Notes under the pieces: generated by a model
What the model saw: the letters and a program-made list of their open reading frames with translations, nothing else
Database searches by the model: none
What the model was told of the DNA's origin: nothing
Translations under genes and position numbers: made by a program
From: a virus
IMG/VR virus record: IMGVR_UViG_3300021335_000025
Span: 1-52,902 of that record
DNA length: 52,902 bases
Strand: one strand, 5' to 3'
Part shown: positions 1 through 52,902 of the stretch, one piece after another
Numbering within the stretch: the stretch's first letter is position 1
How the letters are laid out: each line of letters begins with the position of its first letter

Positions 1-478
1 TGGTTCCTTGGATACCTTGAGTTCCTTGAGTTCCTCCACCAGTACCAACACCAGCAGCTCCTTGAATACCTTGAGTTCCTTGAGTTCCTCCACCAGTACC
101 AACACCAGCAGGTCCTTGAATACCTTGAACACCTATTCCGGTAGTTCCTTGGATACCTTGAACACCTATTCCGGTAGTTCCTTGGATACCTTGAACACCT
201 ACAGAACCTACAGAACCAGTAGTTCCTTGGATACCTTGGATACCTTGAATTCCTTGAGTTGCGGCACCAATACTGGTCCAACTGACTCCAGTTCCAGTTG
301 ATGTTAAAACATCTCCTACTGTACCCGCATATCCTAAATGATCAAGTAATTCTTTTTCTATAAATAACGAAGTCGAAGATTCTGTTTTTCCAAAAGAAAC
401 AATAACTTCTTCTGAAGATGGTGTAGTACTAAATCCAATGTATTGACCAAGTTTTGAAATTTCTCTATTAAATGTCAT
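1..478 (-). CDS. Collagen-like tail fibre/structural protein (partial, 3' end outside window)
   Basis: This minus-strand frame is open from an ATG at 478 to the window edge, so only the first 159 codons are visible. The first ~85 residues are ordinary and include a GTVGDVLTSTGTGVSWTSIG stretch typical of phage fibre linkers. The rest is Gly-X-Y collagen-like repeats such as GIQGIQGTTG and GVQGIQGPAG, interrupted by a GVGTGGGTQGTQG block present twice. Collagen-like triplets in phage virion proteins form trimeric rods, so a fibre or whisker role is inferred. The ATG overlaps the TGA of the upstream 120-residue gene (ATGA), which implies co-translation with the structural cluster. The antisense frame at 8-301 is a shadow of the repeats. 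Confidence 0.8.
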   Translation of the reverse strand, partial: MTFNREISKLGQYIGFSTTPSSEEVIVSFGKTESSTSLFIEKELLDHLGYAGTVGDVLTSTGTGVSWTSIGAATQGIQGIQGIQGTTGSVGSVGVQGIQGTTGIGVQGIQGTTGIGVQGIQGPAGVGTGGGTQGTQGIQGAAGVGTGGGTQGTQGIQGT

Positions 479-837
479 TGCTTAGCAGTCTCCAGAACAC
501 TGAGTAAAAGTTCAAGAACTCCATTCTCACTACCCTGAATTTTTAAAGAATCGTTTGTTTCTAATGCCAATCTGCCATCAGGAATCAGAACAGCACTATC
601 GTTTGGTGGAACATGGAAATTGTTTGCAAACTTATAATCTCCTGGATCAATAGTAGTATTTCTAGAATGAACTGCGCTAACAGTATGAACAACTTCTGAT
701 ACACCAGTACCAATATTGGTTACTTGTGCCAAAATAACAATTGATGCAACACCGATGGGGCAGGTATAGATGCCAACCATTTCTGTGGTGACACCTACCC
801 TAATTGTTCGGAATTTATTAAGAGCTACTGCTGCCAT
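475..837 (-). CDS. Conserved small virion-associated protein, function unknown
   Basis: A 120-residue protein starting MAAVALNKFRTIRVGVTT. It sits between the 1824-residue fibre protein (3 bases upstream) and the collagen-like protein (4-base overlap), so it belongs to the late structural operon. It has no signal peptide or membrane segment. The composition is beta-rich, with short hydrophobic strands and a VPPNDSAVLIPDGRLALETNDSL stretch (first part VPPNDSAVLIPDG) that suggests a small beta-sandwich or fibre-attachment domain. I recognise it only as the type of small structural protein found beside cyanophage fibre genes. An AGGTAAGTAAAA sequence before the ATG gives a plausible ribosome binding site. 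Confidence 0.75.
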   Translation of the reverse strand: MAAVALNKFRTIRVGVTTEMVGIYTCPIGVASIVILAQVTNIGTGVSEVVHTVSAVHSRNTTIDPGDYKFANNFHVPPNDSAVLIPDGRLALETNDSLKIQGSENGVLELLLSVLETAKQ

Positions 838-839
838 TT

Positions 840-3800
840 TTACTTACCTAATGCGATAATGAGTGGAGTTACTGTATTTAACAAACTTTGATTAAATGCT
901 CTACCTGTAACAGTTCCAGTCAATTGATTAACTGTTACACCATCACCAATCTTGAAGTTACCTGCTTGGTCAGTACTTGTGTATACAATCTCACCACCAC
1001 CAATTTTAACAACTTCATTCTCTTGAATAACAACACCGCCCAGAGCTGGTTTTGCTCTATTAATGTCATTACCAGCACCAACCCATTCAAATGAGTGAGA
1101 AGATGCAATCTGAAGACTTAATCTAGAGAAGTAAACCGTAGTTCCAACACTAACTGTATTATTTAGATTTGTGTTTAATACAATAGTTGAAATACCTGCA
1201 TCTGGTTTTGTGGCACTCTCAATTGTATAATAAATCGGTGTCATAATTGAAGTTGCACTAGCACCAATACCTGGACCAGAGAAACTAATACTTGGTGCAG
1301 TTAAGTATTGTGTTCCAGTGCTAACTAGATCAACAGAAACAACTTTTCCATTTTCAACTGTAGCAATTCCTTCAGCAGTAATTCCATTTTCACCCGTAGG
1401 ATCATCAAATGTAACCACTGGTGGATTATCTTCGACATATCCACTACCACCTTCAGTAATTTCTACTCTTTGAACTGTTGAATAAAGTTCTCCGAAGTAA
1501 ATTGCCTGACCATCATAAGGTCTGTATGAACCAATTCCAGAAACAGTAATTTCTGCCTGCTCTGCACTAGGAAGATTTCCATCACTATTTAAAATTGTTT
1601 TGCCAGTATATCTATAAACTGATTTACTTGTATTATCACCAACACCAACTGATACGAGACCCAATCTTCCAAATGAAGAGTTAGAGTTTGTAATATCACA
1701 CTGTCCACCAGTTGCAGTATAAATTGCAGTGTCATTGCAGATAGTAAAAATGGAAACCAACTGACAGTATGCACCATTGGTGATTGAAACTCCAATACCA
1801 CCTTGATTGTATTGAGTATATGAGTCAACACTCATTGCACCAGTAACACCAATGTCATCTTTATCTCCAGGTTCTGCATTCACACCATCAACAAGCATTC
1901 CAATACTTTTTGGAATAAAGTTTGTGCAGTTTCTTACATATGGTCCCTGTGTGATTGGTCCAACACCCTTAGAATATGGTGGATAAATTACTCCACCATT
2001 ACTATAAGTGTGTGGAATTGTAGTCTTTCCAACTCTTACTGTAAATGTATCTGAACCATCAGCATCTCCACCAGTAATAGATTCAACTTTGAATATAAAT
2101 CCTTCATTTCCAGTTGGATATATTGTAGTCGTTCCAGCACCACTTGGACAAATAAATTCAAGATCTCTTAGTGTTACTAAATCACCAACCTTTACCCTAG
2201 CACCAGGTGCAGTAATTGTTGTAATACCCGTAGTTTCTTGATAAAATGCTGTTGAAACTCCAATTGATCTATCAACAATAAATCCACCACTAACATAAGT
2301 GTGCTCAAGAGTTGAAACTCCAACATTAATTGTAAATGATCCATCTGGATTGATTTTATCAACATTAAAATCATAACCAAATTTTCCTGATGGGAACTTT
2401 TGGGTTGAAGGTGCTCCTCCAGAAGAGCAAGAGAATAATAAATCTCTAATTTCAATTAAATCACCTTTTTTAACATTAAAACCTGGAGAAGTAATTGTTG
2501 CTATTCCAGTTAAATTATTATATTCGGCATCATCAACTAATGCTGTTGTATTAAATCCATATCCACCATTGCCTGGGTAAGTTGTACTGAATCCAGAGAA
2601 TGCTGCAAAACCATTTTGAACAATTGATGTTACAACTCCAATGCAAGAGTGAATTGCTGAAACTACATTTTGACAAGAAGCAACACTTTCATTGAATCCT
2701 GTTGCCGGATCAGGTTGAATTCCCAAATCTTTAATTTGACTGAATTTATTTTGGAAATTCTTAAGTTTTTGAATGGTTCCACCACTATTATAAATATGTG
2801 GAAGCGTTGATGCTACACCAATAAATGTAAATGTATTTAAACCAACTACGGATTGAACTTGATAAACAGTTCCAAAATCAGATTCTCTTGGGAATACAAC
2901 CGGAACAAGTGGATCATATGCACAAGTCCATGCTAATCCAACGATCTTTGTTGGATCATCTATTGACAAACCATGAGGTCCATCAGTTGTAATTGTAGTA
3001 ATTCCAGTTACATTATCATATTCTGCACTCAAAACATCAATTGGCAATTGTGATGAGTCTGCAGCAAATCCACCCCAAGTTACGTTATTGATAACAGATC
3101 TGGCAATTTTAAATGAGTGTTGAAGAGTTGCAACAGTTTGTGCTTGTTCTTCTGGATTTTTAAGAATGCCTGGCAATAAGACACCGTCTTCATCATAATA
3201 TGCTTTTCCTGAAGCAACTGATCTGGAATTTCCGCCTCTCGTTATATCAAAACAAACACCTTTCCAAATATCCTTAATATCATCCGCACAATCTTTGGAA
3301 TCTATATTTACTCCATAAATTGTGGTAATACCAGCAAGATTTGCATAATCACCAAGAATTGATGTTATAATTCCAGCGCGATTTACAATTTTTTCTCTTA
3401 CAGCGGTACATCCACCACCAACAATTATTGGTGTGTAGCTGAAATCTTGAGTTAATGTACTGTAAGTTGTGATTCCTGGTTGAGTGGAATAATTGACATT
3501 GTCAATAATGTATGTTGCAATTCCGACAGCATATTCAATTGCATCTATTGTTGCAAATTTTATGCTATTATTACTGGCATCAATTCCAGTTACGTGTAAA
3601 AGAGATCCTCCAGCATCATAATAAGAAAGTCCTGCTCCTATAGAATTCCTATTACTTCCTGATTTAAGATCTTTAGATAGTGTGCGAACAATATCTTTAA
3701 TATCATCTTTACAACTTCTTTTAATATAAGTCTCTAAAGTGTCATCTGGCAATAAATTATTTAAATCAACATTAACTCCTGTTGTAGTCAAAGCTGCTCC

Positions 3801-6314
3801 AGTTGAATTTCCTGCAAGATCCTTTCCAGTATAATCAGTATAAAGATACCCAATAGTTTCTTCTGCAATAAAATCTAGATTCAAATCTAAAGTTCTTGCT
3901 CCATCTTGTTCTCTATGATTTCCTGCAAAACCACTATATCCACTAGTCAAGAAACCAACTGCTTCTTGAGCAATATAATCTAAATTATATCTAATTAATC
4001 TCGCAGCATCAAAATACCTTCCAGTTGAAACACCCAGAAGACGCTCAAAAGAAACAATAGCAGCGCCATCAGTCATATCTGGACCAATGAAACTTAAATC
4101 TGTAATATGACATCCATTATTAACAAAGAATAAGTCCTGATTTGGATACTTTGGAGTTACAACACAATTTCTCAATTCTGTACCTTCAACGGAAACAGTT
4201 TTCTTGAGAAGAATTGGATTTTCTTCGACATAAACACCGGGATAAACTTTAATTGTATCACCAGTCAATGCGGCCGCTGCAGCTGCCTTAATTGTTCTCT
4301 TTGGATAATTTTCTGCTAAACCAGTATTATCATCATTACCAGTTTGTGCAACATAAATTGTTTTTCCAATTGGACGATATGCATCAATCTTAACAATACC
4401 TTTTCCTGGACCACTGGTTAAATCTTGAGTTCCAAAAACATCAACTCCAATTCCGGGAACAATTTGAGTTACGATCCCTACAAGAGTATCGCCATTTCCA
4501 AAGTAATCATTTTCTACTGTTAAAGAAGAACCTATCGTAATTCTATCTGTAGAAGCTGAAGAAACTGATGATCTTTGTGGCTCTATTGTTGCTTTGCCAC
4601 TTATATTATTTGTTTCTAATCTAATATTGCCAATATGTGCACTTGTAGAAACAGTTAGATTTGAATCAACAAAAGTAACTCCAATACCAAACTGTGAACC
4701 TAATGGATAATAAATTAATCCGCTTGAATCTATATCAACAAAAGTTTCCTTGTAAGTGCTTATGCCGCCAGTAATGTTTGTAAGATTTACTGCATAAAAT
4801 GTATTTGCAATAGATACTGGATTAATGAAAGTCCTATCTGCATTGGAACTAATTCCCAAAACATTAATATCATAAGTTCCAGTCAATGCAACACCAACTG
4901 TCGTAATGCCATTGCCACCTTGACCAAGAACAAACATGTTGTCTGTAAAGTCAATATAACTAGAAATGCCAGGACTTGCTCCTCTTTCACTAACAGTAAT
5001 TGTTGCACCATCAATTAGAATTAAATCATTATCAATAAGAGCATTTAATTCTAATTGATCACCGGCAGATGTTGGTGATGTTAAAGTTATTCCAATACCA
5101 TTATTAGCAATATAATCGACACCTTGAATTAACTTAACACCATTTAAGTAGACATCTAAGTACAATGCTTCGGGATTTGTTCCAATTCCAACTCCTGGAG
5201 GATCCCCTAAAGTACTTAAATCATATTGGAAAGCAAACTCAGTATCACCTAATCCAGTAGAAATTACTTCTCTATTTCTTAAAACACCAAAAGATTCCCA
5301 CTCTACACCTGCTGGACCTTTTGATTTTAAGTATTGACCAAAGTTACCATATGCTGGAGGATCTAAAGGAGTTCCATTACCAGAATCATATAGTTTTTGA
5401 ATGTAGATGGAATCTGTAACAGTTGCAATTCCAACATTCAACTCATTAATAAGTGCACTATTAATTGTACCAATTCCGATATCGATTTCACTTACATTTG
5501 CTTGAATATCGACATTAATGGTGTCAAATTGACCTTGATTGTATATAGCTGTAGATCCAGTTGCAACAGTAATTGTGCCAATAGCAACTTGAAGTTTATC
5601 AATCGTTCCTTGATCATAATCAAGACTAAATCCCCTAAGATCATCAATTACCGCAAAAGATCCTGGATTTGCAGTCGTAATTGCTAAATTATTGGTTACA
5701 ACGAATTGAGTAGCAAATCCAGTTGTTGCAACAAATCCTACAACATTAAAATTGGTTGCAAAACCAGCAGTAATACGTGCCGTTGATATGATACCTACAT
5801 CATAATTAAATTCTTTACCTCTCAAATCATCAATTACTGCATATGGTTTTACTGAACCAATTCCAACATCTTCACTAAGATCTAATTTTTCAGTTACTGT
5901 TAAAATACCAGACTTAACTAATGGTATTGATGCAATTCCAGGACCAGCATTGATTGATTTAACATTTAGTGTATCAATTCCTGCAATTGTTGAATTAAAA
6001 TTAGTTATTGTGCCAATATTATAATTTACCTTTTCACCAATCAGTGTTGTTAAATCTGCAAAATTGACATTAATCTCATCATCTGCAACGTCAAGATTTC
6101 CTTGAATAGTGACATTACCTCTGAAAAAAGCAACTGTTTGAGTTGAAACTCCTGTTGTTGCTGCAATTCCTGGCAAAGGAATTTCCCTAACATCCAAAAG
6201 ATATTCTGGAATATCTGTTCCTATGCCAATCTTGTTTGTTACTGGGTCAGCGTGTAACAGAATATCATTAACTTCAAGACCATTTTTAACGACGAAATTC
6301 TTATCGATGGCCAT
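840..6314 (-). CDS. Very large tail fibre-like structural protein with beta-helix-like segment
   Basis: An 1824-residue structural protein. The N-terminal ~340 residues carry repeated beta motifs (VTIQGNLDVADDEINV-like strands) of cyanophage fibres. Around residues 660-760 a segment beginning KTIYVAQTGNDDNTG resembles pectin-lyase-type right-handed beta-helices. Two internal duplications follow. ARLIRYNLDYIAQEAVGFL resembles ARTLDLNLDFIAEETIGYL, and CKDDIKDIVRTLSKDL resembles CADDIKDIWKGVCFDI. A TGITTIT...GDLxxxRDL motif occurs about three times in the second half. Near residue ~1510 an ITNSNSSFG motif is shared with the 1886-residue protein. GGGAG lies 7 bases before the ATG and a TATAAATA late promoter ~40 bases upstream. 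The role is inferred to be distal tail or host recognition. No catalytic site is claimed. Confidence 0.85.
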   Translation of the reverse strand: MAIDKNFVVKNGLEVNDILLHADPVTNKIGIGTDIPEYLLDVREIPLPGIAATTGVSTQTVAFFRGNVTIQGNLDVADDEINVNFADLTTLIGEKVNYNIGTITNFNSTIAGIDTLNVKSINAGPGIASIPLVKSGILTVTEKLDLSEDVGIGSVKPYAVIDDLRGKEFNYDVGIISTARITAGFATNFNVVGFVATTGFATQFVVTNNLAITTANPGSFAVIDDLRGFSLDYDQGTIDKLQVAIGTITVATGSTAIYNQGQFDTINVDIQANVSEIDIGIGTINSALINELNVGIATVTDSIYIQKLYDSGNGTPLDPPAYGNFGQYLKSKGPAGVEWESFGVLRNREVISTGLGDTEFAFQYDLSTLGDPPGVGIGTNPEALYLDVYLNGVKLIQGVDYIANNGIGITLTSPTSAGDQLELNALIDNDLILIDGATITVSERGASPGISSYIDFTDNMFVLGQGGNGITTVGVALTGTYDINVLGISSNADRTFINPVSIANTFYAVNLTNITGGISTYKETFVDIDSSGLIYYPLGSQFGIGVTFVDSNLTVSTSAHIGNIRLETNNISGKATIEPQRSSVSSASTDRITIGSSLTVENDYFGNGDTLVGIVTQIVPGIGVDVFGTQDLTSGPGKGIVKIDAYRPIGKTIYVAQTGNDDNTGLAENYPKRTIKAAAAAALTGDTIKVYPGVYVEENPILLKKTVSVEGTELRNCVVTPKYPNQDLFFVNNGCHITDLSFIGPDMTDGAAIVSFERLLGVSTGRYFDAARLIRYNLDYIAQEAVGFLTSGYSGFAGNHREQDGARTLDLNLDFIAEETIGYLYTDYTGKDLAGNSTGAALTTTGVNVDLNNLLPDDTLETYIKRSCKDDIKDIVRTLSKDLKSGSNRNSIGAGLSYYDAGGSLLHVTGIDASNNSIKFATIDAIEYAVGIATYIIDNVNYSTQPGITTYSTLTQDFSYTPIIVGGGCTAVREKIVNRAGIITSILGDYANLAGITTIYGVNIDSKDCADDIKDIWKGVCFDITRGGNSRSVASGKAYYDEDGVLLPGILKNPEEQAQTVATLQHSFKIARSVINNVTWGGFAADSSQLPIDVLSAEYDNVTGITTITTDGPHGLSIDDPTKIVGLAWTCAYDPLVPVVFPRESDFGTVYQVQSVVGLNTFTFIGVASTLPHIYNSGGTIQKLKNFQNKFSQIKDLGIQPDPATGFNESVASCQNVVSAIHSCIGVVTSIVQNGFAAFSGFSTTYPGNGGYGFNTTALVDDAEYNNLTGIATITSPGFNVKKGDLIEIRDLLFSCSSGGAPSTQKFPSGKFGYDFNVDKINPDGSFTINVGVSTLEHTYVSGGFIVDRSIGVSTAFYQETTGITTITAPGARVKVGDLVTLRDLEFICPSGAGTTTIYPTGNEGFIFKVESITGGDADGSDTFTVRVGKTTIPHTYSNGGVIYPPYSKGVGPITQGPYVRNCTNFIPKSIGMLVDGVNAEPGDKDDIGVTGAMSVDSYTQYNQGGIGVSITNGAYCQLVSIFTICNDTAIYTATGGQCDITNSNSSFGRLGLVSVGVGDNTSKSVYRYTGKTILNSDGNLPSAEQAEITVSGIGSYRPYDGQAIYFGELYSTVQRVEITEGGSGYVEDNPPVVTFDDPTGENGITAEGIATVENGKVVSVDLVSTGTQYLTAPSISFSGPGIGASATSIMTPIYYTIESATKPDAGISTIVLNTNLNNTVSVGTTVYFSRLSLQIASSHSFEWVGAGNDINRAKPALGGVVIQENEVVKIGGGEIVYTSTDQAGNFKIGDGVTVNQLTGTVTGRAFNQSLLNTVTPLIIALGK

Positions 6315-6352
6315 AGAAACTCCCTATCCCTAACATCAATCCTTATTATTTG

Positions 6353-6360
6353 TATTTATA
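6353..6360 (-). promoter_or_regulatory. T4-type late promoter (TATAAATA)
   Basis: The minus strand reads TATAAATA 39 bases before the ATG of the 1824-residue structural gene. This matches the NATAAATA late-promoter box of T4-like cyanophages, which gp55/gp33-type machinery recognises. The short gap between the 1051-residue and 1824-residue genes exists mainly to hold this box and the ribosome binding site. Confidence 0.7.
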
Positions 6361-6383
6361 AAACTATCAAATAGGATTATTGA

Positions 6384-9300
6384 CTAAATCGTTATTGCAA
6401 TATTGCAACTATTATGTACCCTTCCTGTCTGAATTCCACCTGGTGGTATCAGTGAATTCTTACTTCTTACTGTCGCAGTTTTAGTAGAGTCACGAGCTCC
6501 AGTATCTCCGTTGATGATAGCATCTATAAGTTCTGTTATATTAGGAATTGGTGTTCCTGCCACCTGCGCCGATGCCATGGCCAACCCAAAAGATTGCAAA
6601 ATGTTTCTAAATTCTTCAAGAATTGGATTTCTATAATATCCTGCATCTGTATTTACGGTATCTGTAGATACTCTCCAAAATTCTTTATTATAAATTTGAA
6701 ATGCTGCATCTATTATGTCAGTCCAAGGGGCAGGGTTAGTACCACCGTCAAATGAGGGGATCACCGTCGGTGGATTGCCAGGTCTCGTAGCCCAATACTG
6801 TCCAAAAGATCCTGATACAGGTATTGGTTTTTCAAAAAGATAATTAGATGCACTACCACTACCCCAATCTACTGGGCTATCTGTTTTTCTATAACTAATC
6901 CTATTAGGATCAGTATCATCAGGGAATAATAATACGCCACTAACTGGAGAAACGCACACTTTTGCGATAACTGTAAAAGTTTTCGTTCCATTTCCATCAC
7001 TAAAAGTGATGGAACCAGTATTAGTTTGTCTCTGTCCAAAGGCATCTAGATAATTAGTATTATTTAAAATCTCCATCGAAATAGTCGTATTATTGGATAC
7101 AGGCTTATTACCATCGGCGTTATACCCTGCTCCACCAACATTGGTACGTGTATTTCCTTCATTAGGAGATACGGTTATATTAGCGGTAATACCAGAAGCT
7201 ATAATTTCTTCGGATTCAACTCTATCTGGACCTCCTATCAATAAAATATCCTCTTCAAGATCCGGAAAAGCATCCGGCGTAAAAGTGGCAGTTAAATCAT
7301 CAGTAACACTAACTGTTGCTGTATCTAGTATATATCTTTCAGTTCCATCTAATGGTAAAGAACCGTAGTTAAGTGCATCTGGATTTGCCCAAAATGATAA
7401 TGTAAATGTTACTTCCCCTGGTGGATTTGGAATAGGAACATTGGCAGGAAGTGTTACATTGTCAGTTCCATTATTTGGCAGCGGACTCAAAGTCCAACTA
7501 GCAGATCTAAATGGATTTGTGGGACGAAGATTTACACTATTCCAAGTAAGAGTTACATTAGTGTTTACTTCTCCAGTTGTTGGACTTGCAGTCAATGTTA
7601 ACTCTGTGTTAGCAGTATTACCCGAATTTGTAATAGACCAAGTATCAGATACTAAAGTATTGTCTGGAGTTGCTGGGTTATCAATCTGCGCATTACTTAT
7701 CGTGACACTTGCTGTTACTACATCCAAAAAATCTAGACCAGATCTAACAGTTATCTCAATTTGTTCTCCGGGTACAAGATTACTCAAAGTTTTAACTGGG
7801 GTAATTGCTGCTATTGGATTACCTCTTCCTGTAAAATTATAATTTGTTCCTATTCCAGTTGCACTTAAAGTTGCTCTCATCTCACAATCAATCTCGAATG
7901 AATCTGGAGTAATTATCTGTTTATAATCAACATTTCGAGTTGCTAAAGTTACGTCTGTAAATGAAGTTCCTCCACCATTATAATCGATAGTGATTGGGCA
8001 AGTTCTGGCAATTGTTGAAACATTCCAAGATGCCCCTATAATATCTGTAATTGTATCAAATCCTGTATTACCAGCACTATCTGGAGTTTCTATACCCTCA
8101 ACGGCAAAATTTATAAAATAAGTGCCCTCACCATTTCCACCTTGTGGATTTGGTGTTGTCATCCTTAGAGTTATTTCATCCCCATTTTGAACAAACAAGA
8201 ATGGTTCTGATGCTGTATATGATTTAACAATAACTCCACCTCTAGAAACTTGGAATCTTGGGTCTATTCCTGGAGAGGCACTAGTAATAAGTGCTGATCC
8301 ATTATCACCAGGATTCATTCCCGAAAGTGTAATAGGATCACTAAAAACATTAAATCCTCTATTCTGACCACTTTTTGCGATAAAGGTAAATATATCTGGA
8401 ATAGAATCTATTGGTGTTGGTCTTGTCGAAACACTAAATGTATCAAGGGTTGAATTGATATCTAGAATTAGATCATTTTTTGAACTATAACTTGTAGGGG
8501 CATCAATTCTAACTTCAATTGTATCATTCAGATATGCATAATTTGTATTTGATATAGGTCCTCCTATAACATTATTTTGAAAATAATTAGGGTTGCCAGG
8601 GTCAATAGGATCTAGGTATCTTAAACTTCCATCCGATTTTCTAATCTCGTATCCACCATTAAATGAAACTGCCCCAAAATTAATTGCAACTGGAACTGCA
8701 GTATCATCTATTGCTGGATTTGGTGGGTCGAGAAGTGGACCTGAATCAATACCAGTAACTGTAATTCTATTTGATGTATAAGCAATACCCAATTGATTTG
8801 CATCTATTATATCAATAAATGTAAATGGATCAACAGCATTATCAACATTTCTTGTTGTTATGCTCCAAGTTGTATTAAAAGTTCCAACAGTAATAGTATA
8901 AGTTTCCGTGGTATTAAAAGTTGGACTAGTTGTTGCTGAAATTTGTAGAGTATCATTATTTGCAATTGTTGTAATTCCAGTAAAACTAACTCCATTCTTT
9001 AAGTAGTCTGTTCCTAAAACTTGAACATTAAAGACAAATCCACTTTCCAATCCAGAAATTGTTACTATGTTACTTAAAGTATTAGGTACATCAAGATCTT
9101 GATCAACTAAATTTGTAAAAGAAAATGCATCTGGAGTATCATCAATAGCTCGTGTTCCAATAATCCAAGTTGCAGATCTTTTACCAATATCAATAGGAAT
9201 ACCATATAAAGTTGAAAAGCTATTAACGTTTATTCTAGGTATTTCAAATATAACTGAAATAGAATCATTATCTCTAACAAATACTTCCGGGTCAGAAGGT

Positions 9301-9539
9301 CCTGCAACAACTGGAGTGTTACCGTTTACTGAAACAGTAGTGTTTGGGTGATCTACAGTTATTCTAGCCTTGTAATTAATTCCGGCAACAGTTAATGATG
9401 CAGTAACAGTGTCTCCAGGATTTGCATCTGTCAAATTTTGTGCTGTTATATCTGCATCAAAAGCAACTGGCCAATCATCCAATGTTCCTCTAAAAGCGTA
9501 TTCGGAAGATCCCCCAGAAGAACCTAATAGTGGACTCAT
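6384..9539 (-). CDS. Repeat-rich structural protein (Ig/cadherin-like repeats)
   Basis: A 1051-residue protein built mainly of recurring beta-rich units, each marked by a short signature near TWxIxTRxVDxxPDxFTF. Examples are SATWIIGTRAIDDTPDAFSF, TTWSITTRNVDNAVDPFTF and FSVSTRPTPIDSIPDIFTF. The spacing is about 100 residues and there are at least four recognisable copies in the first half. This pattern fits strings of Ig-like or cadherin-like domains on virion surfaces. The C-terminal ~150 residues are different, with a mixed segment containing PAPWTDIIDAAFQIYNKEFW and a likely helical stretch. AAGGAGATTATAA precedes the ATG, and the gene lies 12 bases after the 1886-residue gene in the same operon. 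Attachment or decoration is inferred from composition and context only. Confidence 0.8.
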   Translation of the reverse strand: MSPLLGSSGGSSEYAFRGTLDDWPVAFDADITAQNLTDANPGDTVTASLTVAGINYKARITVDHPNTTVSVNGNTPVVAGPSDPEVFVRDNDSISVIFEIPRINVNSFSTLYGIPIDIGKRSATWIIGTRAIDDTPDAFSFTNLVDQDLDVPNTLSNIVTISGLESGFVFNVQVLGTDYLKNGVSFTGITTIANNDTLQISATTSPTFNTTETYTITVGTFNTTWSITTRNVDNAVDPFTFIDIIDANQLGIAYTSNRITVTGIDSGPLLDPPNPAIDDTAVPVAINFGAVSFNGGYEIRKSDGSLRYLDPIDPGNPNYFQNNVIGGPISNTNYAYLNDTIEVRIDAPTSYSSKNDLILDINSTLDTFSVSTRPTPIDSIPDIFTFIAKSGQNRGFNVFSDPITLSGMNPGDNGSALITSASPGIDPRFQVSRGGVIVKSYTASEPFLFVQNGDEITLRMTTPNPQGGNGEGTYFINFAVEGIETPDSAGNTGFDTITDIIGASWNVSTIARTCPITIDYNGGGTSFTDVTLATRNVDYKQIITPDSFEIDCEMRATLSATGIGTNYNFTGRGNPIAAITPVKTLSNLVPGEQIEITVRSGLDFLDVVTASVTISNAQIDNPATPDNTLVSDTWSITNSGNTANTELTLTASPTTGEVNTNVTLTWNSVNLRPTNPFRSASWTLSPLPNNGTDNVTLPANVPIPNPPGEVTFTLSFWANPDALNYGSLPLDGTERYILDTATVSVTDDLTATFTPDAFPDLEEDILLIGGPDRVESEEIIASGITANITVSPNEGNTRTNVGGAGYNADGNKPVSNNTTISMEILNNTNYLDAFGQRQTNTGSITFSDGNGTKTFTVIAKVCVSPVSGVLLFPDDTDPNRISYRKTDSPVDWGSGSASNYLFEKPIPVSGSFGQYWATRPGNPPTVIPSFDGGTNPAPWTDIIDAAFQIYNKEFWRVSTDTVNTDAGYYRNPILEEFRNILQSFGLAMASAQVAGTPIPNITELIDAIINGDTGARDSTKTATVRSKNSLIPPGGIQTGRVHNSCNIAITI

Positions 9540-9550
9540 TTATAATCTCC

Positions 9551-12500
9551 TTATCTTGTATATTGTGATTGAGAATAAAGAACTGTAAACTGTTGATTAA
9601 TAGCTCCGCCAGAAGAATTTCTTATGATAACATATGTATAAACATCGATAGATGGTTCAGAAACTGTTCCTGCATTTCCAGTATTAATATTCTCTCCACC
9701 ATAATAGTATGGAGTAATAGTTTGACTATCAATATTAACAATATTATTATAGTATGCAGTTGCTCCTTGTTTGGTTATAATAGCAACAGTCATTGATTCT
9801 CCTACATTTAAGAATCCATTAGTTCCTCCAAGAAATAATCCATCCCCTGGATCTTTTGTGCTGTCACCTAAGAAATTCAAAGACCAATTTCCAGCAGCAT
9901 TTTGAGTAAAGTAGTAAACATTATTGTCCGCAAGATAAATGGGTATTGCTGCTGGATCTGCGCCCAATACGCGAGGATCAATTTGTGCTTTTTCAATAAT
10001 TTCAAAAACTCTCAAAGAACCATTGATATTTACAGAACCTTCAACATAAAGTCCATAATCTTTTCTAGGATTAGTTGTATTAATTCCAACCTTAGTAACA
10101 GTAGTAATACCAACTTCTCCTGGTACGAGAATGCCTGCGTTATCAACTACAGGGCTACTAACCCAAATATCAGAAACTCCAGTTAGTCCTGATCCATCAC
10201 CAACAATCTTACCTCTAACAACTAATCCAACATCAGTATCTGTACTTGGATCTGTTCCGATTCCAGCTCTTCCATCATTTGTTACAGAAAATTGATTTGT
10301 TCCTTCTCCAATTACTAAAGGATTAGATCCTGTGTATCCTGGATTATTAACAATAACTTGATCAAAGAATTCTAGATCTGCATCGTCCGAAAGGCTAATT
10401 CCCCCAAATCTTGCCCAGTTCCCTGCAGAAGTGTAAACCCATCCAACATTACCACCAACATTTGGAAAAGCATCAAATACAACATCACCTGGATTTCCTG
10501 CAGATCTTGGTGTGGATAATCCAACAGTAACTTTTCTGGAAATTGTAGCATTACCTTGTAATAAGATATTATTTGCTTCAATACCATCGGAAGAATTTGA
10601 TGTTATTTTTTGATTAAAGATTACTGGACCATTAAATTGGGAAATATTATCTGATTCTGCTCCACCTTCAACTGTAATTGATTTACTTACTGAAACTATA
10701 TCTGGAGTAATATATTCAATTGCTTCATTCGAATTTGCTTCACCAGTAACTGATGGGATTGGAGTATCGAATGTTTCTCCTTTTCCAGTTGCTGAGATTT
10801 TTTTGTTTCCAATATAAAAATCTCCATCATTATTCATTCCAGTGTAGATAACTGCACCTGCTCCAAATTTTGAAGACTGTGAAAGAAGTTCTTCTTGTAC
10901 AGAAAGTTCCCTATCTTGTCTTTCTGGGAATGCTGATGAATAATTTCCTGGTCCAAATCCCAGATATTCAAATGTATGTCCACCTGCCCTGATAATTGAA
11001 TTTCTCCTAAATTCAATTGGGAAAATATTAATTTTTCTGATTAGATCATTGGAAGTATGATTTTGAGCAATTGTTCCAAGAAGTGCTCTATCAACTTCAA
11101 TTGAAGTTGATGAAGTTATAGTAGATCTAACTCTCATAATCTCAGAGTTTATCAACAAGAAATCTCCAATTTGCAAATCATAAACATTAGTAACCGTCAA
11201 TGTCGTTGAAGTAATTAAATCATTAATACTAGAAGAAAGATATGTTGTTACGTTTCCATAATTAAATATCATTCTTCCAAAAACGTTTTCATTTTCAGAT
11301 GATGTTGTTCCAGATCTTGAAGAAAGTCCATCATAATGCAATCTCTTTACACCTGTAGTAACTGCAGATGTTTTAATTCCAACATTAGTTGAAAATGTAG
11401 TTTTTAGTGGTGTTGTTAAAATAATTTTATCACCATTAAACAAATCATCATCTGCTCCAGAAATAACAACTTTATTGTTTCTATTAAGACCATGAGCTTG
11501 TGATGTTGCATAAGTGGCAATTCCAGAAGATGAATCATATTGAAGAGCAATAATTGACAATGATTTTCCAGTCATTGTTAATGATGCTGGTGCTGCTGAA
11601 GTTTCTCCGATACCAACACCAATTTGGGGATTTGAAATAGTTCCTACAGAATGTGCTTCAAATGTTTTAGGTCCTGTAATAGAATTAATTTTATAGAGTC
11701 TATTGTATTTTGTATAATTTTCATTAACAATTCCTGAAATAAGGAAGTTATCATTAGCATTATTGTAAATATTGGAGACTTCAACAACTCCTGGAGTATG
11801 GGAAACTCCTGTAGTTGCAATGCCAACGACAGATAATCTTTCACCAACTTGATATCCACTTCCACCATCCATAATCTGAACGGAACTTAGTCTTCCAAAA
11901 TCATCAACTATAACTTTTGCCGATGCCTCAGAACCAAACCCAGTTTGACTTATTAATTGTGCATTAAAAAATGTTTCAGAAACTCCTAATCCAGTTCCAT
12001 AATTTGAACCAGGATTAAGTGAATCTACAGTAACACTAATTGCTCTGTTTAATCCATGTTCAAGGCTTGTATTAAATTGGTGATAAGTTCCTGCAATACC
12101 AATACTAATAATATTATCAATCTGTTTTGAATTTTTTCCAAAATCCAATAAAGATTTTTGAATGGTTTCTTTTGTAATACTATTTTCAGCTTCGTTGACA
12201 ACAACCTTTCCGATTGGATTCGGAAGTGCAAAAGATTTTGCTGCTATCGGGTCTGCAGAAGGATTGTCTCTATTAGTTCTTGGATAGAGATTTAAAATAG
12301 GTTGACTAATATCTAATTCATTGAATGGTGTAGATGAAGGTGAATTTGAAGAATTTGTTACTGTTAAATGGTAAATACCATCTTGTTCACCTTTAATATA
12401 TTGTTGTATTTCTTCGGAGTTATAAATTGAATAAATTTCATTATATCTTTTCTTAGAAAATCTTGGAAGATTTCTGTCTCTTCTAGAAACGTTATTTAAA

Positions 12501-15211
12501 AATGTTCCTGGATTGCTGCGTAGGTCATAAGTAAATGTTCTTCTCGATAAAACTTCTTTAACAACAAAATTTCCATTAAATCCAATTTTATCAGTTCCTT
12601 CAATATTTTCGGAACTTTCAATATTCTTTATTTCAACTCTACAACCAACAAATAAATCATGAGGAAGTTCTGTTCTAATAGTTACTTTTCCAAGATTCCA
12701 AGATGCTCCAGAAATAAATCTAAAGTTTCTTAGTTCCGATATATTCTGAATAGTTGTTGGATTTAGAGAATCTCTGAAATATTTTGTTACTTCCTCATCT
12801 GTTGAACCAGTAGTTTTATTTGATTCTTGAATAATGAATCCGTCTGTTGGTGGTCTTGAAGTGACATTGGATGATGATGGAATAACATATCTAAATCTAT
12901 AAATTGTATCATCTAAAGTTCTTGGATCTAAAACTCTTCTGATAAAAGTTCTAGATGAAGCAGTTCCGGTTAATCTTGGCGTTATTGTATTATCTGTAGG
13001 ATCTACTGTTAGATACCAATTCCTTTGGATGGAGTCATATTGAATTGGATGACGCTTATCTCCTGGTTTTTTATCGGAAACTCTACTTACAACTTTTAGG
13101 TTTCCACCTCTATTGTTTACATTTAAGAATCTATCATTGAGAGCATCATTAAAACTCTTTGCAAGTTTGAACTGATTATTTCCAGAAATCAAGCTACCTT
13201 CTTTAATAGCATAATATACCGTATCACTTTCAACACCATCAGGTAAATATCCATTTTCACTAATGATTCTTATTTTCTCACCATTTTCTAGACCGTGTGG
13301 CGAATCACAAATAAATACGCTATCTGTAATATTGTTTAAATTTCCACTTTTTGAGATATTGGTACTTTTTTCTTTTGAAATGGAAGTTCCTGGAATTACA
13401 ATTTTAGCAGAATAAGTTGTTCCATCAATAGTTAGGTTCAAATAATCATTTTCTTTTGCTCCTATTCTATATCCATCAATAATATAATTTGGAATAACTT
13501 CTTGTAAAGTTTTATTGTAAAGATAAAGCTTGGAAGAGTCTGCAGTTAATTTTGCATCAATAGAATCGAATTCTAAAGACAATTCAGTACCTTCAATTTC
13601 TTTTGGTGGGATAATATGGGTAATATATCCAACGTCGTCTCTTAAAAATGCTTGATTTCTAAATGCAGATGCTGTTAGTGAGTTAGAACCAAAGTTTGAG
13701 TTTGAGTTGGTGATTGATAAATCTCCACCAGATTCTGCTAAGAAATGTCTTGTAAAACCAATCGCAAAAACAGAAACGACTTGAATGAAAGCATTATTAC
13801 TACACTTAATATGAACACTTTCATACGAAGGTTTATGCTTTGCAAGAGAATCTGAATAAATGTTTTGGTCTCCAGTTGCTATTTGGTCAACATATTCTCC
13901 AGTATTCTTATTATACTTAACAAATGCTTTATTATCTTTTTGTAGACCAATTCCTGTAAATTGAGCAACAACCATACTCTTAAATCCACCTGCTTTATCT
14001 CCATCTGCATGAAGACCATTCATTCCATATACAGATCTTAATGAACAGTTAAAGATGTATGGAGATGCTGAATTTACAGTATCTAAAATAAGACTTACTG
14101 ATGCACCTGATGGTTCTGGGACATTGGGAACAAGGGGTGGAATCTGAACAGTATATTGGATTTCCGTATCACTAATAACTTTACTTACAATTTGTTGTCC
14201 ATTATATCCATTTTCAGAAACACCCTGAATTTGAATTGGTGAATTAATATCTAGATTTGGGAATGGATCTGAAAGTTGAACAGTAATGACATCGCTAGTT
14301 AAAACTCCGTCACCAGATCTAATACTTGTAATTCCAACTTCTTCTCCCCTAGATCCTACAATCTGGAATTCATCAATCTTGGGTTGGATGTCAATCTCCG
14401 AAGATGGATAATCTGGTTCAATACCTCTATCACTTGTTTCACCATAAGCAATACCAATCTTTTCGTAATAGATATCGAGATCAGTTCTATCAGTGGAGAA
14501 ATTTTGAATAAATTCATCATTAATCGCTACTTTATTGACACCATCAGCATATTCAAAGCAAGTCAGTTTGTGGTGAGAAAATCTTGGGAAGAAAGTATTT
14601 GTTGTGTAATCAATATAACAAGGAGTTCCTGGGTCCGCGTCAAAGATTGTAAACTGCCACAAGTAACAAGCACCAGTTACTCTAAAAACAGCAGATCTTT
14701 CAATATTTGCACCATCAACATCATCTGGATTTGGAACATATCTTGGACGAACTTTAGTCTTACGAAGATCATATCCTACGATTGAAGTTCCTCTGGGGAT
14801 AATAACTCCACCATAGATTGAATTTAATTTGTACAGTGCATTATTTTCGGAAGTAATATTAAAATCCGTATTGATATCAAATGGTGAGAAATCATCACTA
14901 GAAGTGCCGTTTCTTAAACGATATTGATTTATTCCCAAAGATGAATCTGGAATCCATCCTGGTCTATTATCAATAATATGCTCTCCGGGATAGAGGAGAA
15001 TAGTTGTTTTTCCAAATCTATCATTATCCTTTCCTCTTTGATAAGAGAATCTCGCAGATTCAATTAATGCCCTTTGTATAGTTTTAAAGGGTCTAGTTAA
15101 AGAGTTGCCTTTGTTTTCTATACTATCGGTTGAATCGATACTTGAAGGATCAACATAAAGAATTTCCCCACGAGTACTCTTCAGAAAATTATCCAGACGA
15201 CTGAGACCCAT
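9551..15211 (-). CDS. Very large tail fibre-like structural protein with N-terminal beta-helix
   Basis: An 1886-residue structural protein. Residues ~1-200 start MGLSRLDNFLKSTRGEILYV and contain a TRPFKTIQRALIESARFSYQ segment characteristic of pectate-lyase-like beta-helical phage proteins. Around residues 470-520 an ITNSNSNFG motif is shared with the 1824-residue protein. The C-terminal third has repeated short beta motifs such as KVTVGLSTPRS, GRAGIGTDPS and KVGINTTNPR, as in fibre shafts, followed by a compact end domain. It is the first gene of a late operon, behind an intrinsic terminator (15255-15280) and a GATAAATA late promoter. The likely role is long fibre or baseplate appendage, and this is inference from family resemblance. 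Confidence 0.85.
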   Translation of the reverse strand: MGLSRLDNFLKSTRGEILYVDPSSIDSTDSIENKGNSLTRPFKTIQRALIESARFSYQRGKDNDRFGKTTILLYPGEHIIDNRPGWIPDSSLGINQYRLRNGTSSDDFSPFDINTDFNITSENNALYKLNSIYGGVIIPRGTSIVGYDLRKTKVRPRYVPNPDDVDGANIERSAVFRVTGACYLWQFTIFDADPGTPCYIDYTTNTFFPRFSHHKLTCFEYADGVNKVAINDEFIQNFSTDRTDLDIYYEKIGIAYGETSDRGIEPDYPSSEIDIQPKIDEFQIVGSRGEEVGITSIRSGDGVLTSDVITVQLSDPFPNLDINSPIQIQGVSENGYNGQQIVSKVISDTEIQYTVQIPPLVPNVPEPSGASVSLILDTVNSASPYIFNCSLRSVYGMNGLHADGDKAGGFKSMVVAQFTGIGLQKDNKAFVKYNKNTGEYVDQIATGDQNIYSDSLAKHKPSYESVHIKCSNNAFIQVVSVFAIGFTRHFLAESGGDLSITNSNSNFGSNSLTASAFRNQAFLRDDVGYITHIIPPKEIEGTELSLEFDSIDAKLTADSSKLYLYNKTLQEVIPNYIIDGYRIGAKENDYLNLTIDGTTYSAKIVIPGTSISKEKSTNISKSGNLNNITDSVFICDSPHGLENGEKIRIISENGYLPDGVESDTVYYAIKEGSLISGNNQFKLAKSFNDALNDRFLNVNNRGGNLKVVSRVSDKKPGDKRHPIQYDSIQRNWYLTVDPTDNTITPRLTGTASSRTFIRRVLDPRTLDDTIYRFRYVIPSSSNVTSRPPTDGFIIQESNKTTGSTDEEVTKYFRDSLNPTTIQNISELRNFRFISGASWNLGKVTIRTELPHDLFVGCRVEIKNIESSENIEGTDKIGFNGNFVVKEVLSRRTFTYDLRSNPGTFLNNVSRRDRNLPRFSKKRYNEIYSIYNSEEIQQYIKGEQDGIYHLTVTNSSNSPSSTPFNELDISQPILNLYPRTNRDNPSADPIAAKSFALPNPIGKVVVNEAENSITKETIQKSLLDFGKNSKQIDNIISIGIAGTYHQFNTSLEHGLNRAISVTVDSLNPGSNYGTGLGVSETFFNAQLISQTGFGSEASAKVIVDDFGRLSSVQIMDGGSGYQVGERLSVVGIATTGVSHTPGVVEVSNIYNNANDNFLISGIVNENYTKYNRLYKINSITGPKTFEAHSVGTISNPQIGVGIGETSAAPASLTMTGKSLSIIALQYDSSSGIATYATSQAHGLNRNNKVVISGADDDLFNGDKIILTTPLKTTFSTNVGIKTSAVTTGVKRLHYDGLSSRSGTTSSENENVFGRMIFNYGNVTTYLSSSINDLITSTTLTVTNVYDLQIGDFLLINSEIMRVRSTITSSTSIEVDRALLGTIAQNHTSNDLIRKINIFPIEFRRNSIIRAGGHTFEYLGFGPGNYSSAFPERQDRELSVQEELLSQSSKFGAGAVIYTGMNNDGDFYIGNKKISATGKGETFDTPIPSVTGEANSNEAIEYITPDIVSVSKSITVEGGAESDNISQFNGPVIFNQKITSNSSDGIEANNILLQGNATISRKVTVGLSTPRSAGNPGDVVFDAFPNVGGNVGWVYTSAGNWARFGGISLSDDADLEFFDQVIVNNPGYTGSNPLVIGEGTNQFSVTNDGRAGIGTDPSTDTDVGLVVRGKIVGDGSGLTGVSDIWVSSPVVDNAGILVPGEVGITTVTKVGINTTNPRKDYGLYVEGSVNINGSLRVFEIIEKAQIDPRVLGADPAAIPIYLADNNVYYFTQNAAGNWSLNFLGDSTKDPGDGLFLGGTNGFLNVGESMTVAIITKQGATAYYNNIVNIDSQTITPYYYGGENINTGNAGTVSEPSIDVYTYVIIRNSSGGAINQQFTVLYSQSQYTR

Positions 15212-15242
15212 TTTTATTAATACTTATAGTTCCGTTATAAGT

Positions 15243-15250
15243 TATTTATC
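15243..15250 (-). promoter_or_regulatory. T4-type late promoter (GATAAATA)
   Basis: The minus strand reads GATAAATA 32 bases before the ATG of the 1886-residue gene. It lies immediately after the T-run of the terminator at 15255-15280. It therefore starts the late fibre operon just where early transcription is stopped. Confidence 0.7.
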
Positions 15251-15254
15251 ACAT

Positions 15255-15280
15255 AAAAAAACCTCCCAGAGGGAGGTTTT
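15255..15280 (-). terminator. Rho-independent terminator after the tRNA/Mom-like unit
   Basis: On the minus strand AACCTCCC-TCT-GGGAGGTT forms an 8-bp stem with a 3-base loop, followed by seven T. It lies 45 bases after the stop of the Mom-like gene. It would end the transcript that starts upstream of the tRNA cluster. Confidence 0.9.
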
Positions 15281-15324
15281 GGTCAGCACATAAAGTGCAT
15301 TTCCTTCACACGGACTCTTATATT

Positions 15325-15936
15325 TTACCACACTTGAGGTTGCCAAGTCAATCGTTTTTTGAGTTCCTTATCAAATACCATCAAGTACCTATGTTTTCTA
15401 CTTCTATCTCTCCATTCACCTTCAGATCCCTTTATAGGACCTCTAGAATGCTTTGTTCCATCAGCATAATAAAAGTCTTTCTTACGATCTGTTAACCCAT
15501 AATAAGTAAAATTACAAGCTCTGTATATAACTCCAGAGTGGTGATTAGAGTCAGCATAACTAAGAATAGCACGAACATTTGCATCTTTACGAAACCTTTT
15601 AATGCAACGACTAACAAACCAAGAGGTTATATTATATTCTTGTTTCTGAACATCTGGATGGATACAAAGTCGGGAAAGCTCAAATAAACCTTCTTGTTGA
15701 TTTCTTTCTAACCCAAATGCTCCTCTGGCAATTTCTGGAACTGGGAGACCAGTAAAAATACAAGCGCCAAGAGACCCGCCAATGTTAAGAGGGCACTCCC
15801 ACTCAGTTCTTTTAAAAAGTCCATAGTTGAAACCTGATTTAAAATCTTTTGATTCATCTTTAAGATAGTGATAAGTATATAAGAGATCTTTAATCTCATT
15901 CTTACCAACTTTATCTATAATAAAATCCGATTTCAT
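15325..15936 (-). CDS. Mom-like acyltransferase (GNAT fold), putative DNA-modification protein
   Basis: A 203-residue protein whose C-terminal half resembles the phage Mu Mom family. Mom is a GNAT-type enzyme that adds a methylcarbamoyl group to adenine N6 to evade restriction. The recognisable core is ELSRLCIHPDV, then SYADSNHHSGVIYRACNFTY, then YGLT, and a basic RKHRYLMVF end. These match the order seen in Mom-like proteins (a Y-A-D-x-x-x-x-x-G-x-I-Y-R-A-x-x-F pattern). The N-terminus (YTYHYLK) also fits. It is the last gene of the tRNA-containing early unit and is followed by a strong terminator. The fold assignment is fairly secure. The substrate in this phage is inference, and a generic N-acetyltransferase is the alternative. 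Confidence 0.65.
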   Translation of the reverse strand: MKSDFIIDKVGKNEIKDLLYTYHYLKDESKDFKSGFNYGLFKRTEWECPLNIGGSLGACIFTGLPVPEIARGAFGLERNQQEGLFELSRLCIHPDVQKQEYNITSWFVSRCIKRFRKDANVRAILSYADSNHHSGVIYRACNFTYYGLTDRKKDFYYADGTKHSRGPIKGSEGEWRDRSRKHRYLMVFDKELKKRLTWQPQVW

Positions 15937-15946
15937 TTAAGTATTT

Positions 15947-16120
15947 TTACTTAGTTTGTTTTGATTCTAAGATATACTCTACGGTATTAGAAATGTCATT
16001 CATAGCAACACGAAGATCTGGTTGTTGTCCCGATTCTTGACGACATATTGGACGACGATTGTCTGTAAGTGTCCAACGCCAAAGGTTCATATCAGTACAA
16101 TACCAAAGATTAATTCTCAT
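15947..16120 (-). CDS. Small conserved protein, function unknown
   Basis: I place the start at the ATG at 16120, giving 57 residues beginning MRINLWYCTDMNLWRWTLTD. A longer frame to 16186 would overlap the preceding gene by 77 bases, whereas this start overlaps it by only 11. The sequence is rich in Trp and Tyr near the N-terminus and ends in a helical NDISNTVEYILESK segment. It has no known domain and no membrane segment. It lies 10 bases before the Mom-like gene, so the two are probably co-transcribed. The type resembles small conserved cyanophage proteins, but I assign no function. Confidence 0.65.
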   Translation of the reverse strand: MRINLWYCTDMNLWRWTLTDNRRPICRQESGQQPDLRVAMNDISNTVEYILESKQTK

Positions 16121-16265
16121 TTTTGCTATGCTCCAACTTGACCCAGTTAAGGAGAGCATTGATTTCGGCTCTTTTTTCTTCCCCAAAGTCTTCCCCCTTG
16201 CTAAACATGTAGAAGTCTAATGCCTCGATGACATTCTTACGGTCTTTTTGAGATAATAGTGACAT
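16110..16265 (-). CDS. Small helical protein, function unknown
   Basis: A 51-residue protein from the ATG at 16265 (MSLLSQKDRKNVIEALDFYM). The frame extends to a TTG at 16292, but that start would lie inside the tRNA-Thr gene (16287-16360), so the ATG is preferred. The sequence is charged and mostly helical with no motif that I recognise. It sits directly downstream of tRNA-Thr and overlaps the next small gene by 11 bases, placing it in the tRNA/Mom-like early unit. Confidence 0.55.
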   Translation of the reverse strand: MSLLSQKDRKNVIEALDFYMFSKGEDFGEEKRAEINALLNWVKLEHSKNEN

Positions 16266-16286
16266 TTGGAGTTTAATGAACTCAAG

Positions 16287-16360
16287 AGCCAAATAGCAGA
16301 CTCGAACTGCTGACCTTTGCTTTACAAAAGCATTGCTCTATCCAACTGAGCTAATTTGGC
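16287..16360 (-). tRNA. tRNA-Thr (anticodon UGU)
   Basis: The cloverleaf can be drawn by hand: acceptor GCCAAAT/ATTTGGC, D arm GCTC/GAGC, anticodon loop TTTGTAA with anticodon TGT, and T arm AGCAG-TTCGAGT-CTGCT. The first anticodon-stem pair (A-A) is mismatched. No CCA is encoded. It would read ACA codons. It lies between two small protein genes in the same early transcript as tRNA-Leu and tRNA-Ile. Confidence 0.9.
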
Positions 16361-16361
16361 A

Positions 16362-16631
16362 TTAATCAACAGGCAACATTTCTGGATTTTCCAGATCTAA
16401 TTCAAATAAGAGTGGATGACATTGCTCTTCAATCAAATATGAAGAACATTTATACATGTCATCAACTTCGTACCGTCTTTCTTTGTCTGCGATTTTGATT
16501 AACTCCTCATCGAATATAGATTCGTCTGGGAGTTCATCAAAAGTAAAGGGAACACCACTTATAAAGTACATAAGCACTATTTGTTTACCTTCATTGTACC
16601 ATACATATCTGGCATCAATTCGGTATTTCAT
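16362..16631 (-). CDS. Small acidic protein between two tRNAs, function unknown
   Basis: An 89-residue acidic protein (MKYRIDARYVWYNEGKQIVL...). It begins with a two-strand beta segment containing a WYNEGKQIVLMYFISG hairpin. It continues with a DELPDESIFDEELIKIADKE helical segment and ends in a Glu/Asp/Leu-rich tail. No catalytic motif, signal or membrane segment is seen. It is enclosed by tRNA-Leu (45 bases upstream) and tRNA-Thr (1 base downstream), so its mRNA must be cut from a mixed tRNA/mRNA transcript. Confidence 0.65.
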   Translation of the reverse strand: MKYRIDARYVWYNEGKQIVLMYFISGVPFTFDELPDESIFDEELIKIADKERRYEVDDMYKCSSYLIEEQCHPLLFELDLENPEMLPVD

Positions 16632-16675
16632 AAGTAGTTCTCTACTTTTGAATATTTAGGGTATTAAAACCCTAG

Positions 16676-16759
16676 TGCGAGTAGGGAGACTTGAACTCCC
16701 ACGGGATTGCTCCCAACAGATTTTAAGTCTGGTGCGTCTACCGATTCCGCCATACTCGC
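16676..16759 (-). tRNA. tRNA-Leu (anticodon UAA)
   Basis: An 84-base type II tRNA with a long variable arm. Acceptor GCGAGTA pairs with TACTCGC and the discriminator is A. The D arm sequence is GGCGGAATCGGTAGACGC, the anticodon stem-loop is CAGACTTAAAATCTG with TAA, and the T arm is GGGAG-TTCAAGT-CTCCC. It would read UUA, a codon favoured by AT-rich phage genes. No CCA is encoded. Confidence 0.93.
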
Positions 16760-16769
16760 ATTTGTTTGG

Positions 16770-16841
16770 TAGGACTGGAGGGAATTGAACCCTCTTCACA
16801 CCGTTATAAGCAGTGGGCCTTAACCAATAGGCGACAGTCCC
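16770..16841 (-). tRNA. tRNA-Ile (anticodon UAU)
   Basis: A 72-base cloverleaf: acceptor GGGACTG/CAGTCCT with a terminal G-U pair, anticodon arm CACTG-CTTATAA-CGGTG, and T arm GAGGG-TTCAATT-CCCTC. The anticodon reads TAT, so it would decode AUA directly. Bacteria usually read AUA with a lysidine-modified CAU tRNA-Ile, so a UAU version is uncommon. It is the first tRNA after the promoter at 16859-16887. Confidence 0.85.
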
Positions 16842-16858
16842 TTGAAAGGCACTTAACA

Positions 16859-16887
16859 ATTATAAGGCATAAACCCCAGATTGTCAA
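16859..16887 (-). promoter_or_regulatory. Sigma70-type promoter of the tRNA unit
   Basis: The minus strand shows TTGACA (16882-16887), a 17-base spacer and TATAAT (16859-16864), a perfect consensus. The predicted start is near 16852, 11 bases before tRNA-Ile. It probably drives tRNA-Ile, tRNA-Leu, the 89-residue gene, tRNA-Thr, two small genes and the Mom-like gene up to the terminator at 15255-15280. Confidence 0.9.
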
Positions 16888-16896
16888 GTGCTTGTA

Positions 16897-17100
16897 TCAG
16901 TCCATTTGGTAAGTTGGTGGATGATACTTAAGATACTCTTGGAAGGTCATTTTCATTTCCTTATGAGTCATACCGCAGTGCTTTGCTGCTGCTGGAAGAT
17001 TCATTGTAGCATAGAATAATGCCTCATTTGATTCTTTTACGTTTTGTGGTGTTGTTTTTACTCTTTGTTCAATTAAAGAGTCGATTTTGATCTGATTCAT
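16897..17100 (-). CDS. Small protein with possible helix-turn-helix, function unknown
   Basis: A 67-residue protein (MNQIKIDSLIEQRVKTTPQN...). The C-terminal half, LPAAAKHCGMTHKEMKMTFQ, has the spacing of a helix-turn-helix (Ala-Ala-x-x-Cys-Gly-Met-Thr then a second helix), so DNA binding is possible but unproven. It ends EYLKYHPPTYQMD. Its ATG overlaps the stop of the preceding gene (ATGA), so the two form a translationally coupled pair behind the promoter at 17306-17334. I do not recognise a named family. Confidence 0.7.
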   Translation of the reverse strand: MNQIKIDSLIEQRVKTTPQNVKESNEALFYATMNLPAAAKHCGMTHKEMKMTFQEYLKYHPPTYQMD

Positions 17101-17279
17101 AGTGGACTTGCATAAGCAAGAGTGTCTTCTCCCAGTGTTGCACGAACAAATTTTAGCACATTCATAAATTCTTCTACGGTTTCACAGACCACTTCCTTTT
17201 CTGACCCCTCACTAGAATAGATATGCACAGTGCGCTTGGTAGGATCCACCACACATCGAGTCAGATACTCTTCTTTCAT
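17097..17279 (-). CDS. Small protein, function unknown
   Basis: I choose the ATG at 17279 (MKEEYLTRCVVDPTKRTVHI), giving 60 residues. A longer frame to 17324 would start upstream of the predicted transcription start near 17299, because it runs through the promoter. The protein is predicted alpha/beta, with a beta hairpin (RTVHIYSSEGSEKEVVCETV) followed by a helix (VEEFMNVLKFVRATLG). No catalytic motif is seen. Its stop overlaps the ATG of the 67-residue gene. Confidence 0.65.
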   Translation of the reverse strand: MKEEYLTRCVVDPTKRTVHIYSSEGSEKEVVCETVEEFMNVLKFVRATLGEDTLAYASPL

Positions 17280-17305
17280 CTGGGAACTTTCTTGATTACC
17301 AAACC

Positions 17306-17334
17306 ATAGTAGCATACTGACCAAGGCGTGTCAA
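17306..17334 (-). promoter_or_regulatory. Sigma70-type promoter
   Basis: The minus strand shows TTGACA (17329-17334), 17 bases, then TACTAT (17306-17311). The start near 17299 precedes the ATG at 17279. It drives the two-gene early unit 17279-16897, possibly reading on into the tRNA unit since no terminator is visible between them. Confidence 0.8.
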
Positions 17335-17345
17335 GAGAAAAATCA

Positions 17346-20300
17346 TTAATTTGAGAAGTAAGTTATCACTGCTCTTCCATCGCCGCCAGTTTGTCCAATA
17401 GAAGTTGAAGTTGCTGAAGTATTTGCGATTATATTACCAGTAATACGCTCACCGCCAACAGCAATTGGAAAATTCCAAAATTCGGAACTCTGGCCACCAG
17501 GACTGGTAAGTATACCAGTTTGTGAGGATATAATAGTTACCCTAGACGGATCAAAGTAACCGCTTCCGCCGCCGCCACCGCCACCGCCTCCATATTGTCC
17601 AGAACCGCCTCCTCCACCACCACGCCATCCTGGACCTCCTGCTCCACCACAATCAGATGCAATAGGAGCATCGGAAACAAAGCTAACAAGTCTAGATGCA
17701 CCACCACCTCTTCCCCCAATATATCCACCAGTTGCATTAGCACCTTGTAATGGAGCACCAGTAGTATTCCATGGAGAATTTCCTCCTCTTCCACCAGTTG
17801 CTGGGTTTGTTGCAGTTGGATCAGATGATGCAGCATCAATTATGAAAGGAAAATATCCATTTTCCCCTTGAGTTGAATTTGCAATGACAACTCCGTTTCG
17901 TATTGAAGCACCTCCTGCTCCACCAGCAGAAGGAATACCACCTCTACCACCCCTTCCTGCTATAGCATATGATCCAGAAAGAGAGAGATATGATAATCCA
18001 TTTCCACCGTTTCTTCCAGTAACAGCTCCATTTCCCCCAACACCACCATCTCCACCTCTTGATCTTGTTGCATCACCTGGAACTGTATTAGCAGCGGCAC
18101 CAATTGGTCTTACAGATGCTCCTCCTCCACCGCCTCCGCCACCTACAATTAAAAGAACTTCGTTTGGAATAGTATCTCCATTCAAAATAGCAGTGTATCC
18201 ACCACTAGATCCTCCTACTGAACCGGGATCTGCTGGATTATTGAAAAACTTTTGGGTAATATTATTTTCAATCAATATTGTTACTGCTTCCCAGGCATCA
18301 TCATTACTTACATTAAATGAACCAGGATCTTCTTCTGGAGTTGTTGGATTCAAATTATATGCACACATTACAGTTGCTTCCTGTGATCCATTAGGATTCG
18401 TTCCAACAGATTGAAGAGCACCTAAAGTGTATCCACCTGGAGCTGTTGCTGTAATGCTTATATCGTCAACAAAAGCAAATGCTGCAACTATATTATTTGC
18501 AGCAACACCATTAATAGGTGGTGGATTTGGATTTCCATTGTTATCTGATGAATCGGCAAAAGATATTGTTGCTGCAGGATCAGCACCTCTAAAAACTTGA
18601 ACAATATGTGCAGTACCTCTTGGTTGTCCTCCTCCACCACCACCAACTTGAGTAGTAGTTCCAGTCAATCCATCAACAGTAGTTTCTAATGTAGATTCAA
18701 CAAACTTATATGAAAGTTGATATGAAGGGTCCTGACCATTAATATTGGTTATTGAAGTATAATTTAATGGTGTGGATAATGTTCCTCCATCAGAAACTGA
18801 AGCAACTAAAACTAAATCACCTACCTGAGTTCCTGTTGGCAATGTAATTGATCCAGTAAATGATGATGGTGTTGCTGTTGGTCTTAATGCAACAGTAACA
18901 GAATTCCAATCAACTCCAGGAGTTGTTATGGTAAAAGAAGTTGGTGTTTCAGTTGGAGTGTCTAGTAATCCACTTTCAAATGCATTGACTAATGTTGCTT
19001 CGGAAATGCCAGTTGAATTGCTTCCAACAGGATAAACTGGTCCTATAGTGTAATTTGGATTGGATATTGAAATTGCTGTCAGTGATACATCTCTAATAAA
19101 AACAAAAGGTACTACTGCATATTGAGAACCATCTAAACTAACAGCACTTGGATTAATTGTAGTATCATTTGTTCCATTGGCTGTTGATATGTTAATAGGG
19201 TCTGTGGTGCTTACATTTCTATAAACATAAGCAACATGTCTAATTAATGCACTATTACCATTATTATCCTCACCAAGCGGAGATAATCCAATTATCGAAT
19301 TATCTGCAGCAGATATCCACCTTTTCCAAGAAAGACTGTACCCAGTTCCAGAGTCAAGATTTGAAAAACCATCTGGTACATTTGGAATTCCAGCGTCAGC
19401 AACAGAAGCAACTATAATTATATCATTTGGTGCAGCTGCTATAGGAACTGTAGGAAGAGTTATAGATGTTGGACTCGCTATAAGATTATTACTACGACTA
19501 AGAAGAACACTAACTCCCCAACTTGGACCTAATAAACCTCCAAGATCAAATGGACTTGGATCATAGTTTACAGCAGTAGGTAATGCCCTGTTAGCTGCCA
19601 TTACAGTAGAATCAATTCTGGCAGGAGTTAATGCTATTGTAATTGCAAACCAGTTATCAGAACCATCTCCACCAAATGCATTAGGATTTATTGCTCCAGC
19701 AGTTGTTTGTAGTAAATATGCCGACATAACAGTTGCATTATTATTATCACCAGGACTACTAGTTGCAGCAACTGGACCTAGAGTAAATCCATCAGGTGCT
19801 GTAACTGATGGTGCTTCAGAATCATCGTCAAGAACTCCCAAAGCAACAATCATACAACCATCTATATTCGGTGTTACTTCGGGAGGATTTGGATCTCCCG
19901 TGTTATTCGTATCTTCGGCAGAATCATTAATTGGTTCGTCAGGATCAACACCCCTAAATGCTAAAACTGTATAAGCAATATTTTCATCGTCATTATCTGA
20001 AGGATCTGATAAATCATTCAAAGTAATTGAAGTTCCTGTAGCAAATGTATATGCTACTCTTCTACCGGGATTGGTTCCTCCTCCAGAAGATAAAGTAACC
20101 CAACCTGTTAAGGGATTAAGGCTTGTGGGAGTCGGAGAGGCAGGAGTTTGACCATCAGAACCAGCAACAACAATAACAAAATCACCTGCTTGTAATCCAT
20201 TTACAGTAAATGATGTATCTGCGGCATCAACCGCGACAAAAGTGTTTCCAGTTAATGTAGTAACTGGAGTCACTGAAGTTGGACTATTTGTAGAATTGGC

Positions 20301-21239
20301 AACTGTAAGATTTGAATGTCCACCTGGCGGAGTAATAGATCCTGGTGGAATACCAATATCATCAAAAAATCCAAAAGATACTCCCATAGATCCCGTTAAA
20401 TTGGCACTGATGAAAGGGGAATCTGGTTGATTAGTAGTAGCAAGCTGATTTACATCAATACCATTAACAGTATCGACATTTGCAAAAACTTGGGCAAGGT
20501 GAGAAACTGGTCTTGCAACACCATTTACTGTTAATGATGGAGTTAATCCTGATACACCTTCATTGGCAAAATCAGCAACTTTATATTGAACTCTATAACT
20601 TGGATTTCCACCATTGCTAAAAGATAATGTTGTATAATTTGTCAATTGTGGAATTGTTCCTTCATCGCAAGAAGATGCTAAAATAATGAGATCCCCTATG
20701 CTGTTTGTTGTTAATATAGATGTATCTCCTGTTGTTGCTGAAACGGAGCTTACATAAGAAACTGCTGGGTTAGATCCTGCAGCTGCTGCGACTGTAGATC
20801 TAAGTGTTGTAACTTCTGCTGGAGTTGTTAAAGTCACCGCACTATTTGCCGATGCTGATCCTACAGGTGTTATATTAGCAATATTTGTTGGAGCAAATTC
20901 TCCAGTATCTGGAACCGAAAAATACTCCGGGATTCCTCCACCTCCACCTCCACCTACCTGGACTCTGATATTATTAATTCCAAGGACATTTACTTTAGCT
21001 TTGACGTATCCCCCTGCTCCACCAGAACCAGATATTCCATCTCTAGCAGATCCTGATGCTCCACCACCACCCCAAAGTTCAACGTCAATAATAGGTGGGC
21101 CAACAATAATACCAGTATCAAATAATGCACTTGTATTCGCACTCTGAATGGTAAATATTGTTTTTATTGAATAATTGGTATTAAAAATTTCATCTTCAGT
21201 TTGTCCACCACCAACAATTAGAGCTTGCATTATAGGCAT
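17346..21239 (-). CDS. Giant repeat protein with glycine-rich adhesin-like ends
   Basis: A 1297-residue structural protein. Residues ~50-100 and the last ~300 residues are dense in poly-Gly runs (VELWGGGGASG, VQVGGGGGGG, LLIVGGGGGGGG, GGGGGSGQYGGGGGGGGG). These resemble the polyglycine-II sandwich of T-even receptor-binding adhesins. In between are four or more copies of a ~150-200 residue domain marked by GDLVLVASVSDGG, GDLIILASSCDEG, GDFVIVVAGSDGQ and NDIIIVASVADAG. Each copy is followed by a Tyr-x-Leu-x-Tyr-Lys strand and an Ala-Phe-x-Gly/Asn-Val/Ala-Asp motif. AAGGAGATTTG precedes the ATG. The gene lies 24 bases after a fibre gene. A receptor-binding or tail-tip role is inferred from composition and context. 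Confidence 0.8.
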   Translation of the reverse strand: MPIMQALIVGGGQTEDEIFNTNYSIKTIFTIQSANTSALFDTGIIVGPPIIDVELWGGGGASGSARDGISGSGGAGGYVKAKVNVLGINNIRVQVGGGGGGGIPEYFSVPDTGEFAPTNIANITPVGSASANSAVTLTTPAEVTTLRSTVAAAAGSNPAVSYVSSVSATTGDTSILTTNSIGDLIILASSCDEGTIPQLTNYTTLSFSNGGNPSYRVQYKVADFANEGVSGLTPSLTVNGVARPVSHLAQVFANVDTVNGIDVNQLATTNQPDSPFISANLTGSMGVSFGFFDDIGIPPGSITPPGGHSNLTVANSTNSPTSVTPVTTLTGNTFVAVDAADTSFTVNGLQAGDFVIVVAGSDGQTPASPTPTSLNPLTGWVTLSSGGGTNPGRRVAYTFATGTSITLNDLSDPSDNDDENIAYTVLAFRGVDPDEPINDSAEDTNNTGDPNPPEVTPNIDGCMIVALGVLDDDSEAPSVTAPDGFTLGPVAATSSPGDNNNATVMSAYLLQTTAGAINPNAFGGDGSDNWFAITIALTPARIDSTVMAANRALPTAVNYDPSPFDLGGLLGPSWGVSVLLSRSNNLIASPTSITLPTVPIAAAPNDIIIVASVADAGIPNVPDGFSNLDSGTGYSLSWKRWISAADNSIIGLSPLGEDNNGNSALIRHVAYVYRNVSTTDPINISTANGTNDTTINPSAVSLDGSQYAVVPFVFIRDVSLTAISISNPNYTIGPVYPVGSNSTGISEATLVNAFESGLLDTPTETPTSFTITTPGVDWNSVTVALRPTATPSSFTGSITLPTGTQVGDLVLVASVSDGGTLSTPLNYTSITNINGQDPSYQLSYKFVESTLETTVDGLTGTTTQVGGGGGGQPRGTAHIVQVFRGADPAATISFADSSDNNGNPNPPPINGVAANNIVAAFAFVDDISITATAPGGYTLGALQSVGTNPNGSQEATVMCAYNLNPTTPEEDPGSFNVSNDDAWEAVTILIENNITQKFFNNPADPGSVGGSSGGYTAILNGDTIPNEVLLIVGGGGGGGGASVRPIGAAANTVPGDATRSRGGDGGVGGNGAVTGRNGGNGLSYLSLSGSYAIAGRGGRGGIPSAGGAGGASIRNGVVIANSTQGENGYFPFIIDAASSDPTATNPATGGRGGNSPWNTTGAPLQGANATGGYIGGRGGGASRLVSFVSDAPIASDCGGAGGPGWRGGGGGGSGQYGGGGGGGGGSGYFDPSRVTIISSQTGILTSPGGQSSEFWNFPIAVGGERITGNIIANTSATSTSIGQTGGDGRAVITYFSN

Positions 21240-21263
21240 TTTTCAAATCTCCTTAATATAAAA

Positions 21264-23654
21264 TTAGAAAATGCCGACTCCGGCAACAATAAATTCAGTT
21301 CTTCCCACAGCATCAATACATAAAAACGTTGCGATTGCATTTTGAAGCATAGTAAAACTTACAATGCCAATGGTTCCGGGAACTCCTGCAAGTATATATG
21401 ATCCATTTGAAGTGCCTCCTTCAGTCCAACGAACAGTTGAAATGCCATCACCTACAACGTTTCTATTTACAACAGTTATTGCATCACCAACAGCAAAATT
21501 ATTATTTACAAATTCAACAAATGATGAAGTATTAATTACATGTTGTCCAACATAAGTTCCACCTATTGATGCTGTGGTTGGACCTTGAGGAATTGCTCTA
21601 AAATTGCCAATTCCATCCCTTAGAATTTCATTATTAAAATCATATCTTAGTTCTGCAGTAAAAAATGCTGTTGCAACTCCAAGACCGGCATCAAATTCAC
21701 TTATTGTTCCAATTTTAAATTCTCCACTGGGAGCATCAAAAGAATCAATAAAGTTTTCAACTTCAGTATCCGTATCAATTTCAACCCAAGAAAGACCAAT
21801 ACCCGTGGTATTATAAACAGTTGTTCCTGTTGAAACCAGCGCATAACCTTCATTTCCAAAACCACCATTAACAGTATTTGCGTTGATATTAATAGCAGCA
21901 ACAGTAAGGATTCCAACTCCCGGCGCAACCGCAGTTCCATCAGTTCCTTGAATTGTGATGTTTTCTGCTGTTAATCCATTAGTAAATGTTGAAATAGAAT
22001 TTACGGTTAATTTCTCTAATGGTGCTACTATATCCCCGATAGTTACATTATTTTTGAATGTTGTAATGCCTGTAAATTCTGAAAGTAAACTTACAGTGAA
22101 ATTATCTGTCGGCAATGATCTTCCAGGAACTCCAATTGAAGTTACTCCAATAACCTCTAAGTCAATCAGAGTATCTACATTAGTTAAAGAAGAATCCGTG
22201 ACTCCAGAACCAAGAGTTGTGGCACTTAAAACATCTTCTCCATCAATTCTGTAAGTTTTTCCAATACCTAAATCAATATTTTCTGAAGATTTTAAAGAAT
22301 CTGATGCTAAGTTATAAGTAAAACTCTTTTGAATAGTTCCAAGACCAATGGTAATACCACCAGTATCTAATAAAGCATTATCTAAGGATACTGATGTTCC
22401 AATTCCGATTTGAATATCAGCAATCGTAACTACAGTCGAATCAATGATTGTTTGTCTTCCATCTACATACAAATCACCTCTAATTCTAACGAGTCCTCTA
22501 TCATCTAATGTTGGTGCTGGATCAATAATAATCTCAGAAGGACCATAAATCGTGGAAACATTTGATGTTCCACCTAAACCACTGAAAATAGAAATACCTG
22601 CACCAACAGTTTCAAGTCTCTTTTCATTATTATAGAATAACTCTACTCCACTATCAGTAGTGAATTGGGCATAAAGATCTGCTAAAGAAGTATCTCTGAA
22701 TTCAATGTTATCACCAGCAATAACAAGAGAACCAGTTGGATTATCCTCAATAATATAACTATTTTCCGTAACAGGATCATGGAATAAAGTTAAATCACTT
22801 GAGATTCCTAAAGTTATTTCCGACACATCGGGAAGAGTTAATGTTCCGGCAATACCAGCGTTTCCGTTATTATAGAATCTATAATAAGGTATTACTCTAT
22901 CTGTTGCAACTCCAAGTGAAGTTTCTGTTGAGAATGCAACTACAAAAACATCACCTCTATCGGGTGCAATGAATGTATCACCAGTGTCTAAATTGGCAGT
23001 ATATACATTATACTCATCACCAATACTTTCACCAATACCAATTCCCTTAACTGTAAATGAATTAGAGTCTCCAAGAGGTCCAGATTTGCGAGTATCAATA
23101 CGAATAATTCCACCAACTCGACTTGTGTCTACAATTCCTGCTTGAGGAATATTTGCTCCCAGTGAAATTAAAGCGCCATCAACTTCTGTGAAGAGTGCAG
23201 AAGTTACGGAGTTTGCAAGTCCAGTAAATGAAATTCCAGAATCTGTTGCAGAACCAGTATTATCGGGAAGTTCTCCAATTAAAATATTACTATTCTCTGC
23301 ATCAGTAATTAGATGAATTTCTGATAAAGGTTGAGATGTTCCAATACCAATTCTGCCATCATTCTTTATGTTAAGATATGGAGTTGTTGGTGGACCATTT
23401 TGATCGGAAAGATTCTTATTATCAATTAAGAGTGAATCTCCACGACCTTTTTGAATTATTCTAACGGTTGGAGTTTCTCTATCATCAACAATATGAAATC
23501 TTGAATTTACGGGATCTGCCGTTCCTATGCCAACATTTCCCGTAGCACGATCTACTATCCAATATTCTGGATAGTTTCTTGGGAGATTTGGTATTGGTTC
23601 TGAATCTACAAACCCCTCTTCCTCTAGAAGTTCTTCTAATTCTTCTTCCGTCAT
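21264..23654 (-). CDS. Tail fibre-like structural protein
   Basis: A 796-residue protein. It starts MTEEELEELLEEEGFVDSEP and then carries repeated shaft-like motifs: NVGIGTADPVNSRFHIVDD, RIGIGTSQPLSEIHL and GIAGTLTLPDVSEITLG. Later come ENITIQG-type strands and a C-terminal compact domain (FVNNNFAVGDAITVVNRNVV). The GIGTxxP...H/K-I motif is common in phage and bacterial surface fibres, often near a chaperone domain, but no S74-type peptidase is evident here. It lies between a 268-residue structural gene and the glycine-rich giant in the same late block. The start uses an ATG preceded by GGCGATAAAAT. Confidence 0.8.
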   Translation of the reverse strand: MTEEELEELLEEEGFVDSEPIPNLPRNYPEYWIVDRATGNVGIGTADPVNSRFHIVDDRETPTVRIIQKGRGDSLLIDNKNLSDQNGPPTTPYLNIKNDGRIGIGTSQPLSEIHLITDAENSNILIGELPDNTGSATDSGISFTGLANSVTSALFTEVDGALISLGANIPQAGIVDTSRVGGIIRIDTRKSGPLGDSNSFTVKGIGIGESIGDEYNVYTANLDTGDTFIAPDRGDVFVVAFSTETSLGVATDRVIPYYRFYNNGNAGIAGTLTLPDVSEITLGISSDLTLFHDPVTENSYIIEDNPTGSLVIAGDNIEFRDTSLADLYAQFTTDSGVELFYNNEKRLETVGAGISIFSGLGGTSNVSTIYGPSEIIIDPAPTLDDRGLVRIRGDLYVDGRQTIIDSTVVTIADIQIGIGTSVSLDNALLDTGGITIGLGTIQKSFTYNLASDSLKSSENIDLGIGKTYRIDGEDVLSATTLGSGVTDSSLTNVDTLIDLEVIGVTSIGVPGRSLPTDNFTVSLLSEFTGITTFKNNVTIGDIVAPLEKLTVNSISTFTNGLTAENITIQGTDGTAVAPGVGILTVAAININANTVNGGFGNEGYALVSTGTTVYNTTGIGLSWVEIDTDTEVENFIDSFDAPSGEFKIGTISEFDAGLGVATAFFTAELRYDFNNEILRDGIGNFRAIPQGPTTASIGGTYVGQHVINTSSFVEFVNNNFAVGDAITVVNRNVVGDGISTVRWTEGGTSNGSYILAGVPGTIGIVSFTMLQNAIATFLCIDAVGRTEFIVAGVGIF

Positions 23655-23681
23655 ATTTTATCGCCTATTGTTTTATGTATA

Positions 23682-24488
23682 TTATTTTTTAATGTCGTAA
23701 TTGTATCCAACAATTGACCTTTGATTATTATCTCCAGGATAATCTTCAATATTTCCCTTATACTCTGGAATTAATTTTTCAGTATCAATTCTTTCTGCCA
23801 TAATATAATAGAAACAATCTATAGGAAGTCCTCCATTAGATTGTAAGTATATTTTTTCATTATCCCATCTTTTCACAATAACGTCTTGATGAGACCCAAT
23901 TGGCGTTAAATTCACTGTAATTGTTTTGACATCAACCAAATTTTTCCAATATTCAGGAAGTTTAATTTCTTTTTTATTTTTAACTCTTCCTCTAACATAT
24001 ACTGCTGCTTCAGGTCCTTCGACGCAAGAATGAGTAAGTCTCCAACCTTCTTTTGTTGGATGTTTAATATCAAAATCCTTTTTAATTGATAGTCTATGCC
24101 TTCCACATGCAGCAGTAACGTCTCCAATTGCTTCTAAACCCAAAGCTCTTACTTTTCTTCCAGCAGTAACGTCTTTTGCAACATCTAGATGATTAAAAAC
24201 AACAGCATCTCCCTTTACAGCAAGGGAATATGGGGAGTGATTTACTGGACCAAAACAACTTGGCAAATATCCCGGAACAAATGGTGGAGGTGAGTCGCTA
24301 TTACGCATCTTACCAATCATTACAGTTGCCCAAATATTTGGAAACTGATTTGCTCTTCCAAATACTGCAGGAGATTCGCAGTACATTGACCCCCTGATTT
24401 CAAAAGGTCCTCTACCAAGAAGTTCGGGGTTTCCTTTACCTATAAAAAGTCTCTTTCCTACTGTGACATCATCAAAACTAGCTGACAT
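23682..24488 (-). CDS. Structural protein with conserved C-terminal fibre domain
   Basis: A 268-residue protein. The N-terminal ~120 residues are a short beta-rich fibre-like part (VTVGKRLFIGKG, FEIRGSMYCESPAVFG, VVFNHLDVAKDVTAGRKVRA). From residue ~140 a distinct domain begins HPTKEGWRLTHSCVEGPEA and continues with VYVRGRV, ITVNLTPIGSHQDVIVKRW and a Cys-containing FYYIMAERID strand. This HP-KEGWRLTHSCVEGPE block is a recurring end-domain of cyanophage fibre proteins. Its function is not known to me, and trimerisation or attachment is a guess. It lies 10 bases after the 195-residue protein gene. Confidence 0.75.
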   Translation of the reverse strand: MSASFDDVTVGKRLFIGKGNPELLGRGPFEIRGSMYCESPAVFGRANQFPNIWATVMIGKMRNSDSPPPFVPGYLPSCFGPVNHSPYSLAVKGDAVVFNHLDVAKDVTAGRKVRALGLEAIGDVTAACGRHRLSIKKDFDIKHPTKEGWRLTHSCVEGPEAAVYVRGRVKNKKEIKLPEYWKNLVDVKTITVNLTPIGSHQDVIVKRWDNEKIYLQSNGGLPIDCFYYIMAERIDTEKLIPEYKGNIEDYPGDNNQRSIVGYNYDIKK

Positions 24489-24498
24489 TTTTTATATC

Positions 24499-25086
24499 TT
24501 AAACGAAGTTCTTTTTATTATGTATCTTAGCAACGTTAGATGGAAATTTGGACTTCTTAATTTTTTGTGCTGAAGTTGCAACATCAACAAGACCACCGTA
24601 AATATCCATAGAAGCATCAGCAACTAATTGCATTGAACCAGAAGAAAAGAATTTTGCAACAGAGTCGGCATCAATTTTTATATTTTTTGATTTTAAATTA
24701 ATCTCTTCATTTGATTCTAAATTAATGACTCCCGCATTATTTTTAGTTCCTTCCGCAATTAAATCAATATTTTCAGCATCAAGTTTAATTCTTCCATTTT
24801 TTGCTCTAAAAACAATGTCACCATTAATTGCCTCAAAATAAATTCCATACTTATTATAAGGAATATCATCACCCGCTTTTACTTCAAATGCTCCTGGACA
24901 ACGAATAATAGTCCAACCTTGTCTACCTTTATCAGCATCAAGAGTTATATAATGCCTATAATCATATCCACTACGAACCATATATGCCGAAAGAACATTA
25001 TCATTATGAACGTGACCTCTTATAGTTTCACTATCTTTAGTTCCTTTTCTATGAGCGTGATAATTCCTCTGTAATTTATCTGCCAT
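24499..25086 (-). CDS. Baseplate spike-like beta-helix protein
   Basis: A 195-residue protein (MADKLQRNYHAHRKGTKDSE...). Residues ~90-165 show short repeated strands (DIVFRAKNGRIKLDAENIDL, EEINLKSKNIKIDADSVAKF, MQLVADASMDIYG). The spacing and the I-x-L/I-x-A pattern resemble the C-terminal triple beta-helix of T4 gp5 or VgrG spikes. The ATG overlaps the stop of the gp5-like gene (TAATG). It is therefore likely that the spike part of gp5 is a separate protein here, or that this is an accessory needle. That is inference from repeat type and position. Confidence 0.7.
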   Translation of the reverse strand: MADKLQRNYHAHRKGTKDSETIRGHVHNDNVLSAYMVRSGYDYRHYITLDADKGRQGWTIIRCPGAFEVKAGDDIPYNKYGIYFEAINGDIVFRAKNGRIKLDAENIDLIAEGTKNNAGVINLESNEEINLKSKNIKIDADSVAKFFSSGSMQLVADASMDIYGGLVDVATSAQKIKKSKFPSNVAKIHNKKNFV

Positions 25087-28000
25087 TAAAATTTACCTAC
25101 ACAATCTACAACAGAAATAATATTTTGACCTGGTGAAATCTCATCTTCAGGAAGATCGCCAATTCTACATACTGAAAATACAGGAATAAGTTTAGCATTG
25201 TACCCAGTCTCACTATCTATAAAGATTTCTGGAAGATCTAGGAAACCTTCTGAGTTCTTGATAATATTAACTTTTGCCAAAGAACCATTTTCATCAAACA
25301 CTGGTTCTAAAACAGCACCATAATTTGGTTCCATTACAATAGTATCTCCAGGACTATAATCAAAACCTGAATCTTTGATATAAATCTCATCTAAACATAA
25401 AACAACTGGATATTGACCATTACCAGAAGTTGGGAATTGTAAAGGAGATTCTAAATCATCGGGAATTTGTGGCGCGGTAATTTCGGCGGGATTTGAAACT
25501 TTATACGATACTCCTCCAGGAATATTTTCTAAAACATTTCCATCTGGTCCAAATATCTTTTCCGAAGTTCCTGCTGGCATACTCACTTCATCACCTGGAT
25601 TAAGTTTGATAACTTGTCCAGGATTATACGGTCTATCATAATCAAAATTTTCTCTTCTTACAGAAGTTTGCTCTTTAGTTTTCCAAATTCTTCCATCACC
25701 ACCTTCATCACCATCAAAACCTGACAAATATCCAGTTCCTGGATCAAGAATTATAACTTTTGCGACTCCACCTGGAGATTCTGTATTTTTATCTAATAAT
25801 TCTAAAGATGGTCCTTGAACTTTTTCAATTCTAAATGTTGCCCCACTTCCATTATCAACTGTTACAATATCTCCAACTTGATAGCCATCTCCAGGATCAA
25901 ATATTTCAATGCTAATTATAGAACCATCAATAATTTCTTCTGGATTAGTTTCATTTCCTTGATAGACAGCAGTAACTTCTTTTTCTTGATATGCGATAAT
26001 AAATTCTCCACCATTATCACCAACAGTTATTCTAGTTCCATCCATAGTAACTATTCTTCCACCAAATGCTCCTGCTTTAACTGGTTCTCCGCCAGTAGCA
26101 CCTGCTCTAATTTCTTTTATACCCGAAGTTAATTTGACATTACTTACTTCACTAACAACAGGAATTCCTCCTATTCCTCCTGCAGTGATAGGAAGTTCTC
26201 CGGCAAATACATTAGTTCCTCCAATACCCCCAACAGTTAAAGTTTTTGTTGAAACATTTGCAACATTACTACGTGGATTTGCAGATGCAAATGTAGAAAT
26301 TAATTGAGAATCAATTGCACCTAAAACTCCATCGTCACTTACATCAAGTATACCTGTTCCACCTATTGTATGAATACCAATATGTGCTAATATTTCGGCA
26401 TTAGTTGTCCTTGTTGCGTCAGGAGAAAGAGGAATTCCACTAAAATCTGTAATACCACTGCTATATGCAGCAAGTAGTGCGGAATCAGTATTCGTAATAA
26501 ATCCATCTCCATCAATATCAATAGCATCAAAATTATTTACAATTCTATCATAATCAGTTTTTGATAAATTTGATGGTTTTGTAAATTCTGGCGTTCCAAT
26601 TTGTATTGGAACTCCTCCTGCAGTTAATTTAATACCTTCAATAATCCGTACTGTTCTATCTTTATTAATATCTGGTGCAGGTGGTTGTCCGATTTCATCA
26701 ACAATTTCACCAATTACTGCATCGATTGTAGTTTCTATATTAACAGTCAAACCTTCACCAGTTCCACCTGTAGTTGAAACGTTAGAACCATCTGCATATC
26801 CTGTTCCTGAAGAAAGTAATACAACTTCTATTGGAGTTCCAGTAAAACCATCATTTCCTGCGAAAGGAACTTGACCACCAACTCCAGTTTGACCAATTGA
26901 CTGATCTGTTGGAGTTGTTTGAGTTTCTGGTAATGTTATTGGTTGACCATTACTTAAACCAGATGCAGAACCAGTTAATAATGTTGAAGCATCTATTAAA
27001 GTAGAATCTAAATCGATACCAGATCCTTGTCCACCTCTATTGTTATTGTTAAGGACAACTTTTGCTACGGCACCTTTTCCTTTTCCGCAAGGATCTCCAA
27101 TACTAATAAATGGTGCTTCTGTGTATCCAGAACCAGAACTTAAAATATCTACTCCGAGTATTTGTCCAGTTTGACTTACAATTGCATTTGCTGCCGCACC
27201 TACACCGCCACCGCCAAAAAATGACACTGTTGGTGGTCCACAAGGAACTGGACCGACTCCGCATCCAGCACCATCAAATAAATCATCAAATCCAATACCA
27301 GAAACTAATCCTGCGACATCTCCAACTGCACCAGTAACTTCATCAACAACTCCAATTCCAGATGCAGCTGCATTTAAAAATTGACCAGTTAATCCTTTAC
27401 CTGCCTTTTTTGCATTTTTAATAATTTTCTTTAAACTTACAGAACCCCCTCCATTATTCCCAGGTCCATCCCAAATACTCCACACATCAACAGATGGACC
27501 TTTTATTTTGGTTTCGCAAAAACTAAACCCAAGAATACCTTTCACAGTATCAAAAATTTCTCCTATTGCATTAAAACTAAGTGAAATTCCACCAATACCC
27601 TTAATTAAATTTGTTATAGAATTTAGGGGTTTGAATAATGCATCTAATGCCCCAGAAATTATTCCAGTAATTTTTCCTAAGAAACCTCCGACAAAATTTT
27701 CAAGCAGACATTCTGTTACATTGACTGCTTTTTTTGCAATATTTTTTAAAAAATTTCCAACTAATTTACCAAGTCCATTTAATGCTTTATTAAAAAGACA
27801 AGAAATTCCAAAGAGTACCTTGTCTCTTGCAGTTTTAACTCTTGGTCTTTCATTTGGCATAAAAAGGAAAGTCAATTTCTTGGAAATATCGTTTGCCTTT
27901 TCTATAACATTTTTTCTCAGTTCTTTAATAATCCATTTTATCTTACCAGAAACAAACTTAACTGCTTCATCTAATGCTTTTTGTATCTTATCCTGAAAAC

Positions 28001-28760
28001 TGTTTATTAAATCTTTTTGCTCTGAACCAAATTTTGAAAGATCTCTAAGAATTAACTCAATTTTACTAATCAAATTTTGTATATCAGTTTTTATTCCCTT
28101 AACTTGATTTGGTCCCTGAGATCTTAATTTTGATTGATGTGTAGGAATTATTGCTTCTTTTCTTTGAGACTCTTCCTGAGCATTTTCTAAATTAGTCGGA
28201 TTTTCTGCTGCAGTACTTATTTTTGGTTGAGGATCTTTTCTTATTCTCCCAGGTGATTTAGTTTGAATACCTTTTACACCTTCTCTATTTTCTTTTACAG
28301 CATATTGAGCTCTTTTGTCAAGTTTTTCATAACCATCAAAAGGAAGAAATGGAACTGGGGGAACATTTCTTTGGACAGCAGTGTATGAGTTATATCCAAT
28401 AACTCCCATAATAACTGGTTGTTGACCATCTTCACCGTCTAAGAAAAATCCAAAGACAAAATTTCCTTGTCTCAATTGGGTATTTTCTGATGCAGAAGCA
28501 CTACCAGCTCCAGCAGTCACTGGATACATTACTGTTGCCCAAGGCAAATCATTATCGGGAAGAGCCTTGTTATCTGCAGTATGGTATCCCATAATGCGAA
28601 CTCTATATCTTTCACCAAATCCCCTATGATCATCAGTCGTATTTGTTCTAAATGCGGGTATATTAGTTTTCCAAATTTTTGAATCAACAATTTGCCCTAT
28701 CCACCAGACAAATCCATCTCTTCCAACAAATTGTTTTTTAAACAGTTCGTGTTCAATCAT
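25086..28760 (-). CDS. 5: gp5-like baseplate central hub protein
   Basis: A 1224-residue protein. Residues ~10-135 form the gp5/VgrG-type OB-fold (FVWWIGQIVDSKIW, RYRVRIMGYHTADNKALPDN, LPWATVMYPV, FVFGFFLDGEDGQQPVIMGV). A helical, Lys-rich middle (~200-480) follows. Then come Gly-rich beta repeats (ILSSGSGYTEAPFISIGDP, VLLSSGTGYADG, IFDPGDGYQVGDIVTVDNG) that recur to the C-terminus. Around residues 750-820 two dockerin-like calcium loops occur (DIDGDGFITNTDSALL and DVSDDGVLGAIDSQLI). I see no T4-lysozyme domain, and the muralytic domains sit in the 1292-residue protein instead. The start overlaps the end of the 70-residue gene. It should form the hub at the tail tip. Confidence 0.85.
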   Translation of the reverse strand: MIEHELFKKQFVGRDGFVWWIGQIVDSKIWKTNIPAFRTNTTDDHRGFGERYRVRIMGYHTADNKALPDNDLPWATVMYPVTAGAGSASASENTQLRQGNFVFGFFLDGEDGQQPVIMGVIGYNSYTAVQRNVPPVPFLPFDGYEKLDKRAQYAVKENREGVKGIQTKSPGRIRKDPQPKISTAAENPTNLENAQEESQRKEAIIPTHQSKLRSQGPNQVKGIKTDIQNLISKIELILRDLSKFGSEQKDLINSFQDKIQKALDEAVKFVSGKIKWIIKELRKNVIEKANDISKKLTFLFMPNERPRVKTARDKVLFGISCLFNKALNGLGKLVGNFLKNIAKKAVNVTECLLENFVGGFLGKITGIISGALDALFKPLNSITNLIKGIGGISLSFNAIGEIFDTVKGILGFSFCETKIKGPSVDVWSIWDGPGNNGGGSVSLKKIIKNAKKAGKGLTGQFLNAAASGIGVVDEVTGAVGDVAGLVSGIGFDDLFDGAGCGVGPVPCGPPTVSFFGGGGVGAAANAIVSQTGQILGVDILSSGSGYTEAPFISIGDPCGKGKGAVAKVVLNNNNRGGQGSGIDLDSTLIDASTLLTGSASGLSNGQPITLPETQTTPTDQSIGQTGVGGQVPFAGNDGFTGTPIEVVLLSSGTGYADGSNVSTTGGTGEGLTVNIETTIDAVIGEIVDEIGQPPAPDINKDRTVRIIEGIKLTAGGVPIQIGTPEFTKPSNLSKTDYDRIVNNFDAIDIDGDGFITNTDSALLAAYSSGITDFSGIPLSPDATRTTNAEILAHIGIHTIGGTGILDVSDDGVLGAIDSQLISTFASANPRSNVANVSTKTLTVGGIGGTNVFAGELPITAGGIGGIPVVSEVSNVKLTSGIKEIRAGATGGEPVKAGAFGGRIVTMDGTRITVGDNGGEFIIAYQEKEVTAVYQGNETNPEEIIDGSIISIEIFDPGDGYQVGDIVTVDNGSGATFRIEKVQGPSLELLDKNTESPGGVAKVIILDPGTGYLSGFDGDEGGDGRIWKTKEQTSVRRENFDYDRPYNPGQVIKLNPGDEVSMPAGTSEKIFGPDGNVLENIPGGVSYKVSNPAEITAPQIPDDLESPLQFPTSGNGQYPVVLCLDEIYIKDSGFDYSPGDTIVMEPNYGAVLEPVFDENGSLAKVNIIKNSEGFLDLPEIFIDSETGYNAKLIPVFSVCRIGDLPEDEISPGQNIISVVDCVGKF

Positions 28761-28965
28761 CGTAAATTCTGCACTCTAAAGCGTCGGGATTTTCATCGCA
28801 ATAAAGTTCTAATGGTGTTGGATCATGATCATCATCTGGATGATTATTTTTATATTTTTCCAAAGAGTTTAATTCGGACTTTAAATGTCTAACTCTTTGT
28901 CTATTTGTGTTTGAGTCATCTAATTCATCATTAATACTTTGTATGTGCTGATTAATTGATTCCAT
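28753..28965 (-). CDS. Small acidic coiled protein, function unknown
   Basis: A 70-residue protein (MESINQHIQSINDELDDSNT...). The first ~40 residues form a probable charged helix or coiled coil. The rest is an acidic tail with DDDHDP and a Cys pair (LYCDENPDALECRIYDD). The gene lies 4 bases after the gp27-position gene and overlaps the start of gp5 by 8 bases. Such tight packing between hub genes suggests a chaperone or small hub component, but no family is recognised. Confidence 0.7.
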   Translation of the reverse strand: MESINQHIQSINDELDDSNTNRQRVRHLKSELNSLEKYKNNHPDDDHDPTPLELYCDENPDALECRIYDD

Positions 28966-28969
28966 AGTT

Positions 28970-30316
28970 TTAATCTATAATTTGTGTGGAATTAAACGAA
29001 TCTCTAATTAAGGTTAAACTAGTATAAGTATCTTCTGGTGTTATCCTATGACACAAACTAGCAATTAAGTATTTTCCTTTTGTCTCCTTATTTGGTTTTT
29101 TGTTTTTATTCTTTGTGAGATCTGGAAAATCGCATTCAATTATATCACCTACTCTAAGACTAAAATCACCTGCTATAATAATATTAGTCTTAATTGTATA
29201 TAGCTGATTATAACGCATGATGGATTGAACCATTAATTTTGGTGCATCATAATTAGCATATTTTGGATCATTTTTCCAGGTTTTCAATTGTGCGTTTGGA
29301 TTATTTCCAGATGGCATAGTTCCATAGTCTAAAACCAAATTCATTAATCTTGAAGGTGCTTCTGTAAATTCATCTGGGACAAATAATACATTTTCTTCTG
29401 CTGGTTTTATTCCATCTATTTGATTGAATTTTAGATTATAATTTCTAACTTCATAATCCATCGCATACAAATCAAAAAATAAGCTTCTGTTTGCATATGT
29501 TCCCATAGAAACATTTTGTTGAAGATCAATGTCTCTATCAATACTCACAGACAATATTTTATCTGTATACTGCGTTGATTTATTTATGTTTGGCGCATTT
29601 GTATATACATATTTTTTTTCATCTTTTGGTTTCTGAGAAAGTAATATATCAATCGATTTAAATTTAAATCCATCATAAGTTTCATAGAAAAAATAACCAG
29701 CAGCACTATTAATCTTCCCAGTTCCTTCTGGAGCTCCCTTTGTTGCTAACCAAGTACAAACATAAAATGGTTTTCGGTCATTTCCAATAAAATTGTATGG
29801 AATAATTGTTGAATCAACTTCAATATCCTTTGTAGTATTCAATCCATTTTTATCTCTTAGTATTTGTATTACATTTTCGGAAATCTTGTTATCATATCTT
29901 TTTACAACTCTTGTCTGTTCATTTGCCAAAAACTCTCTAGTACATAGATCAAGAATAAAAACTTCTTTTTGAGTTCCTGGATTTGCATTTTTAATTCTAT
30001 TCACATAAAAACCTTGAGTTCCAAATTCTAATACATTCTTTTTTTCTTGATTGTCTGAAAATTTTATAGATACTCTTTCACCACCTCTAATGGGCAATCC
30101 ATCCAGAAGACCTATCATTTCATTTTTTTGAAATTCCAATCCTCCAGAATCTGCAACAACAACTCTCATGGTAATTGAATTTGATAACAAATTCTCATAG
30201 TAATTTAATTCAACTATTGAAGCAGCAATGTCAAGACCCTTCTCACTATATTTTCCAGTAGTGGGGAAGATCGTAAATAATTTTATATCCGATGGTAAAA
30301 CTTTCTGGTTAGACAT
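28970..30316 (-). CDS. Baseplate hub protein, gp27-like by position
   Basis: A 448-residue protein starting MSNQKVLPSDIKLFTIFPTT. It is beta-rich throughout, with SITMRVVVADSGGLEFQKNE and IRGGERVSIKFSDN near the N-terminus. A VGDIIECDFPDLTKNKNKK strand pair and KGKYLIASLCHRITPEDTY lie near the end, resembling hub proteins of the gp27/gpD superfamily. It lies directly upstream of gp5 and a small gene, the place expected for the gp27 ring that holds the spike. The assignment rests on position and the C-terminal VGD..., G-x-Y-L-I-x-x-x-x-H motifs rather than full similarity to T4 gp27. Confidence 0.65.
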   Translation of the reverse strand: MSNQKVLPSDIKLFTIFPTTGKYSEKGLDIAASIVELNYYENLLSNSITMRVVVADSGGLEFQKNEMIGLLDGLPIRGGERVSIKFSDNQEKKNVLEFGTQGFYVNRIKNANPGTQKEVFILDLCTREFLANEQTRVVKRYDNKISENVIQILRDKNGLNTTKDIEVDSTIIPYNFIGNDRKPFYVCTWLATKGAPEGTGKINSAAGYFFYETYDGFKFKSIDILLSQKPKDEKKYVYTNAPNINKSTQYTDKILSVSIDRDIDLQQNVSMGTYANRSLFFDLYAMDYEVRNYNLKFNQIDGIKPAEENVLFVPDEFTEAPSRLMNLVLDYGTMPSGNNPNAQLKTWKNDPKYANYDAPKLMVQSIMRYNQLYTIKTNIIIAGDFSLRVGDIIECDFPDLTKNKNKKPNKETKGKYLIASLCHRITPEDTYTSLTLIRDSFNSTQIID

Positions 30317-30321
30317 TTAAA

Positions 30322-33300
30322 TTATATTTTATAAAATGCTGAAACAATAACTTGCTTTAAGGATTTATTGTAAATATCTATATTACTATTTACACTACCA
30401 ATCAAACTTCCTCCCGATTTATTAATCCTACCATTAACTGTATTGGGTGATGATGAACCTTGCATTGGTATCATTATAATATTACTAGCACCTTCCTTTT
30501 CATATGATGCTTCTTCTTTTATTGAATTAACACTTGGACCAGTGTAAGAGCCATCTGCTAATGCATCAAGATAAAACTGTTTTACTTTTCCACCTTCTAT
30601 TTTAAAGTTTAGATCATATTTTGCTTGTTCTTTAGATGAAGAACTCGAAGGAGTTGGGGAACTTGAAGAACTCGAAGGAGTTGGGGAACTTGAAGAACTT
30701 GAAGGAGTTGGGGAACTTGAAGAACTTGAAGGAGTTGGGGAACTTGAAGAAGATGATGCTATACTTGGATCTGGTTGAATAGTTCCCCCAAAAGGAGCAT
30801 CAATACCATATTTTGATAATGGATTAAATCTAGAAAGAACTGCTGATTTTGATCTTCCAGTATCACTTGGATTTGTTGCTGTTTCCCAATGTAAGTGAGG
30901 ACCATCAGATCTACCAGTACTACCAAGTTCTCCAAGAATTGTTCCTTTTTTAATTCTTTGACCTTTTCTAACAAATGCTGGTTTATTCATATGAGCATAA
31001 AAATGACCAATCCCATTATCGTCAATCCAACTTACCCAATTACCATATCCACCTGCTTCATAACCAGTATCCTGAACAACTCCATCACTAAATGCTTGTA
31101 ATGGTTCTCCGGTTGTTCCATTAATATCAACTCCCATATGCATTCCTGGAGATAATGCAAAATCTCTCATTCCCATACCAGAAGTTAATACTCTCTTTCC
31201 ACCTCCCATAATAAATTCAGAAGCTTTATGTTTTTTCACAGGACCACCATTTCCTTTTCCTCCTCCCATAGCAGACATCTTTGATTTAATCATATCACGA
31301 AGTTTTGGTCCACCACTACCAAATCTATCAGATTGTGATAACTTATCCAAATCCCATCTTTGAACTGGTGGGGACAGTATTCCCGCTGGAACCGCATATC
31401 TTTCCCATTCACCGTGAGTTTTAACATTGCTATCAACTTTTGCTGGAGTCCATCCCCAACTCTTTGCCAAGTTTGCTGCTTCAGATGTCATAACATCCAA
31501 TTGCTTGGTCGTTGGTGGAGTCTTTAAATTATTTTCAGTTGCTCCTGCTGCAGCAGCGACAGCAAGACCAACCGAATTTGTATTTCCTCCTGCTGTATGA
31601 CCACTCTTGTCCTTATCATAAGGAGTATTTTGAACTTTTTCACCACTACCCAAGACAATACTATGGTATGCTGAAAATGGAGTATTATATCCTCCAGCAG
31701 ACCAATGTAAAAATATTTTTCTATTTTTTACATCTATAGGAGATCCAGCAACAGTAGGTCGATTACTATCTGGAGATTTGCCTCCACCTCCACTCGAAGA
31801 GGATGACGCTTTTGTTATAGATGTAGAAGTTGCTCCAAAATTGGGGATTGCTCCGATAGTATTTCCACTATAATTCCAATCCCATCCAAAATAATTATCA
31901 CCTTTCTTTCTCAATATTTGTCCTTTTCTTTCTGATTTTGGGTAATTTGTAAAGTCAGTTCTTCCTCCAATAAAATCTATCGCATCTTTTTGATACTTTG
32001 GATTTAATATTGCATCTGCCGCACCTTTAACAAAATCTTCAGAAGTTCCTGTGGCAGCAGATGCTGAAGATAAATCTTTAATTTGTAACCACTCTGGATT
32101 TGGTACACCATTCCCCTTTGATGCTCCATTTGGATATCTCCAAGTTGGTTCATATTGCCAAGTTCTCGTAATCAATCCAGATATTGATTTTGTCCCATAA
32201 GCACCAGATGCTGCTCTATTGTAAATTGATTGAGCAACATCTGCTCTTCCTTGAGGATCACCATCTTCTCTTGATGCAACAGCAGCAAGAGTCCAAAAAT
32301 CGGAAGTTCCTCCAGAAATATTAATTTTTGATTGTTGTTGTGGAGTATTGGTAGAGGTTCCTTTATTTGGATTTTCCTTATAAGATTCAGATTTAATTCT
32401 TTTGTCATCATAATCATTGTTTAATGAAACTCTGGTCAAATCATTAAATATTGCTTTTTTTGCCCACTCGGTAAGATCTTCCGAAATTGGTTCTACAAGT
32501 CTCTTATTAAATCCAAAAACTTTACTTTCCGATAAGGCATCACCTACCGAATAACCAATTTGTTTTGCTGCATTATCAGTTCTTGTTTTGTTTATTTTTT
32601 CACCCAATCCAACATCGAGACTAATTTGCATCAGTTCTCCAACAAAAGAACTAGTGCCCAGTTTGCTTCTAATTTCTTTATAAGTCTCTAAAGATTTTTC
32701 ATCTGTAAAAATATTTTTCTTAGCATTACTTTCAGTTGCTGAAGAAACTTTGGAGTTTATTGTGGAAATTGTTCCTGGAGATGAAGTTGAACTACTTCTA
32801 CTAACTACAGATGTGCTTCTTTGGCCAATTCTACCTGCAGAATACTTTTGCTCAACAGGATCAACAGGTGCTTCCTTATCTGCCACAGCTTGGAGACCAA
32901 TTAAATTAGAATATATTTTCTTTCCTGCCCAATCACCAATAGCACCGCCAACCGCACCTCCTACCCAAGTTCCAACAACAGGAATAGGAATTATACCAGT
33001 TCCTATTGCTGCACCAACTGCTGTTCCTAAAGATGCTCCAGCTGCTCCCGCAATTGCCTTATCAACTCTTTCACCCATTGCAAGATCAATACCAATCCCA
33101 ATGAGTGCGCCAATAAAGGGAATTTTTTTAAATAAATTTGAAACAAATTTAAATCTTTTTACAATATTTACTGCATTTCCAGCTGCTTTGATTGCAGATC
33201 CTCCTGCTTTGACAGCACCACCAACAACCTTTCCGACAACTTTAGCAGTACCTTTAACAATAGGAGTAGCTGCTTTTACTGCACCTGGAACAAGTTTTTT

Positions 33301-34200
33301 TGCTAATTTTAGAGCAAGACCTGTTGCCCCTTTTATAAGATTAAAAATTCTTTTTCCGGCAAAACCAAGAACTTTTTTTACAATAGAACCAGATTTCTTT
33401 ATAAGAGGTGCTGAAAACTTTAATATTTTTTTTCCAAGATTAAAAACAAATCTAATTTGTCTCCTAAAAAGAACACTTGCACTGATAATTGAAAGTCTAA
33501 CTCTTTGCCAGACATTAGTTAAACCATTAGCAATTTCCTCAAACATTTCAAGTATTTGAGGAATATACTTCCACAAATAATTGACTAAAGACCCTAATAA
33601 TACGTTTTTAATAAAACCACTAATAAGATCAAGAAAACCTGGAGACTTTTTTCCTTTTTTTGATTTTGGTTTTTTAGTTTTTTCTTTAGTTGCTTCTAAA
33701 TTATCTTCTTTATTTTTTCTTTTTGAAAACTCCTGCTCTCTTCTTCTATTTCTTTGCTCACTTAAAAAACTTGACAAATTACTACTAGAAATTTTCTTTA
33801 TAGTAATTAAATTGTTTTTTATTTTTGTAAGTTCATCTATTAATTCTGAACCATCAAATTTCTTTTGATTGGATGAAGTTTCTTCTTTGTCTATTAAAGA
33901 TAATTTTTTAATATCAATCTTTTTAGTTTTTACTAAAAAACCACCAGATCCTCCACCTCCTCCAAATCCACCACCAAAAAATCCTCCGGAACCTCCTTCA
34001 CCACCATCGCCAGAATCTCGTTTTACTAATCCACCACCTTTACCATCATCCTTTTTTTTAATAAAAGACTGTGCCTTTTTCTTTGCAATATCTTTAACCT
34101 TTTCTTTAGCAAAATTTTTAGAAGCAGTTTTTAGACCTTGTTTTAGACCTTGAGATGCTATTATTCTTCCTGCTCCAAGTAATGCTGCTGGTAGTGCCAT
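30322..34200 (-). CDS. Large tail protein with three peptidoglycan-hydrolase domains (SleB-like, amidase, M23)
   Basis: A 1292-residue protein. The basic N-terminus (~1-190) is followed by a VLLGSLVNYLW segment and several hydrophobic or Gly/Ala-rich stretches (~190-430) that could cross a membrane. Around residues 628-750 lies a SleB-like wall hydrolase (LAAVASREDGDPQGRADVAQ). Around 825-950 is an N-acetylmuramoyl-L-alanine amidase with zinc ligands in FLHWSAGG and KTHGEW. Around 1000-1125 is an M23 (LytM) endopeptidase with HMGVDI, YAHM and HLHWE. A Ser/Pro linker of four 9-residue units follows, then a module shared with the next gene. GGAGG precedes the ATG. A cell-puncturing or tape-measure-associated role is inferred. 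Confidence 0.85.
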   Translation of the reverse strand: MALPAALLGAGRIIASQGLKQGLKTASKNFAKEKVKDIAKKKAQSFIKKKDDGKGGGLVKRDSGDGGEGGSGGFFGGGFGGGGGSGGFLVKTKKIDIKKLSLIDKEETSSNQKKFDGSELIDELTKIKNNLITIKKISSSNLSSFLSEQRNRRREQEFSKRKNKEDNLEATKEKTKKPKSKKGKKSPGFLDLISGFIKNVLLGSLVNYLWKYIPQILEMFEEIANGLTNVWQRVRLSIISASVLFRRQIRFVFNLGKKILKFSAPLIKKSGSIVKKVLGFAGKRIFNLIKGATGLALKLAKKLVPGAVKAATPIVKGTAKVVGKVVGGAVKAGGSAIKAAGNAVNIVKRFKFVSNLFKKIPFIGALIGIGIDLAMGERVDKAIAGAAGASLGTAVGAAIGTGIIPIPVVGTWVGGAVGGAIGDWAGKKIYSNLIGLQAVADKEAPVDPVEQKYSAGRIGQRSTSVVSRSSSTSSPGTISTINSKVSSATESNAKKNIFTDEKSLETYKEIRSKLGTSSFVGELMQISLDVGLGEKINKTRTDNAAKQIGYSVGDALSESKVFGFNKRLVEPISEDLTEWAKKAIFNDLTRVSLNNDYDDKRIKSESYKENPNKGTSTNTPQQQSKINISGGTSDFWTLAAVASREDGDPQGRADVAQSIYNRAASGAYGTKSISGLITRTWQYEPTWRYPNGASKGNGVPNPEWLQIKDLSSASAATGTSEDFVKGAADAILNPKYQKDAIDFIGGRTDFTNYPKSERKGQILRKKGDNYFGWDWNYSGNTIGAIPNFGATSTSITKASSSSSGGGGKSPDSNRPTVAGSPIDVKNRKIFLHWSAGGYNTPFSAYHSIVLGSGEKVQNTPYDKDKSGHTAGGNTNSVGLAVAAAAGATENNLKTPPTTKQLDVMTSEAANLAKSWGWTPAKVDSNVKTHGEWERYAVPAGILSPPVQRWDLDKLSQSDRFGSGGPKLRDMIKSKMSAMGGGKGNGGPVKKHKASEFIMGGGKRVLTSGMGMRDFALSPGMHMGVDINGTTGEPLQAFSDGVVQDTGYEAGGYGNWVSWIDDNGIGHFYAHMNKPAFVRKGQRIKKGTILGELGSTGRSDGPHLHWETATNPSDTGRSKSAVLSRFNPLSKYGIDAPFGGTIQPDPSIASSSSSSPTPSSSSSSPTPSSSSSSPTPSSSSSSPTPSSSSSKEQAKYDLNFKIEGGKVKQFYLDALADGSYTGPSVNSIKEEASYEKEGASNIIMIPMQGSSSPNTVNGRINKSGGSLIGSVNSNIDIYNKSLKQVIVSAFYKI
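30539..30628 (-). repeat. 90-bp segment duplicated at 35136-35225
   Basis: Encodes the KIEGGKVKQFYLDALADGSY module near the C-terminus of the triple-hydrolase protein. It differs from the copy in the adjacent tape-measure-like gene at only three of 90 positions by hand alignment. Confidence 0.9.
30641..30756 (-). repeat. Tandem 27-bp repeats encoding a Ser/Pro linker
   Basis: About four near-identical 27-base units, each encoding six Ser followed by Pro-Thr-Pro. They form a flexible linker between the M23 domain and the C-terminal module. Unit number may vary between relatives by slippage. Confidence 0.9.
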
Positions 34201-34213
34201 TTATAATTCCTCC

Positions 34214-37200
34214 TTACATTCCCCAGATATTATAAATTGCGGCAACTGTTACCATAGTTTGTTGATTATCATCAAATGAATTGATAGTTGGTATTGAAGT
34301 TGTTCCAGTTTTTGTCATTCCAGTTTTCATTGTTTTGGATTGATTTTCTCCACCAGGCATTGGTATTATTGTTGTGGATGATCTAGATTGTGGTATACTT
34401 GGAATTGTTGGAGTTTTTGTTGGTGTAATTTGTGGTTGAGTTGGTGGAGTATATGAAGAACCTCTATTTTCTCTTCTATTTTGGAATGTTGTCTGTAATA
34501 ATGTTTTTCTTGGTTGATTCGACTGAGAAGATGTTGGAGTTAATGACTTAAAAGATGGTCCATTTCTTTTTGCATTTTCAGAAGCAACTATAACTCTTTT
34601 TTCAACCTCTTCTGGAGAAAGACCTTCTGCTCTTGCCTTTGCTCTTGCTTCTTTTGCAGCCTCAAATACATGTGGCATTGATGCAGCAGTCTTTGTAGGA
34701 TCCAATATACTTGAACCACTACCTCCCATTCCTCGTACTAACTGTTTAATATTATTAGTATTATTATTAGTATTATTAGTAGTAGTATTAGTAGTATTAT
34801 TCATTGATGCAGCAGTCTTTGTAGGATCCAATATACTTGAACCACTACCTCCCATTCCTCGTACTAACTGTTTAGTAGTATTAGTAGTAGTATTAGTAGT
34901 ATTATTCATTGATGCAGCAGTCTTTGTAGGATTCAATATACTTGAACCACTACCTCCCATTCCTCGTACTAACTGTTTAGTAGTATTAGTATTATTATTA
35001 GTATTATTAGTAGTATTATTATTAGTAGTATTATTATTAGTATTATTAGTATTATTATTAGTAGTATTAGTAGTATTAGTAGTATTAGTATTGGAAATAA
35101 AGTTGGAAGCTGAAGAGGAACTTATATTCCTTTTTCCAGTGTAAGAACCATCTGCTAATGCATCAAGATAAAACTGTTTTATTTTTCCACCTTCTATTTT
35201 AAAGTTTGGATCATATTTTGCTTGTATAGAACTACTTGAAGATGAGGTGTTATCAGAATCTACGGCAACTGTTCTAAGATACTCTGGTGCCGCAGCAGGA
35301 TTATCTGCGCCTGGCATAAGTGTAACTCCCTCATCATCCTTATTTTTTCCGGGCATAGCAAACTCTGCTGCTGCTTTTGCCGCGAAAATTCGTGCTTCTT
35401 TTTCAGTTACATTTAATTTTTTCCAATAATCATAATTTGCTTTATAAGACCTGGAATACCAGAACCAAAGATCTGCATCTTTATGAGATTCTATTTTTAT
35501 TTTTTTAGAATCTAGAAGACTCATATTATCATAATCATTAAACCAGTTTTTTAATTCTATAGAGTTTGTAACCAATTTTCCTTCTGGACTCTGGGGATTC
35601 ACTCCAGTAAATTTATCATTCAATCCTAAGAAAGAACTTTGAACCAACTTATTAATTTGTTTTACAATATAAGTATCTCCAGTTTTTTCATATCTTATGA
35701 CATAATTTTTCTTTTCTTTATCACCAACCTTTATGTGTGTTGTATGTTTTGTATTTTTCACATACTCATCTGGAATTAACTGTCTGCCCTCTTTAGTTTC
35801 AACTTTTGGTGCATTATTGGGAGGATCACTTTTCTTTAATTTATATTCTATTGAACCTTTCGATTCAGACTGTTTAGTTTCATCTTTTGGTGCATTATTG
35901 GAAGAGTCACCTTGATTTAATTTATATTCTGTTGAACCTTTCGATTCAGACTGTTTAGTTTCAACTTTTGGTGCATTTTGAGTGGGAGTAGTTGTTGAAG
36001 AACCTCCGCCTTTGTGAGCATCATTTCTACGACCTCCAACAGAACCACCAGTATTCATTGCCTCAATGTTAATATCACCAATACTTGCTGTTCTTCTTTC
36101 AGATCTTCCACCAAACATATAATTAACTTTATCCAAATATTCTTCTCCACCCAACCAATTAACTGCTCCGGGTTTCAAAACATATTCTCCGAGAGAAAGT
36201 GCAGTTAAATATTGATCTGGTCCTAAACCAGATATTTTTGTATTAACTGTATTATTATTAACTACACCACCTTCAATTGAAACAGTATCATTTCCAATAG
36301 TTGGAGTTTTTCTTTGGGGTGGAGTTGTGGACCCACCCGTATTCTTAGTAAGAACGGGACTAAGTTTAGTAATAGATCCACCCGTATTCTTAGTAAGAAC
36401 GGGACTAAGTTTAGTAATAGATCCGCCCGTATTCTTAGTAAGAACGGGACTAAGTTTAGTAATAGATCCGCCCGTATTCTTAGTAAGAACGGGACTAAGT
36501 TTAGTAATAGATCCACCATTAAACTTTACATTAACTCCAGGAGCAGATTGTTGTTTTTGTTGTGGTTCTGCTGGTTCTGGTTCTCTATTTCCAACAATGT
36601 CCGGTGCTTGAAGTTCGGGTATTTTTGGAATGTTTGGAATAACTCCCTTATCTGGATCATTTGGCAATTGGGGTGCACCAGGAATGAACTTGAGTGCTCC
36701 ATTTATCATATCAATAAATCCACTTATGGCAGAATTTATAGAATCAATAAATCCTCTTACTGGTTGAATAAGTTTATTATCAATAAATTGTAGAATACTA
36801 TTAAAGACTCCAACAATACCATCAAACAAATCTTGTATTGGCTGCAAAAGAATTTTTGGATTTTTGATAACAGAAAATAACCAATTTACTGCAGACCCTA
36901 AAAGAACCATCATAATAAAGTTCTTTATAGTATCAAAAATATTCGTAAATGGTTTTATAACTTTATCGAGTAATTTTGATCCTTTTGAAGATTGTTTTTT
37001 TGATTCTAATTTATTCTCTTTTCCTGCCTTTTTTTGTTTATTTTTTTCAATTCTATTTTTTTCTCCTGATTTTTCGTTTGCCTGTGATTGCTTTTTGAAA
37101 ATATTTACAATATCTTCTGTAAGACTACGAATCTCTTTAACTATACTTAAAAGATCTCCGTTTAAAAATTTGTATAATTTATCAACTGTATTATCTTTTT

Positions 37201-37585
37201 GATCTTCTATATCATCAATTGGTTCTACCCGACTTGCTTTTATTGCTTCTGGAGAACCTGCTAAAAGTTTTGATGAGTCCGTTGGTTTATTTTGTTCTCT
37301 ATTTCTTCTTCCAAAGAAACTATCTACATTTACTGTTTTCTTTGGTGCAGTAGTAAATGTAGATTCCTTTAAATCTCTTATTCTTTTTCTTTCATTGGCA
37401 ATTTTTGCCAAATCTTCTTCGGATAACTTTAACTTTTCATCGAAAGCACCTTTTGCGATTGCTTCCTTCATTAAAGTCATATATTCATCATATTCTAAGT
37501 CAAAGTTATCCTCCAACCCAAGAATTTTGGCAATTTCTGGATCTATGGTTTGGGTTTTAGTTTGGGTTGGATCCTCGGCTGCCAT
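34214..37585 (-). CDS. Tape-measure-like large tail protein
   Basis: A 1123-residue protein with a charged helical N-terminus (~1-210). A hydrophobic segment (FIMMVLLGSAVNWLF, ~225-245) aligns with the same region of the triple-hydrolase protein. Amphipathic helices follow. Four tandem 15-residue repeats (NTGGSITKLSPVLTK) lie near residues 358-418. Then comes ALSLGEYVLKPGAVNWLGG, which resembles the GE[FY]V...AV..LG motif seen near the C-terminus of phage tape-measure proteins. The rest includes the KIEGGKIKQFYLDALADGSY module, Asn/Thr-rich linkers and three copies of KQLVRGMGGSGSSIL. It lies just downstream of the gp26/small-ORF pair, the usual position of a tape-measure gene. The assignment is moderate. 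Confidence 0.7.
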   Translation of the reverse strand: MAAEDPTQTKTQTIDPEIAKILGLEDNFDLEYDEYMTLMKEAIAKGAFDEKLKLSEEDLAKIANERKRIRDLKESTFTTAPKKTVNVDSFFGRRNREQNKPTDSSKLLAGSPEAIKASRVEPIDDIEDQKDNTVDKLYKFLNGDLLSIVKEIRSLTEDIVNIFKKQSQANEKSGEKNRIEKNKQKKAGKENKLESKKQSSKGSKLLDKVIKPFTNIFDTIKNFIMMVLLGSAVNWLFSVIKNPKILLQPIQDLFDGIVGVFNSILQFIDNKLIQPVRGFIDSINSAISGFIDMINGALKFIPGAPQLPNDPDKGVIPNIPKIPELQAPDIVGNREPEPAEPQQKQQSAPGVNVKFNGGSITKLSPVLTKNTGGSITKLSPVLTKNTGGSITKLSPVLTKNTGGSITKLSPVLTKNTGGSTTPPQRKTPTIGNDTVSIEGGVVNNNTVNTKISGLGPDQYLTALSLGEYVLKPGAVNWLGGEEYLDKVNYMFGGRSERRTASIGDINIEAMNTGGSVGGRRNDAHKGGGSSTTTPTQNAPKVETKQSESKGSTEYKLNQGDSSNNAPKDETKQSESKGSIEYKLKKSDPPNNAPKVETKEGRQLIPDEYVKNTKHTTHIKVGDKEKKNYVIRYEKTGDTYIVKQINKLVQSSFLGLNDKFTGVNPQSPEGKLVTNSIELKNWFNDYDNMSLLDSKKIKIESHKDADLWFWYSRSYKANYDYWKKLNVTEKEARIFAAKAAAEFAMPGKNKDDEGVTLMPGADNPAAAPEYLRTVAVDSDNTSSSSSSIQAKYDPNFKIEGGKIKQFYLDALADGSYTGKRNISSSSASNFISNTNTTNTTNTTNNNTNNTNNNTTNNNTTNNTNNNTNTTKQLVRGMGGSGSSILNPTKTAASMNNTTNTTTNTTKQLVRGMGGSGSSILDPTKTAASMNNTTNTTTNNTNNNTNNIKQLVRGMGGSGSSILDPTKTAASMPHVFEAAKEARAKARAEGLSPEEVEKRVIVASENAKRNGPSFKSLTPTSSQSNQPRKTLLQTTFQNRRENRGSSYTPPTQPQITPTKTPTIPSIPQSRSSTTIIPMPGGENQSKTMKTGMTKTGTTSIPTINSFDDNQQTMVTVAAIYNIWGM
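34676..34979 (-). repeat. Three 73-bp repeats separated by Asn/Thr-rich low-complexity DNA
   Basis: Copies at 34676-34748, 34802-34874 and 34907-34979 encode KQLVRGMGGSGSSIL(D/N)PTKTAASM. They are separated by stretches made of ATT/AGT triplets that encode poly-Asn/Thr. The low-complexity run continues to about 35095. Confidence 0.9.
35136..35225 (-). repeat. 90-bp segment duplicated at 30539-30628
   Basis: Second copy of the module DNA, in the tape-measure-like gene. Flanking sequence is unrelated apart from low-complexity Ser or Asn/Thr linkers. Confidence 0.9.
36333..36512 (-). repeat. Four tandem 45-bp repeats with internal inverted repeat
   Basis: Units begin at 36333, 36378, 36423 and 36468 and are almost identical. 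Each encodes NTGGSITKLSPVLTK. Each unit contains CCCGTATTCTTAGTAAGAAC followed by GGG, which folds into a hairpin (CCCG/CGGG plus TTCTT/AAGAA). They create long open frames in other frames that are not genes. Confidence 0.95.
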
Positions 37586-37594
37586 GAATTACTA

Positions 37595-37765
37595 ACTCTT
37601 TTGTTGTTGTTTTTGCCTTTCTTCTTCCAAGTGCTGTTCCAATAATGTAACATATACATCACGTTCCCAAGGCATCATATTTTCAATCTCAGTCAATGAA
37701 TATTTATGATACTGAATCAAGGCAAAATTCAACTTATAATAGTTAGCAAGGTCCATATGGACCAT
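37595..37765 (-). CDS. Small tail-assembly protein downstream of gp26 (gp51-position), possibly made by -1 frameshift
   Basis: A 56-residue frame from an ATG at 37765: MVHMDLANYYKLNFALIQYH, then a MMPWERDVYVTLLEQHLEEE motif and a Gln/Lys tail. The PWERD-x-Y-x-x-L-L-E-x-x-L motif is typical of small proteins encoded after tail-assembly chaperones and of short hub-assembly proteins. In T4, gene 51 follows 26, but T4 gp51 is much longer, so the symbol is left empty. No ribosome binding site precedes either ATG (37765 or 37756). The reading frame is -1 to gp26 and joins it through the slippery site at 37773-37779. The frame ends at a TAG just before the tape-measure-like gene. Confidence 0.75.
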
Positions 37766-37767
37766 GG

Positions 37768-38490
37768 CTATCCGAAAAAACTAGAAAGTCCTTCAAGAAC
37801 AACCTCACTTTCAACTTTAGTATTTGGATTTTTAATAATAGTTGAATAATGTAGTTTTGGCATAGTTTCAAAGAACTTCTCAATTTGCTTAAATTGGGTC
37901 GAGTTCATCTGTTCTAAGAAATCAACCAGTTCTTTCTTGGTTACATCGGAAGAAGCCCAAACTTCCTCAGAATTGTAAATTTTATCAATACAAGAAACAA
38001 TCAAATCAAATGATTGATCCATATTATTTGCATCTGCAGAAAAATCAAAATTACTCTTGATAAATTGTTCAAGTGATGGATACTTCATTTCCATCATCAA
38101 ATTATCATCAATTTTGATTTGATTTGTATGCTCATCATTTCGTTTAATTTGAATTTCATCAATCGCAATTTCTTTTTTTACGGTTGTATCATTATCATCA
38201 GGACAAATTAGATTGACATCAATCACTTCTCCTACTGATTTTCCACGAATGTTAAGAAAGAGATATTCAATATCAAATGTAGGAAGCGTTTCTACTTTAA
38301 CTCCCCTAGTTTGAATGCAGTTTTTAATAACCGTTTTAATTGCAGTTGTGATTTCCTTTGTGTCTTCACTCTCTAATGCAAGAACTAATAGTTTTTCTTC
38401 CCTAACTAAAAATGGTCTATACTTAATGTTTTGTCCAGTTGATGGCAATTCCAACTCATATGTTGGTGTCGAAATCTTTGGTAATGGCAT
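37768..38490 (-). CDS. 26: gp26-like baseplate hub / tail assembly protein
   Basis: A 240-residue protein starting MPLPKISTPTYELELPSTGQ, the hallmark start of the T4 gp26 baseplate-hub family. It continues with KYRPFLVREEKLLVLALESE, a segment shared across the family. T4 gp26 is a little shorter (about 208 residues). It has no membrane segments and is helical in its last third (ELVDFLEQMNSTQFKQIEKF). The last codons read AGT TTT TTC GGA TAG, containing a canonical -1 slippery heptamer. It follows a GATAAATA late promoter 31 bases upstream and precedes the 56-residue frame by 2 bases. A role as tail-assembly chaperone in the lambda G/GT sense is inferred from this arrangement. Confidence 0.85.
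   Translation of the reverse strand: MPLPKISTPTYELELPSTGQNIKYRPFLVREEKLLVLALESEDTKEITTAIKTVIKNCIQTRGVKVETLPTFDIEYLFLNIRGKSVGEVIDVNLICPDDNDTTVKKEIAIDEIQIKRNDEHTNQIKIDDNLMMEMKYPSLEQFIKSNFDFSADANNMDQSFDLIVSCIDKIYNSEEVWASSDVTKKELVDFLEQMNSTQFKQIEKFFETMPKLHYSTIIKNPNTKVESEVVLEGLSSFFG
37773..37779 (-). promoter_or_regulatory. Candidate -1 ribosomal frameshift site (T TTT TTC)
   Basis: The minus strand reads T TTT TTC in phase with gp26 codons TTT and TTC, three codons before its TAG. A -1 slip continues CGG ATA GCC ATG GTC into the 56-residue frame without a stop. The 3' stimulatory structure was not examined by folding. Confidence 0.6.
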
Positions 38491-38520
38491 TGTTTATTGA
38501 ATGATGTATTCAGGTTGTTT

Positions 38521-38528
38521 TATTTATC
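38521..38528 (-). promoter_or_regulatory. T4-type late promoter (GATAAATA)
   Basis: The minus strand reads GATAAATA, ending 31 bases before the gp26 ATG. It overlaps the very end of the upstream tail-tube-like gene. The spacing matches the other late promoters in this window. Confidence 0.7.
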
Positions 38529-39393
38529 AACCAATATTTGATGTTCCTCCGAATGGACCAAAATCCCCAATTGATCCATTAATATTTTGCTGTCTTTGAG
38601 GAGGTATATCTAAAAGTGATACATTTGGATTAAAATCAAATCCTCCACCATCTGGTAATGTGTAGGTCGATCCATTCAATGGTTCAATTCCAAAATCAAA
38701 GTTATTACTATTTTGAAATGCTTGTACTTGAGGATTAAAAGGAATATCTATTGCTGATTCTGCTGATGTCGAATAAGGACTAAACTTACTTCTAATCACA
38801 TATCTAGTATATGAAAAGGAAACAGTTACTTTTAATAAATCGCTTTGATCGTAGGAAATTGGAGTTGATGCGATATTGATAGGAAATGCATCTATAAAAT
38901 CATATCCTATTCTATAGTTTGGTGAAGATGTTGAAATGTCCTTTTCAAATTTTAAAAGTTTAATTTTTGTCTTATATGAGAAAGGATAAGTCATTCTATA
39001 AAATGTTGTTGGATCAATATAGTCATTTTGAGTAAAGTAATTTCCTTCACCAACAATAAAACTCATCCAGGCCAAAAAATATTTTAAAGTATTATATCTA
39101 TAATCAATATAAAAAGTTAAATCAATTGTATCGTCATATATTCTACGATATGCCATTTTTTCACTAGTTCCATGATAATCATTATTAGATTCGTGAGTTG
39201 CTAAACTAGATCCTGGAAGACTTGCTTCGCAACAAGATAAATTAATAATCTCCTGTTCCTTTGATAAAGTTACCCCTACAAAACTATTAACCTTTTGATT
39301 TGTTAAAATTTCGACAGAATATACTGAAGTTTGTGCTGGGCGCAATAACTTTTGCTTAATTTCTGACACTTTATAATGTCTAGCTAATCCCAT
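38527..39393 (-). CDS. Tail-tube-like baseplate protein (gp54/gp19 type)
   Basis: A 288-residue protein. After a short N-terminus (MGLARHYKVSEIKQKLLRPA), residues ~50-130 contain CCEASLPGSSLATHESNNDY and MAYRRIYDDTIDLTFYIDYR. The strand and loop order resembles myovirus tail-tube proteins (P-x-x-x-x-x-T followed by a tyrosine-rich R-R-x-Y-x-D strand). T4 gp54, the tube initiator on the baseplate, is itself a tube homologue of similar size. The C-terminal ~80 residues are Pro/Gly/Asn-rich and probably flexible. It is transcribed divergently from gp4. An alternative is a hub protein with a tube fold. Confidence 0.6.
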   Translation of the reverse strand: MGLARHYKVSEIKQKLLRPAQTSVYSVEILTNQKVNSFVGVTLSKEQEIINLSCCEASLPGSSLATHESNNDYHGTSEKMAYRRIYDDTIDLTFYIDYRYNTLKYFLAWMSFIVGEGNYFTQNDYIDPTTFYRMTYPFSYKTKIKLLKFEKDISTSSPNYRIGYDFIDAFPINIASTPISYDQSDLLKVTVSFSYTRYVIRSKFSPYSTSAESAIDIPFNPQVQAFQNSNNFDFGIEPLNGSTYTLPDGGGFDFNPNVSLLDIPPQRQQNINGSIGDFGPFGGTSNIG

Positions 39394-39401
39394 AGCACTA
39401 A

Positions 39402-39409
39402 AATAAATA
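39402..39409 (+). promoter_or_regulatory. T4-type late promoter (AATAAATA) for gp4
   Basis: AATAAATA on the plus strand, ending 29 bases before the gp4 ATG, in the divergent gap between the tube-like gene and gp4. Confidence 0.65.
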
Positions 39410-39438
39410 CTTTTACTTATATATTATGTAGTAAGGTA

Positions 39439-39885
39439 ATGAGAGATAAATATCATCAAGGAAAATTTCACCCCCAAAATCCGGAAAAATATAAAGGTGA
39501 TGTAAGAAATATAATCTACAGAAGTTCTTGGGAACTTCGTTTTATGAGATATTGTGATAGAAAAGTCAATATTCTAGAATGGGGAAGTGAAGAATTTTTT
39601 ATTCCTTATATCTCTCCAGTTGATGGTAGAGTTCACAAATATTTTCCAGATTTTTTTGTAAAAATACAAGAAAGAAGTGGTGCAATAAAAAAATATGTTA
39701 TAGAAGTTAAACCAAAAAGTCAAACAAAAAGACCAATCAGGACTCCAAGAAAACGAAATAAAACTTTTATTACAGAAGCACTTACATACGAAAAAAATGT
39801 TGCTAAATGGAAAGCAGCACAAGAGTGGTGTCAAGATCGTATGTTAGAATTCAAAATCATAACAGAAGATGAATTGGGCCTATAA
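39439..39885 (+). CDS. 4: gp4 head completion protein (nuclease-like)
   Basis: A 148-residue protein, close to T4 gp4 (about 150). It has the TnsA/PD-(D/E)XK-like layout of the family: SSWELRFMRYCD with the first acidic residue, YFPDFFVK with the P-D, and YVIEVKPKSQT with the E-x-K. gp4 (also called gp50) acts at head completion, when the filled capsid is sealed before tail joining, and may trim DNA ends. The start ATG follows AAGGTA, and an AATAAATA late promoter lies upstream. It opens the only plus-strand operon of the window (gp4, gp48, gp53). Confidence 0.9.
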   Translation: MRDKYHQGKFHPQNPEKYKGDVRNIIYRSSWELRFMRYCDRKVNILEWGSEEFFIPYISPVDGRVHKYFPDFFVKIQERSGAIKKYVIEVKPKSQTKRPIRTPRKRNKTFITEALTYEKNVAKWKAAQEWCQDRMLEFKIITEDELGL

Positions 39886-39894
39886 ATATAAATA
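39881..39894 (+). promoter_or_regulatory. Tandem overlapping late promoters (TATAAATATAAATA)
   Basis: Two TATAAATA boxes overlap by two bases at the end of gp4. The second ends 30 bases before the gp48 ATG, the same spacing as at the other late promoters. Confidence 0.75.
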
Positions 39895-39924
39895 AAGGAC
39901 TTATAGAACTATAAGTAATATCTG

Positions 39925-41337
39925 ATGGCTCAAATAACCAACGATCTGCCTTGGAAAAAAATACCAACAAGAATTTTAGTAAATGTTGATACTGGTCAAG
40001 CTGAAGTTTTTGCAAAAGAAGGTATTTTTGGAGATACTAAAATAGCAGAAGTTGGTGCAAATAATGAATGGACAGTTACTAATATTTCTGCATTAACAAA
40101 AAAATATAATAATTTAAACGGAACAAAATTAACAGAAGCACAAGTTCAAGATATATTTGATGTTGAAGGTGTTAAAACATTTAACATTGAAAGAGCAAAA
40201 ATAATAAATGCCAATTCACCATTTAACACGAAAGTATTTTTAGCAACTAAACAAAATCCAGTTCCTGGAGTTAAAGATCCAAATACAAACGCATTACCAA
40301 CGCAAACTGCCCCAACAGTTGCTACAACACAACCTGAACCTGTAACTGGTTCTAATCCTCAGAATGGTCCGGCATCAACGCCAACAAATGGTGATCCAAA
40401 CACCAATGGAACAAATACAGATATTGGAAGTCGAAAAAATAATTATCCAGATTCATTATTAGTTTATCCGGTAAAAAGAAAAAATGCAAACGGGGGAGAT
40501 TTTATTAAATTTGAAATTTTAAATTATCAAAAATCTGGATTAACAAATTCAAGTACAATTGCTAATGGATCTGTAGCATTACCCGGAATGGAATATAGAG
40601 ATCCTGGAAAACCACTTGCAACGATATATCTTCCAATTCAATCTGGAATTGTTGAAGGTATGTCCGTTGATTGGGGTGGTGGAGAACTAAATCCAATTAC
40701 TGCGGCATTTGCAAGTGCTGCATATTCAACAATAAACGCAGCTGAAAGTGGTAATCTTGGTAAATTTTTTGGTGGAGTTGCAACGGGTGCAGAAACAATA
40801 AAAGATCTTTTTAATAATGCAAGTCCAGAACTTAGACAATTAGCGGTAAATTTTTTTACAGAGCAATCAGTTAAAACAAACGGTCTTTTGTCAAGAACTC
40901 TTGGTGGGGCAATCAATAACAATCTAGAACTTCTTTTCAATGGTCCTATGTTGAGAAGTTTTACATTCAACTTCAAATTGACACCAAGAGAACCCAATGA
41001 AGCAGTAGTTATAAAAAAAATGATCAGATACTTTAAAAAGAGTATGGCACCAGCACTCTCAACAGCTCAACTCTTTTTATTGGCACCAAATGTATTTAAA
41101 ATATCTTATGTTTATACTGGTAAAGGTAATCTTAACGAAGATCATCCATATCTAAATAGAATTAAAGTTGCTGCCTTAAGAGATATTTCCGTAAATTATA
41201 CTCCAGATGGTAATTATATGACCTATCAAGATGGATCGATGACTCAATATGAACTCAATCTAACATTTGGAGAAATTGATCCAATTTATGAGAATGATTA
41301 TGAACTTAACGAAGGAAAAATCGGAACTGGATGGTAA
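39925..41337 (+). CDS. 48: gp48 baseplate tail-tube cap protein
   Basis: A 470-residue protein. The C-terminal half carries the gp48 signature NNLELLFNGPMLRSFTFNFK followed by LTPREPNEAVVIKKMIRYFK, which is strongly conserved among T4-like phages. T4 gp48 is about 364 residues. The extra length here is an N-terminal domain (residues ~1-110, MAQITNDLPWKKIPTRILVN) and a Pro/Thr/Asn-rich linker (~115-165). The protein caps the tail tube where it begins on the baseplate. An internal Ala/Gly-rich helix (~245-300) could be amphipathic. It is followed by gp53 after only 3 bases. Confidence 0.9.
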   Translation: MAQITNDLPWKKIPTRILVNVDTGQAEVFAKEGIFGDTKIAEVGANNEWTVTNISALTKKYNNLNGTKLTEAQVQDIFDVEGVKTFNIERAKIINANSPFNTKVFLATKQNPVPGVKDPNTNALPTQTAPTVATTQPEPVTGSNPQNGPASTPTNGDPNTNGTNTDIGSRKNNYPDSLLVYPVKRKNANGGDFIKFEILNYQKSGLTNSSTIANGSVALPGMEYRDPGKPLATIYLPIQSGIVEGMSVDWGGGELNPITAAFASAAYSTINAAESGNLGKFFGGVATGAETIKDLFNNASPELRQLAVNFFTEQSVKTNGLLSRTLGGAINNNLELLFNGPMLRSFTFNFKLTPREPNEAVVIKKMIRYFKKSMAPALSTAQLFLLAPNVFKISYVYTGKGNLNEDHPYLNRIKVAALRDISVNYTPDGNYMTYQDGSMTQYELNLTFGEIDPIYENDYELNEGKIGTGW

Positions 41338-41340
41338 AAA

Positions 41341-42006
41341 ATGGCACTTTACTTTAGAAATATACCAAATTTAGAATACATCAGTAGAGATGAAAATGCA
41401 ATCTCGGAATATTCTGAAACAAAAAACCTCTTTAAAAGAGGCAAAATAAGAGATGATATATTTGGAAATATTTCATACTTTAATAAGTATATAATAGTTG
41501 GAGATGAAAGACCTGATAATATAGCATTTAAAGTCTATAATGATGAAACATTAGATTGGGTAGTTATGCTGTCAAATAACATCCTAAATCTTTACGATGA
41601 ATGGCCTTTAACTCAAGAATCTTTTGATTCATATCTTATAGAAAAATATGGATCCTATGAAGCACTTAACAATATTCACCATTATGAAACAAAGGAGATT
41701 AAAGATTCTTCTGGAAAAATAATTTTAAAGTCTGGATTAGTAGTAAATCAAAACTTTACTCTTGAGTATTATGATTCTAATACTAAGAGATTATTGTATA
41801 ATATAGATGTTAAACATAGAATCACAAACTATGAGTATGAACAGAATATAGAAAATGAGAAAAGAAATATCTTTCTATTAAAAGATAATTACTTACCTTT
41901 AATTTTAGATGATGTGGAATCTAAATTAAAATATAAAAAGGGTAGTGACCAATACATTAGCCCTACCCTTAAGAGAGTTGATAATATTAGATTATATGAT
42001 AATTAA
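41341..42006 (+). CDS. 53: gp53 baseplate wedge protein
   Basis: A 221-residue protein (T4 gp53 is about 196) beginning MALYFRNIPNLEYISRDENA. The family motif FKVYNDETLDWVVMLSNNIL lies near residues 60-85, with EWPLTQESFDSYLIEKYGS after it. gp53 joins wedges around the hub in T4 baseplates. It lies 3 bases after gp48. Its last ~70 bases overlap, antisense, a hairpin with a T-run that looks like the terminator of the convergent gp32 gene. Its stop abuts the gp32 stop, so the two transcripts converge. Confidence 0.88.
   Translation: MALYFRNIPNLEYISRDENAISEYSETKNLFKRGKIRDDIFGNISYFNKYIIVGDERPDNIAFKVYNDETLDWVVMLSNNILNLYDEWPLTQESFDSYLIEKYGSYEALNNIHHYETKEIKDSSGKIILKSGLVVNQNFTLEYYDSNTKRLLYNIDVKHRITNYEYEQNIENEKRNIFLLKDNYLPLILDDVESKLKYKKGSDQYISPTLKRVDNIRLYDN
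41923..41970 (-). terminator. Probable terminator of gp32, inside the 3' end of gp53
   Basis: The minus strand reads AAGGGTAG, 17 bases, CTACCCTT and then a T-rich tail (TTTATATTTTAATTT), 37 bases beyond the gp32 stop. The 8-bp stem is perfect. It would end minus-strand transcription before it runs antisense through gp53 and gp48. Confidence 0.7.
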
Positions 42007-42975
42007 TCAATCATCAACTAGTTTTTTAAAGTAACTCATTGCATCATCTTCATCTTCATCATCTTGATGGGATTTGGGAAGACTATTGATTTCCTCACGA
42101 AGTTCTGAAGTAAGTGACTTACTCTTATTATAAGATTCTTCGAGTTCTTTCAGGACATCTTCCTCACTGTTTTTGGGTTGAGAATAAGATTCCAGTGCAT
42201 CTTCTTGTTCATAAGTAGATACTTTTGGAGCAACTTTTCCAATACCAAGAACGTAATTTAGACGCTTTTCAAGTTCTTCATAGGTCTTGAATTGATCAGG
42301 AGCAGCAAGGGCAGCAAGAGAATACTGCTTTTTCCAGATTGTCTCCAGAGCATCGTCGTCATCAAACAGAGCACTAGAACGATCAAATTCAGACTTATCA
42401 TAATTCCAGTAACCTTCAACCTTACGAATCTTAAGGCGGAAGTTTGCACCAGACCAGAAATCAAAAGGATTGATCGGATCTTCATCATCAAACTCTGGTT
42501 GCATAGCATTCATAATCTTATCAAAGATCTTCTTACCATACTTAAACAGGAAAACTTTACCTTCGTTCTGAGGATTTGCAGGATCCTTTACGACATAGAT
42601 GTTGGAGTAATATGATAGTTTACGCTTCTGCTTACGAACAGTTTCCTTATCCTTATCATTACCACTGTTCCAAAGAGTACGATTATACTCAGTTACAGGG
42701 TCTTTCTGACCAAGAGTAGTCAGAGAATTTTCGATATACCAACCACCATTTCCTTGGAATCCGTGAGAAAAGATTTTTGCCCAAGGAAGGTCTTCACCTT
42801 CTGGAGCAGGAAGGAAACGAATAATTGCTGAACCAACACCGCTCTTATCCATTTCGGGTTTCCAATAACGGTCATCTGCGCTGCTAGGACCATTGTTCAT
42901 CTTTTCAACTTCTTTCACCAGTTTGTTGGTGAGAGAACCCAGTTTGGACTGCTTCTTAAGACTTTCGAATGACAT
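42007..42975 (-). CDS. 32: gp32 single-stranded DNA-binding protein
   Basis: A 322-residue protein (T4 gp32 is 301). The N-terminus MSFESLKKQSKLGSLTNKL contains the Lys/Ser/Thr-rich cooperativity motif. The core has FLPAPEGEDLPWAKIFSHGF and YYSNIYVVKDPANPQNEGKV, as in the T4 OB-fold. The classic Cys/His zinc ligands are not evident. The C-terminus is acidic (SHQDDEDEDDAMSYFKKL), where partner proteins bind. gp32 coats single strands during replication and recombination and works with gp59, encoded upstream. A sigma70-type promoter and a 65-base leader with a small hairpin precede it. Confidence 0.95.
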   Translation of the reverse strand: MSFESLKKQSKLGSLTNKLVKEVEKMNNGPSSADDRYWKPEMDKSGVGSAIIRFLPAPEGEDLPWAKIFSHGFQGNGGWYIENSLTTLGQKDPVTEYNRTLWNSGNDKDKETVRKQKRKLSYYSNIYVVKDPANPQNEGKVFLFKYGKKIFDKIMNAMQPEFDDEDPINPFDFWSGANFRLKIRKVEGYWNYDKSEFDRSSALFDDDDALETIWKKQYSLAALAAPDQFKTYEELEKRLNYVLGIGKVAPKVSTYEQEDALESYSQPKNSEEDVLKELEESYNKSKSLTSELREEINSLPKSHQDDEDEDDAMSYFKKLVDD

Positions 42976-43023
42976 TTTGTACCTCGTATTTGTTAGTATT
43001 TGGCCTGTGGGGTTTGCTTTGGT

Positions 43024-43040
43024 GCGGATTCCCTAGCCGC
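43024..43040 (-). promoter_or_regulatory. Leader hairpin upstream of gp32
   Basis: In the gp32 leader the minus strand reads GCGG-CTAGGGAAT-CCGC, a 4-bp GC stem with a 9-base loop at the predicted mRNA 5' end. T4 gp32 represses its own translation through a leader pseudoknot. Whether this hairpin serves that purpose is inference. Confidence 0.4.
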
Positions 43041-43046
43041 TGACCT

Positions 43047-43075
43047 AGAATAGCACTGAAACTACTCCTTGTCAA
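43047..43075 (-). promoter_or_regulatory. Sigma70-type promoter for gp32
   Basis: The minus strand shows TTGACA (43070-43075), 17 bases, then TATTCT (43047-43052). The -35 lies in the last codons of the DUF1825 gene. The predicted start is near 43040, 65 bases before the gp32 ATG. Confidence 0.8.
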
Positions 43076-43394
43076 TAGCCTCTTTCATAGTGTCAATGAG
43101 GCGAGTCATATTACTGAAAATCATATTAATATCAGAAGTTTTAGGGATTCCCATCGCCTCAGCAGATTCTAATACTTTTTCCTTCATATCTTTTGCTTCT
43201 GGATCATCCGATAAACTCAATCTAGTATATAGGATTTGTTGCTTTTCGAGAAGTTTCTGTAGCAAATCAACATGTTGAAGTTTTTCTTCTTTGTTCATCA
43301 TAAAGAATTTATAAACATTGTGATATATTTCTTCTTGTAATTCAGAGATTTCTGCCATCTCTGCTCGTACAACTTCTGAGTCGAAAAAACTCAC
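43062..43394 (-). CDS. DUF1825-like cyanobacterial protein
   Basis: A 110-residue helical protein starting MSFFDSEVVRAEMAEISELQ. The start, the length, the central LEKQQILYTRLSLSDDPEAK segment and the closing IFSNMTRLIDTMKEAI helix match what I recall of cyanobacterial DUF1825. That family has no assigned function and occurs widely in cyanobacteria. Its ATG overlaps the gp59 stop (ATGA), so it is translated with the replication genes gp33 and gp59 and probably acts early. Carriage of a host-family protein in a replication operon suggests it tunes a host process, which is inference. Confidence 0.75.
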   Translation of the reverse strand: MSFFDSEVVRAEMAEISELQEEIYHNVYKFFMMNKEEKLQHVDLLQKLLEKQQILYTRLSLSDDPEAKDMKEKVLESAEAMGIPKTSDINMIFSNMTRLIDTMKEAIDKE

Positions 43395-43987
43395 AATACT
43401 ATCTCCTTTAAAATTTTCTTATATTTAAATACATCAATATGTATGAATGGAAAATATTTTGCAATTCTCATTGATACAAATTTCCAAATAGGGTCATCCA
43501 ATTTCTTATCGAAGTTTTTTCTGTATCCAAAAATAGAATCAAGAATAACCATCGTCTCTAAAGATAAATTTCCTTGTAAAAATATCTTTAGTAATCTTGG
43601 ATGACTTCCATTTTTGATAGTAAATAAATCTTCCATTGAATTTTCACTAAAAAGTTTTTCAATTTCTTCTTTAAATACATAAGAAAGAGATTGAGTTCTT
43701 TTTTTCCAAAGAGAAAATCTCTTTTCTCCTTCATTAATTATTTCTCCAATCCATAAAGATTCTGGGTCATTACATAAAACAAAGTTGGCAACAAAAAAAC
43801 TGACAATTTCCTCGTCAGTTTTTTGTCTACTCATTTTTTCAAACCACATTCTATCTTTACGTTTGTAGAATGCTTGCAAAGATGCTTTTACTTTGCCATT
43901 ATATCTCAAATAATCATATTTTGGTTTTGTAAAATGATTCTTGAGGGCAAGGTATGTCTTATAGCAATTCAGGGGATCCAATTTCAA
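43391..43987 (-). CDS. 59: gp59 loader of replicative helicase
   Basis: A 198-residue protein (T4 gp59 is 217). Matching features are the N-terminal NCYKTYLALKNHFT, the YDYLRYNGKVKASLQAFYKR segment (T4 has YDVIKYN...AYQKRRDK), FFVANFVLCNDPESLWIGEI and SLETMVILDSIFGY. gp59 loads the gp41 helicase onto gp32-coated forks and recombination intermediates. It overlaps gp33 upstream and DUF1825 downstream by 4 bases each. It is all helical and has no membrane segment. Confidence 0.92.
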   Translation of the reverse strand: MKLDPLNCYKTYLALKNHFTKPKYDYLRYNGKVKASLQAFYKRKDRMWFEKMSRQKTDEEIVSFFVANFVLCNDPESLWIGEIINEGEKRFSLWKKRTQSLSYVFKEEIEKLFSENSMEDLFTIKNGSHPRLLKIFLQGNLSLETMVILDSIFGYRKNFDKKLDDPIWKFVSMRIAKYFPFIHIDVFKYKKILKEIVL

Positions 43988-44253
43988 AATACTAAACGTG
44001 CCTTAGATGTTTTTTTCAAAAAGTTAAGTTCCATTGCCTGATATTTAATCTTTTCTTTCAATGGTTTTGAAAGTAACTTTGGAACAGATTCTAATTCAAT
44101 GTTATTTCTTTCACAAAAGATAATAATTGCATCAATATAATTTACATCATCATTCTCTTGGACAATTTTTTCAATTTCTTGAGCAAACTTAGATGGACAA
44201 ACAAATCTTTCTCCCAAAATCTTATTGAACTCTTTTTCTATTTTATTATTCAT
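43984..44253 (-). CDS. 33: gp33 late transcription co-activator
   Basis: Starting from the ATG at 44253 (MNNKIEKEFNKILGERFVCP), the product is 89 residues (T4 gp33 is 112). GGAAATA precedes this ATG, while the in-frame ATG at 44274 has no ribosome binding site. Conserved features are KFAQEIEKIVQE, IDAIIIFCERNNIELESVP and KPLKEKIKYQAMELNFLKKT. gp33 links the sliding clamp to RNA polymerase at late promoters, which fits the NATAAATA boxes found before the structural genes. It is the first gene of the gp33-gp59-DUF1825 unit. Confidence 0.88.
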   Translation of the reverse strand: MNNKIEKEFNKILGERFVCPSKFAQEIEKIVQENDDVNYIDAIIIFCERNNIELESVPKLLSKPLKEKIKYQAMELNFLKKTSKARLVF

Positions 44254-44298
44254 TATTTCCAGTATTGTGGGCATAAAAATTTTGTAATAGTGAAATCA

Positions 44299-44327
44299 AT
44301 AATACCAAATAATTTAAAAAATGTCAA
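44299..44327 (-). promoter_or_regulatory. Sigma70-type promoter for gp33-gp59-DUF1825
   Basis: The minus strand shows TTGACA (44322-44327), 17 bases, then TATTAT (44299-44304). The predicted start is near 44292. The -35 overlaps the stop of the nuclease gene. Confidence 0.85.
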
Positions 44328-45001
44328 GAAATATTCGCAAGTTTGTCGTTTAAAAACTTTTTAATATACTTAACAAGAATTTTTAGATATTTTGATTTGT
44401 CATATTCTTCATATACAACACACTCTCCATTCTCGCAAGCCATAATAATCACGAACTTCTTAACAGATATTCCTGTCAATTCGTGTAGCATACAAGCATA
44501 AGCACAGCATTGAACAAAATACCCTTCAATCCATTCTCGCGGTTTTGGTTTTGCAGAAGTTTTGAAGTCAACGATTGCCAATTCTCCATCAAATTCAGCA
44601 ATACAATCCACTGTTCCAGCAATTCCTAAAAATTCACTGTAAAGAGATCCTTCAAGCGCAAGGATATTATTTATCCTGTTTAAAGTTGGTTTGGAAATCC
44701 TAAACAGAATCTCTGAAATAGGTTGAACATCGGATAATTTCCGATTATATAAGTGATCCTCAACAAGAAGGTGGAAATCGGTTCCACGACTTGTTGCTCG
44801 TTTTGTAATCTTATCTGCTTCTTCTTCACCAACCCTCTTTCTCCATTTTTGAAAGAAATCTTTTTTATAGTGACTGATTACAGAAGTGATAGAAACAAGT
44901 CGTAGAACTTCTTCTTTTGTAGGAACTTTATAATAACGAACGCCATCAATCAATTCCCTGGTAAGTGTGGGAAATTCAGTTTCAATGTGATTAAAAATCA
45001 T
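44324..45001 (-). CDS. RecB/Cas4-like PD-(D/E)XK exonuclease
   Basis: A 225-residue nuclease. The motifs are a GTDFHLLVEDHL helix with the early His/Glu, then GIAGTVDCIAEFDGELAIVD giving the V-D and I-V-D, then FKTSAKPK with the Lys, then a QCCAYACMLHE helix (Q-x-x-x-Y motif). This is the RecB-type order. Such enzymes cut or resect DNA ends and are common in cyanophages near PhoH and ThyX. The ATG overlaps the PhoH stop (TAATG). No Cys cluster for an iron-sulfur centre is seen, which argues against a true Cas4. Confidence 0.85.
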   Translation of the reverse strand: MIFNHIETEFPTLTRELIDGVRYYKVPTKEEVLRLVSITSVISHYKKDFFQKWRKRVGEEEADKITKRATSRGTDFHLLVEDHLYNRKLSDVQPISEILFRISKPTLNRINNILALEGSLYSEFLGIAGTVDCIAEFDGELAIVDFKTSAKPKPREWIEGYFVQCCAYACMLHELTGISVKKFVIIMACENGECVVYEEYDKSKYLKILVKYIKKFLNDKLANIS

Positions 45002-45771
45002 TAATTAATTCCTAGTTCAAGTTTTGCCAAAATATATTCTTTACAAATACCAGAACGAACAATGTCTTCTGGTCCAAATTCAATAAGATCGAAAGATGGC
45101 ATAATTCTTAAGATCTTCATAAAATCAATAATACCATTCTTTTCGTTTGTCTTGATCAAGTCTGACTGAGTTGCATCTCCACAGAACATAATCTTAGAAT
45201 CTTGTCCAACTCGGGTGATAATGGAATCCAATTCGTGGAAATTAAGATTCTGAAACTCATCAACAATAATAATAGCATTATCTAAAGTTGTTCCTCTAAT
45301 AAAAGAGGTTGACCAGAAACTGATAGTTCCTTGTGCTTTCAGAGATGCATATAGCATTTCAAATGAAGGATCATCAGGCATCTCGAACATAAATTTTACC
45401 ATATTTTTGTATGGTATTTGGTACAGAGATGATTTATCCTCGTGATCTCCTGGAAGAAATCCAATCTCTCTAGTGGCAACAAGAGATCTTACAATATAGA
45501 TTTTATCGTATGGAGACCTTTCATTTAATACCTCACATAATGCATTATAAAGAGTAATGAAAGTCTTTCCAGTACCAGCACATCCATATGATACCAAATT
45601 TTGTCCCGATTTGAAAGATTCAAATAATTTTGTTTGATTTTCTGTTAGAGGTTCAATATCCAACAATTTATCAGAATTAATTTGATTCTTTCTTTTTCTC
45701 AACAACCTAGCATTTGGGACTTCTGACCCCATTGGATGGATGTCTCCACTGCTCTTTCTTTTTCTTGCCAT
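45001..45771 (-). CDS. phoH: PhoH-like ATPase
   Basis: A 256-residue protein with Walker A GCAGTGKTF at residues ~64-72, Walker B AIIIVDEFQN near ~168-177 and sensor-like MFCGDATQSDLIKTNEKNG. These define PhoH-family P-loop ATPases, which are related to the N-terminal domain of RecD-type helicases. PhoH is a common marine phage gene. Its link to phosphate starvation is by name in E. coli and its phage role is not settled. The basic N-terminus (MARKRKSSGD) may bind nucleic acid. It is followed by the RecB-like nuclease with a 1-base overlap. Confidence 0.93.
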   Translation of the reverse strand: MARKRKSSGDIHPMGSEVPNARLLRKRKNQINSDKLLDIEPLTENQTKLFESFKSGQNLVSYGCAGTGKTFITLYNALCEVLNERSPYDKIYIVRSLVATREIGFLPGDHEDKSSLYQIPYKNMVKFMFEMPDDPSFEMLYASLKAQGTISFWSTSFIRGTTLDNAIIIVDEFQNLNFHELDSIITRVGQDSKIMFCGDATQSDLIKTNEKNGIIDFMKILRIMPSFDLIEFGPEDIVRSGICKEYILAKLELGIN

Positions 45772-45778
45772 GTGTTAA

Positions 45779-46024
45779 TTAGATACGTGATTTACTTCCG
45801 CCAGCTTTTGATGCTTTCTTAAGAACTTCGCCCCATCCAGGGTTTTTGTTGATGTGCTTGTCTCGCCATTCACCAACTTCTCCCGAACCAGGACAAGTAG
45901 ATGGATCAGACCAATCTCTGTCCCAGTCTGGGTTATCTGTTTTCCATTGATCCCACTCGTGAACGCTTAAAACCACCTCTTTTTGTTCACCAGTATTTTT
46001 GTTAATTACAGGATAAGTTGCCAA
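45779..46024 (-). CDS. Conserved small protein with TTG start, function unknown
   Basis: An 81-residue protein (MATYPVINKNTGEQKEVVLS). The first codon is TTG at 46024, supported by GAGGTG five bases upstream. There is no in-frame ATG nearby. The start resembles small proteins annotated as FmdB-like in cyanophages, but the usual Cys pairs of FmdB zinc ribbons are missing (only one Cys, in PSTCPGSGEVG). The rest is Trp- and Asp-rich (WDQWKTDNPDWDRDWSD), with a basic tail. It lies between thyX and phoH in one operon. Confidence 0.75.
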   Translation of the reverse strand: MATYPVINKNTGEQKEVVLSVHEWDQWKTDNPDWDRDWSDPSTCPGSGEVGEWRDKHINKNPGWGEVLKKASKAGGSKSRI

Positions 46025-46049
46025 ATTTCACCTCAATAGCATAGTTTAT

Positions 46050-46691
46050 TTAGACCCATTCAAGTGCTTCTGAAACAGTTGGGAACTGCTCCATAAAGAT
46101 CTTCTTACAAGCATCGGCAATATCCATATGCTCCTTCTGAGTTCCATTGGCCGACCTAAGTGTTATGTAATGAATCCAGGAGCGGCACGATCCACTCATA
46201 TAGATGCGTGTGGGCGTTGCCAGAGGAAGCACAAAACGAGCACATTCTTTTGCGATTCCCATATCAAGCATTGACTGATAAAGAACCATTGAGTCATCAA
46301 AGTGTTTCCGAATCTTACTCTCAAACTCTTGCTTTACAGAATCATCGATATCATCAATAGAGTTCTGACGGTTCTTTGTATCCTGGCGACGCAAGTCAAA
46401 GAGAGGAATGCTATCTCCCAAAAGAGAACTATCAGCATAGCGTTGTGAAAATTCCTGATATGTAAACGAACGGTGTCGAAGAATTTGTGCTGCTATGCCC
46501 CTAGTGGTCTCAATCTCAAGAGTCATGAATGCCTGCTCAAATACGCTCCAGTGCTGGTGTTTCACGCAGTACTTAAGAAGACCCGCAACGTTCGGGTTCT
46601 CCTGGTTGGCGGGGTTGCTAACCCTCGCTACGTAACCCATTGTCTTCTCAGCATCAGGGGTCACAGAAATCAGTTTTACTTGCTCACTCAT
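46050..46691 (-). CDS. thyX: ThyX FAD-dependent thymidylate synthase
   Basis: A 213-residue enzyme that makes dTMP from dUMP using methylene-tetrahydrofolate and FAD. The ThyX motif RHR-x7-S is present as RHRSFTYQEFSQRYA near residues 73-87. Further conserved parts are HWSVFEQAFMTLEIETTRGI and RIYMSGSCRSWIHYITLRSA. It lacks any ThyA features. It supplies thymidine for phage DNA, as in many marine T4-like phages. The ATG overlaps the end of the preceding 59-residue gene by 8 bases. The following gene starts about 25 bases after its stop. Confidence 0.96.
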   Translation of the reverse strand: MSEQVKLISVTPDAEKTMGYVARVSNPANQENPNVAGLLKYCVKHQHWSVFEQAFMTLEIETTRGIAAQILRHRSFTYQEFSQRYADSSLLGDSIPLFDLRRQDTKNRQNSIDDIDDSVKQEFESKIRKHFDDSMVLYQSMLDMGIAKECARFVLPLATPTRIYMSGSCRSWIHYITLRSANGTQKEHMDIADACKKIFMEQFPTVSEALEWV

Positions 46692-46863
46692 TTTCTTTTT
46701 TATAGTTTTTACGTTTCTTTTTGAGTTCTTTTAACTCTGCTTTGATAAGTTGATAGGCAGTCTCTCCATCAATCTTATTTCCCATTTCCATTGCAATAAT
46801 AACATCGGTGCGAGTTCCGAAGTGTTGCAAAGCCCTTTCGAAGGAATCTAAATCTTCATACAT
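46684..46863 (-). CDS. Small protein before thyX, function unknown
   Basis: A 59-residue frame: MYEDLDSFERALQHFGTRTD, then VIIAMEMGNKIDGETAYQLI, and a Lys-rich end. It is helical and highly charged. Its ATG overlaps the TGA of the upstream 75-residue gene (TGATG) and its stop lies inside the start of thyX, so all three are translationally coupled. That packing supports it as real despite its length. No named family is recognised. Confidence 0.7.
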   Translation of the reverse strand: MYEDLDSFERALQHFGTRTDVIIAMEMGNKIDGETAYQLIKAELKELKKKRKNYKKENE

Positions 46864-47090
46864 CAGTCTGGGTATCCATCATCGTCATCACTATATAACC
46901 GATATTGATTCTTGGAAGTACTTTCTTCATGATAATCAGGTTCATATGAATCATCAATTTTTTGAATTAAATCCTCAAACTTGATAATGTTTTCTATATT
47001 ATCATCCTTAGAATCTTCCATTTCCAACTTAAGAGATTCAATCAGAAGTTCCATGTTTCGAATTATCAATGAAATTTTTTTCTTGTTCAT
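46863..47090 (-). CDS. Small acidic protein, function unknown
   Basis: A 75-residue protein (MNKKKISLIIRNMELLIESL...). The first half is a probable helix or coiled coil (LLIESLKLEMEDSKDDNIEN) and the end is a string of acidic residues (YRLYSDDDDGYPD). It is the first gene of the thyX operon, 14 bases after the predicted start from the promoter at 47111-47139. Acidic tails of this type are common in small phage proteins that bind host proteins, but nothing specific can be said. Confidence 0.7.
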   Translation of the reverse strand: MNKKKISLIIRNMELLIESLKLEMEDSKDDNIENIIKFEDLIQKIDDSYEPDYHEESTSKNQYRLYSDDDDGYPD

Positions 47091-47110
47091 TTTATTCGCG
47101 CAGCAAAAAC

Positions 47111-47139
47111 ATTTTACATAAAAAAAGAGAGGGTGTCAA
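47111..47139 (-). promoter_or_regulatory. Sigma70-type promoter with -35 inside a terminator loop
   Basis: The minus strand shows TTGACA (47134-47139), 17 bases, then TAAAAT (47111-47116). TTGACA overlaps the loop of the terminator at 47119-47147, and the terminator T-run forms part of the spacer. It drives the 75-residue gene, the 59-residue gene and thyX. Confidence 0.75.
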
Positions 47140-47147
47140 CCCTCTCT
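47119..47147 (-). terminator. Rho-independent terminator of the riboswitch cassette
   Basis: The minus strand reads AGAGAGGG-TTGACA-CCCTCTCT followed by a T7 run. The stem is 8 bp with no mismatch. It lies 3 bases after the stop of the 26-residue micro-gene and ends the transcript that starts near 47585. Confidence 0.92.
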
Positions 47148-47149
47148 AA

Positions 47150-47230
47150 TCACTTAAGTAAATGAACTTCAGCAACTATCAACAACATAAATGCCATTGA
47201 TGCCAAAGTTATTTCTGCTACTGTCAGCAT
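47150..47230 (-). CDS. Micro-gene 3 of riboswitch cassette: hydrophobic 26-residue peptide
   Basis: MLTVAEITLASMAFMLLIVA followed by EVHLLK. It is almost entirely one hydrophobic helix, long enough to span a membrane. The ATG overlaps the end of the 35-residue frame by 7 bases (ATGCTGA), with TTGGGG about 9 bases upstream. It is the last frame before the terminator. The family is unknown. It may be a small membrane-bound regulator, which is inference from hydropathy only. Confidence 0.45.
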   Translation of the reverse strand: MLTVAEITLASMAFMLLIVAEVHLLK

Positions 47231-47331
47231 TTTTTTGCCCCAACAATATGTGCAATTTGTGCTTTATGTAGTCTATTCTGTTTTTGTTTTTGATCTTTAA
47301 TGATCTGCAGGACATTCAGTTTCACTTGCAT
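47224..47331 (-). CDS. Micro-gene 2 of riboswitch cassette: basic 35-residue peptide
   Basis: MQVKLNVLQIIKDQKQKQNR followed by LHKAQIAHIVGAKKC. It is basic and helical. It overlaps the DUF4278-like gene by 10 bases upstream and the 26-residue frame by 7 bases downstream. A small basic helical peptide under a glutamine riboswitch recalls cyanobacterial glutamine synthetase inactivating factors, which are small and basic. No sequence match is claimed. Confidence 0.5.
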   Translation of the reverse strand: MQVKLNVLQIIKDQKQKQNRLHKAQIAHIVGAKKC

Positions 47332-47456
47332 ACCTCTTTAGTTTCGGTATGCTTCACACCTCTGTAGGTTTCTACAAAGGTTTCTTTTGAACAAACCATC
47401 TTATTCAGACGGTCATTGGTGTCATAAGCGGCACCACGATATACGACTTTAGCCAT
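47322..47456 (-). CDS. Micro-gene 1 of riboswitch cassette: DUF4278-like 44-residue peptide
   Basis: MAKVVYRGAAYDTNDRLNKM, ending TYRGVKHTETKEVCK. The two Tyr-Arg-Gly motifs (VVYRGAAY near the start and TYRGVKH near the end) are the signature of DUF4278, a small cyanobacterial family of unknown function. GGAGG lies 7 bases before the ATG. It is the first frame after the riboswitch at 47492-47584 and thus the direct target of its control. It overlaps the next micro-gene by 10 bases. Confidence 0.75.
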   Translation of the reverse strand: MAKVVYRGAAYDTNDRLNKMVCSKETFVETYRGVKHTETKEVCK

Positions 47457-47491
47457 GAGATTGCCTCCAAAGAAATGAGTTAATTAAAACC

Positions 47492-47584
47492 CGTTCCTTC
47501 GGGCGGTTTGCGTTCGCTATTTGCAAATAGCGAATGAACGATCCGTTCCGCCGTCCTACTTGCGACCAGTTACCTGGTTGAACG
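47492..47584 (-). ncRNA. Glutamine riboswitch (glnA / Downstream-peptide class)
   Basis: The minus-strand RNA folds by hand as a three-way junction. P1 is CGTTC (47580-47584) with GAACG (47492-47496). P2 is ACCAG-GTAA-CTGGT. The junction CGCAAGTAGGAC resembles the conserved G-x-A-A-G-U-A-G-G. P3 is GGCGG with CCGCC, enclosing a long hairpin with arm TTCGCTATTTGCAAATAGCGAA (10-bp palindromic stem). The J3/1 joint CGAAG precedes GAACG. These are the conserved elements of cyanobacterial glutamine-binding RNAs, which typically precede short reading frames. An alternative CCCG-AAGGAA-CGGG-TTTT hairpin would disrupt P1 and could be the off state. Confidence 0.85.
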
Positions 47585-47591
47585 TAAGCAC

Positions 47592-47620
47592 ATTATAGTG
47601 CTATCAACTTATGTAGTCAA
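47592..47620 (-). promoter_or_regulatory. Sigma70-type promoter of the riboswitch cassette
   Basis: The minus strand shows TTGACT (47615-47620), 17 bases, then TATAAT (47592-47597). The predicted start near 47585 coincides with the first base of the aptamer, so the leader is essentially all riboswitch. Confidence 0.9.
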
Positions 47621-47646
47621 GTGGTTTTGTATTTTATAATACAGTT

Positions 47647-47886
47647 TTAAATAAGTTCTTGATTTTTAAGGTATTGTAAGGTTTCTTTAATACTGCCAAT
47701 GTGTTTGCTACCAATTGCTACCTGTGGATATGTTGCTTCTTTACCAAACTCCATTTCAAATTGACGTTCACTAAAGTCTATGCCCTCAATATATTCATGA
47801 AACTCACCGCCAATATTTTTAAGAAGCATACTAATACGCTCACACTCCTGACTACCGTTACTATAGATTACTGCCGTTTCATTCAT
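47647..47886 (-). CDS. Glutaredoxin-like protein lacking the first active-site cysteine
   Basis: A 79-residue thioredoxin-fold protein. VIYSNGSQECERISMLLKNI occupies the glutaredoxin active-site position but has S-Q-E-C in place of C-P-x-C, so only the second Cys remains. EATYPQVAIGSKHIGSIKET has the conserved cis-Pro region (T-Y-P-Q-V) and the G-x-x-x-x-G-S glutathione-binding loop. Loss of the nucleophilic Cys argues against dithiol reduction. It may bind glutathione or a partner. A canonical glutaredoxin is encoded at 50297-50533. Its ATG overlaps the stop of the 40-residue gene. Confidence 0.8.
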   Translation of the reverse strand: MNETAVIYSNGSQECERISMLLKNIGGEFHEYIEGIDFSERQFEMEFGKEATYPQVAIGSKHIGSIKETLQYLKNQELI

Positions 47887-48005
47887 AGTTGATAAAATTT
47901 AATTAGATAACTTTTAAATTCTGGTACATGTGCTAATGTAGACTGCAATATAAACCATTGAGAAGCAGTGGAAATGATATTATAAGTTTTTATATTATCA
48001 TCCAT
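47883..48005 (-). CDS. Small protein, function unknown
   Basis: A 40-residue frame: MDDNIKTYNIISTASQWFIL, then QSTLAHVPEFKSYLIKFYQL. It ends in an ATGA overlap with the glutaredoxin-like gene and fills the gap after the 105-residue gene. No strong ribosome binding site precedes it. Aromatic-rich and helical, it could be peripheral to a membrane. No family is recognised. Confidence 0.45.
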   Translation of the reverse strand: MDDNIKTYNIISTASQWFILQSTLAHVPEFKSYLIKFYQL

Positions 48006-48035
48006 AAATTGAATCTCTATAATATAATGTGTCAC

Positions 48036-48353
48036 TCAATCTCTCTGCCTCCAATCTTCTGGTTTATCTTGTGAGAAAAAGTCGATTATATCATCAGCAC
48101 TTGTAAATCCGGTACGATGATTTGATGGATCTGGATCTCCAAGATCCATCGCATTCATAAAGTCATCTAGACTTCCTTCTTTCATCTCTGGATTATTTGC
48201 TGCCCTTCTTGCCTTGCGAAGCATTGCTTCAGCAGATCCATTTGACTTTGCAAGTTTTTGAGCCCAAATCATATCTTCAATTTGAACTTCCTCACGCCTT
48301 GCAATTCTACCACAAATACTCTCCATGCGGAGTCTATATTGAGAAGAAAGCAT
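48036..48353 (-). CDS. Conserved protein, function unknown
   Basis: A 105-residue protein (MLSSQYRLRMESICGRIARR...). The first ~60 residues are basic helices (IEDMIWAQKLAKSNGSAEAM, LRKARRAANNP). The end is acidic (SLDDFMNAMDLGDPDPSNHR, ADDIIDFFSQDKPED). The order of basic helices and acidic linker suggests a nucleic-acid or protein adaptor, but no domain is recognised. ACGAGGGATATA precedes the ATG, and an AATAAATA box lies 20 bases upstream. Confidence 0.75.
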   Translation of the reverse strand: MLSSQYRLRMESICGRIARREEVQIEDMIWAQKLAKSNGSAEAMLRKARRAANNPEMKEGSLDDFMNAMDLGDPDPSNHRTGFTSADDIIDFFSQDKPEDWRQRD

Positions 48354-48372
48354 TATATCCCTCGTTTAGTTT

Positions 48373-48380
48373 TATTTATT
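48373..48380 (-). promoter_or_regulatory. Candidate late promoter (AATAAATA)
   Basis: The minus strand reads AATAAATA, 20 bases before the ATG of the 105-residue gene, closer than the ~30 bases seen at other late promoters. It lies in the ~100-base gap after the 66-residue gene. Confidence 0.45.
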
Positions 48381-48452
48381 AAAAACCCTCATGCGAAAAA
48401 ATTTGCCGGAATTTTTTTCGCCAAAAAATGAAATGCAAAAGTGATTTTTAAA

Positions 48453-48653
48453 TTAGTCAATAGGATTTTCCTTTGACTCCTCAATCAATCCCTTAACATA
48501 TTCCTCAGTACCATCTAAAGTTTTAACTTGGTATAGATGTGATCTCATATACTTTTTGACATTCTTATATTTTTTTAGAAGAGAATTAAGTTCTTTTTTA
48601 TTAACTAAGAATTTAACATCATCTTCTTTTTCTTTTCCAAATCCTTTAGTCAT
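48453..48653 (-). CDS. Small charged protein, function unknown
   Basis: A 66-residue protein (MTKGFGKEKEDDVKFLVNKK). It is lysine-rich and helical (ELNSLLKKYKNVKKYMRSHL), with a short strand pair near YQVKTLDGTEEYVKGLIEES. Its ATG overlaps the stop of the preceding gene (ATGA), so it is translated with the 103-residue protein. No motif is recognised. Confidence 0.7.
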   Translation of the reverse strand: MTKGFGKEKEDDVKFLVNKKELNSLLKKYKNVKKYMRSHLYQVKTLDGTEEYVKGLIEESKENPID

Positions 48654-48961
48654 TTTTTAGATTTCTTTTCCTTTTTATCATTACCCCACAATTTGGGGTT
48701 TACCATTCCATAACCAAAATCAATTTTTTGAACTGCTCCAGGACCATACTTGTCGTAGTACATATCAAAGAGGTTTACTGTCTTACTACATCTTGTTAGG
48801 TCAATATAAGTTTTTCCATCAACTTTATACCAGATCAATTTTGCATCGTTTGGAAAACTTTTATCTTTTGCAATTTCCAATGTAGTTTTTTCCAAAAGAA
48901 TTTGACACCCATATTCATGTGGCAGAACGTTTTTTGAAATTTTATTTTCTTGTTCTGCCAT
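48650..48961 (-). CDS. Conserved protein, function unknown
   Basis: I place the start at the ATG at 48961 (MAEQENKISKNVLPHEYGCQ), giving 103 residues. GGAGG lies 8 bases upstream, whereas a longer frame to 49006 lacks a ribosome binding site and overlaps the preceding gene. The core contains LIWYKVDGKTYIDLTRCSKT, then FDMYYDKYGPGAVQKIDFGY, and a Lys-rich tail. The KYGPGAVQKIDFGYG...NPKLWG segment looks strongly constrained, as in conserved cyanophage proteins. The function is unknown to me. Confidence 0.75.
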   Translation of the reverse strand: MAEQENKISKNVLPHEYGCQILLEKTTLEIAKDKSFPNDAKLIWYKVDGKTYIDLTRCSKTVNLFDMYYDKYGPGAVQKIDFGYGMVNPKLWGNDKKEKKSKK

Positions 48962-48987
48962 AACAGTATCCTCCGAAAAAACAACTG

Positions 48988-49566
48988 TCACGAACGTCCT
49001 CCCCAAACAATGTCTGGATAAGACTCTGCAACAATTTCCTTTGTAATTTTATATTTATCTTGAAGTTTTTTATCCTTCACTAAGCACATAAGTTCTGCCT
49101 CAAGTGGATGCAATCCCTTCAACATATTAATAAAGATAGTTTCCTTTCTGACTTGAGAAATTGCGTTACTCCCACCTTTACAAAAGAGATAAAAGTTTTG
49201 ATACTCATTCCTGATAGAAGACTTTGCAGATGCTTCAGCAAAATCTTCTGTTCCATAGTATCCAGTAGTCTTCATTCCATCACTCTTAGACTTACTTTCA
49301 ATCATATCACTAAGATTACCACCAACGTTGGTTTGCTCATCAACGTCTGCATAAGGAACTGGTCCTGAAGGTAAAACACTAATTACGGATTCGTCAAAAT
49401 TCATAATAAAGATGGAAACAAGAGCAGGATTTCTGTACTCTTGCAAAACCTCAATTTTTTTTGCTTTACTTCTCTGCTTAGAAGCAAGTTCTAAAATCTC
49501 ATGTTGAAATGGATTTGGTTGTAGTTTTACAATTGGTTTATTCGTCGTCTTCTTCGTCGTAGTCAT
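48988..49566 (-). CDS. Conserved protein, function unknown
   Basis: With the ATG at 49566 (MTTTKKTTNKPIVKLQPNPF), the product is 192 residues. It overlaps the preceding membrane-protein gene by 29 bases in another frame. A LQPNPFQHEILELASKQRSK segment is followed by ALVSIFIMNFDESVISVLPS. The end has ETIFINMLKGLHPLEAELMC and LVKDKKLQDKYKITKEIVAE, which resemble motifs in conserved cyanophage proteins. The latter helical region could bind nucleic acid. No catalytic residues are identified. Confidence 0.75.
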   Translation of the reverse strand: MTTTKKTTNKPIVKLQPNPFQHEILELASKQRSKAKKIEVLQEYRNPALVSIFIMNFDESVISVLPSGPVPYADVDEQTNVGGNLSDMIESKSKSDGMKTTGYYGTEDFAEASAKSSIRNEYQNFYLFCKGGSNAISQVRKETIFINMLKGLHPLEAELMCLVKDKKLQDKYKITKEIVAESYPDIVWGGRS

Positions 49567-49756
49567 AATTGTTTTCAAATCGTACTGCTAAAATTTCATC
49601 AGGTAAAAGATTACCATTCTCATCAAACATCTCCGGATGAGCATATACTGGTGCTGTGCTGTAGAAATGTTCTTTTGCCAACCATCCTACCACACCACCA
49701 ACAAAAAAGAACATTATCGAAATAAGAGTGCTGATCGTTAGAGTTACTGCTAACAT
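49538..49756 (-). CDS. Small membrane protein, function unknown
   Basis: A 72-residue protein with one N-terminal membrane segment (TLTISTLISIMFFFVGGVVG, residues ~6-25). A short linker follows and then an acidic cytoplasmic or periplasmic tail ending NNYDYDEEDDE. GGAGAAAGAAA precedes the ATG. The acidic tail is encoded by the bases that also encode the Thr/Lys-rich start of the following gene. No family is recognised. Confidence 0.75.
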   Translation of the reverse strand: MLAVTLTISTLISIMFFFVGGVVGWLAKEHFYSTAPVYAHPEMFDENGNLLPDEILAVRFENNYDYDEEDDE

Positions 49757-49774
49757 TTTCTTTCTCCAGAGAGT

Positions 49775-49978
49775 CTATTTTTTCCTAATGTCTATGTAAA
49801 AGTTCAGGTGTAAAACAATCTCTCTACGAAAAAGAGAAACCATCTTACCAAACTTTAATTGAAAAGATTTTGGTGGTTCTGGTTTACTCCTCCTATTACG
49901 TAACATTAACTCAAATCCCCGATTAATCTGGGGTTCTGTTTTATTTAGTTTTCTTTCGTCGGCCTGGTCGTTTGTCAT
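49775..49978 (-). CDS. Small basic protein, function unknown
   Basis: With the ATG at 49978 (MTNDQADERKLNKTEPQINR), the product is 67 residues. GGAAGT lies 9 bases upstream. A longer start at 49996 is possible. The protein is basic throughout, with a RREIVLHLNFYIDIRKK end. It overlaps the preceding gene by 38 bases. The family is unknown. Confidence 0.5.
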   Translation of the reverse strand: MTNDQADERKLNKTEPQINRGFELMLRNRRSKPEPPKSFQLKFGKMVSLFRREIVLHLNFYIDIRKK

Positions 49979-50297
49979 GGCTATACTTCCATGCATCTTC
50001 TAAGATGCCATACAAATAGTTTTTAATTTTTCTTGCTTGGGGTTTTGGAATGTGCCCATAAGCTTCACGAAGCATTTTGTGAGTGTTATCAGAACCTCCT
50101 TCTAGATATTCTCCCAACTCATTTACCAAATCTGAAATTTCTACAGAAGTTTCGCTGGTAATAAACTCTTCAACTTGCTTTCTTGTTACATTTCTAGATT
50201 TCAAATAATCATAAAATTTTAAAACAAACTTGTTTTCAAAAGCAAAGTCAATTGCTTGGTCAACATCATAATAAACTTCGTGAAAATTAGTGTCCAT
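49941..50297 (-). CDS. Conserved protein, function unknown
   Basis: From the ATG at 50297 (MDTNFHEVYYDVDQAIDFAF) the product is 118 residues. The ATG overlaps the glutaredoxin stop (TGATG). It is helical, with NVTRKQVEEFITSETSVEIS, then GYLEGGSDNTHKMLREAYG-like acidic segments, and a strongly basic end (PGRRKKTK). The basic tail may contact nucleic acid. No domain is recognised. Confidence 0.75.
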   Translation of the reverse strand: MDTNFHEVYYDVDQAIDFAFENKFVLKFYDYLKSRNVTRKQVEEFITSETSVEISDLVNELGEYLEGGSDNTHKMLREAYGHIPKPQARKIKNYLYGILEDAWKYSHDKRPGRRKKTK

Positions 50298-50533
50298 CAA
50301 ATAATTTTGTTTTCTGAAAGGTACTTTACAGTTTCAGTGCATCCACCGATCAATACATCATCCAAAAGAACCCTTGGAAAAGTTGATCCGTTTCCAAACT
50401 TTGAATAAAATTCTTCTCTTGTAAAATCACTATTTAATTTTTGAATTTCATAATCAAGATTCGCCAGATGCAAAACTCTTTCCACTTTTGTGCAAAATGG
50501 ACAACCTTCTTTAGAATATACTGTAAATTTCAT
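50297..50533 (-). CDS. nrdC: Glutaredoxin (NrdC-type)
   Basis: A 78-residue glutaredoxin with the dithiol active site in VYSKEGCPFCTKVERVL. The cis-Pro segment is GSTFPRVLLDDVLIGGCTET. Such small glutaredoxins reduce ribonucleotide reductase in phage nucleotide metabolism. The length and both motifs are intact, unlike the paralogue at 47647-47886. It precedes the 118-residue gene with a TGATG overlap. Confidence 0.9.
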   Translation of the reverse strand: MKFTVYSKEGCPFCTKVERVLHLANLDYEIQKLNSDFTREEFYSKFGNGSTFPRVLLDDVLIGGCTETVKYLSENKII

Positions 50534-50555
50534 TTTGTAATAATAAAACTGAAAA

Positions 50556-50834
50556 TTATTTAGCGTGATATGCTTTTAGATCTGGATTTGGTTGAGAAGG
50601 AACCACGGGGTTCCGACTTACATTTTTGATCACAATAAAAGCATCCTTTTGATAAGTAATAGTTCCAAAAGGTTTTGCCCACTTTGGATTTGCATCAGGA
50701 TTAGTTGCAGTTCCAGTTACAGCAACACCTCCAATATCAACCTTCAGTTCATCTTCATGATCCCATCCAAGTTTCTGAAGGGCAATAGCAAACTGCCCAA
50801 GCATATCAGCACTCGGATTCTTTTTCTCCGTCAT
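50556..50834 (-). CDS. Small conserved protein, function unknown
   Basis: The ATG at 50834 (MTEKKNPSADMLGQFAIALQ) is chosen because GGAG lies 8 bases upstream and the transcription start predicted near 50850 excludes the in-frame ATG at 50858. The product is 92 residues: a helix (LGQFAIALQKLGWDHEDEL), then beta strands around VDIGGVAVTGTATNP and GTITYQKDAFIVIKNVSRNP. It has no membrane segment and no known motif. Confidence 0.7.
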   Translation of the reverse strand: MTEKKNPSADMLGQFAIALQKLGWDHEDELKVDIGGVAVTGTATNPDANPKWAKPFGTITYQKDAFIVIKNVSRNPVVPSQPNPDLKAYHAK

Positions 50835-50856
50835 TGATTTCACTCCGTGGTTCTTC

Positions 50857-50885
50857 ATTATACAATGGTTTACCTGGCCTGTAAA
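50857..50885 (-). promoter_or_regulatory. Sigma70-type promoter with -35 in a hairpin loop
   Basis: The minus strand shows TTTACA (50880-50885), 17 bases, then TATAAT (50857-50862). The -35 sits in the loop of the inverted repeat 50872-50898, so the hairpin stem spans the -35 and spacer. Confidence 0.75.
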
Positions 50886-50898
50886 GTTGAGGCCAGGT
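50872..50898. promoter_or_regulatory. 8-bp perfect inverted repeat overlapping a promoter
   Basis: ACCTGGCC (50872-50879) and GGCCAGGT (50891-50898) enclose 11 bases. No T-run follows on either strand, so it is less likely to be a simple terminator. An operator, or a factor-dependent terminator for transcription from the plastocyanin side, are possible. Confidence 0.6.
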
Positions 50899-50948
50899 AT
50901 CTATCAGAATTTCTGAGATTTTATATGGTGTTTCAGAGTTAATCATTT

Positions 50949-51059
50949 CTAGGGATTGTGATTTTTATTTCCCTTTACTTTATTATAACCCCAAACAATA
51001 AGAGCGCCAGCACCGACGCCTACGATACAGCAGATAATCATGTGTCCAAAATGATGCAT
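50949..51059 (-). CDS. Small membrane protein next to plastocyanin
   Basis: A 36-residue frame: MHHFGHMIICCIVGVGAGAL, then IVWGYNKVKGNKNHNP. It has one membrane segment (~7-26) preceded by His and Met residues and a Cys pair, and a basic tail. It lies 20 bases after the plastocyanin gene on the same transcript. The His/Met/Cys-rich start could bind copper, which would fit the neighbour, but this is inference. No clear ribosome binding site is seen. Confidence 0.55.
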   Translation of the reverse strand: MHHFGHMIICCIVGVGAGALIVWGYNKVKGNKNHNP

Positions 51060-51079
51060 TAGTTTTTGTTTAATTTAAA

Positions 51080-51403
51080 TCAGTTTACGGTAACGTGTCC
51101 AATCATTCCAGCGCCTTTATGAGGATCACACCAAAAGGTATACTCGCCAGGAACATCAAAGGAAACGTCAAAGGATTCTCCAGGAGAAAATGCCAAACCT
51201 GTATGGCTGAGCTCGGGATGACCATCAACAATGACATTGTGAGGAGGTAGCACGTTATTGATAAAGTGGATGCTATCACCAGCAGCAATTGTAACTTCTG
51301 AGGGTTCAAAGACTAGTCCTCCATTATAACCCATCTGAACATCAACTGCCCAAGCAGGGAGAGCGAAGAAAAGAGTTGCGATAAATGCAAAAAAGAACTT
51401 CAT
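51080..51403 (-). CDS. petE: Plastocyanin
   Basis: A 107-residue protein with a 19-residue signal peptide (MKFFFAFIATLFFALPAWA) followed by a mature blue-copper domain. The four copper ligands are all present: His in NVLPPHNVIVDG, and Cys, His and Met in YTFWCDPHKGAGMIGHVTVN. Plastocyanin carries electrons from cytochrome b6f to photosystem I in the thylakoid lumen. Phage-encoded copies are thought to sustain photosynthetic electron flow during infection. It is a known auxiliary metabolic gene of cyanomyoviruses. It has its own sigma70-type promoter at 51435-51463, implying early expression. Confidence 0.97.
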   Translation of the reverse strand: MKFFFAFIATLFFALPAWAVDVQMGYNGGLVFEPSEVTIAAGDSIHFINNVLPPHNVIVDGHPELSHTGLAFSPGESFDVSFDVPGEYTFWCDPHKGAGMIGHVTVN

Positions 51404-51434
51404 AAAAGTTTATGTAACTTCACTATCTATACTC

Positions 51435-51463
51435 TTTATATTATTATACTTGGGATTTGTCAG
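51435..51463 (-). promoter_or_regulatory. Sigma70-type promoter for plastocyanin
   Basis: The minus strand shows CTGACA (51458-51463), 17 bases, then TATAAA (51435-51440). The -35 overlaps the stop of the metzincin gene. The predicted start is near 51428, 25 bases before the ATG. Confidence 0.7.
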
Positions 51464-51942
51464 TTAATCATTACAGAATATAGTCCCGTAATAGTATCAA
51501 CATCTGCAGGTCGAAATGCTTTCACTGGTGCAATCCAGTTGTAGGACATTACAGTATCATTAGTATCAGTATCATACCATACATCACCGTCTCTATCATC
51601 ATGAGGATGCTCAAGACCTAATGCGTGGCCCCACTCATGCAAATACACATACTTCTTATCATTAGCAAATTTCTTAACTAGGATAGTATATCCTTTCTCT
51701 GTTGGTATACACAAACCAGCAGCATAATCATATGGTTCTGGCATACTCTTTCTTTCATAGAATGCAACCTCAGCATGTTTTGGTTTCTTCAACACCTTGA
51801 TGTTGAATGATACCATTTCATCTGTGGTTGCAATCATGTTTCGAGTGAACCTCGTTGGACTATCAACATACACCTTGAGAAGGTTATCATTTAGAAATTG
51901 AGAGGTGTGTTGATAGTTATAAGGAGAAATTAGTTCTTCCAT
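51460..51942 (-). CDS. Metzincin-type zinc protease
   Basis: A 160-residue protein from the ATG at 51942 (MEELISPYNYQHTSQFLNDN). This start is supported by AGGAGAG directly upstream and by TAATG overlap with the preceding stop. The zinc site HEWGHALGLEHPHDD (H-E-x-x-H-x-x-G-x-x-H-x-x-D) lies near residues 103-117, and the Met-turn DTVMSYNW follows ~30 residues later. This is the minimal metzincin catalytic domain, without propeptide, signal or secretion repeats. It should act inside the infected cell or be packaged. Its substrate is unknown. It follows three overlapping small genes and precedes petE. Confidence 0.88.
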   Translation of the reverse strand: MEELISPYNYQHTSQFLNDNLLKVYVDSPTRFTRNMIATTDEMVSFNIKVLKKPKHAEVAFYERKSMPEPYDYAAGLCIPTEKGYTILVKKFANDKKYVYLHEWGHALGLEHPHDDRDGDVWYDTDTNDTVMSYNWIAPVKAFRPADVDTITGLYSVMIN

Positions 51943-52172
51943 TACTCTCCTTTTACAACATGAGACCATGCAACTTTATACTTATTATCCCAGTTATCGC
52001 AGTATGGTGGATAAAAAGCATTGAGAGCAGCAGTAGTGTCAACAATGCGTTTCATATCACCAGCATCTACTGCTTCTTGTAGTTTATCAAGAAGAAAACT
52101 AAACGTAGTGATTTGACTAAATGCATCCTCAAGATCATTCATTACTTTCCAAGTTTTGTCTGGCATTGTCAT
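51942..52172 (-). CDS. Small helical protein, function unknown
   Basis: A 76-residue protein (MTMPDKTWKVMNDLEDAFSQ) that is helical (FSFLLDKLQEAVDAGDMKRI) and has an aromatic end segment (ALNAFYPPYCDNWDNKYKVA). Its ATG overlaps the stop of the upstream membrane protein (ATGA) and its stop overlaps the metzincin start. It could be an inhibitor or partner of that protease, by analogy with adjacent pairs, but there is no direct evidence. Confidence 0.65.
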   Translation of the reverse strand: MTMPDKTWKVMNDLEDAFSQITTFSFLLDKLQEAVDAGDMKRIVDTTAALNAFYPPYCDNWDNKYKVAWSHVVKGE

Positions 52173-52399
52173 TTGTTGCCCTCACAATATAAAAGATATT
52201 TGTATTCTGCTACCTGATGTGGAGCATATCTTACTATATCACATCCTTTGTAGGTGTCAACCACTTCAAATGATGCTTTTAGTTCTGGTGTGTTCATTGA
52301 TAGTGCTCCAACGATTAATATACCAAAACCAACAACACCAAGAGTAACTGCTACACCATTAAGAAACTCTTTGAGAGCATACTTGTCATCTTCAGTCAT
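52169..52399 (-). CDS. Small membrane protein, function unknown
   Basis: A 76-residue protein with one membrane segment (FLNGVAVTLGVVGFGILIVG, residues ~12-31). A short soluble domain follows, with two Cys (YKGCDIVRY and YLLYCEGNK) that could form a disulfide if outside the cytoplasm. The start overlaps the previous gene (ATGA). It ends in overlap with the 76-residue helical gene. The family is unknown. Confidence 0.7.
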   Translation of the reverse strand: MTEDDKYALKEFLNGVAVTLGVVGFGILIVGALSMNTPELKASFEVVDTYKGCDIVRYAPHQVAEYKYLLYCEGNK

Positions 52400-52893
52400 T
52401 TTTGTGCCTCTTCTTGGAATGTCCTTACTCGTTCAAGATAATCTTTTCCTTGTTGATACAACCCATCAATCAGTGCGTTGATGTCAGCAGTAGAAACAAC
52501 ATCAAACTCGTGATTAAGGTTCTCATACCTCAACGCATCAAGCATACACTCTAATGTCATTGCCTGTTGAAACTCTGGTGTGATAGGTGTTCCATGGGAG
52601 AGACCAGAACATTCAGTATTATAGAACATATTGTATCGTTCAAGAATGCGATGATTTCTTACCATACTATTTTCCTCCGCAAACTTATCGGCATCAAATA
52701 CTTGTGATTTGGCAAACTCTTCTTGGAACTTTTCAGTATCCATAAGTTGTCCAGTAGTCATTTCCTTGAACTTTTGTTTGCCGTATTCAGTAAGGGAATG
52801 TTTTTGATTTCGTAGTTGATTGATTTCTTCTTGTGATAAGTTCAACCAAGGAGCATTATCGGGCACTGGAAGATTGTGAGATTCTTGTTTCAT
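52396..52893 (-). CDS. Conserved protein, function unknown
   Basis: A 165-residue protein from the ATG at 52893, 9 bases from the window edge, so its promoter is not visible. It starts MKQESHNLPVPDNAPWLNLS and is helical throughout: LSQEEINQLRNQKHSLTEYG, TDTEKFQEEFAKSQ-like segments, MTLECMLDALRYENLNHEFD, and a coiled end. No catalytic or metal motif is seen. It is the first visible gene of the chain of overlapping genes leading to the metzincin. Confidence 0.7.
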   Translation of the reverse strand: MKQESHNLPVPDNAPWLNLSQEEINQLRNQKHSLTEYGKQKFKEMTTGQLMDTEKFQEEFAKSQVFDADKFAEENSMVRNHRILERYNMFYNTECSGLSHGTPITPEFQQAMTLECMLDALRYENLNHEFDVVSTADINALIDGLYQQGKDYLERVRTFQEEAQK

Positions 52894-52902
52894 TTTTTCA
52901 AT

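Follow-up and report, generated by a model that had tools for sequence, protein, structure and literature searches.

A predicted three-hydrolase protein encoded in the tail hub block of a T4-like virus related to cyanomyoviruses

In phage T4 the job of breaching the cell wall is given to the lysozyme domain of gp5, and the locus described here raises the question of which protein performs it in a T4-like virus with no recognisable domain of that kind in its gp5. The window (the whole 52,902-nt stretch of viral DNA analysed) comes from a T4-like, cyanomyovirus-related virus whose nearest relatives point to a cyanobacterial host. Its gp5-like protein matched no hydrolase in Pfam at E ≤ 1 and a wall hydrolase was found in none of 61 gp5 homologues at E ≤ 0.001, bearing out the first-pass annotation, which had described a gp5 without lysozyme. 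Unlike in T4, the recognisable enzymes are carried by another protein, here termed B.

Layout of the hub block and of protein B

Protein B and its upstream partner, protein A, are encoded between gp26 and the hub gene in the gp27 position, as in cultured T4-like cyanophages, where the gp27-position gene occupies the same place. B is thus encoded within the tail/baseplate hub block, the relevant features of which are:

25086..28760, (-) strand: gp5-like central spike protein with OB domain (Gp5_OB, E = 2.2e-6)
28970..30316, (-) strand: downstream hub/tail protein in the gp27 position (phrog_350; T4-GC15 of cyanophages; PHROG E = 2.7e-99)
30322..34200, (-) strand: protein B, putative three-hydrolase virion protein, 1292 aa (open frame and 98% identical copy on contig L001)
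34214..37585, (-) strand: protein A, 1123 aa, upstream partner of B
35135..35224, (-) strand: copy in A of a 30-aa segment common to B (blastp)
36104..36193, (-) strand: tape-measure-like motif in A, from residue 465 (motif count)
37768..38490, (-) strand: gp26-like baseplate hub protein, the upstream landmark (phrog_150, E = 2.6e-78)

The frame of B has an ATG start and no internal stops, and because the copy on L001 is full-length and encoded by an independent contig, B is not an assembly chimaera. No hydrolase was recognised in protein A of the window genome. T4 gp5 combines an OB domain with lysozyme and a beta-helix, but B matched neither Gp5_OB nor Phage_lysozyme in Pfam searches, and gp5 has a gene of its own. 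Within B the following parts were distinguished:

32824..34200, (-) strand: residues 1-459, N-terminal part akin to that of A (window-seeded profile)
33571..33639, (-) strand: hydrophobic segment, residues 188-210 (Kyte-Doolittle scan)
32935..33147, (-) strand: hydrophobic glycine-zipper region, residues 352-422 (Kyte-Doolittle scan)
31873..32307, (-) strand: SleB/Hydrolase_2-like domain, residues 632-776, likely catalytic Glu645 at 32266-32268 (Pfam, profile, AF2)
31270..31728, (-) strand: Amidase_2/T7-lysozyme-type domain, residues 825-977, with His832, Tyr845, His868, His929 and Asp950 (Pfam, AF2, invariant columns)
30865..31152, (-) strand: Peptidase_M23 domain, residues 1017-1112, with His1021, Asp1025, His1070, His1102 and His1104 (Pfam, LytM match)
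30634..30756, (-) strand: Ser/Pro tandem-repeat linker, residues 1149-1189, DNA period 27 bp (Tandem Repeats Finder)
30538..30627, (-) strand: 30-aa segment common to A, residues 1192-1221, 93% identical (blastp)

The N-terminal parts of A and B have in common a helix and a hydrophobic segment, with A-seeded and B-seeded profiles each matching both proteins. The hydrophobic N-terminal stretches proposed in the first-pass annotation are present, lying in the first third of B rather than at its extreme N terminus, and the second of them overlaps a match to Gly-zipper_Omp (residues 388-429, E = 0.006, under the Pfam cut-off). The Ser/Pro linker is 15 aa shorter in the L001 copy than in the window.

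Three predicted hydrolase domains

Peptidase_M23 is the sole one of the three domains to score above its Pfam cut-off in the window (E = 1.9e-23, 82.9 bits against a cut-off of 28.7, residues 1020-1110). The model of this domain matches LytM (Z 14.4, rmsd 2.8, 124 aligned) and the family's zinc and catalytic set, HxxxD ... H ... HxH, is complete, so that the M23 endopeptidase proposed from its motifs stands.

In the case of the SleB-like domain, the Hydrolase_2 match in the window is below its cut-off (E = 0.0037, 18.3 bits against 27). A profile built from the window segment found the solved SleB enzyme PDB 4f55 (E = 2e-4), and in each of the 49 distinct SleB segments a Glu precedes the NR motif, or what corresponds to it, by 16-18 residues. 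Hydrolase_2 does pass its cut-off in homologues, namely B of phage Syn33 (27.8 bits) and A of SynMITS9220M01, and the window-segment profiles match the same stretches as the above-cut-off Pfam models in named phages such as Syn33 (its B). AF2 confidence was about 92 across most of the domain in a three-domain model, for which the fold-match lists shown were essentially of M23 type, M23 crowding the list, and thus speak neither for nor against a SleB fold. Judged from sequence comparison, a SleB-like glycan cleaver is likely to be present in B with Glu645 as its likely catalytic residue.

Amidase_2 likewise scores below its cut-off in window B (E = 0.0015, 19.3 bits against 26) and passes it in several homologues (Syn33 B, 27.1 bits; S-8S29, 36.6 bits). 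His832, Tyr845, His868 and Asp950 are invariant among 52 sequences and His929 is at least 90% conserved; these are presumably the zinc-binding and catalytic residues, with Asp950 the likely third zinc ligand. The amidase was poorly modelled when the three domains were folded jointly (confidence below 50 over much of the domain) and was therefore folded alone with more sequences. AlphaFold2 with the 52 sequences gave a pLDDT of 84 and a model matching AmpDh2 (Z 13.4, rmsd 4.2, 132 aligned) and T7 lysozyme (Z 11.0, rmsd 2.8, 122 aligned), recovering the Amidase_2/T7-lysozyme-type fold for which structure prediction had been suggested as a check. The amidase had been credited with both zinc His motifs, and although the zinc His residues are indeed there, the KTHGEW motif holds just the later of them, His929.

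The central claim of the first-pass annotation, that SleB-like, amidase and M23 hydrolases occur in one chain, holds in that each has its expected residues in the predicted active site (Glu645, the amidase His/Tyr/His/Asp set and the M23 set). That annotation had also taken failure of an HMM search for any one domain as counting against it, and by strict Pfam cut-offs in window B, which M23 clears, Amidase_2 and Hydrolase_2 would fall on the wrong side of its own test.

PGRPs are among the fold matches of the amidase model, and binding-only relatives of this fold exist. Together with the low Pfam scores of Amidase_2 and Hydrolase_2 in window B, this leaves room for a reading in which one or two of the domains merely bind wall fragments and M23 is the working enzyme, but the retention of active-site residues noted above, invariant in the amidase and without exception for the SleB Glu, makes this improbable.

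Hydrolase exchange among relatives

In the relatives, A and B together make up a quickly changing hydrolase slot in which at least 12 Pfam families occur and whose modules are exchanged, acquired, lost and rearranged. Sister proteins with flanks 74-94% identical differ in that one enzyme has been replaced or gained/lost, and many relatives have just one recognisable enzyme or none at the locus, which leaves the first-pass idea that three enzymes may suit a thick cyanobacterial wall speculative. None of the three enzymes of B was detected in 55 of 93 domain-blind relatives, and three in one chain were found in none of the 93; three-enzyme chains come from four lineages in all, in two domain orders, with one protein (L185) carrying five enzymes (Amidase_2, Hydrolase_2, M23, M15_3 and Phage_lysozyme). 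The arrangement had been called unusual, which agrees both with this rarity and with a review giving one catalytic domain per lysin as typical in phages of Gram-negative hosts and two as frequent for Gram-positive hosts (PMC6116005).

When nine hydrolase families were searched in 14 complete cyanomyovirus genomes, 13 of the 14 above-cut-off matches lay in A or B, the remaining one being a 194-aa frame of S-CRM01; with this single match outside A/B, no distinct endolysin of the families searched stands out in most of these genomes. On a FastTree phylogeny of the gp27-position gene (94 loci), SleB (15 carriers) required 14 changes against 14.1 in shuffles, giving no detectable signal, while M23 (28 carriers) required 14 against 24.1 (none of 200 shuffles as low), a signal that still entails many changes; both change counts are inflated by missed domains.

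The wider pattern in which A and B jointly form a slot for exchanged enzymes had been overlooked in the first-pass annotation. Repeats between A and B occur at just five loci, with none within B by the same scan, and recombination at repeats is therefore not claimed. A replacement segment in L002 looks SLT-like to us but gave no Pfam match at E ≤ 10 and no meaningful PDB match, its sole match being phrog_5867 ("endolysin"). The extra C-terminal domain of L219, L212 and L116 has an HxxGxAxD-type pattern that to us looks M15-like, but with no Pfam match and none of 8 records found in a Peptidase_M15_4 search it was left uncounted.

Proposed role and its alternatives

The likely role of B is that of a virion-associated peptidoglycan hydrolase which belongs to the tail hub and breaches the wall at entry. 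Counterparts of A and B have been detected by mass spectrometry in purified virions of Synechococcus phage S-SCSM1 (MK867354; ORF213 and ORF214; PMC9602691) and of S-CREM2 (ORF208, 73 unique peptides, and ORF209, 71; PMC10665884, Table 3), in keeping with the virion protein proposed initially. Homology is strong for S-SCSM1 (E = 1e-59 for the B-profile to its B and E = 1.5e-72 for the A-profile to its A) and for ORF208 of S-CREM2 (E = 3e-12 for the A-profile), while ORF209 gave no profile match and corresponds to B by position only. The first third of B, hydrophobic, akin to A and probably helical, would most likely hold B in the tube or hub of the tail and may also assist it in crossing a membrane or residing there. 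On sheath contraction B would then reach the periplasm. There its SleB-like domain would cut glycan strands, the amidase remove stem peptides and M23 cut cross-links, and together they would make a local opening through which the tube can pass. B would thereby do the job held in T4 by the gp5 lysozyme domain, in which the hub of a contractile tail breaches the wall.

Both proteomics papers class these counterparts as non-structural (PMC9602691; PMC10665884), and carry-over in the CsCl preparation was considered possible by the S-SCSM1 authors (PMC9602691). A and B could be mainly endolysins for progeny release that end up in purified virions through such carry-over, as their counterparts have been named by authors and annotators and as the scarcity of separate endolysins would suggest. 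This appears unlikely given the peptide counts in S-CREM2 virions, the place of the pair in the baseplate hub block, the N terminus that B has in common with A, and the very large size of the proteins; an endolysin would be a lysis protein of its own, encoded apart from the structural genes, whereas B is a 1292-aa product encoded inside the hub block. A more serious alternative, to which we give somewhat less than an even chance, is that B (and A) are tape measure proteins with fused enzymes, setting tail length and being expelled first with the hydrophobic part as a membrane channel. Large tail proteins with a wall-cutting domain are known in T5 pb2 and other muralytic tape measure proteins (PMC6116005). 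T5 pb2 is described as tape measure, fusogenic and muralytic. The motif region of A is matched by tape-measure PHROGs in L036 (best E = 3e-11) and, less strongly, in L180, and another (phrog_794) matches residues 286-436 of B across its hydrophobic region (E = 1.4e-5). Of 156 A proteins, 57 contain the motif GE[YF]V[IMVL], as do 12 of 171 B proteins, compared with 3 among 694 other ORFs that are 300 aa or longer. The longest A in the set (1565 aa) is that of S-CREM2, whose tail measures 418 nm and whose B has 1456 aa, and S-N03, with a 138-nm tail, has 933 and 722 aa, S-H34 being likewise short. However, lengths are not proportional to published tail sizes in four cluster C phages, they span 412-1565 aa for A and 319-2213 aa for B, and at this place S-CRM01, whose tail measures 140-170 nm, encodes just one protein, of 864 aa. 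Window B lacks the strict motif (present in window A) and has Ser/Pro repeat linkers, and S-CREM2 has another tape-measure candidate in ORF124 (2668 aa, 450 peptides; PMC10665884). B also differs from pb2 in carrying three enzymes.

Compared with the virion-associated hydrolase proposed here, known systems are similar in part. S-SCSM1 has homologous A and B at the same position, yet each has a single recognised enzyme, a glucosaminidase in A and a VanY carboxypeptidase in B, and the window's three families are absent. At the same locus of the cultured cyanophages Syn33 and S-8S29, a single B protein contains two hydrolases that both clear their Pfam cut-offs (Amidase_2 with Hydrolase_2 and Amidase_2 with SLT, respectively), differing from window B in having two enzymes, the amidase first and no M23. 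Several catalytic domains in one protein are also found in two-domain virion lysins such as that of Kochikohdavirus, reported as M23 with NLPC/P60 (PMC10194240), but these have two domains and Gram-positive hosts. In the open-licence PMC literature, no publication was found that describes a virion protein with three hydrolases in phages such as the window virus.

More broadly, and tentatively, A and B of T4-like cyanophages may form a dedicated, interchangeable wall-breaching cartridge replacing the gp5 lysozyme. Separate lineages would have combined the three bond classes in domain orders of their own, with as many as five enzymes on one chain, and the enzyme set would turn over quickly enough to keep pace with the wall chemistry of the hosts. 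As a separate endolysin scored above cut-off in one of 14 genomes, the pair may serve entry and lysis alike, which raises the further question of where the endolysin of these phages is located. If the proposed role is right, it would explain how abundant T4-like phages of the ocean breach the wall without a gp5 lysozyme and would assign the wall-breaching function to a gene pair for which "hypothetical" or "endolysin" is the usual annotation. B would also be an exception to the rule of one catalytic domain for virion lysins of phages with Gram-negative hosts (PMC6116005), and the turnover of enzymes in A and B would offer a testable case of host-driven enzyme exchange.

Protein B and its three enzyme domains

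Protein B lies next to a partner of 1123 aa, protein A (34214-37585, minus strand), and is encoded as follows:

30322-34200, minus strand, protein B, single open frame of 1292 aa

A full-length copy, 98% identical, was found in L001, a contig of another metagenome; the two align without gaps except at residue 598 (2 aa) and within a Ser/Pro tandem-repeat linker (15 aa). The gene order in the window, a viral record of 52,902 bases, is gp32, a baseplate wedge gene, a gp48-type cap gene, a gp4-type head closure gene and a tail-tube-type gene, followed by gp26, A, B, the hub/tail gene at the gp27 position and gp5. The order from gp26 to gp5 is shared by 6/6 named cyanophages examined first and by P-SSM2, in which A is T4-GC13 and B is T4-GC14. 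The closest named relatives of the window gp26 (74% identity) and gp32 (67%) belong to Synechococcus and Prochlorococcus myoviruses, so the host is likely to be a cyanobacterium. A Mom-like DNA modification protein is encoded amid the tail genes at 15325-15936 (phrog_1384, E=5e-30).

The first-pass annotation proposed that B combines a SleB-like hydrolase, an amidase and an M23 endopeptidase, and profiles, structure matches and active-site residues confirm this. Direct Pfam searches bore out M23 strongly (E=1.9e-23), while Amidase_2 (E=0.0015) and Hydrolase_2 (E=0.0037) fell below the cut-off. Domain profiles seeded with the window segments and grown over the collected loci matched the same stretches of phage Syn33 as did Pfam models scoring above cut-off. 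Against solved structures, the SleB profile matched 4f55, the structure of SleB, a spore cortex-lytic enzyme (E=2e-4), and the M23 profile many M23 peptidases (best E=4e-30); the amidase profile matched T7 lysozyme weakly (E=0.026), and this domain was therefore folded on its own. The resulting model (pLDDT 84) resembled AmpDh2, with 132 residues aligned at Z 13.4 and rmsd 4.2, and T7 lysozyme, with 122 aligned at Z 11.0 and rmsd 2.8, and the M23 part of a three-domain model resembled LytM (Z 14.4, rmsd 2.8, 124 aligned). Prediction confidence for the SleB domain was about 92 across most of its length, its fold comparison being masked by M23 matches.

The expected residues are Glu645 in the SleB domain, His832, Tyr845, His868, His929 and Asp950 in the amidase, and His1021, Asp1025, His1070, His1102 and His1104 in the M23 domain, to which we ascribe the catalytic or zinc-binding roles usual in these families. 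The SleB glutamate stands 16, 17 or 18 residues ahead of an NR motif or its equivalent in 49/49 distinct segments, and among 52 amidases His832, Tyr845, His868 and Asp950 are invariant with His929 kept in at least 90%.

Enzyme repertoire and module exchange at the A/B position

Neighbourhoods were gathered irrespective of enzyme content via gp26 and the gp27-position gene (the best 80 of more for each). Among the matches listed, which did not include the window, 93 loci were counted: taking A and B together, 55 had none of the three enzymes, 21 had M23, 8 SleB, 6 M23 with SleB and 3 amidase, and 0/93 had all three. Pfam scanning of 54 full-length B proteins lacking these domains, out of 97 neighbourhoods, revealed Phage_lysozyme2 (9), DPBB_1, SLT and GH19 (2 each), and Glucosaminidase, SLT_3, Phage_lysozyme and Hydrolase_2 (one each). 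Scanning 51 of 96 complete A proteins revealed Phage_lysozyme (2) and one each of Phage_lysozyme2, SLT_3, SLT, Amidase_2, GH19 and M15_3, so that with M23 and VanY the A/B pair draws on at least 12 Pfam families.

Once multi-enzyme cases from loci picked for their amidase were added, 6 of 171 distinct B sequences in the pooled set carried all three enzymes. These form four lineages, ordered SleB-amidase-M23 in the window/L001 and L219 and amidase-SleB-M23 in L200 and L185/L187. The B protein of L185 (3742-10197, plus strand, 2152 aa) has five peptidoglycan hydrolase domains, with M23, Phage_lysozyme, M15_3 and Amidase_2 above the Pfam cut-off and Hydrolase_2 below it. At L209 (803-9984) there are three successive A/B-type genes rather than two, with SleB in the first and SleB plus amidase in the second, and L053 and L167 likewise have three large frames at this place.

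Close relatives differ by single modules. Over its first 598 residues the window B is 80% identical to that of L002, and from residue 815 onwards 74%; between these flanks L002 has no SleB and instead an unrelated segment matching a PHROG endolysin family (E=8.5e-84). The B proteins of L219 and L020 share 80% and 94% identity either side of the amidase, which L020 does not have, while L212 and L219 are 71% identical across amidase, M23 and C terminus; where L219 has SleB, L212 has a segment that resembles SLT only weakly (E=0.023). Mapped on a single-gene tree (gp27-position gene, 94 loci), SleB presence showed no phylogenetic signal (15/94 carriers, 14 changes vs 14.1 in shuffles) and M23 presence some (28 carriers, 14 changes vs 24.1; as low in 0/200), both change counts being inflated by any undetected domains. 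At the C terminus, L219 (7033-7575) and L116 (9123-9842) share a conserved domain that shows an HxxGxAxD-type pattern and has no Pfam match; it may be an unrecognised M15-like peptidase.

Protein A of the window is rich in tandem repeats at 34676-36517 (a 45-bp unit x4.1, an 81-bp unit x2.3, 105/126-bp units and Asn/Thr runs), three repeat stretches being shorter in L001 by 15, 27 and 96 aa. A 30-aa segment is near-identical between A (35135-35224) and B (30538-30627), and in L020 and L219 a different 19-aa segment is common to their own A and B; such segments are possible docking or exchange sequences.

Hydrolases elsewhere in the genome

The claim that the gp5-like protein lacks a lysozyme held: its OB domain is present, with no Pfam hydrolase match at E<=1. 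Among 61 gp5 homologues (46,000 residues in total, <80% mutual identity by a crude position-wise measure), Gp5_OB was seen in 40 and a peptidoglycan hydrolase at E<=0.001 in none. Fourteen complete named cyanomyovirus genomes were searched for Amidase_2, M15_3, GH19, Phage_lysozyme, VanY, Hydrolase_2, M23, M15_4 and SLT. As 13 of the 14 above-cut-off matches fell within A or B, the recognisable wall-cutting domains are located there; the sole match elsewhere was a separate 194-aa frame in S-CRM01, so for these nine families no separate endolysin stands out in most genomes, 13/14 having none above cut-off. Weak matches were to GH19 in a 236-aa frame of S-CREM2, below cut-off, and to M15_4 in the A-position protein of S-CRM01.

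Virion evidence and the role of B

Profiles seeded with A and with B each match both proteins, indicating related N termini. S-SCSM1 carries homologues at the same place (A profile, E=1.5e-72 to its A; B profile, E=1e-59 to its B), both annotated as virion proteins, and the published study lists both in the virion proteome with the caution that such proteins may persist through CsCl purification (PMC9602691). In S-CREM2, ORF208 and ORF209 at this place gave 73 and 71 unique peptides (PMC10665884). The A profile matches ORF208 (E=3e-12); neither profile matches ORF209, which is therefore tied to B by position alone. The gp27-position protein (T4-GC15) was likewise detected in S-SM1 virions (PMC3037559), and the listed virion proteome of S-CREM1 has 14 proteins only (PMC9964418). 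The interpretation offered in the first-pass annotation is, overall, supported in part.

That A and B are tape measure proteins is a live rival. The tape-measure-like motif GE[YF]V[IMVL] is commoner in A (57/156) than in other ORFs of at least 300 aa (3/694), the part of A that carries it gives tape-measure PHROG matches in L036 (best E=3e-11) and weaker ones in L180, and the longest A belongs to S-CREM2, with a tail of 418 nm; however, A/B lengths do not scale with tail length, and S-CRM01 has a single protein in place of the pair. S-CREM2 (OR473000) also encodes ORF124 (84976-92982, 2668 aa; 450 unique virion peptides), by estimate of the size expected of a helical tape measure for a ~400-nm tail. 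An endolysin role carries some weight, and the S-CREM2 authors regard ORF208 and ORF209 as endolysins, maybe within the capsid (PMC10665884).

According to a review, virion lysins typically have one catalytic domain in phages of Gram-negative hosts and frequently two in those of Gram-positive hosts, to whose virion lysins endopeptidases are almost confined (PMC6116005). Domain shuffling of phage endolysins and mosaicism of tape measure proteins have been described (PMC10684548), as have two-domain tail lysins in enterococcal phages (PMC10194240). A literature search of partial coverage found no published description of T4-like cyanophages with three hydrolases in one virion protein. The most likely role of B is local opening of the wall at entry, in which B, probably housed in the hub or tube, would be delivered on tail contraction, perhaps acting also at the membrane, and may cut glycan, amide and peptide bonds jointly.

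Follow-up and report, generated by a model that had tools for sequence, protein, structure and literature searches.

A probable programmed -1 frameshift in the gp26 tail assembly chaperone gene of a T4-like cyanophage and its relatives

The gp26 locus of an unannotated marine virus related to T4-like cyanophages very probably encodes a tail assembly chaperone that is made in a short and a long form by programmed -1 frameshifting, in the manner of the G and GT proteins of phage lambda. This assignment, which we base on sequence comparison and which agrees with the original prediction of a shift and a G/GT analogy at this site, is supported by conservation of the slippery signal, by an internal Shine-Dalgarno-like element, by an open -1 frame under purifying selection, by the absence of a start codon from that frame in a third of the lineages compared, and by gene order; the predicted fold of the N-terminal domain is suggestive only.

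The window, that is, the whole stretch of DNA analysed, is the 52,902-base IMG/VR virus record IMGVR_UViG_3300021335_000025. Its nearest annotated relatives are T4-like cyanophages, and its gp26 is 74% identical to that of Synechococcus phage SynMITS9220M01. The features discussed below are the following.

38527..39393, minus strand: tail-tube-family gene directly upstream of gp26, in the position of lambda V (phrog_45 tail tube, E 3.9e-31; Phage_TTP_2, E 2e-15)
37768..38490, minus strand: gp26, 240 aa, putative short form of the tail assembly chaperone (TAC-N, lambda gpG-like; PF12322, E 1e-73; phrog_150, E 2.6e-78; AF2 model with pLDDT 86.5)
37789..37794, minus strand: internal Shine-Dalgarno-like GAAGGA, 8 nt 5' of the heptamer (Glu codon bias)
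37774..37780, minus strand: candidate slippery heptamer T_TTT_TTC, in phase with the 0 frame of gp26 (sequence; conservation of T_TTT_TTN)
37592..37777, minus strand: -1 frame extension, FRIAMVHMDLANYY...MMPWERDVYV...QQKS, T-like domain (TAC-C), starting at about the second slip codon and with its stop at 37592..37594 (open in 68/68 lineages; phrog_634, E 5.8e-28; pN/pS 0.15)
37592..37765, minus strand: the same -1 frame as a free ORF of 57 aa from its first ATG (Shine-Dalgarno match at neither ATG), probably not a separate gene
37750..37763, minus strand: possible hairpin GGTCC-ATAT-GGACC, 10 nt 3' of the heptamer, lineage-specific and optional (weak covariation among 50 relatives)
34214..37585, minus strand: 1123-aa gene directly downstream, in the position of lambda H, a tape-measure candidate (position; weak family matches; internal repeats)

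The slippery site and its surroundings

As had been predicted, gp26 ends on the minus strand with the codons AGT TTT TTC GGA TAG (stop at 37768..37770), which contain T_TTT_TTC in phase. A ribosome that slipped by -1 would read CGG ATA GCC ATG GTC CAT ATG and remain in the open frame of the PWERD motif up to the stop at 37594..37592. The predicted gain of about 59 residues is accurate as a net gain over the 0-frame length; counted from the Phe-Phe pair, 60 residues are added, for a fusion of 299 aa, and the free ORF has 57 rather than 56 residues. The window ORFs of at least 100 aa contain 111 in-phase X_XXY_YYZ heptamers, and since a -1 extension of at least 40 codons past the stop follows from only two of them, the gp26 heptamer goes beyond chance. 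The other one, T_TTA_AAG at about 43411 (window 43062-43411), leads in the -1 frame into a 110-aa gene with a GTG start of its own and a good AAGGAG site, and was rejected as a frameshift in favour of an ordinary overlap.

We collected 248 related loci from annotated phages and IMG/VR and clustered them by gp26 identity, which gave 68 lineages at 80%. Conservation of the heptamer among relatives, on which the original prediction had been staked, is extensive: 64 of the 68 lineages at 80% identity retain an in-phase T_TTT_TTN, as do 28 of the 30 at 60% and 14 of the 16 at 40%, these being raw counts per lineage that ignore shared ancestry, among lineages that reach less than 25% identity. Elsewhere in the same loci, the control, only 20 of 239 FF dipeptides are encoded by T_TTT_TTN. 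The base preceding TTT is T in all 64 lineages, although the residue before FF varies (S in 38, D in 17, A in 6, N in 2 and T in 1). In the record of Stenotrophomonas phage IME-SM1 (L256) the site is hidden, because gp26 ends in another frame than in relatives 99% identical to it; one base of the T run was probably lost there through sequencing error.

The four lineages that lack the canonical heptamer are three of Ackermannviridae and Vibrio phage K361, and the -1 frame is open in these as well. Most Ackermannviridae copies (L012, L177-L194) end with ATT TTC ATT TAA, which yields a conserved A_ATT_TTC, replaced by G_ATT_TTC in some; in most of them no ATG, GTG or TTG appears in the second frame before a point well inside the domain. 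A_ATT_TTC resembles the G_GTT_TTC that is read at the end of T7 gene 10A, which we take to be the T7 frameshift site.

Upstream of the heptamer, 53 of 64 lineages encode Glu-Gly at codons five and four ahead of the first Phe. That Glu is encoded by GAG in 39 of these 53, compared with 27% elsewhere in the same genes (Fisher P 6e-12), and the Gly codon is biased toward GGA or GGG (P 0.005). The result is a Shine-Dalgarno-like GAGGG about 9 nt before the heptamer, present as GAGGGA or GAGGGT in most lineages, at a spacing near that of the internal Shine-Dalgarno sequence that stimulates the -1 shift in Escherichia coli dnaX. Downstream elements are more restricted. In the P-SSM2 group the heptamer is followed 5 nt later by a 10-11 bp stem whose arms hardly vary, covariation is weak for the hairpin of the window and its 5-bp stem, and strong downstream stems are found in 22% of lineages as opposed to 3.7% of control windows. 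These stems are lineage-specific, and a conserved downstream pseudoknot or hairpin is accordingly not supported as a general stimulator.

In the scheme that we infer from these signals, for the frameshift itself as well as for its rate and for the chaperone function, most ribosomes would terminate at the gp26 TAG and yield the short form (TAC-N). A minority would slip back by one base on T_TTT_TTC, with Phe in the P site moving from UUU to UUU and Phe in the A site from UUC to UUU, presumably with help from the internal GAAGGA, to which a downstream stem would add in some lineages. These ribosomes would then read 60 more codons to produce the long form (TAC-NC, 299 aa) with its C-terminal helical domain. 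If lambda is a guide, the tape measure protein may be coated by many copies of the short form and few of the long one, the extra domain of the long form serving to recruit tail tube subunits.

Coding in the -1 frame and alternative readings

In every one of the 68 lineages the -1 frame stays open, for 53-70 residues. Within the window's own group it is under purifying selection: its pN/pS is 0.15, similar to that of gp26 (0.17), whereas the other two frames score 1.3 and 2.05. Profile matches over gp26 (PF12322, phrog_150) and over the -1 extension (phrog_634) place the locus in the T4 gp26/gp51 family, and phrog_634 is matched by 17 of 17 sampled domain sequences, four of which come from T4-type gp51.

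The best surviving alternative, which we nevertheless consider very improbable, is that the small ORF is a separate gene (gp51) whose own ATG is used by ribosomes that terminate at the gp26 stop and reinitiate. Both the window and many relatives offer candidate ATG codons at 9 and 18 nt past the slip, the ORF is annotated as gp51, "baseplate hub assembly catalyst", in P-SSM2 and similarly in others, and KVP40 and phiM9 are annotated with overlapping stop and start. However, in 24 of the 68 lineages, including S-CAM8, neither ATG nor GTG nor TTG occurs ahead of the conserved domain, up to codon 16 past the slip, which makes independent initiation impossible there; ATG itself is absent before the domain in 30. 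Shine-Dalgarno matches at small-frame starts are almost absent across lineages, and in the window neither ATG has one, in agreement with the original prediction. A separate gp51 gene would also leave the conservation of T_TTT_TTC and of the GAG codon unexplained. Because of the 24 startless lineages, independent initiation is rejected as a general mechanism; the two small-frame ATGs of the window leave room for reinitiation in this phage alone.

Even less likely is transcriptional slippage, in which RNA polymerase would add or drop bases on the T6 run so that some mRNAs carry the fused frame. The run at the site comprises six or seven T, and six is short for polymerase slippage. The conserved codon phase and the internal Shine-Dalgarno-like element point to ribosomes instead, and the open frame is kept in lineages that have no T run. 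Least credible is the view that the -1 frame arose by decay or chance and has no function: nothing turned up in its favour, the selection test refutes it, and it is contradicted by a frame open in 68 of 68 lineages and by the homology of this frame to the C-terminus of T4 gp51. Programmed -1 frameshifting by ribosomes is the reading that we follow below.

T4 gp26 and gp51

T4 gp26 and gp51 are homologous: each matches full-length PF12322 (E 9e-64 and 4e-52, respectively), and hhalign profile comparisons agree on the relationship (98.7-99.8%). The extra C-terminal domain, to which the -1 extension is homologous, is found in gp51 only. In T4 the genes 26 and 51 are separate, lie on opposite strands and have no frameshift, whereas the window has one copy of gp26 with the second domain in its -1 frame, and not the T4-type two-gene arrangement. 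In T4-type gp26, FF is encoded by TTC TTT (for example, GAG TTC TTT) or has been lost, none of the complete copies is slippery, and the -1 frame does not stay open. The proposal that gp26 is the T4 counterpart of G and the fusion that of GT thus fits the window but does not extend to T4 itself, whose gp26 appears no longer to shift; in T4-type phages two genes, 26 for the short form and 51 for the long form, would replace the frameshift.

In an unrooted tree, the frameshifting proteins, T4-type gp26 and T4-type gp51 each fall on one side of a branch (97/90, 100/99 and 100/99, respectively); as the tree has no root, the direction of change, from frameshift to two genes, is a presumed one. A tentative reading of the family's history is that the T4-like superfamily began with frameshifting, driven by a conserved cassette of recoding signals (GAGGG as internal Shine-Dalgarno-like element, polyU heptamer and lineage-specific stem), that the site diversified to a T7-gene-10-like X_XUU_UUC in Ackermannviridae, and that in the T4 group a gene duplication (26 and 51) took the place of the shift. 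Neither this cassette nor the site of Ackermannviridae may have been described before.

Published lists place T4 gp26 and gp51 among the chaperones of hub assembly, gp51 being required for assembly but absent from the particle (PMC3004832). The role of these hub assembly proteins has long been unclear, and both can now be tested as tape measure chaperones. T4 gene 28 (L001:8349-8882) has weak profile similarity to T4-type gp26 and is a possible distant relative; we do not claim gp28 as a third member of the family, its hhalign score being 48.5% (E 2e-4) with T4-type gp26 and less than 4% with the others. In Citrobacter phage Moon (L268:11607-13245) a gp27-like and a gp28-like gene are annotated jointly as a frameshifted, "GT-like" chaperone of the tape measure. 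The assignment looks mistaken, and T4 gp27/gp28 was rejected as a frameshifted chaperone, as profile comparison detected no relationship between gp27 and the gp26 family.

The abstract of Vladimirov et al. (2022) reportedly names genes 26 and 51 and states that several T4-like groups keep frameshifting. The novelty once seen in a shift at a T4-type gp26, for which the original prediction knew of no description, is therefore not sustained, frameshifting in T4-like phages having been published already (Vladimirov et al.). Two papers cite this work, one (PMC12846349) for polyT signals of frameshifting known from the TAC-N genes of T4-like phages, the other (PMC10885494) for T4-like phages in which a short gene is accompanied by a longer, fused one. 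A review from 2016 describes the G-T frameshift as conserved in long-tailed phages except T4 (PMC5009743). A frameshifted tail chaperone in T4-like phages is known in kind, and the gain here lies in breadth and in the detail of the signals, the two chaperone forms being traced in an unannotated marine virus and across 68 lineages. The public annotations examined mostly miss the frameshift, and even in that of Stenotrophomonas phage Moby the two genes stand apart. The small cyanophage "gp51", which annotations widely give as a gene of its own, omit or label hypothetical, ought to be merged with gp26.

Comparison with lambda and other systems

A tail-tube-family gene lies directly upstream of gp26 in the window and in 55 of 63 lineages, and this gene followed by gp26 and its -1 frame matches the lambda order V-G-T-H. 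The 1123-aa gene downstream has no match to a tape-measure family, and the gene after it (1292 aa) has partial tape-measure matches. At window 36333-36517 and 34676-35092 the 1123-aa gene also carries about four near-identical copies of a 45-bp repeat (GGSITKLSPVLTKNT) together with long Asn/Thr-rich repeats, which are unusual in a presumed tail protein.

The AF2 model of gp26 residues 1-96 has as its joint top match the HK97 tail assembly chaperone 2ob9, with Z 7.9 and rmsd 4.0 over 84 residues, a Z below 8 being one that can arise by chance. Among the PDB fold matches listed for a T4-type gp51 model there is no chaperone, and comparison of the gp26 profile with the sequences of solved structures gave no credible match.

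The likeness to lambda G/GT, whose mechanism has been described (PMC5009743), consists in a short form and a putative -1 frameshifted long form, encoded in lambda between the major tail protein (V) and the tape measure protein (H) and here between a tail-tube-family gene and a candidate tape measure gene. The two systems differ in the heptamer, GGGAAAG in lambda and TTTTTTC here, and in the length of the T part, 144 codons in lambda as opposed to 60. Vandenendeviridae and Andersonviridae have tail assembly chaperones with another slippery sequence, in other phage families. In Bacillus phage 0305phi8-36, orf143/orf144 were proposed in 2007 as a two-gene G/GT chaperone with no frameshift (PMC2147016); they belong to an unrelated lineage and resemble the arrangement of T4 but not that of the window, where a single gene and its -1 frame would supply both forms.

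Follow-up and report, generated by a model that had tools for sequence, protein, structure and literature searches.

The glutamine riboswitches of cyanobacteria are located mostly upstream of DUF4278 genes and activate expression in the presence of glutamine (reviewed in PMC6316151). Tandem glutamine riboswitches are also known (Weinberg 2010, PMC2864571; PMC9481103), and 157 glutamine doublets have been reported (PMC9481103). The class is not confined to bacterial genomes: a glnA riboswitch has already been annotated via Rfam in the cyanophage S-CREM1 (PMC9964418), a precedent that the initial annotation of the DNA studied here had missed, and a tmRNA-linked glutamine riboswitch has been described in the methylophage Melnitz (PMC9004378). 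The DNA that we analyzed (the window) is a viral record of 52.9 kb (52,902 nucleotides), the top nucleotide matches of which are T4-like Synechococcus and Prochlorococcus phages, with matches to the genes for thymidylate synthase, the baseplate hub, and a single-stranded DNA-binding protein.

Organization of the locus and class of the RNA

The minus strand of the window carries, in order, a promoter (47620-47592), an aptamer (47584-47491), a ribosome-binding site (RBS, 47468-47464), ORF1, ORF2, ORF3, and an intrinsic terminator (47147-47126). The promoter, TTGACT-17-TATAAT, contains 11 of 12 consensus bases and places the predicted transcript start at the first aptamer base or just upstream of it. 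This spacing is common among related loci: of the 124 in which a -10 hexamer was found, 80 have a -10 box ending 7 nt upstream of CGTTC. The terminator, detected by a terminator scan, consists of AGAGAGGGTTGACACCCTCTCT followed by a T run.

The -10 box of the window is embedded in an inverted repeat, AGCAC-TATAAT-GTGCT (AGCACTATAATGTGCT, 47612-47585(-)), which lies outside the predicted transcript. Other phages have such repeats as well (AGGTCTATAATAGACCT, TGTGTTATTATTAACACA); the arms vary between phages while their complementarity is kept, and the mean best stem in the 22 nt upstream of 162 related aptamers was 5.4 bp, compared with 3.5 bp in shuffled sequences. A second promoter, TTGACA-17-TAAAAT (47139-47111(-)), has its -35 box within the cassette terminator hairpin and would drive a conserved ORF of 75 aa (47090-46863).

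The Rfam glutamine riboswitch model RF01739 matched positions 47586-47488(-) with 41.2 bits (gathering score, 35; E = 1.3e-5 over the whole window), whereas the Glutamine-II model RF01704 gave 20.7 bits, below its cut-off of 33, and membership in the latter class was ruled out. The initial annotation had read a promoter-aptamer-cassette-terminator unit with the aptamer at the predicted start site, and both points were confirmed; its assignment of the RNA to the glnA/Downstream-peptide group held for glnA, for which the covariance-model search that it proposed came out above the cut-off, and failed for Downstream-peptide RNA (RF01704). Elsewhere, the 5' half of the P-RSM6 RNA barely clears the RF01704 cut-off (33.1 versus 33 bits). 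Aligned to RF01739, the window RNA has P1 (CGUUC/GAACG), a P2 hairpin, and the AAGUA...GAAG motif flanking P3, and the long-range key pair, which joins J2/3 to the base that follows P1, is C-G. The region folds with a z-score of -3.97, and homologous RNAs and peptides were found in many cyanophages. Judged from these alignments, the window RNA is a glutamine riboswitch with a new architecture, and we infer that it binds glutamine.

Two modules sharing one P3 helix

Inspection of viral stretches with the core pattern indicated that the window aptamer is composed of two CGTTCA-hairpin-CGCA modules. The first contains the AAGTAGG motif followed by GGAACGG, and the second lacks AAGTAGG and contains CGAAGGAACG. 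Because the P3 helix holds the second P1/P2-like module, the RNA is predicted to form two three-way junctions with one common P3. In this fold (all coordinates on the minus strand), the 5' strand of the outer P1, CGTTC (47580-47584, from the RF01739 alignment), is followed by the P2a hairpin (47565-47578), which constitutes slot A and is empty in the window but gene-filled in relatives. Next come J2/3 of the outer head, CGCAAGTA (47557-47564), in which the key base C47562 is predicted from outer key-pair covariation to pair with G47491, and the 5' strand of P3, GGACGG (47551-47556). The inner module comprises the inner P1 hairpin GAACG-GAT-CGTTC (47536-47548), the key base of which, G47543, has C47510 as its predicted partner, the P2b hairpin TTCGCTATTTGCAAATAGCGAA (47513-47534; slot B, empty in the window), and J2/3 of the inner head, CGCAAA (47507-47512). 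The aptamer is completed by the 3' strand of P3, CCGCCC (47501-47506), the GAAG motif (47500-47497), the 3' strand of the outer P1, GAACG (47496-47492), and the key base G47491; both P3 strands were placed by comparing their pairing with that of shuffled sequences. The initial annotation had proposed a simple P1/P2/P3 aptamer with GGCGG/CCGCC as P3. Our comparison replaced this with a nested RNA having a second CGTTCA-hairpin-CGCA module in P3 (47548-47507), and the P3 register that it supports is GGACGG/CCGCCC, adjoining the AAGTA/GAAG motif.

Many cyanophage riboswitches have the palindrome TTCGCTATTYGCAAATAGCGAA (47513-47534) as their P2a or P2b, and a segment of 24-25 nt overlapping it corresponds to sequence that is annotated as tRNA-Ala in S-RIM8, syn9, and others; the palindrome is possibly a mobile hairpin.

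Nested and tandem pairing can be distinguished by the long-range base pair after P1. In an alignment of 60 sequences, nested pairing gave 56 C-G and 4 G-C pairs without a mismatch at the outer key pair and 55 and 3, respectively, with two mismatches at the inner one, whereas tandem pairing left seven unpaired cells at each key pair. Among 146 related viral RNAs, which count as related sequences and not as independent events, the outer nested key pair was C-G in 119, G-C in 27, and broken in none, and the inner nested key pair was C-G in 139. P3 position 1 was paired in 145 of the 146 RNAs (A-U, 79; G-C, 45; G-U, 20; C-G, 1; shuffle maximum, 127) and position 5 in 140 (shuffle maximum, 133); position 3 was mostly C.A or A.C. 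The key-pair and P3 pairing argue for a complete outer aptamer, the P3 of which ends in an inner module made up of the inner P1 hairpin, P2b, and the CGCAAA junction. The outer aptamer (P1, P2a, the AAGUA/GAAG motif, and P3) would share its P3 with this circularly permuted P1/P2 module.

A covariance model of the nested fold (R1) was built from 60 nested RNAs, including the window. It gave 112.8 bits for the window, a member of the training set, and, with one RNA per genome, 93.0 bits for S-PM2, 88.7 for S-CREM1, 77.5 for Bellamy, 71.0 for ACG-2014f, 65.4 for S-CAM7, and 59.5 for S-N03; the RNA that carries the glnA annotation in the S-CREM1 record is therefore of the nested kind. Minimum-energy folding did not recover the nested fold, since the key pairs and the AAGUA/GAAG motif are absent from the energy model.

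Other structural readings were weighed against the same data. A single glnA aptamer of the ordinary kind, the P3 arm of which is unusually long and the inner part of which is only a spacer hairpin, would agree with Rfam, which treats the inner part as an insertion, and with the completeness of the outer head alone. The P1 strands were set by our search patterns, and their invariance is thus partly the result of selection; however, all 107 of the 107 loci picked by their 3' half alone keep the inner P1 strands, the inner GGAACGG and CGTTCA-P2-CGCAA elements, and the outer junction, and the inner key pair switches from C-G to G-C in 3 RNAs and is broken in only 4 of the 146, which makes a single aptamer distinctly improbable. 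A plain tandem of two complete glutamine aptamers, with steeper (pseudo-cooperative) control, would account for the presence of CGTTC and GAACG strands in both modules, and true tandems do exist (L121). This arrangement is extremely improbable because its key pairs are non-Watson-Crick in 31 and 30 of the 146 RNAs, against 0 and 4 broken nested pairs, and because there is a single AAGUA/GAAG motif, divided between the two modules; plain tandem aptamers were ruled out on key-pair covariation. The inner head might itself bind glutamine or another small molecule, yielding a cooperative two-site sensor, as its P1 strands and J1/2 A are the same as those of the outer head, its CGCAAA junction is conserved, and its key pair covaries. 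We regard such a second site as unlikely, given that the AAGUA/GAAG motif that marks the known glutamine site is missing from the inner head and that the inner stem is gene-filled in many relatives.

Genes within the P2 stems of related RNAs

In 69 of the 146 parsed RNAs, P2b encloses 130-207 nt that form an ORF of 49-66 codons, the ATG of which lies in the stem 3-5 nt after CGTTCA. All but three of these ORFs read through the 3' stem strand, the junction, and the P3 strand, so that the protein has a tail such as DAKAD, and they usually stop (TGA/TAA) on the CTGAAGG strand of the ligand-site motif. Pairing at stem positions 3, 4, and 5 (69, 67, and 67 of the 69 RNAs; shuffled means, 56, 34, and 33) indicates that the stem is kept across the enclosed gene. 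The encoded proteins have two invariant cysteines in common, most of them match phrog_504, and their pN/pS is 0.23. In ACG-2014f, Bellamy, and S-CAM7, phrog_504 genes that stand alone are without the DAKAD tail, which suggests that the tail is dictated by the RNA. An AlphaFold model of a phrog_504-like enclosed protein showed three helices (pLDDT, 74); a fold search with this model against the PDB gave no match at E <= 0.001, and PDB profile and sequence searches with the protein gave no convincing relative.

The P2a stem can be filled as well. By the ORF criterion alone, a P2a gene was present in 60 loci, and stem position 4 was paired in 49 of them (shuffle maximum, 37). These genes, with a pN/pS of 0.27, end on the AAGTAA strand in 23 loci and just within the stem in 24. 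The P2a gene would start only approximately 12 nt into the predicted transcript, and no recognizable Shine-Dalgarno sequence was found for the enclosed genes. A looser parse assigned 77 loci to the short/short class of the window (P2a/P2b), 70 to short/gene, 26 to gene/short, and 23 to gene/gene; the corresponding numbers from a scan that fixed the middle piece only were 25, 43, 7, and 12.

The isolate P-HM2 has both slots filled. Its outer P1 strand is located at 160451, the annotated gene PHM2_179 (160464-160667) fills P2a, the annotated gene PHM2_180 (160697-160873) fills P2b, and PHM2_181 is a DUF4278-like gene. P2b is also filled in P-SSM2, P-SSM7, P-RSM6, S-SSM7, S-SZBM1, DSL-LC02, and S-SRM01. 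What is novel in the system is the slot device, which is seen in relatives; the window represents the empty-slot form. One of 93 uncut aptamers, the canonical single glutamine aptamer of locus L508, carries a gene of 68 aa in its P2, indicating that gene slots occur beyond the nested form.

The downstream cassette and its predicted control

ORF1 (47322-47456(-), 44 aa), preceded by the Shine-Dalgarno sequence GGAGG (47464-47468(-)), matched phrog_5049 (E = 3e-11) and scored 21.9 bits (E = 2e-4) against PF14105 (DUF4278), below the cut-off of 25.3; the P-SSM7 gene at the equivalent place scored 30.3 bits, above the cut-off. These matches agree with the DUF4278-like character that the initial annotation gave to the first peptide, which is 52% identical to an S-SZBM1 gene. 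The initial annotation had also listed overlapping frames of 44, 35, and 26 residues. All three do overlap (47456-47322, 47331-47224, and 47230-47150), and the second is more likely to have 33 residues (47224-47325(-)), since homologues start with ATG or GTG at about GTG 47325, which forms a GTGA overlap with the ORF1 stop. ORF2 encodes a basic peptide that matches the N-terminal module of phrog_545 (E = 6e-6, residues 5-28), and ORF3 (47150-47230(-), 26 aa) encodes a single-helix hydrophobic peptide with 87 tblastn matches in the fetched loci, many of them weak. The check for purifying selection that had been suggested gave pN/pS values of 0.27 for ORF2 (46 sequences) and 0.21 for ORF3 (53 sequences). 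Together with wide conservation, these values ruled out spurious short frames; ORF2 and ORF3 belong to microprotein families that occur widely in cyanophages and are subject to purifying selection. We regard all three frames as genuine, conserved genes.

The gene order DUF4278, ORF2, hydrophobic peptide was found in at least 21 nested-riboswitch loci (classes assigned by simple sequence rules), and a DUF4278-like gene lies downstream in nearly all loci. ORF2-like and DUF4278-like parts occur in one protein in Bellamy and ACG-2014f and are fused in the reverse order in S-CREM1, from which ORF1 and ORF2 would appear to be two separated parts of a single functional unit. Host nitrogen control is the probable target of the DUF4278 peptide, as it is for related host proteins; the likeness of ORF1 to the GS inactivating factor IF17 lies in the DUF4278 (N-terminal) part only.

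An anti-aptamer segment, UUUCUUUGG (47467-47475(-)), overlaps the RBS and can pair with CCGAAGGAA (47502-47494) in a predicted switch. When the 3' segment was folded alone, CUGAAGG (CCGAAGGAA in the window) paired with CUUUAG/UUUCUUUGG at the RBS. The expected number of pairs in this hairpin was 6.4 in the short class and 7.5 in the gene class, compared with 2.2 and 2.4, respectively, for shuffled tails, and the hairpin was also present in the window's own fold. When the outer key pair is G-C, the RBS is instead sequestered by another hairpin, formed by GCUCUUUA and UAAGGAG. Since both hairpins use sequence that is needed by or adjoins the folded aptamer, glutamine should expose the RBS. Whole-RNA ensembles showed no general change in RBS exposure between forced-folded and unfolded states, and we therefore infer the switch from the local pairing of the 3' segment.

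The most likely explanation of these data is that the RNA switches on translation of the DUF4278 cassette. When glutamine is absent, the 3' strand of the aptamer would pair with the anti-aptamer segment and block the RBS of ORF1; with glutamine, the nested aptamer would form, the RBS would be freed, and the coupled cassette ORF1-ORF2-ORF3 would be translated. Where the slots are filled, folding should bury the enclosed start codons while freeing the downstream start, resulting in opposite control. The RNA may be a two-slot chassis with one ligand and opposite outputs, in which glutamine-bound folding would shut off the genes in the slots and switch on the DUF4278 cassette, and ribosomes translating the slot genes would keep the RNA from folding; we put this forward tentatively, at somewhat less than an even chance.

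Two other modes of control were considered. Transcription termination, by competition between the aptamer and CCCG-AAGGAA-CGGG-UUUU before ORF1, would fit the listing of 47504-47489(-) in the terminator scan; however, the stem consists of just 5 pairs and most relatives have no T run, whereas the pairing with the RBS is general, and we consider termination very unlikely. The enclosed ORFs of relatives could alternatively be leader peptides, with translation, not glutamine, setting the fold in an attenuation-like manner, and their stops often lie on binding-site strands that a terminating ribosome would cover. Against this, pN/pS is 0.23-0.27 along the enclosed ORFs, phrog_504 is found free-standing in three phages (ACG-2014f, Bellamy, and S-CAM7), and the window has no enclosed ORF; we consider this alternative unlikely as well. 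As a whole, a nested glutamine riboswitch with P2 slots that acts as a translational ON switch of ORF1-ORF2-ORF3 is the best explanation, and we consider it likely to be correct; its class, nesting, slots, and coding nature follow from comparison among related sequences, and ligand binding, the ON direction, the targets, and the opposite control are its predicted elements.

If it acts as proposed, one RNA would be a sensor, a switch, and a coding sequence at once, making it a compact two-output logic element. It leads to a direct prediction on nitrogen sensing during the infection of some of the most abundant ocean phototrophs, which is testable in the previously isolated phages P-HM2, P-SSM2, and P-SSM7. 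The neglected microproteins ORF2, ORF3, phrog_504, and phrog_6471 would become a defined co-transcribed set.

Comparison with known systems

Several other aptamers were observed in the viral loci. Another viral glnA class has a conserved P3 insertion of very roughly 70-90 nt (L019, L020, L054, L055, L067, L070, L077, L090, L107, L125, and L128) and is possibly the tmRNA-linked methylophage form (PMC9004378). In P-RSM6 (L013), a strong manA RNA (RF01745, 188 bits; 2169-2354) closely follows the DUF4278-like gene that the nested riboswitch precedes. Canonical phage glutamine aptamers in L015, L025, L029, L030, L032, L034, L041, and L061 precede further small-peptide families (e.g., WQLVLIKNQKEKEQRKHQAKLA and ...VKSTNNW) that are unlike DUF4278.

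A search of 386 cyanobacterial genomes with R1 yielded only short single-aptamer matches (best, 36.0 bits; 48-75 nt), as did a search of 300 genomes from a single family with small genomes, which appear to be picocyanobacteria (best, 41.1 bits; 48-52 nt). By comparison, nested phage forms whose P2 stems are short score 59-115 bits. Gene-filled forms score approximately 21-31 bits with R1, and under the strict filters of the host scans these results therefore bear on short-stem forms. The nested two-headed architecture has so far been seen only in cyanophages. Our search of the open literature, outside which most subscription papers lie, found no report of a nested fold, slots, or enclosed genes, and the words 'nested' and 'interleaved' are absent from the text of PMC9481103. 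The riboswitches of S-CREM1 and Melnitz are, like that of the window, phage-borne members of RF01739; as far as we searched, PMC9964418 and PMC9004378 give the Rfam match only, with no inner module, slots, or downstream peptides.

Tandem glutamine riboswitches resemble the phage RNAs in having two related modules per leader, but the phage modules are nested and have P3 in common. With RF01704, the window shares the CGUUCA-hairpin-CGCA and GGAACGGG elements and the short peptides downstream; unlike that class, it keeps the type-1 AAGUA/GAAG motif, and its score is below the cut-off. The closest relative is RF01739, with which it has in common P1 (CGUUC/GAACG), P2, the AAGUAGG and CGAAGG motifs, the key pair, and a DUF4278-like gene downstream. 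The nested forms differ from RF01739 in the permuted inner P1/P2 module in P3, in P2a and P2b that may enclose whole genes, and in a key pair that is C-G in most of them. We know of no other riboswitch in which aptamer helices enclose complete protein genes, in as many as two slots and with stop codons located on the binding-site motif. Self-splicing introns carry ORFs in peripheral loops and are similar in having a protein gene in a loop of a structured RNA; in contrast, the phage RNA belongs to a ligand-binding regulatory class, and the stop codons of its enclosed genes overlap its binding motif.
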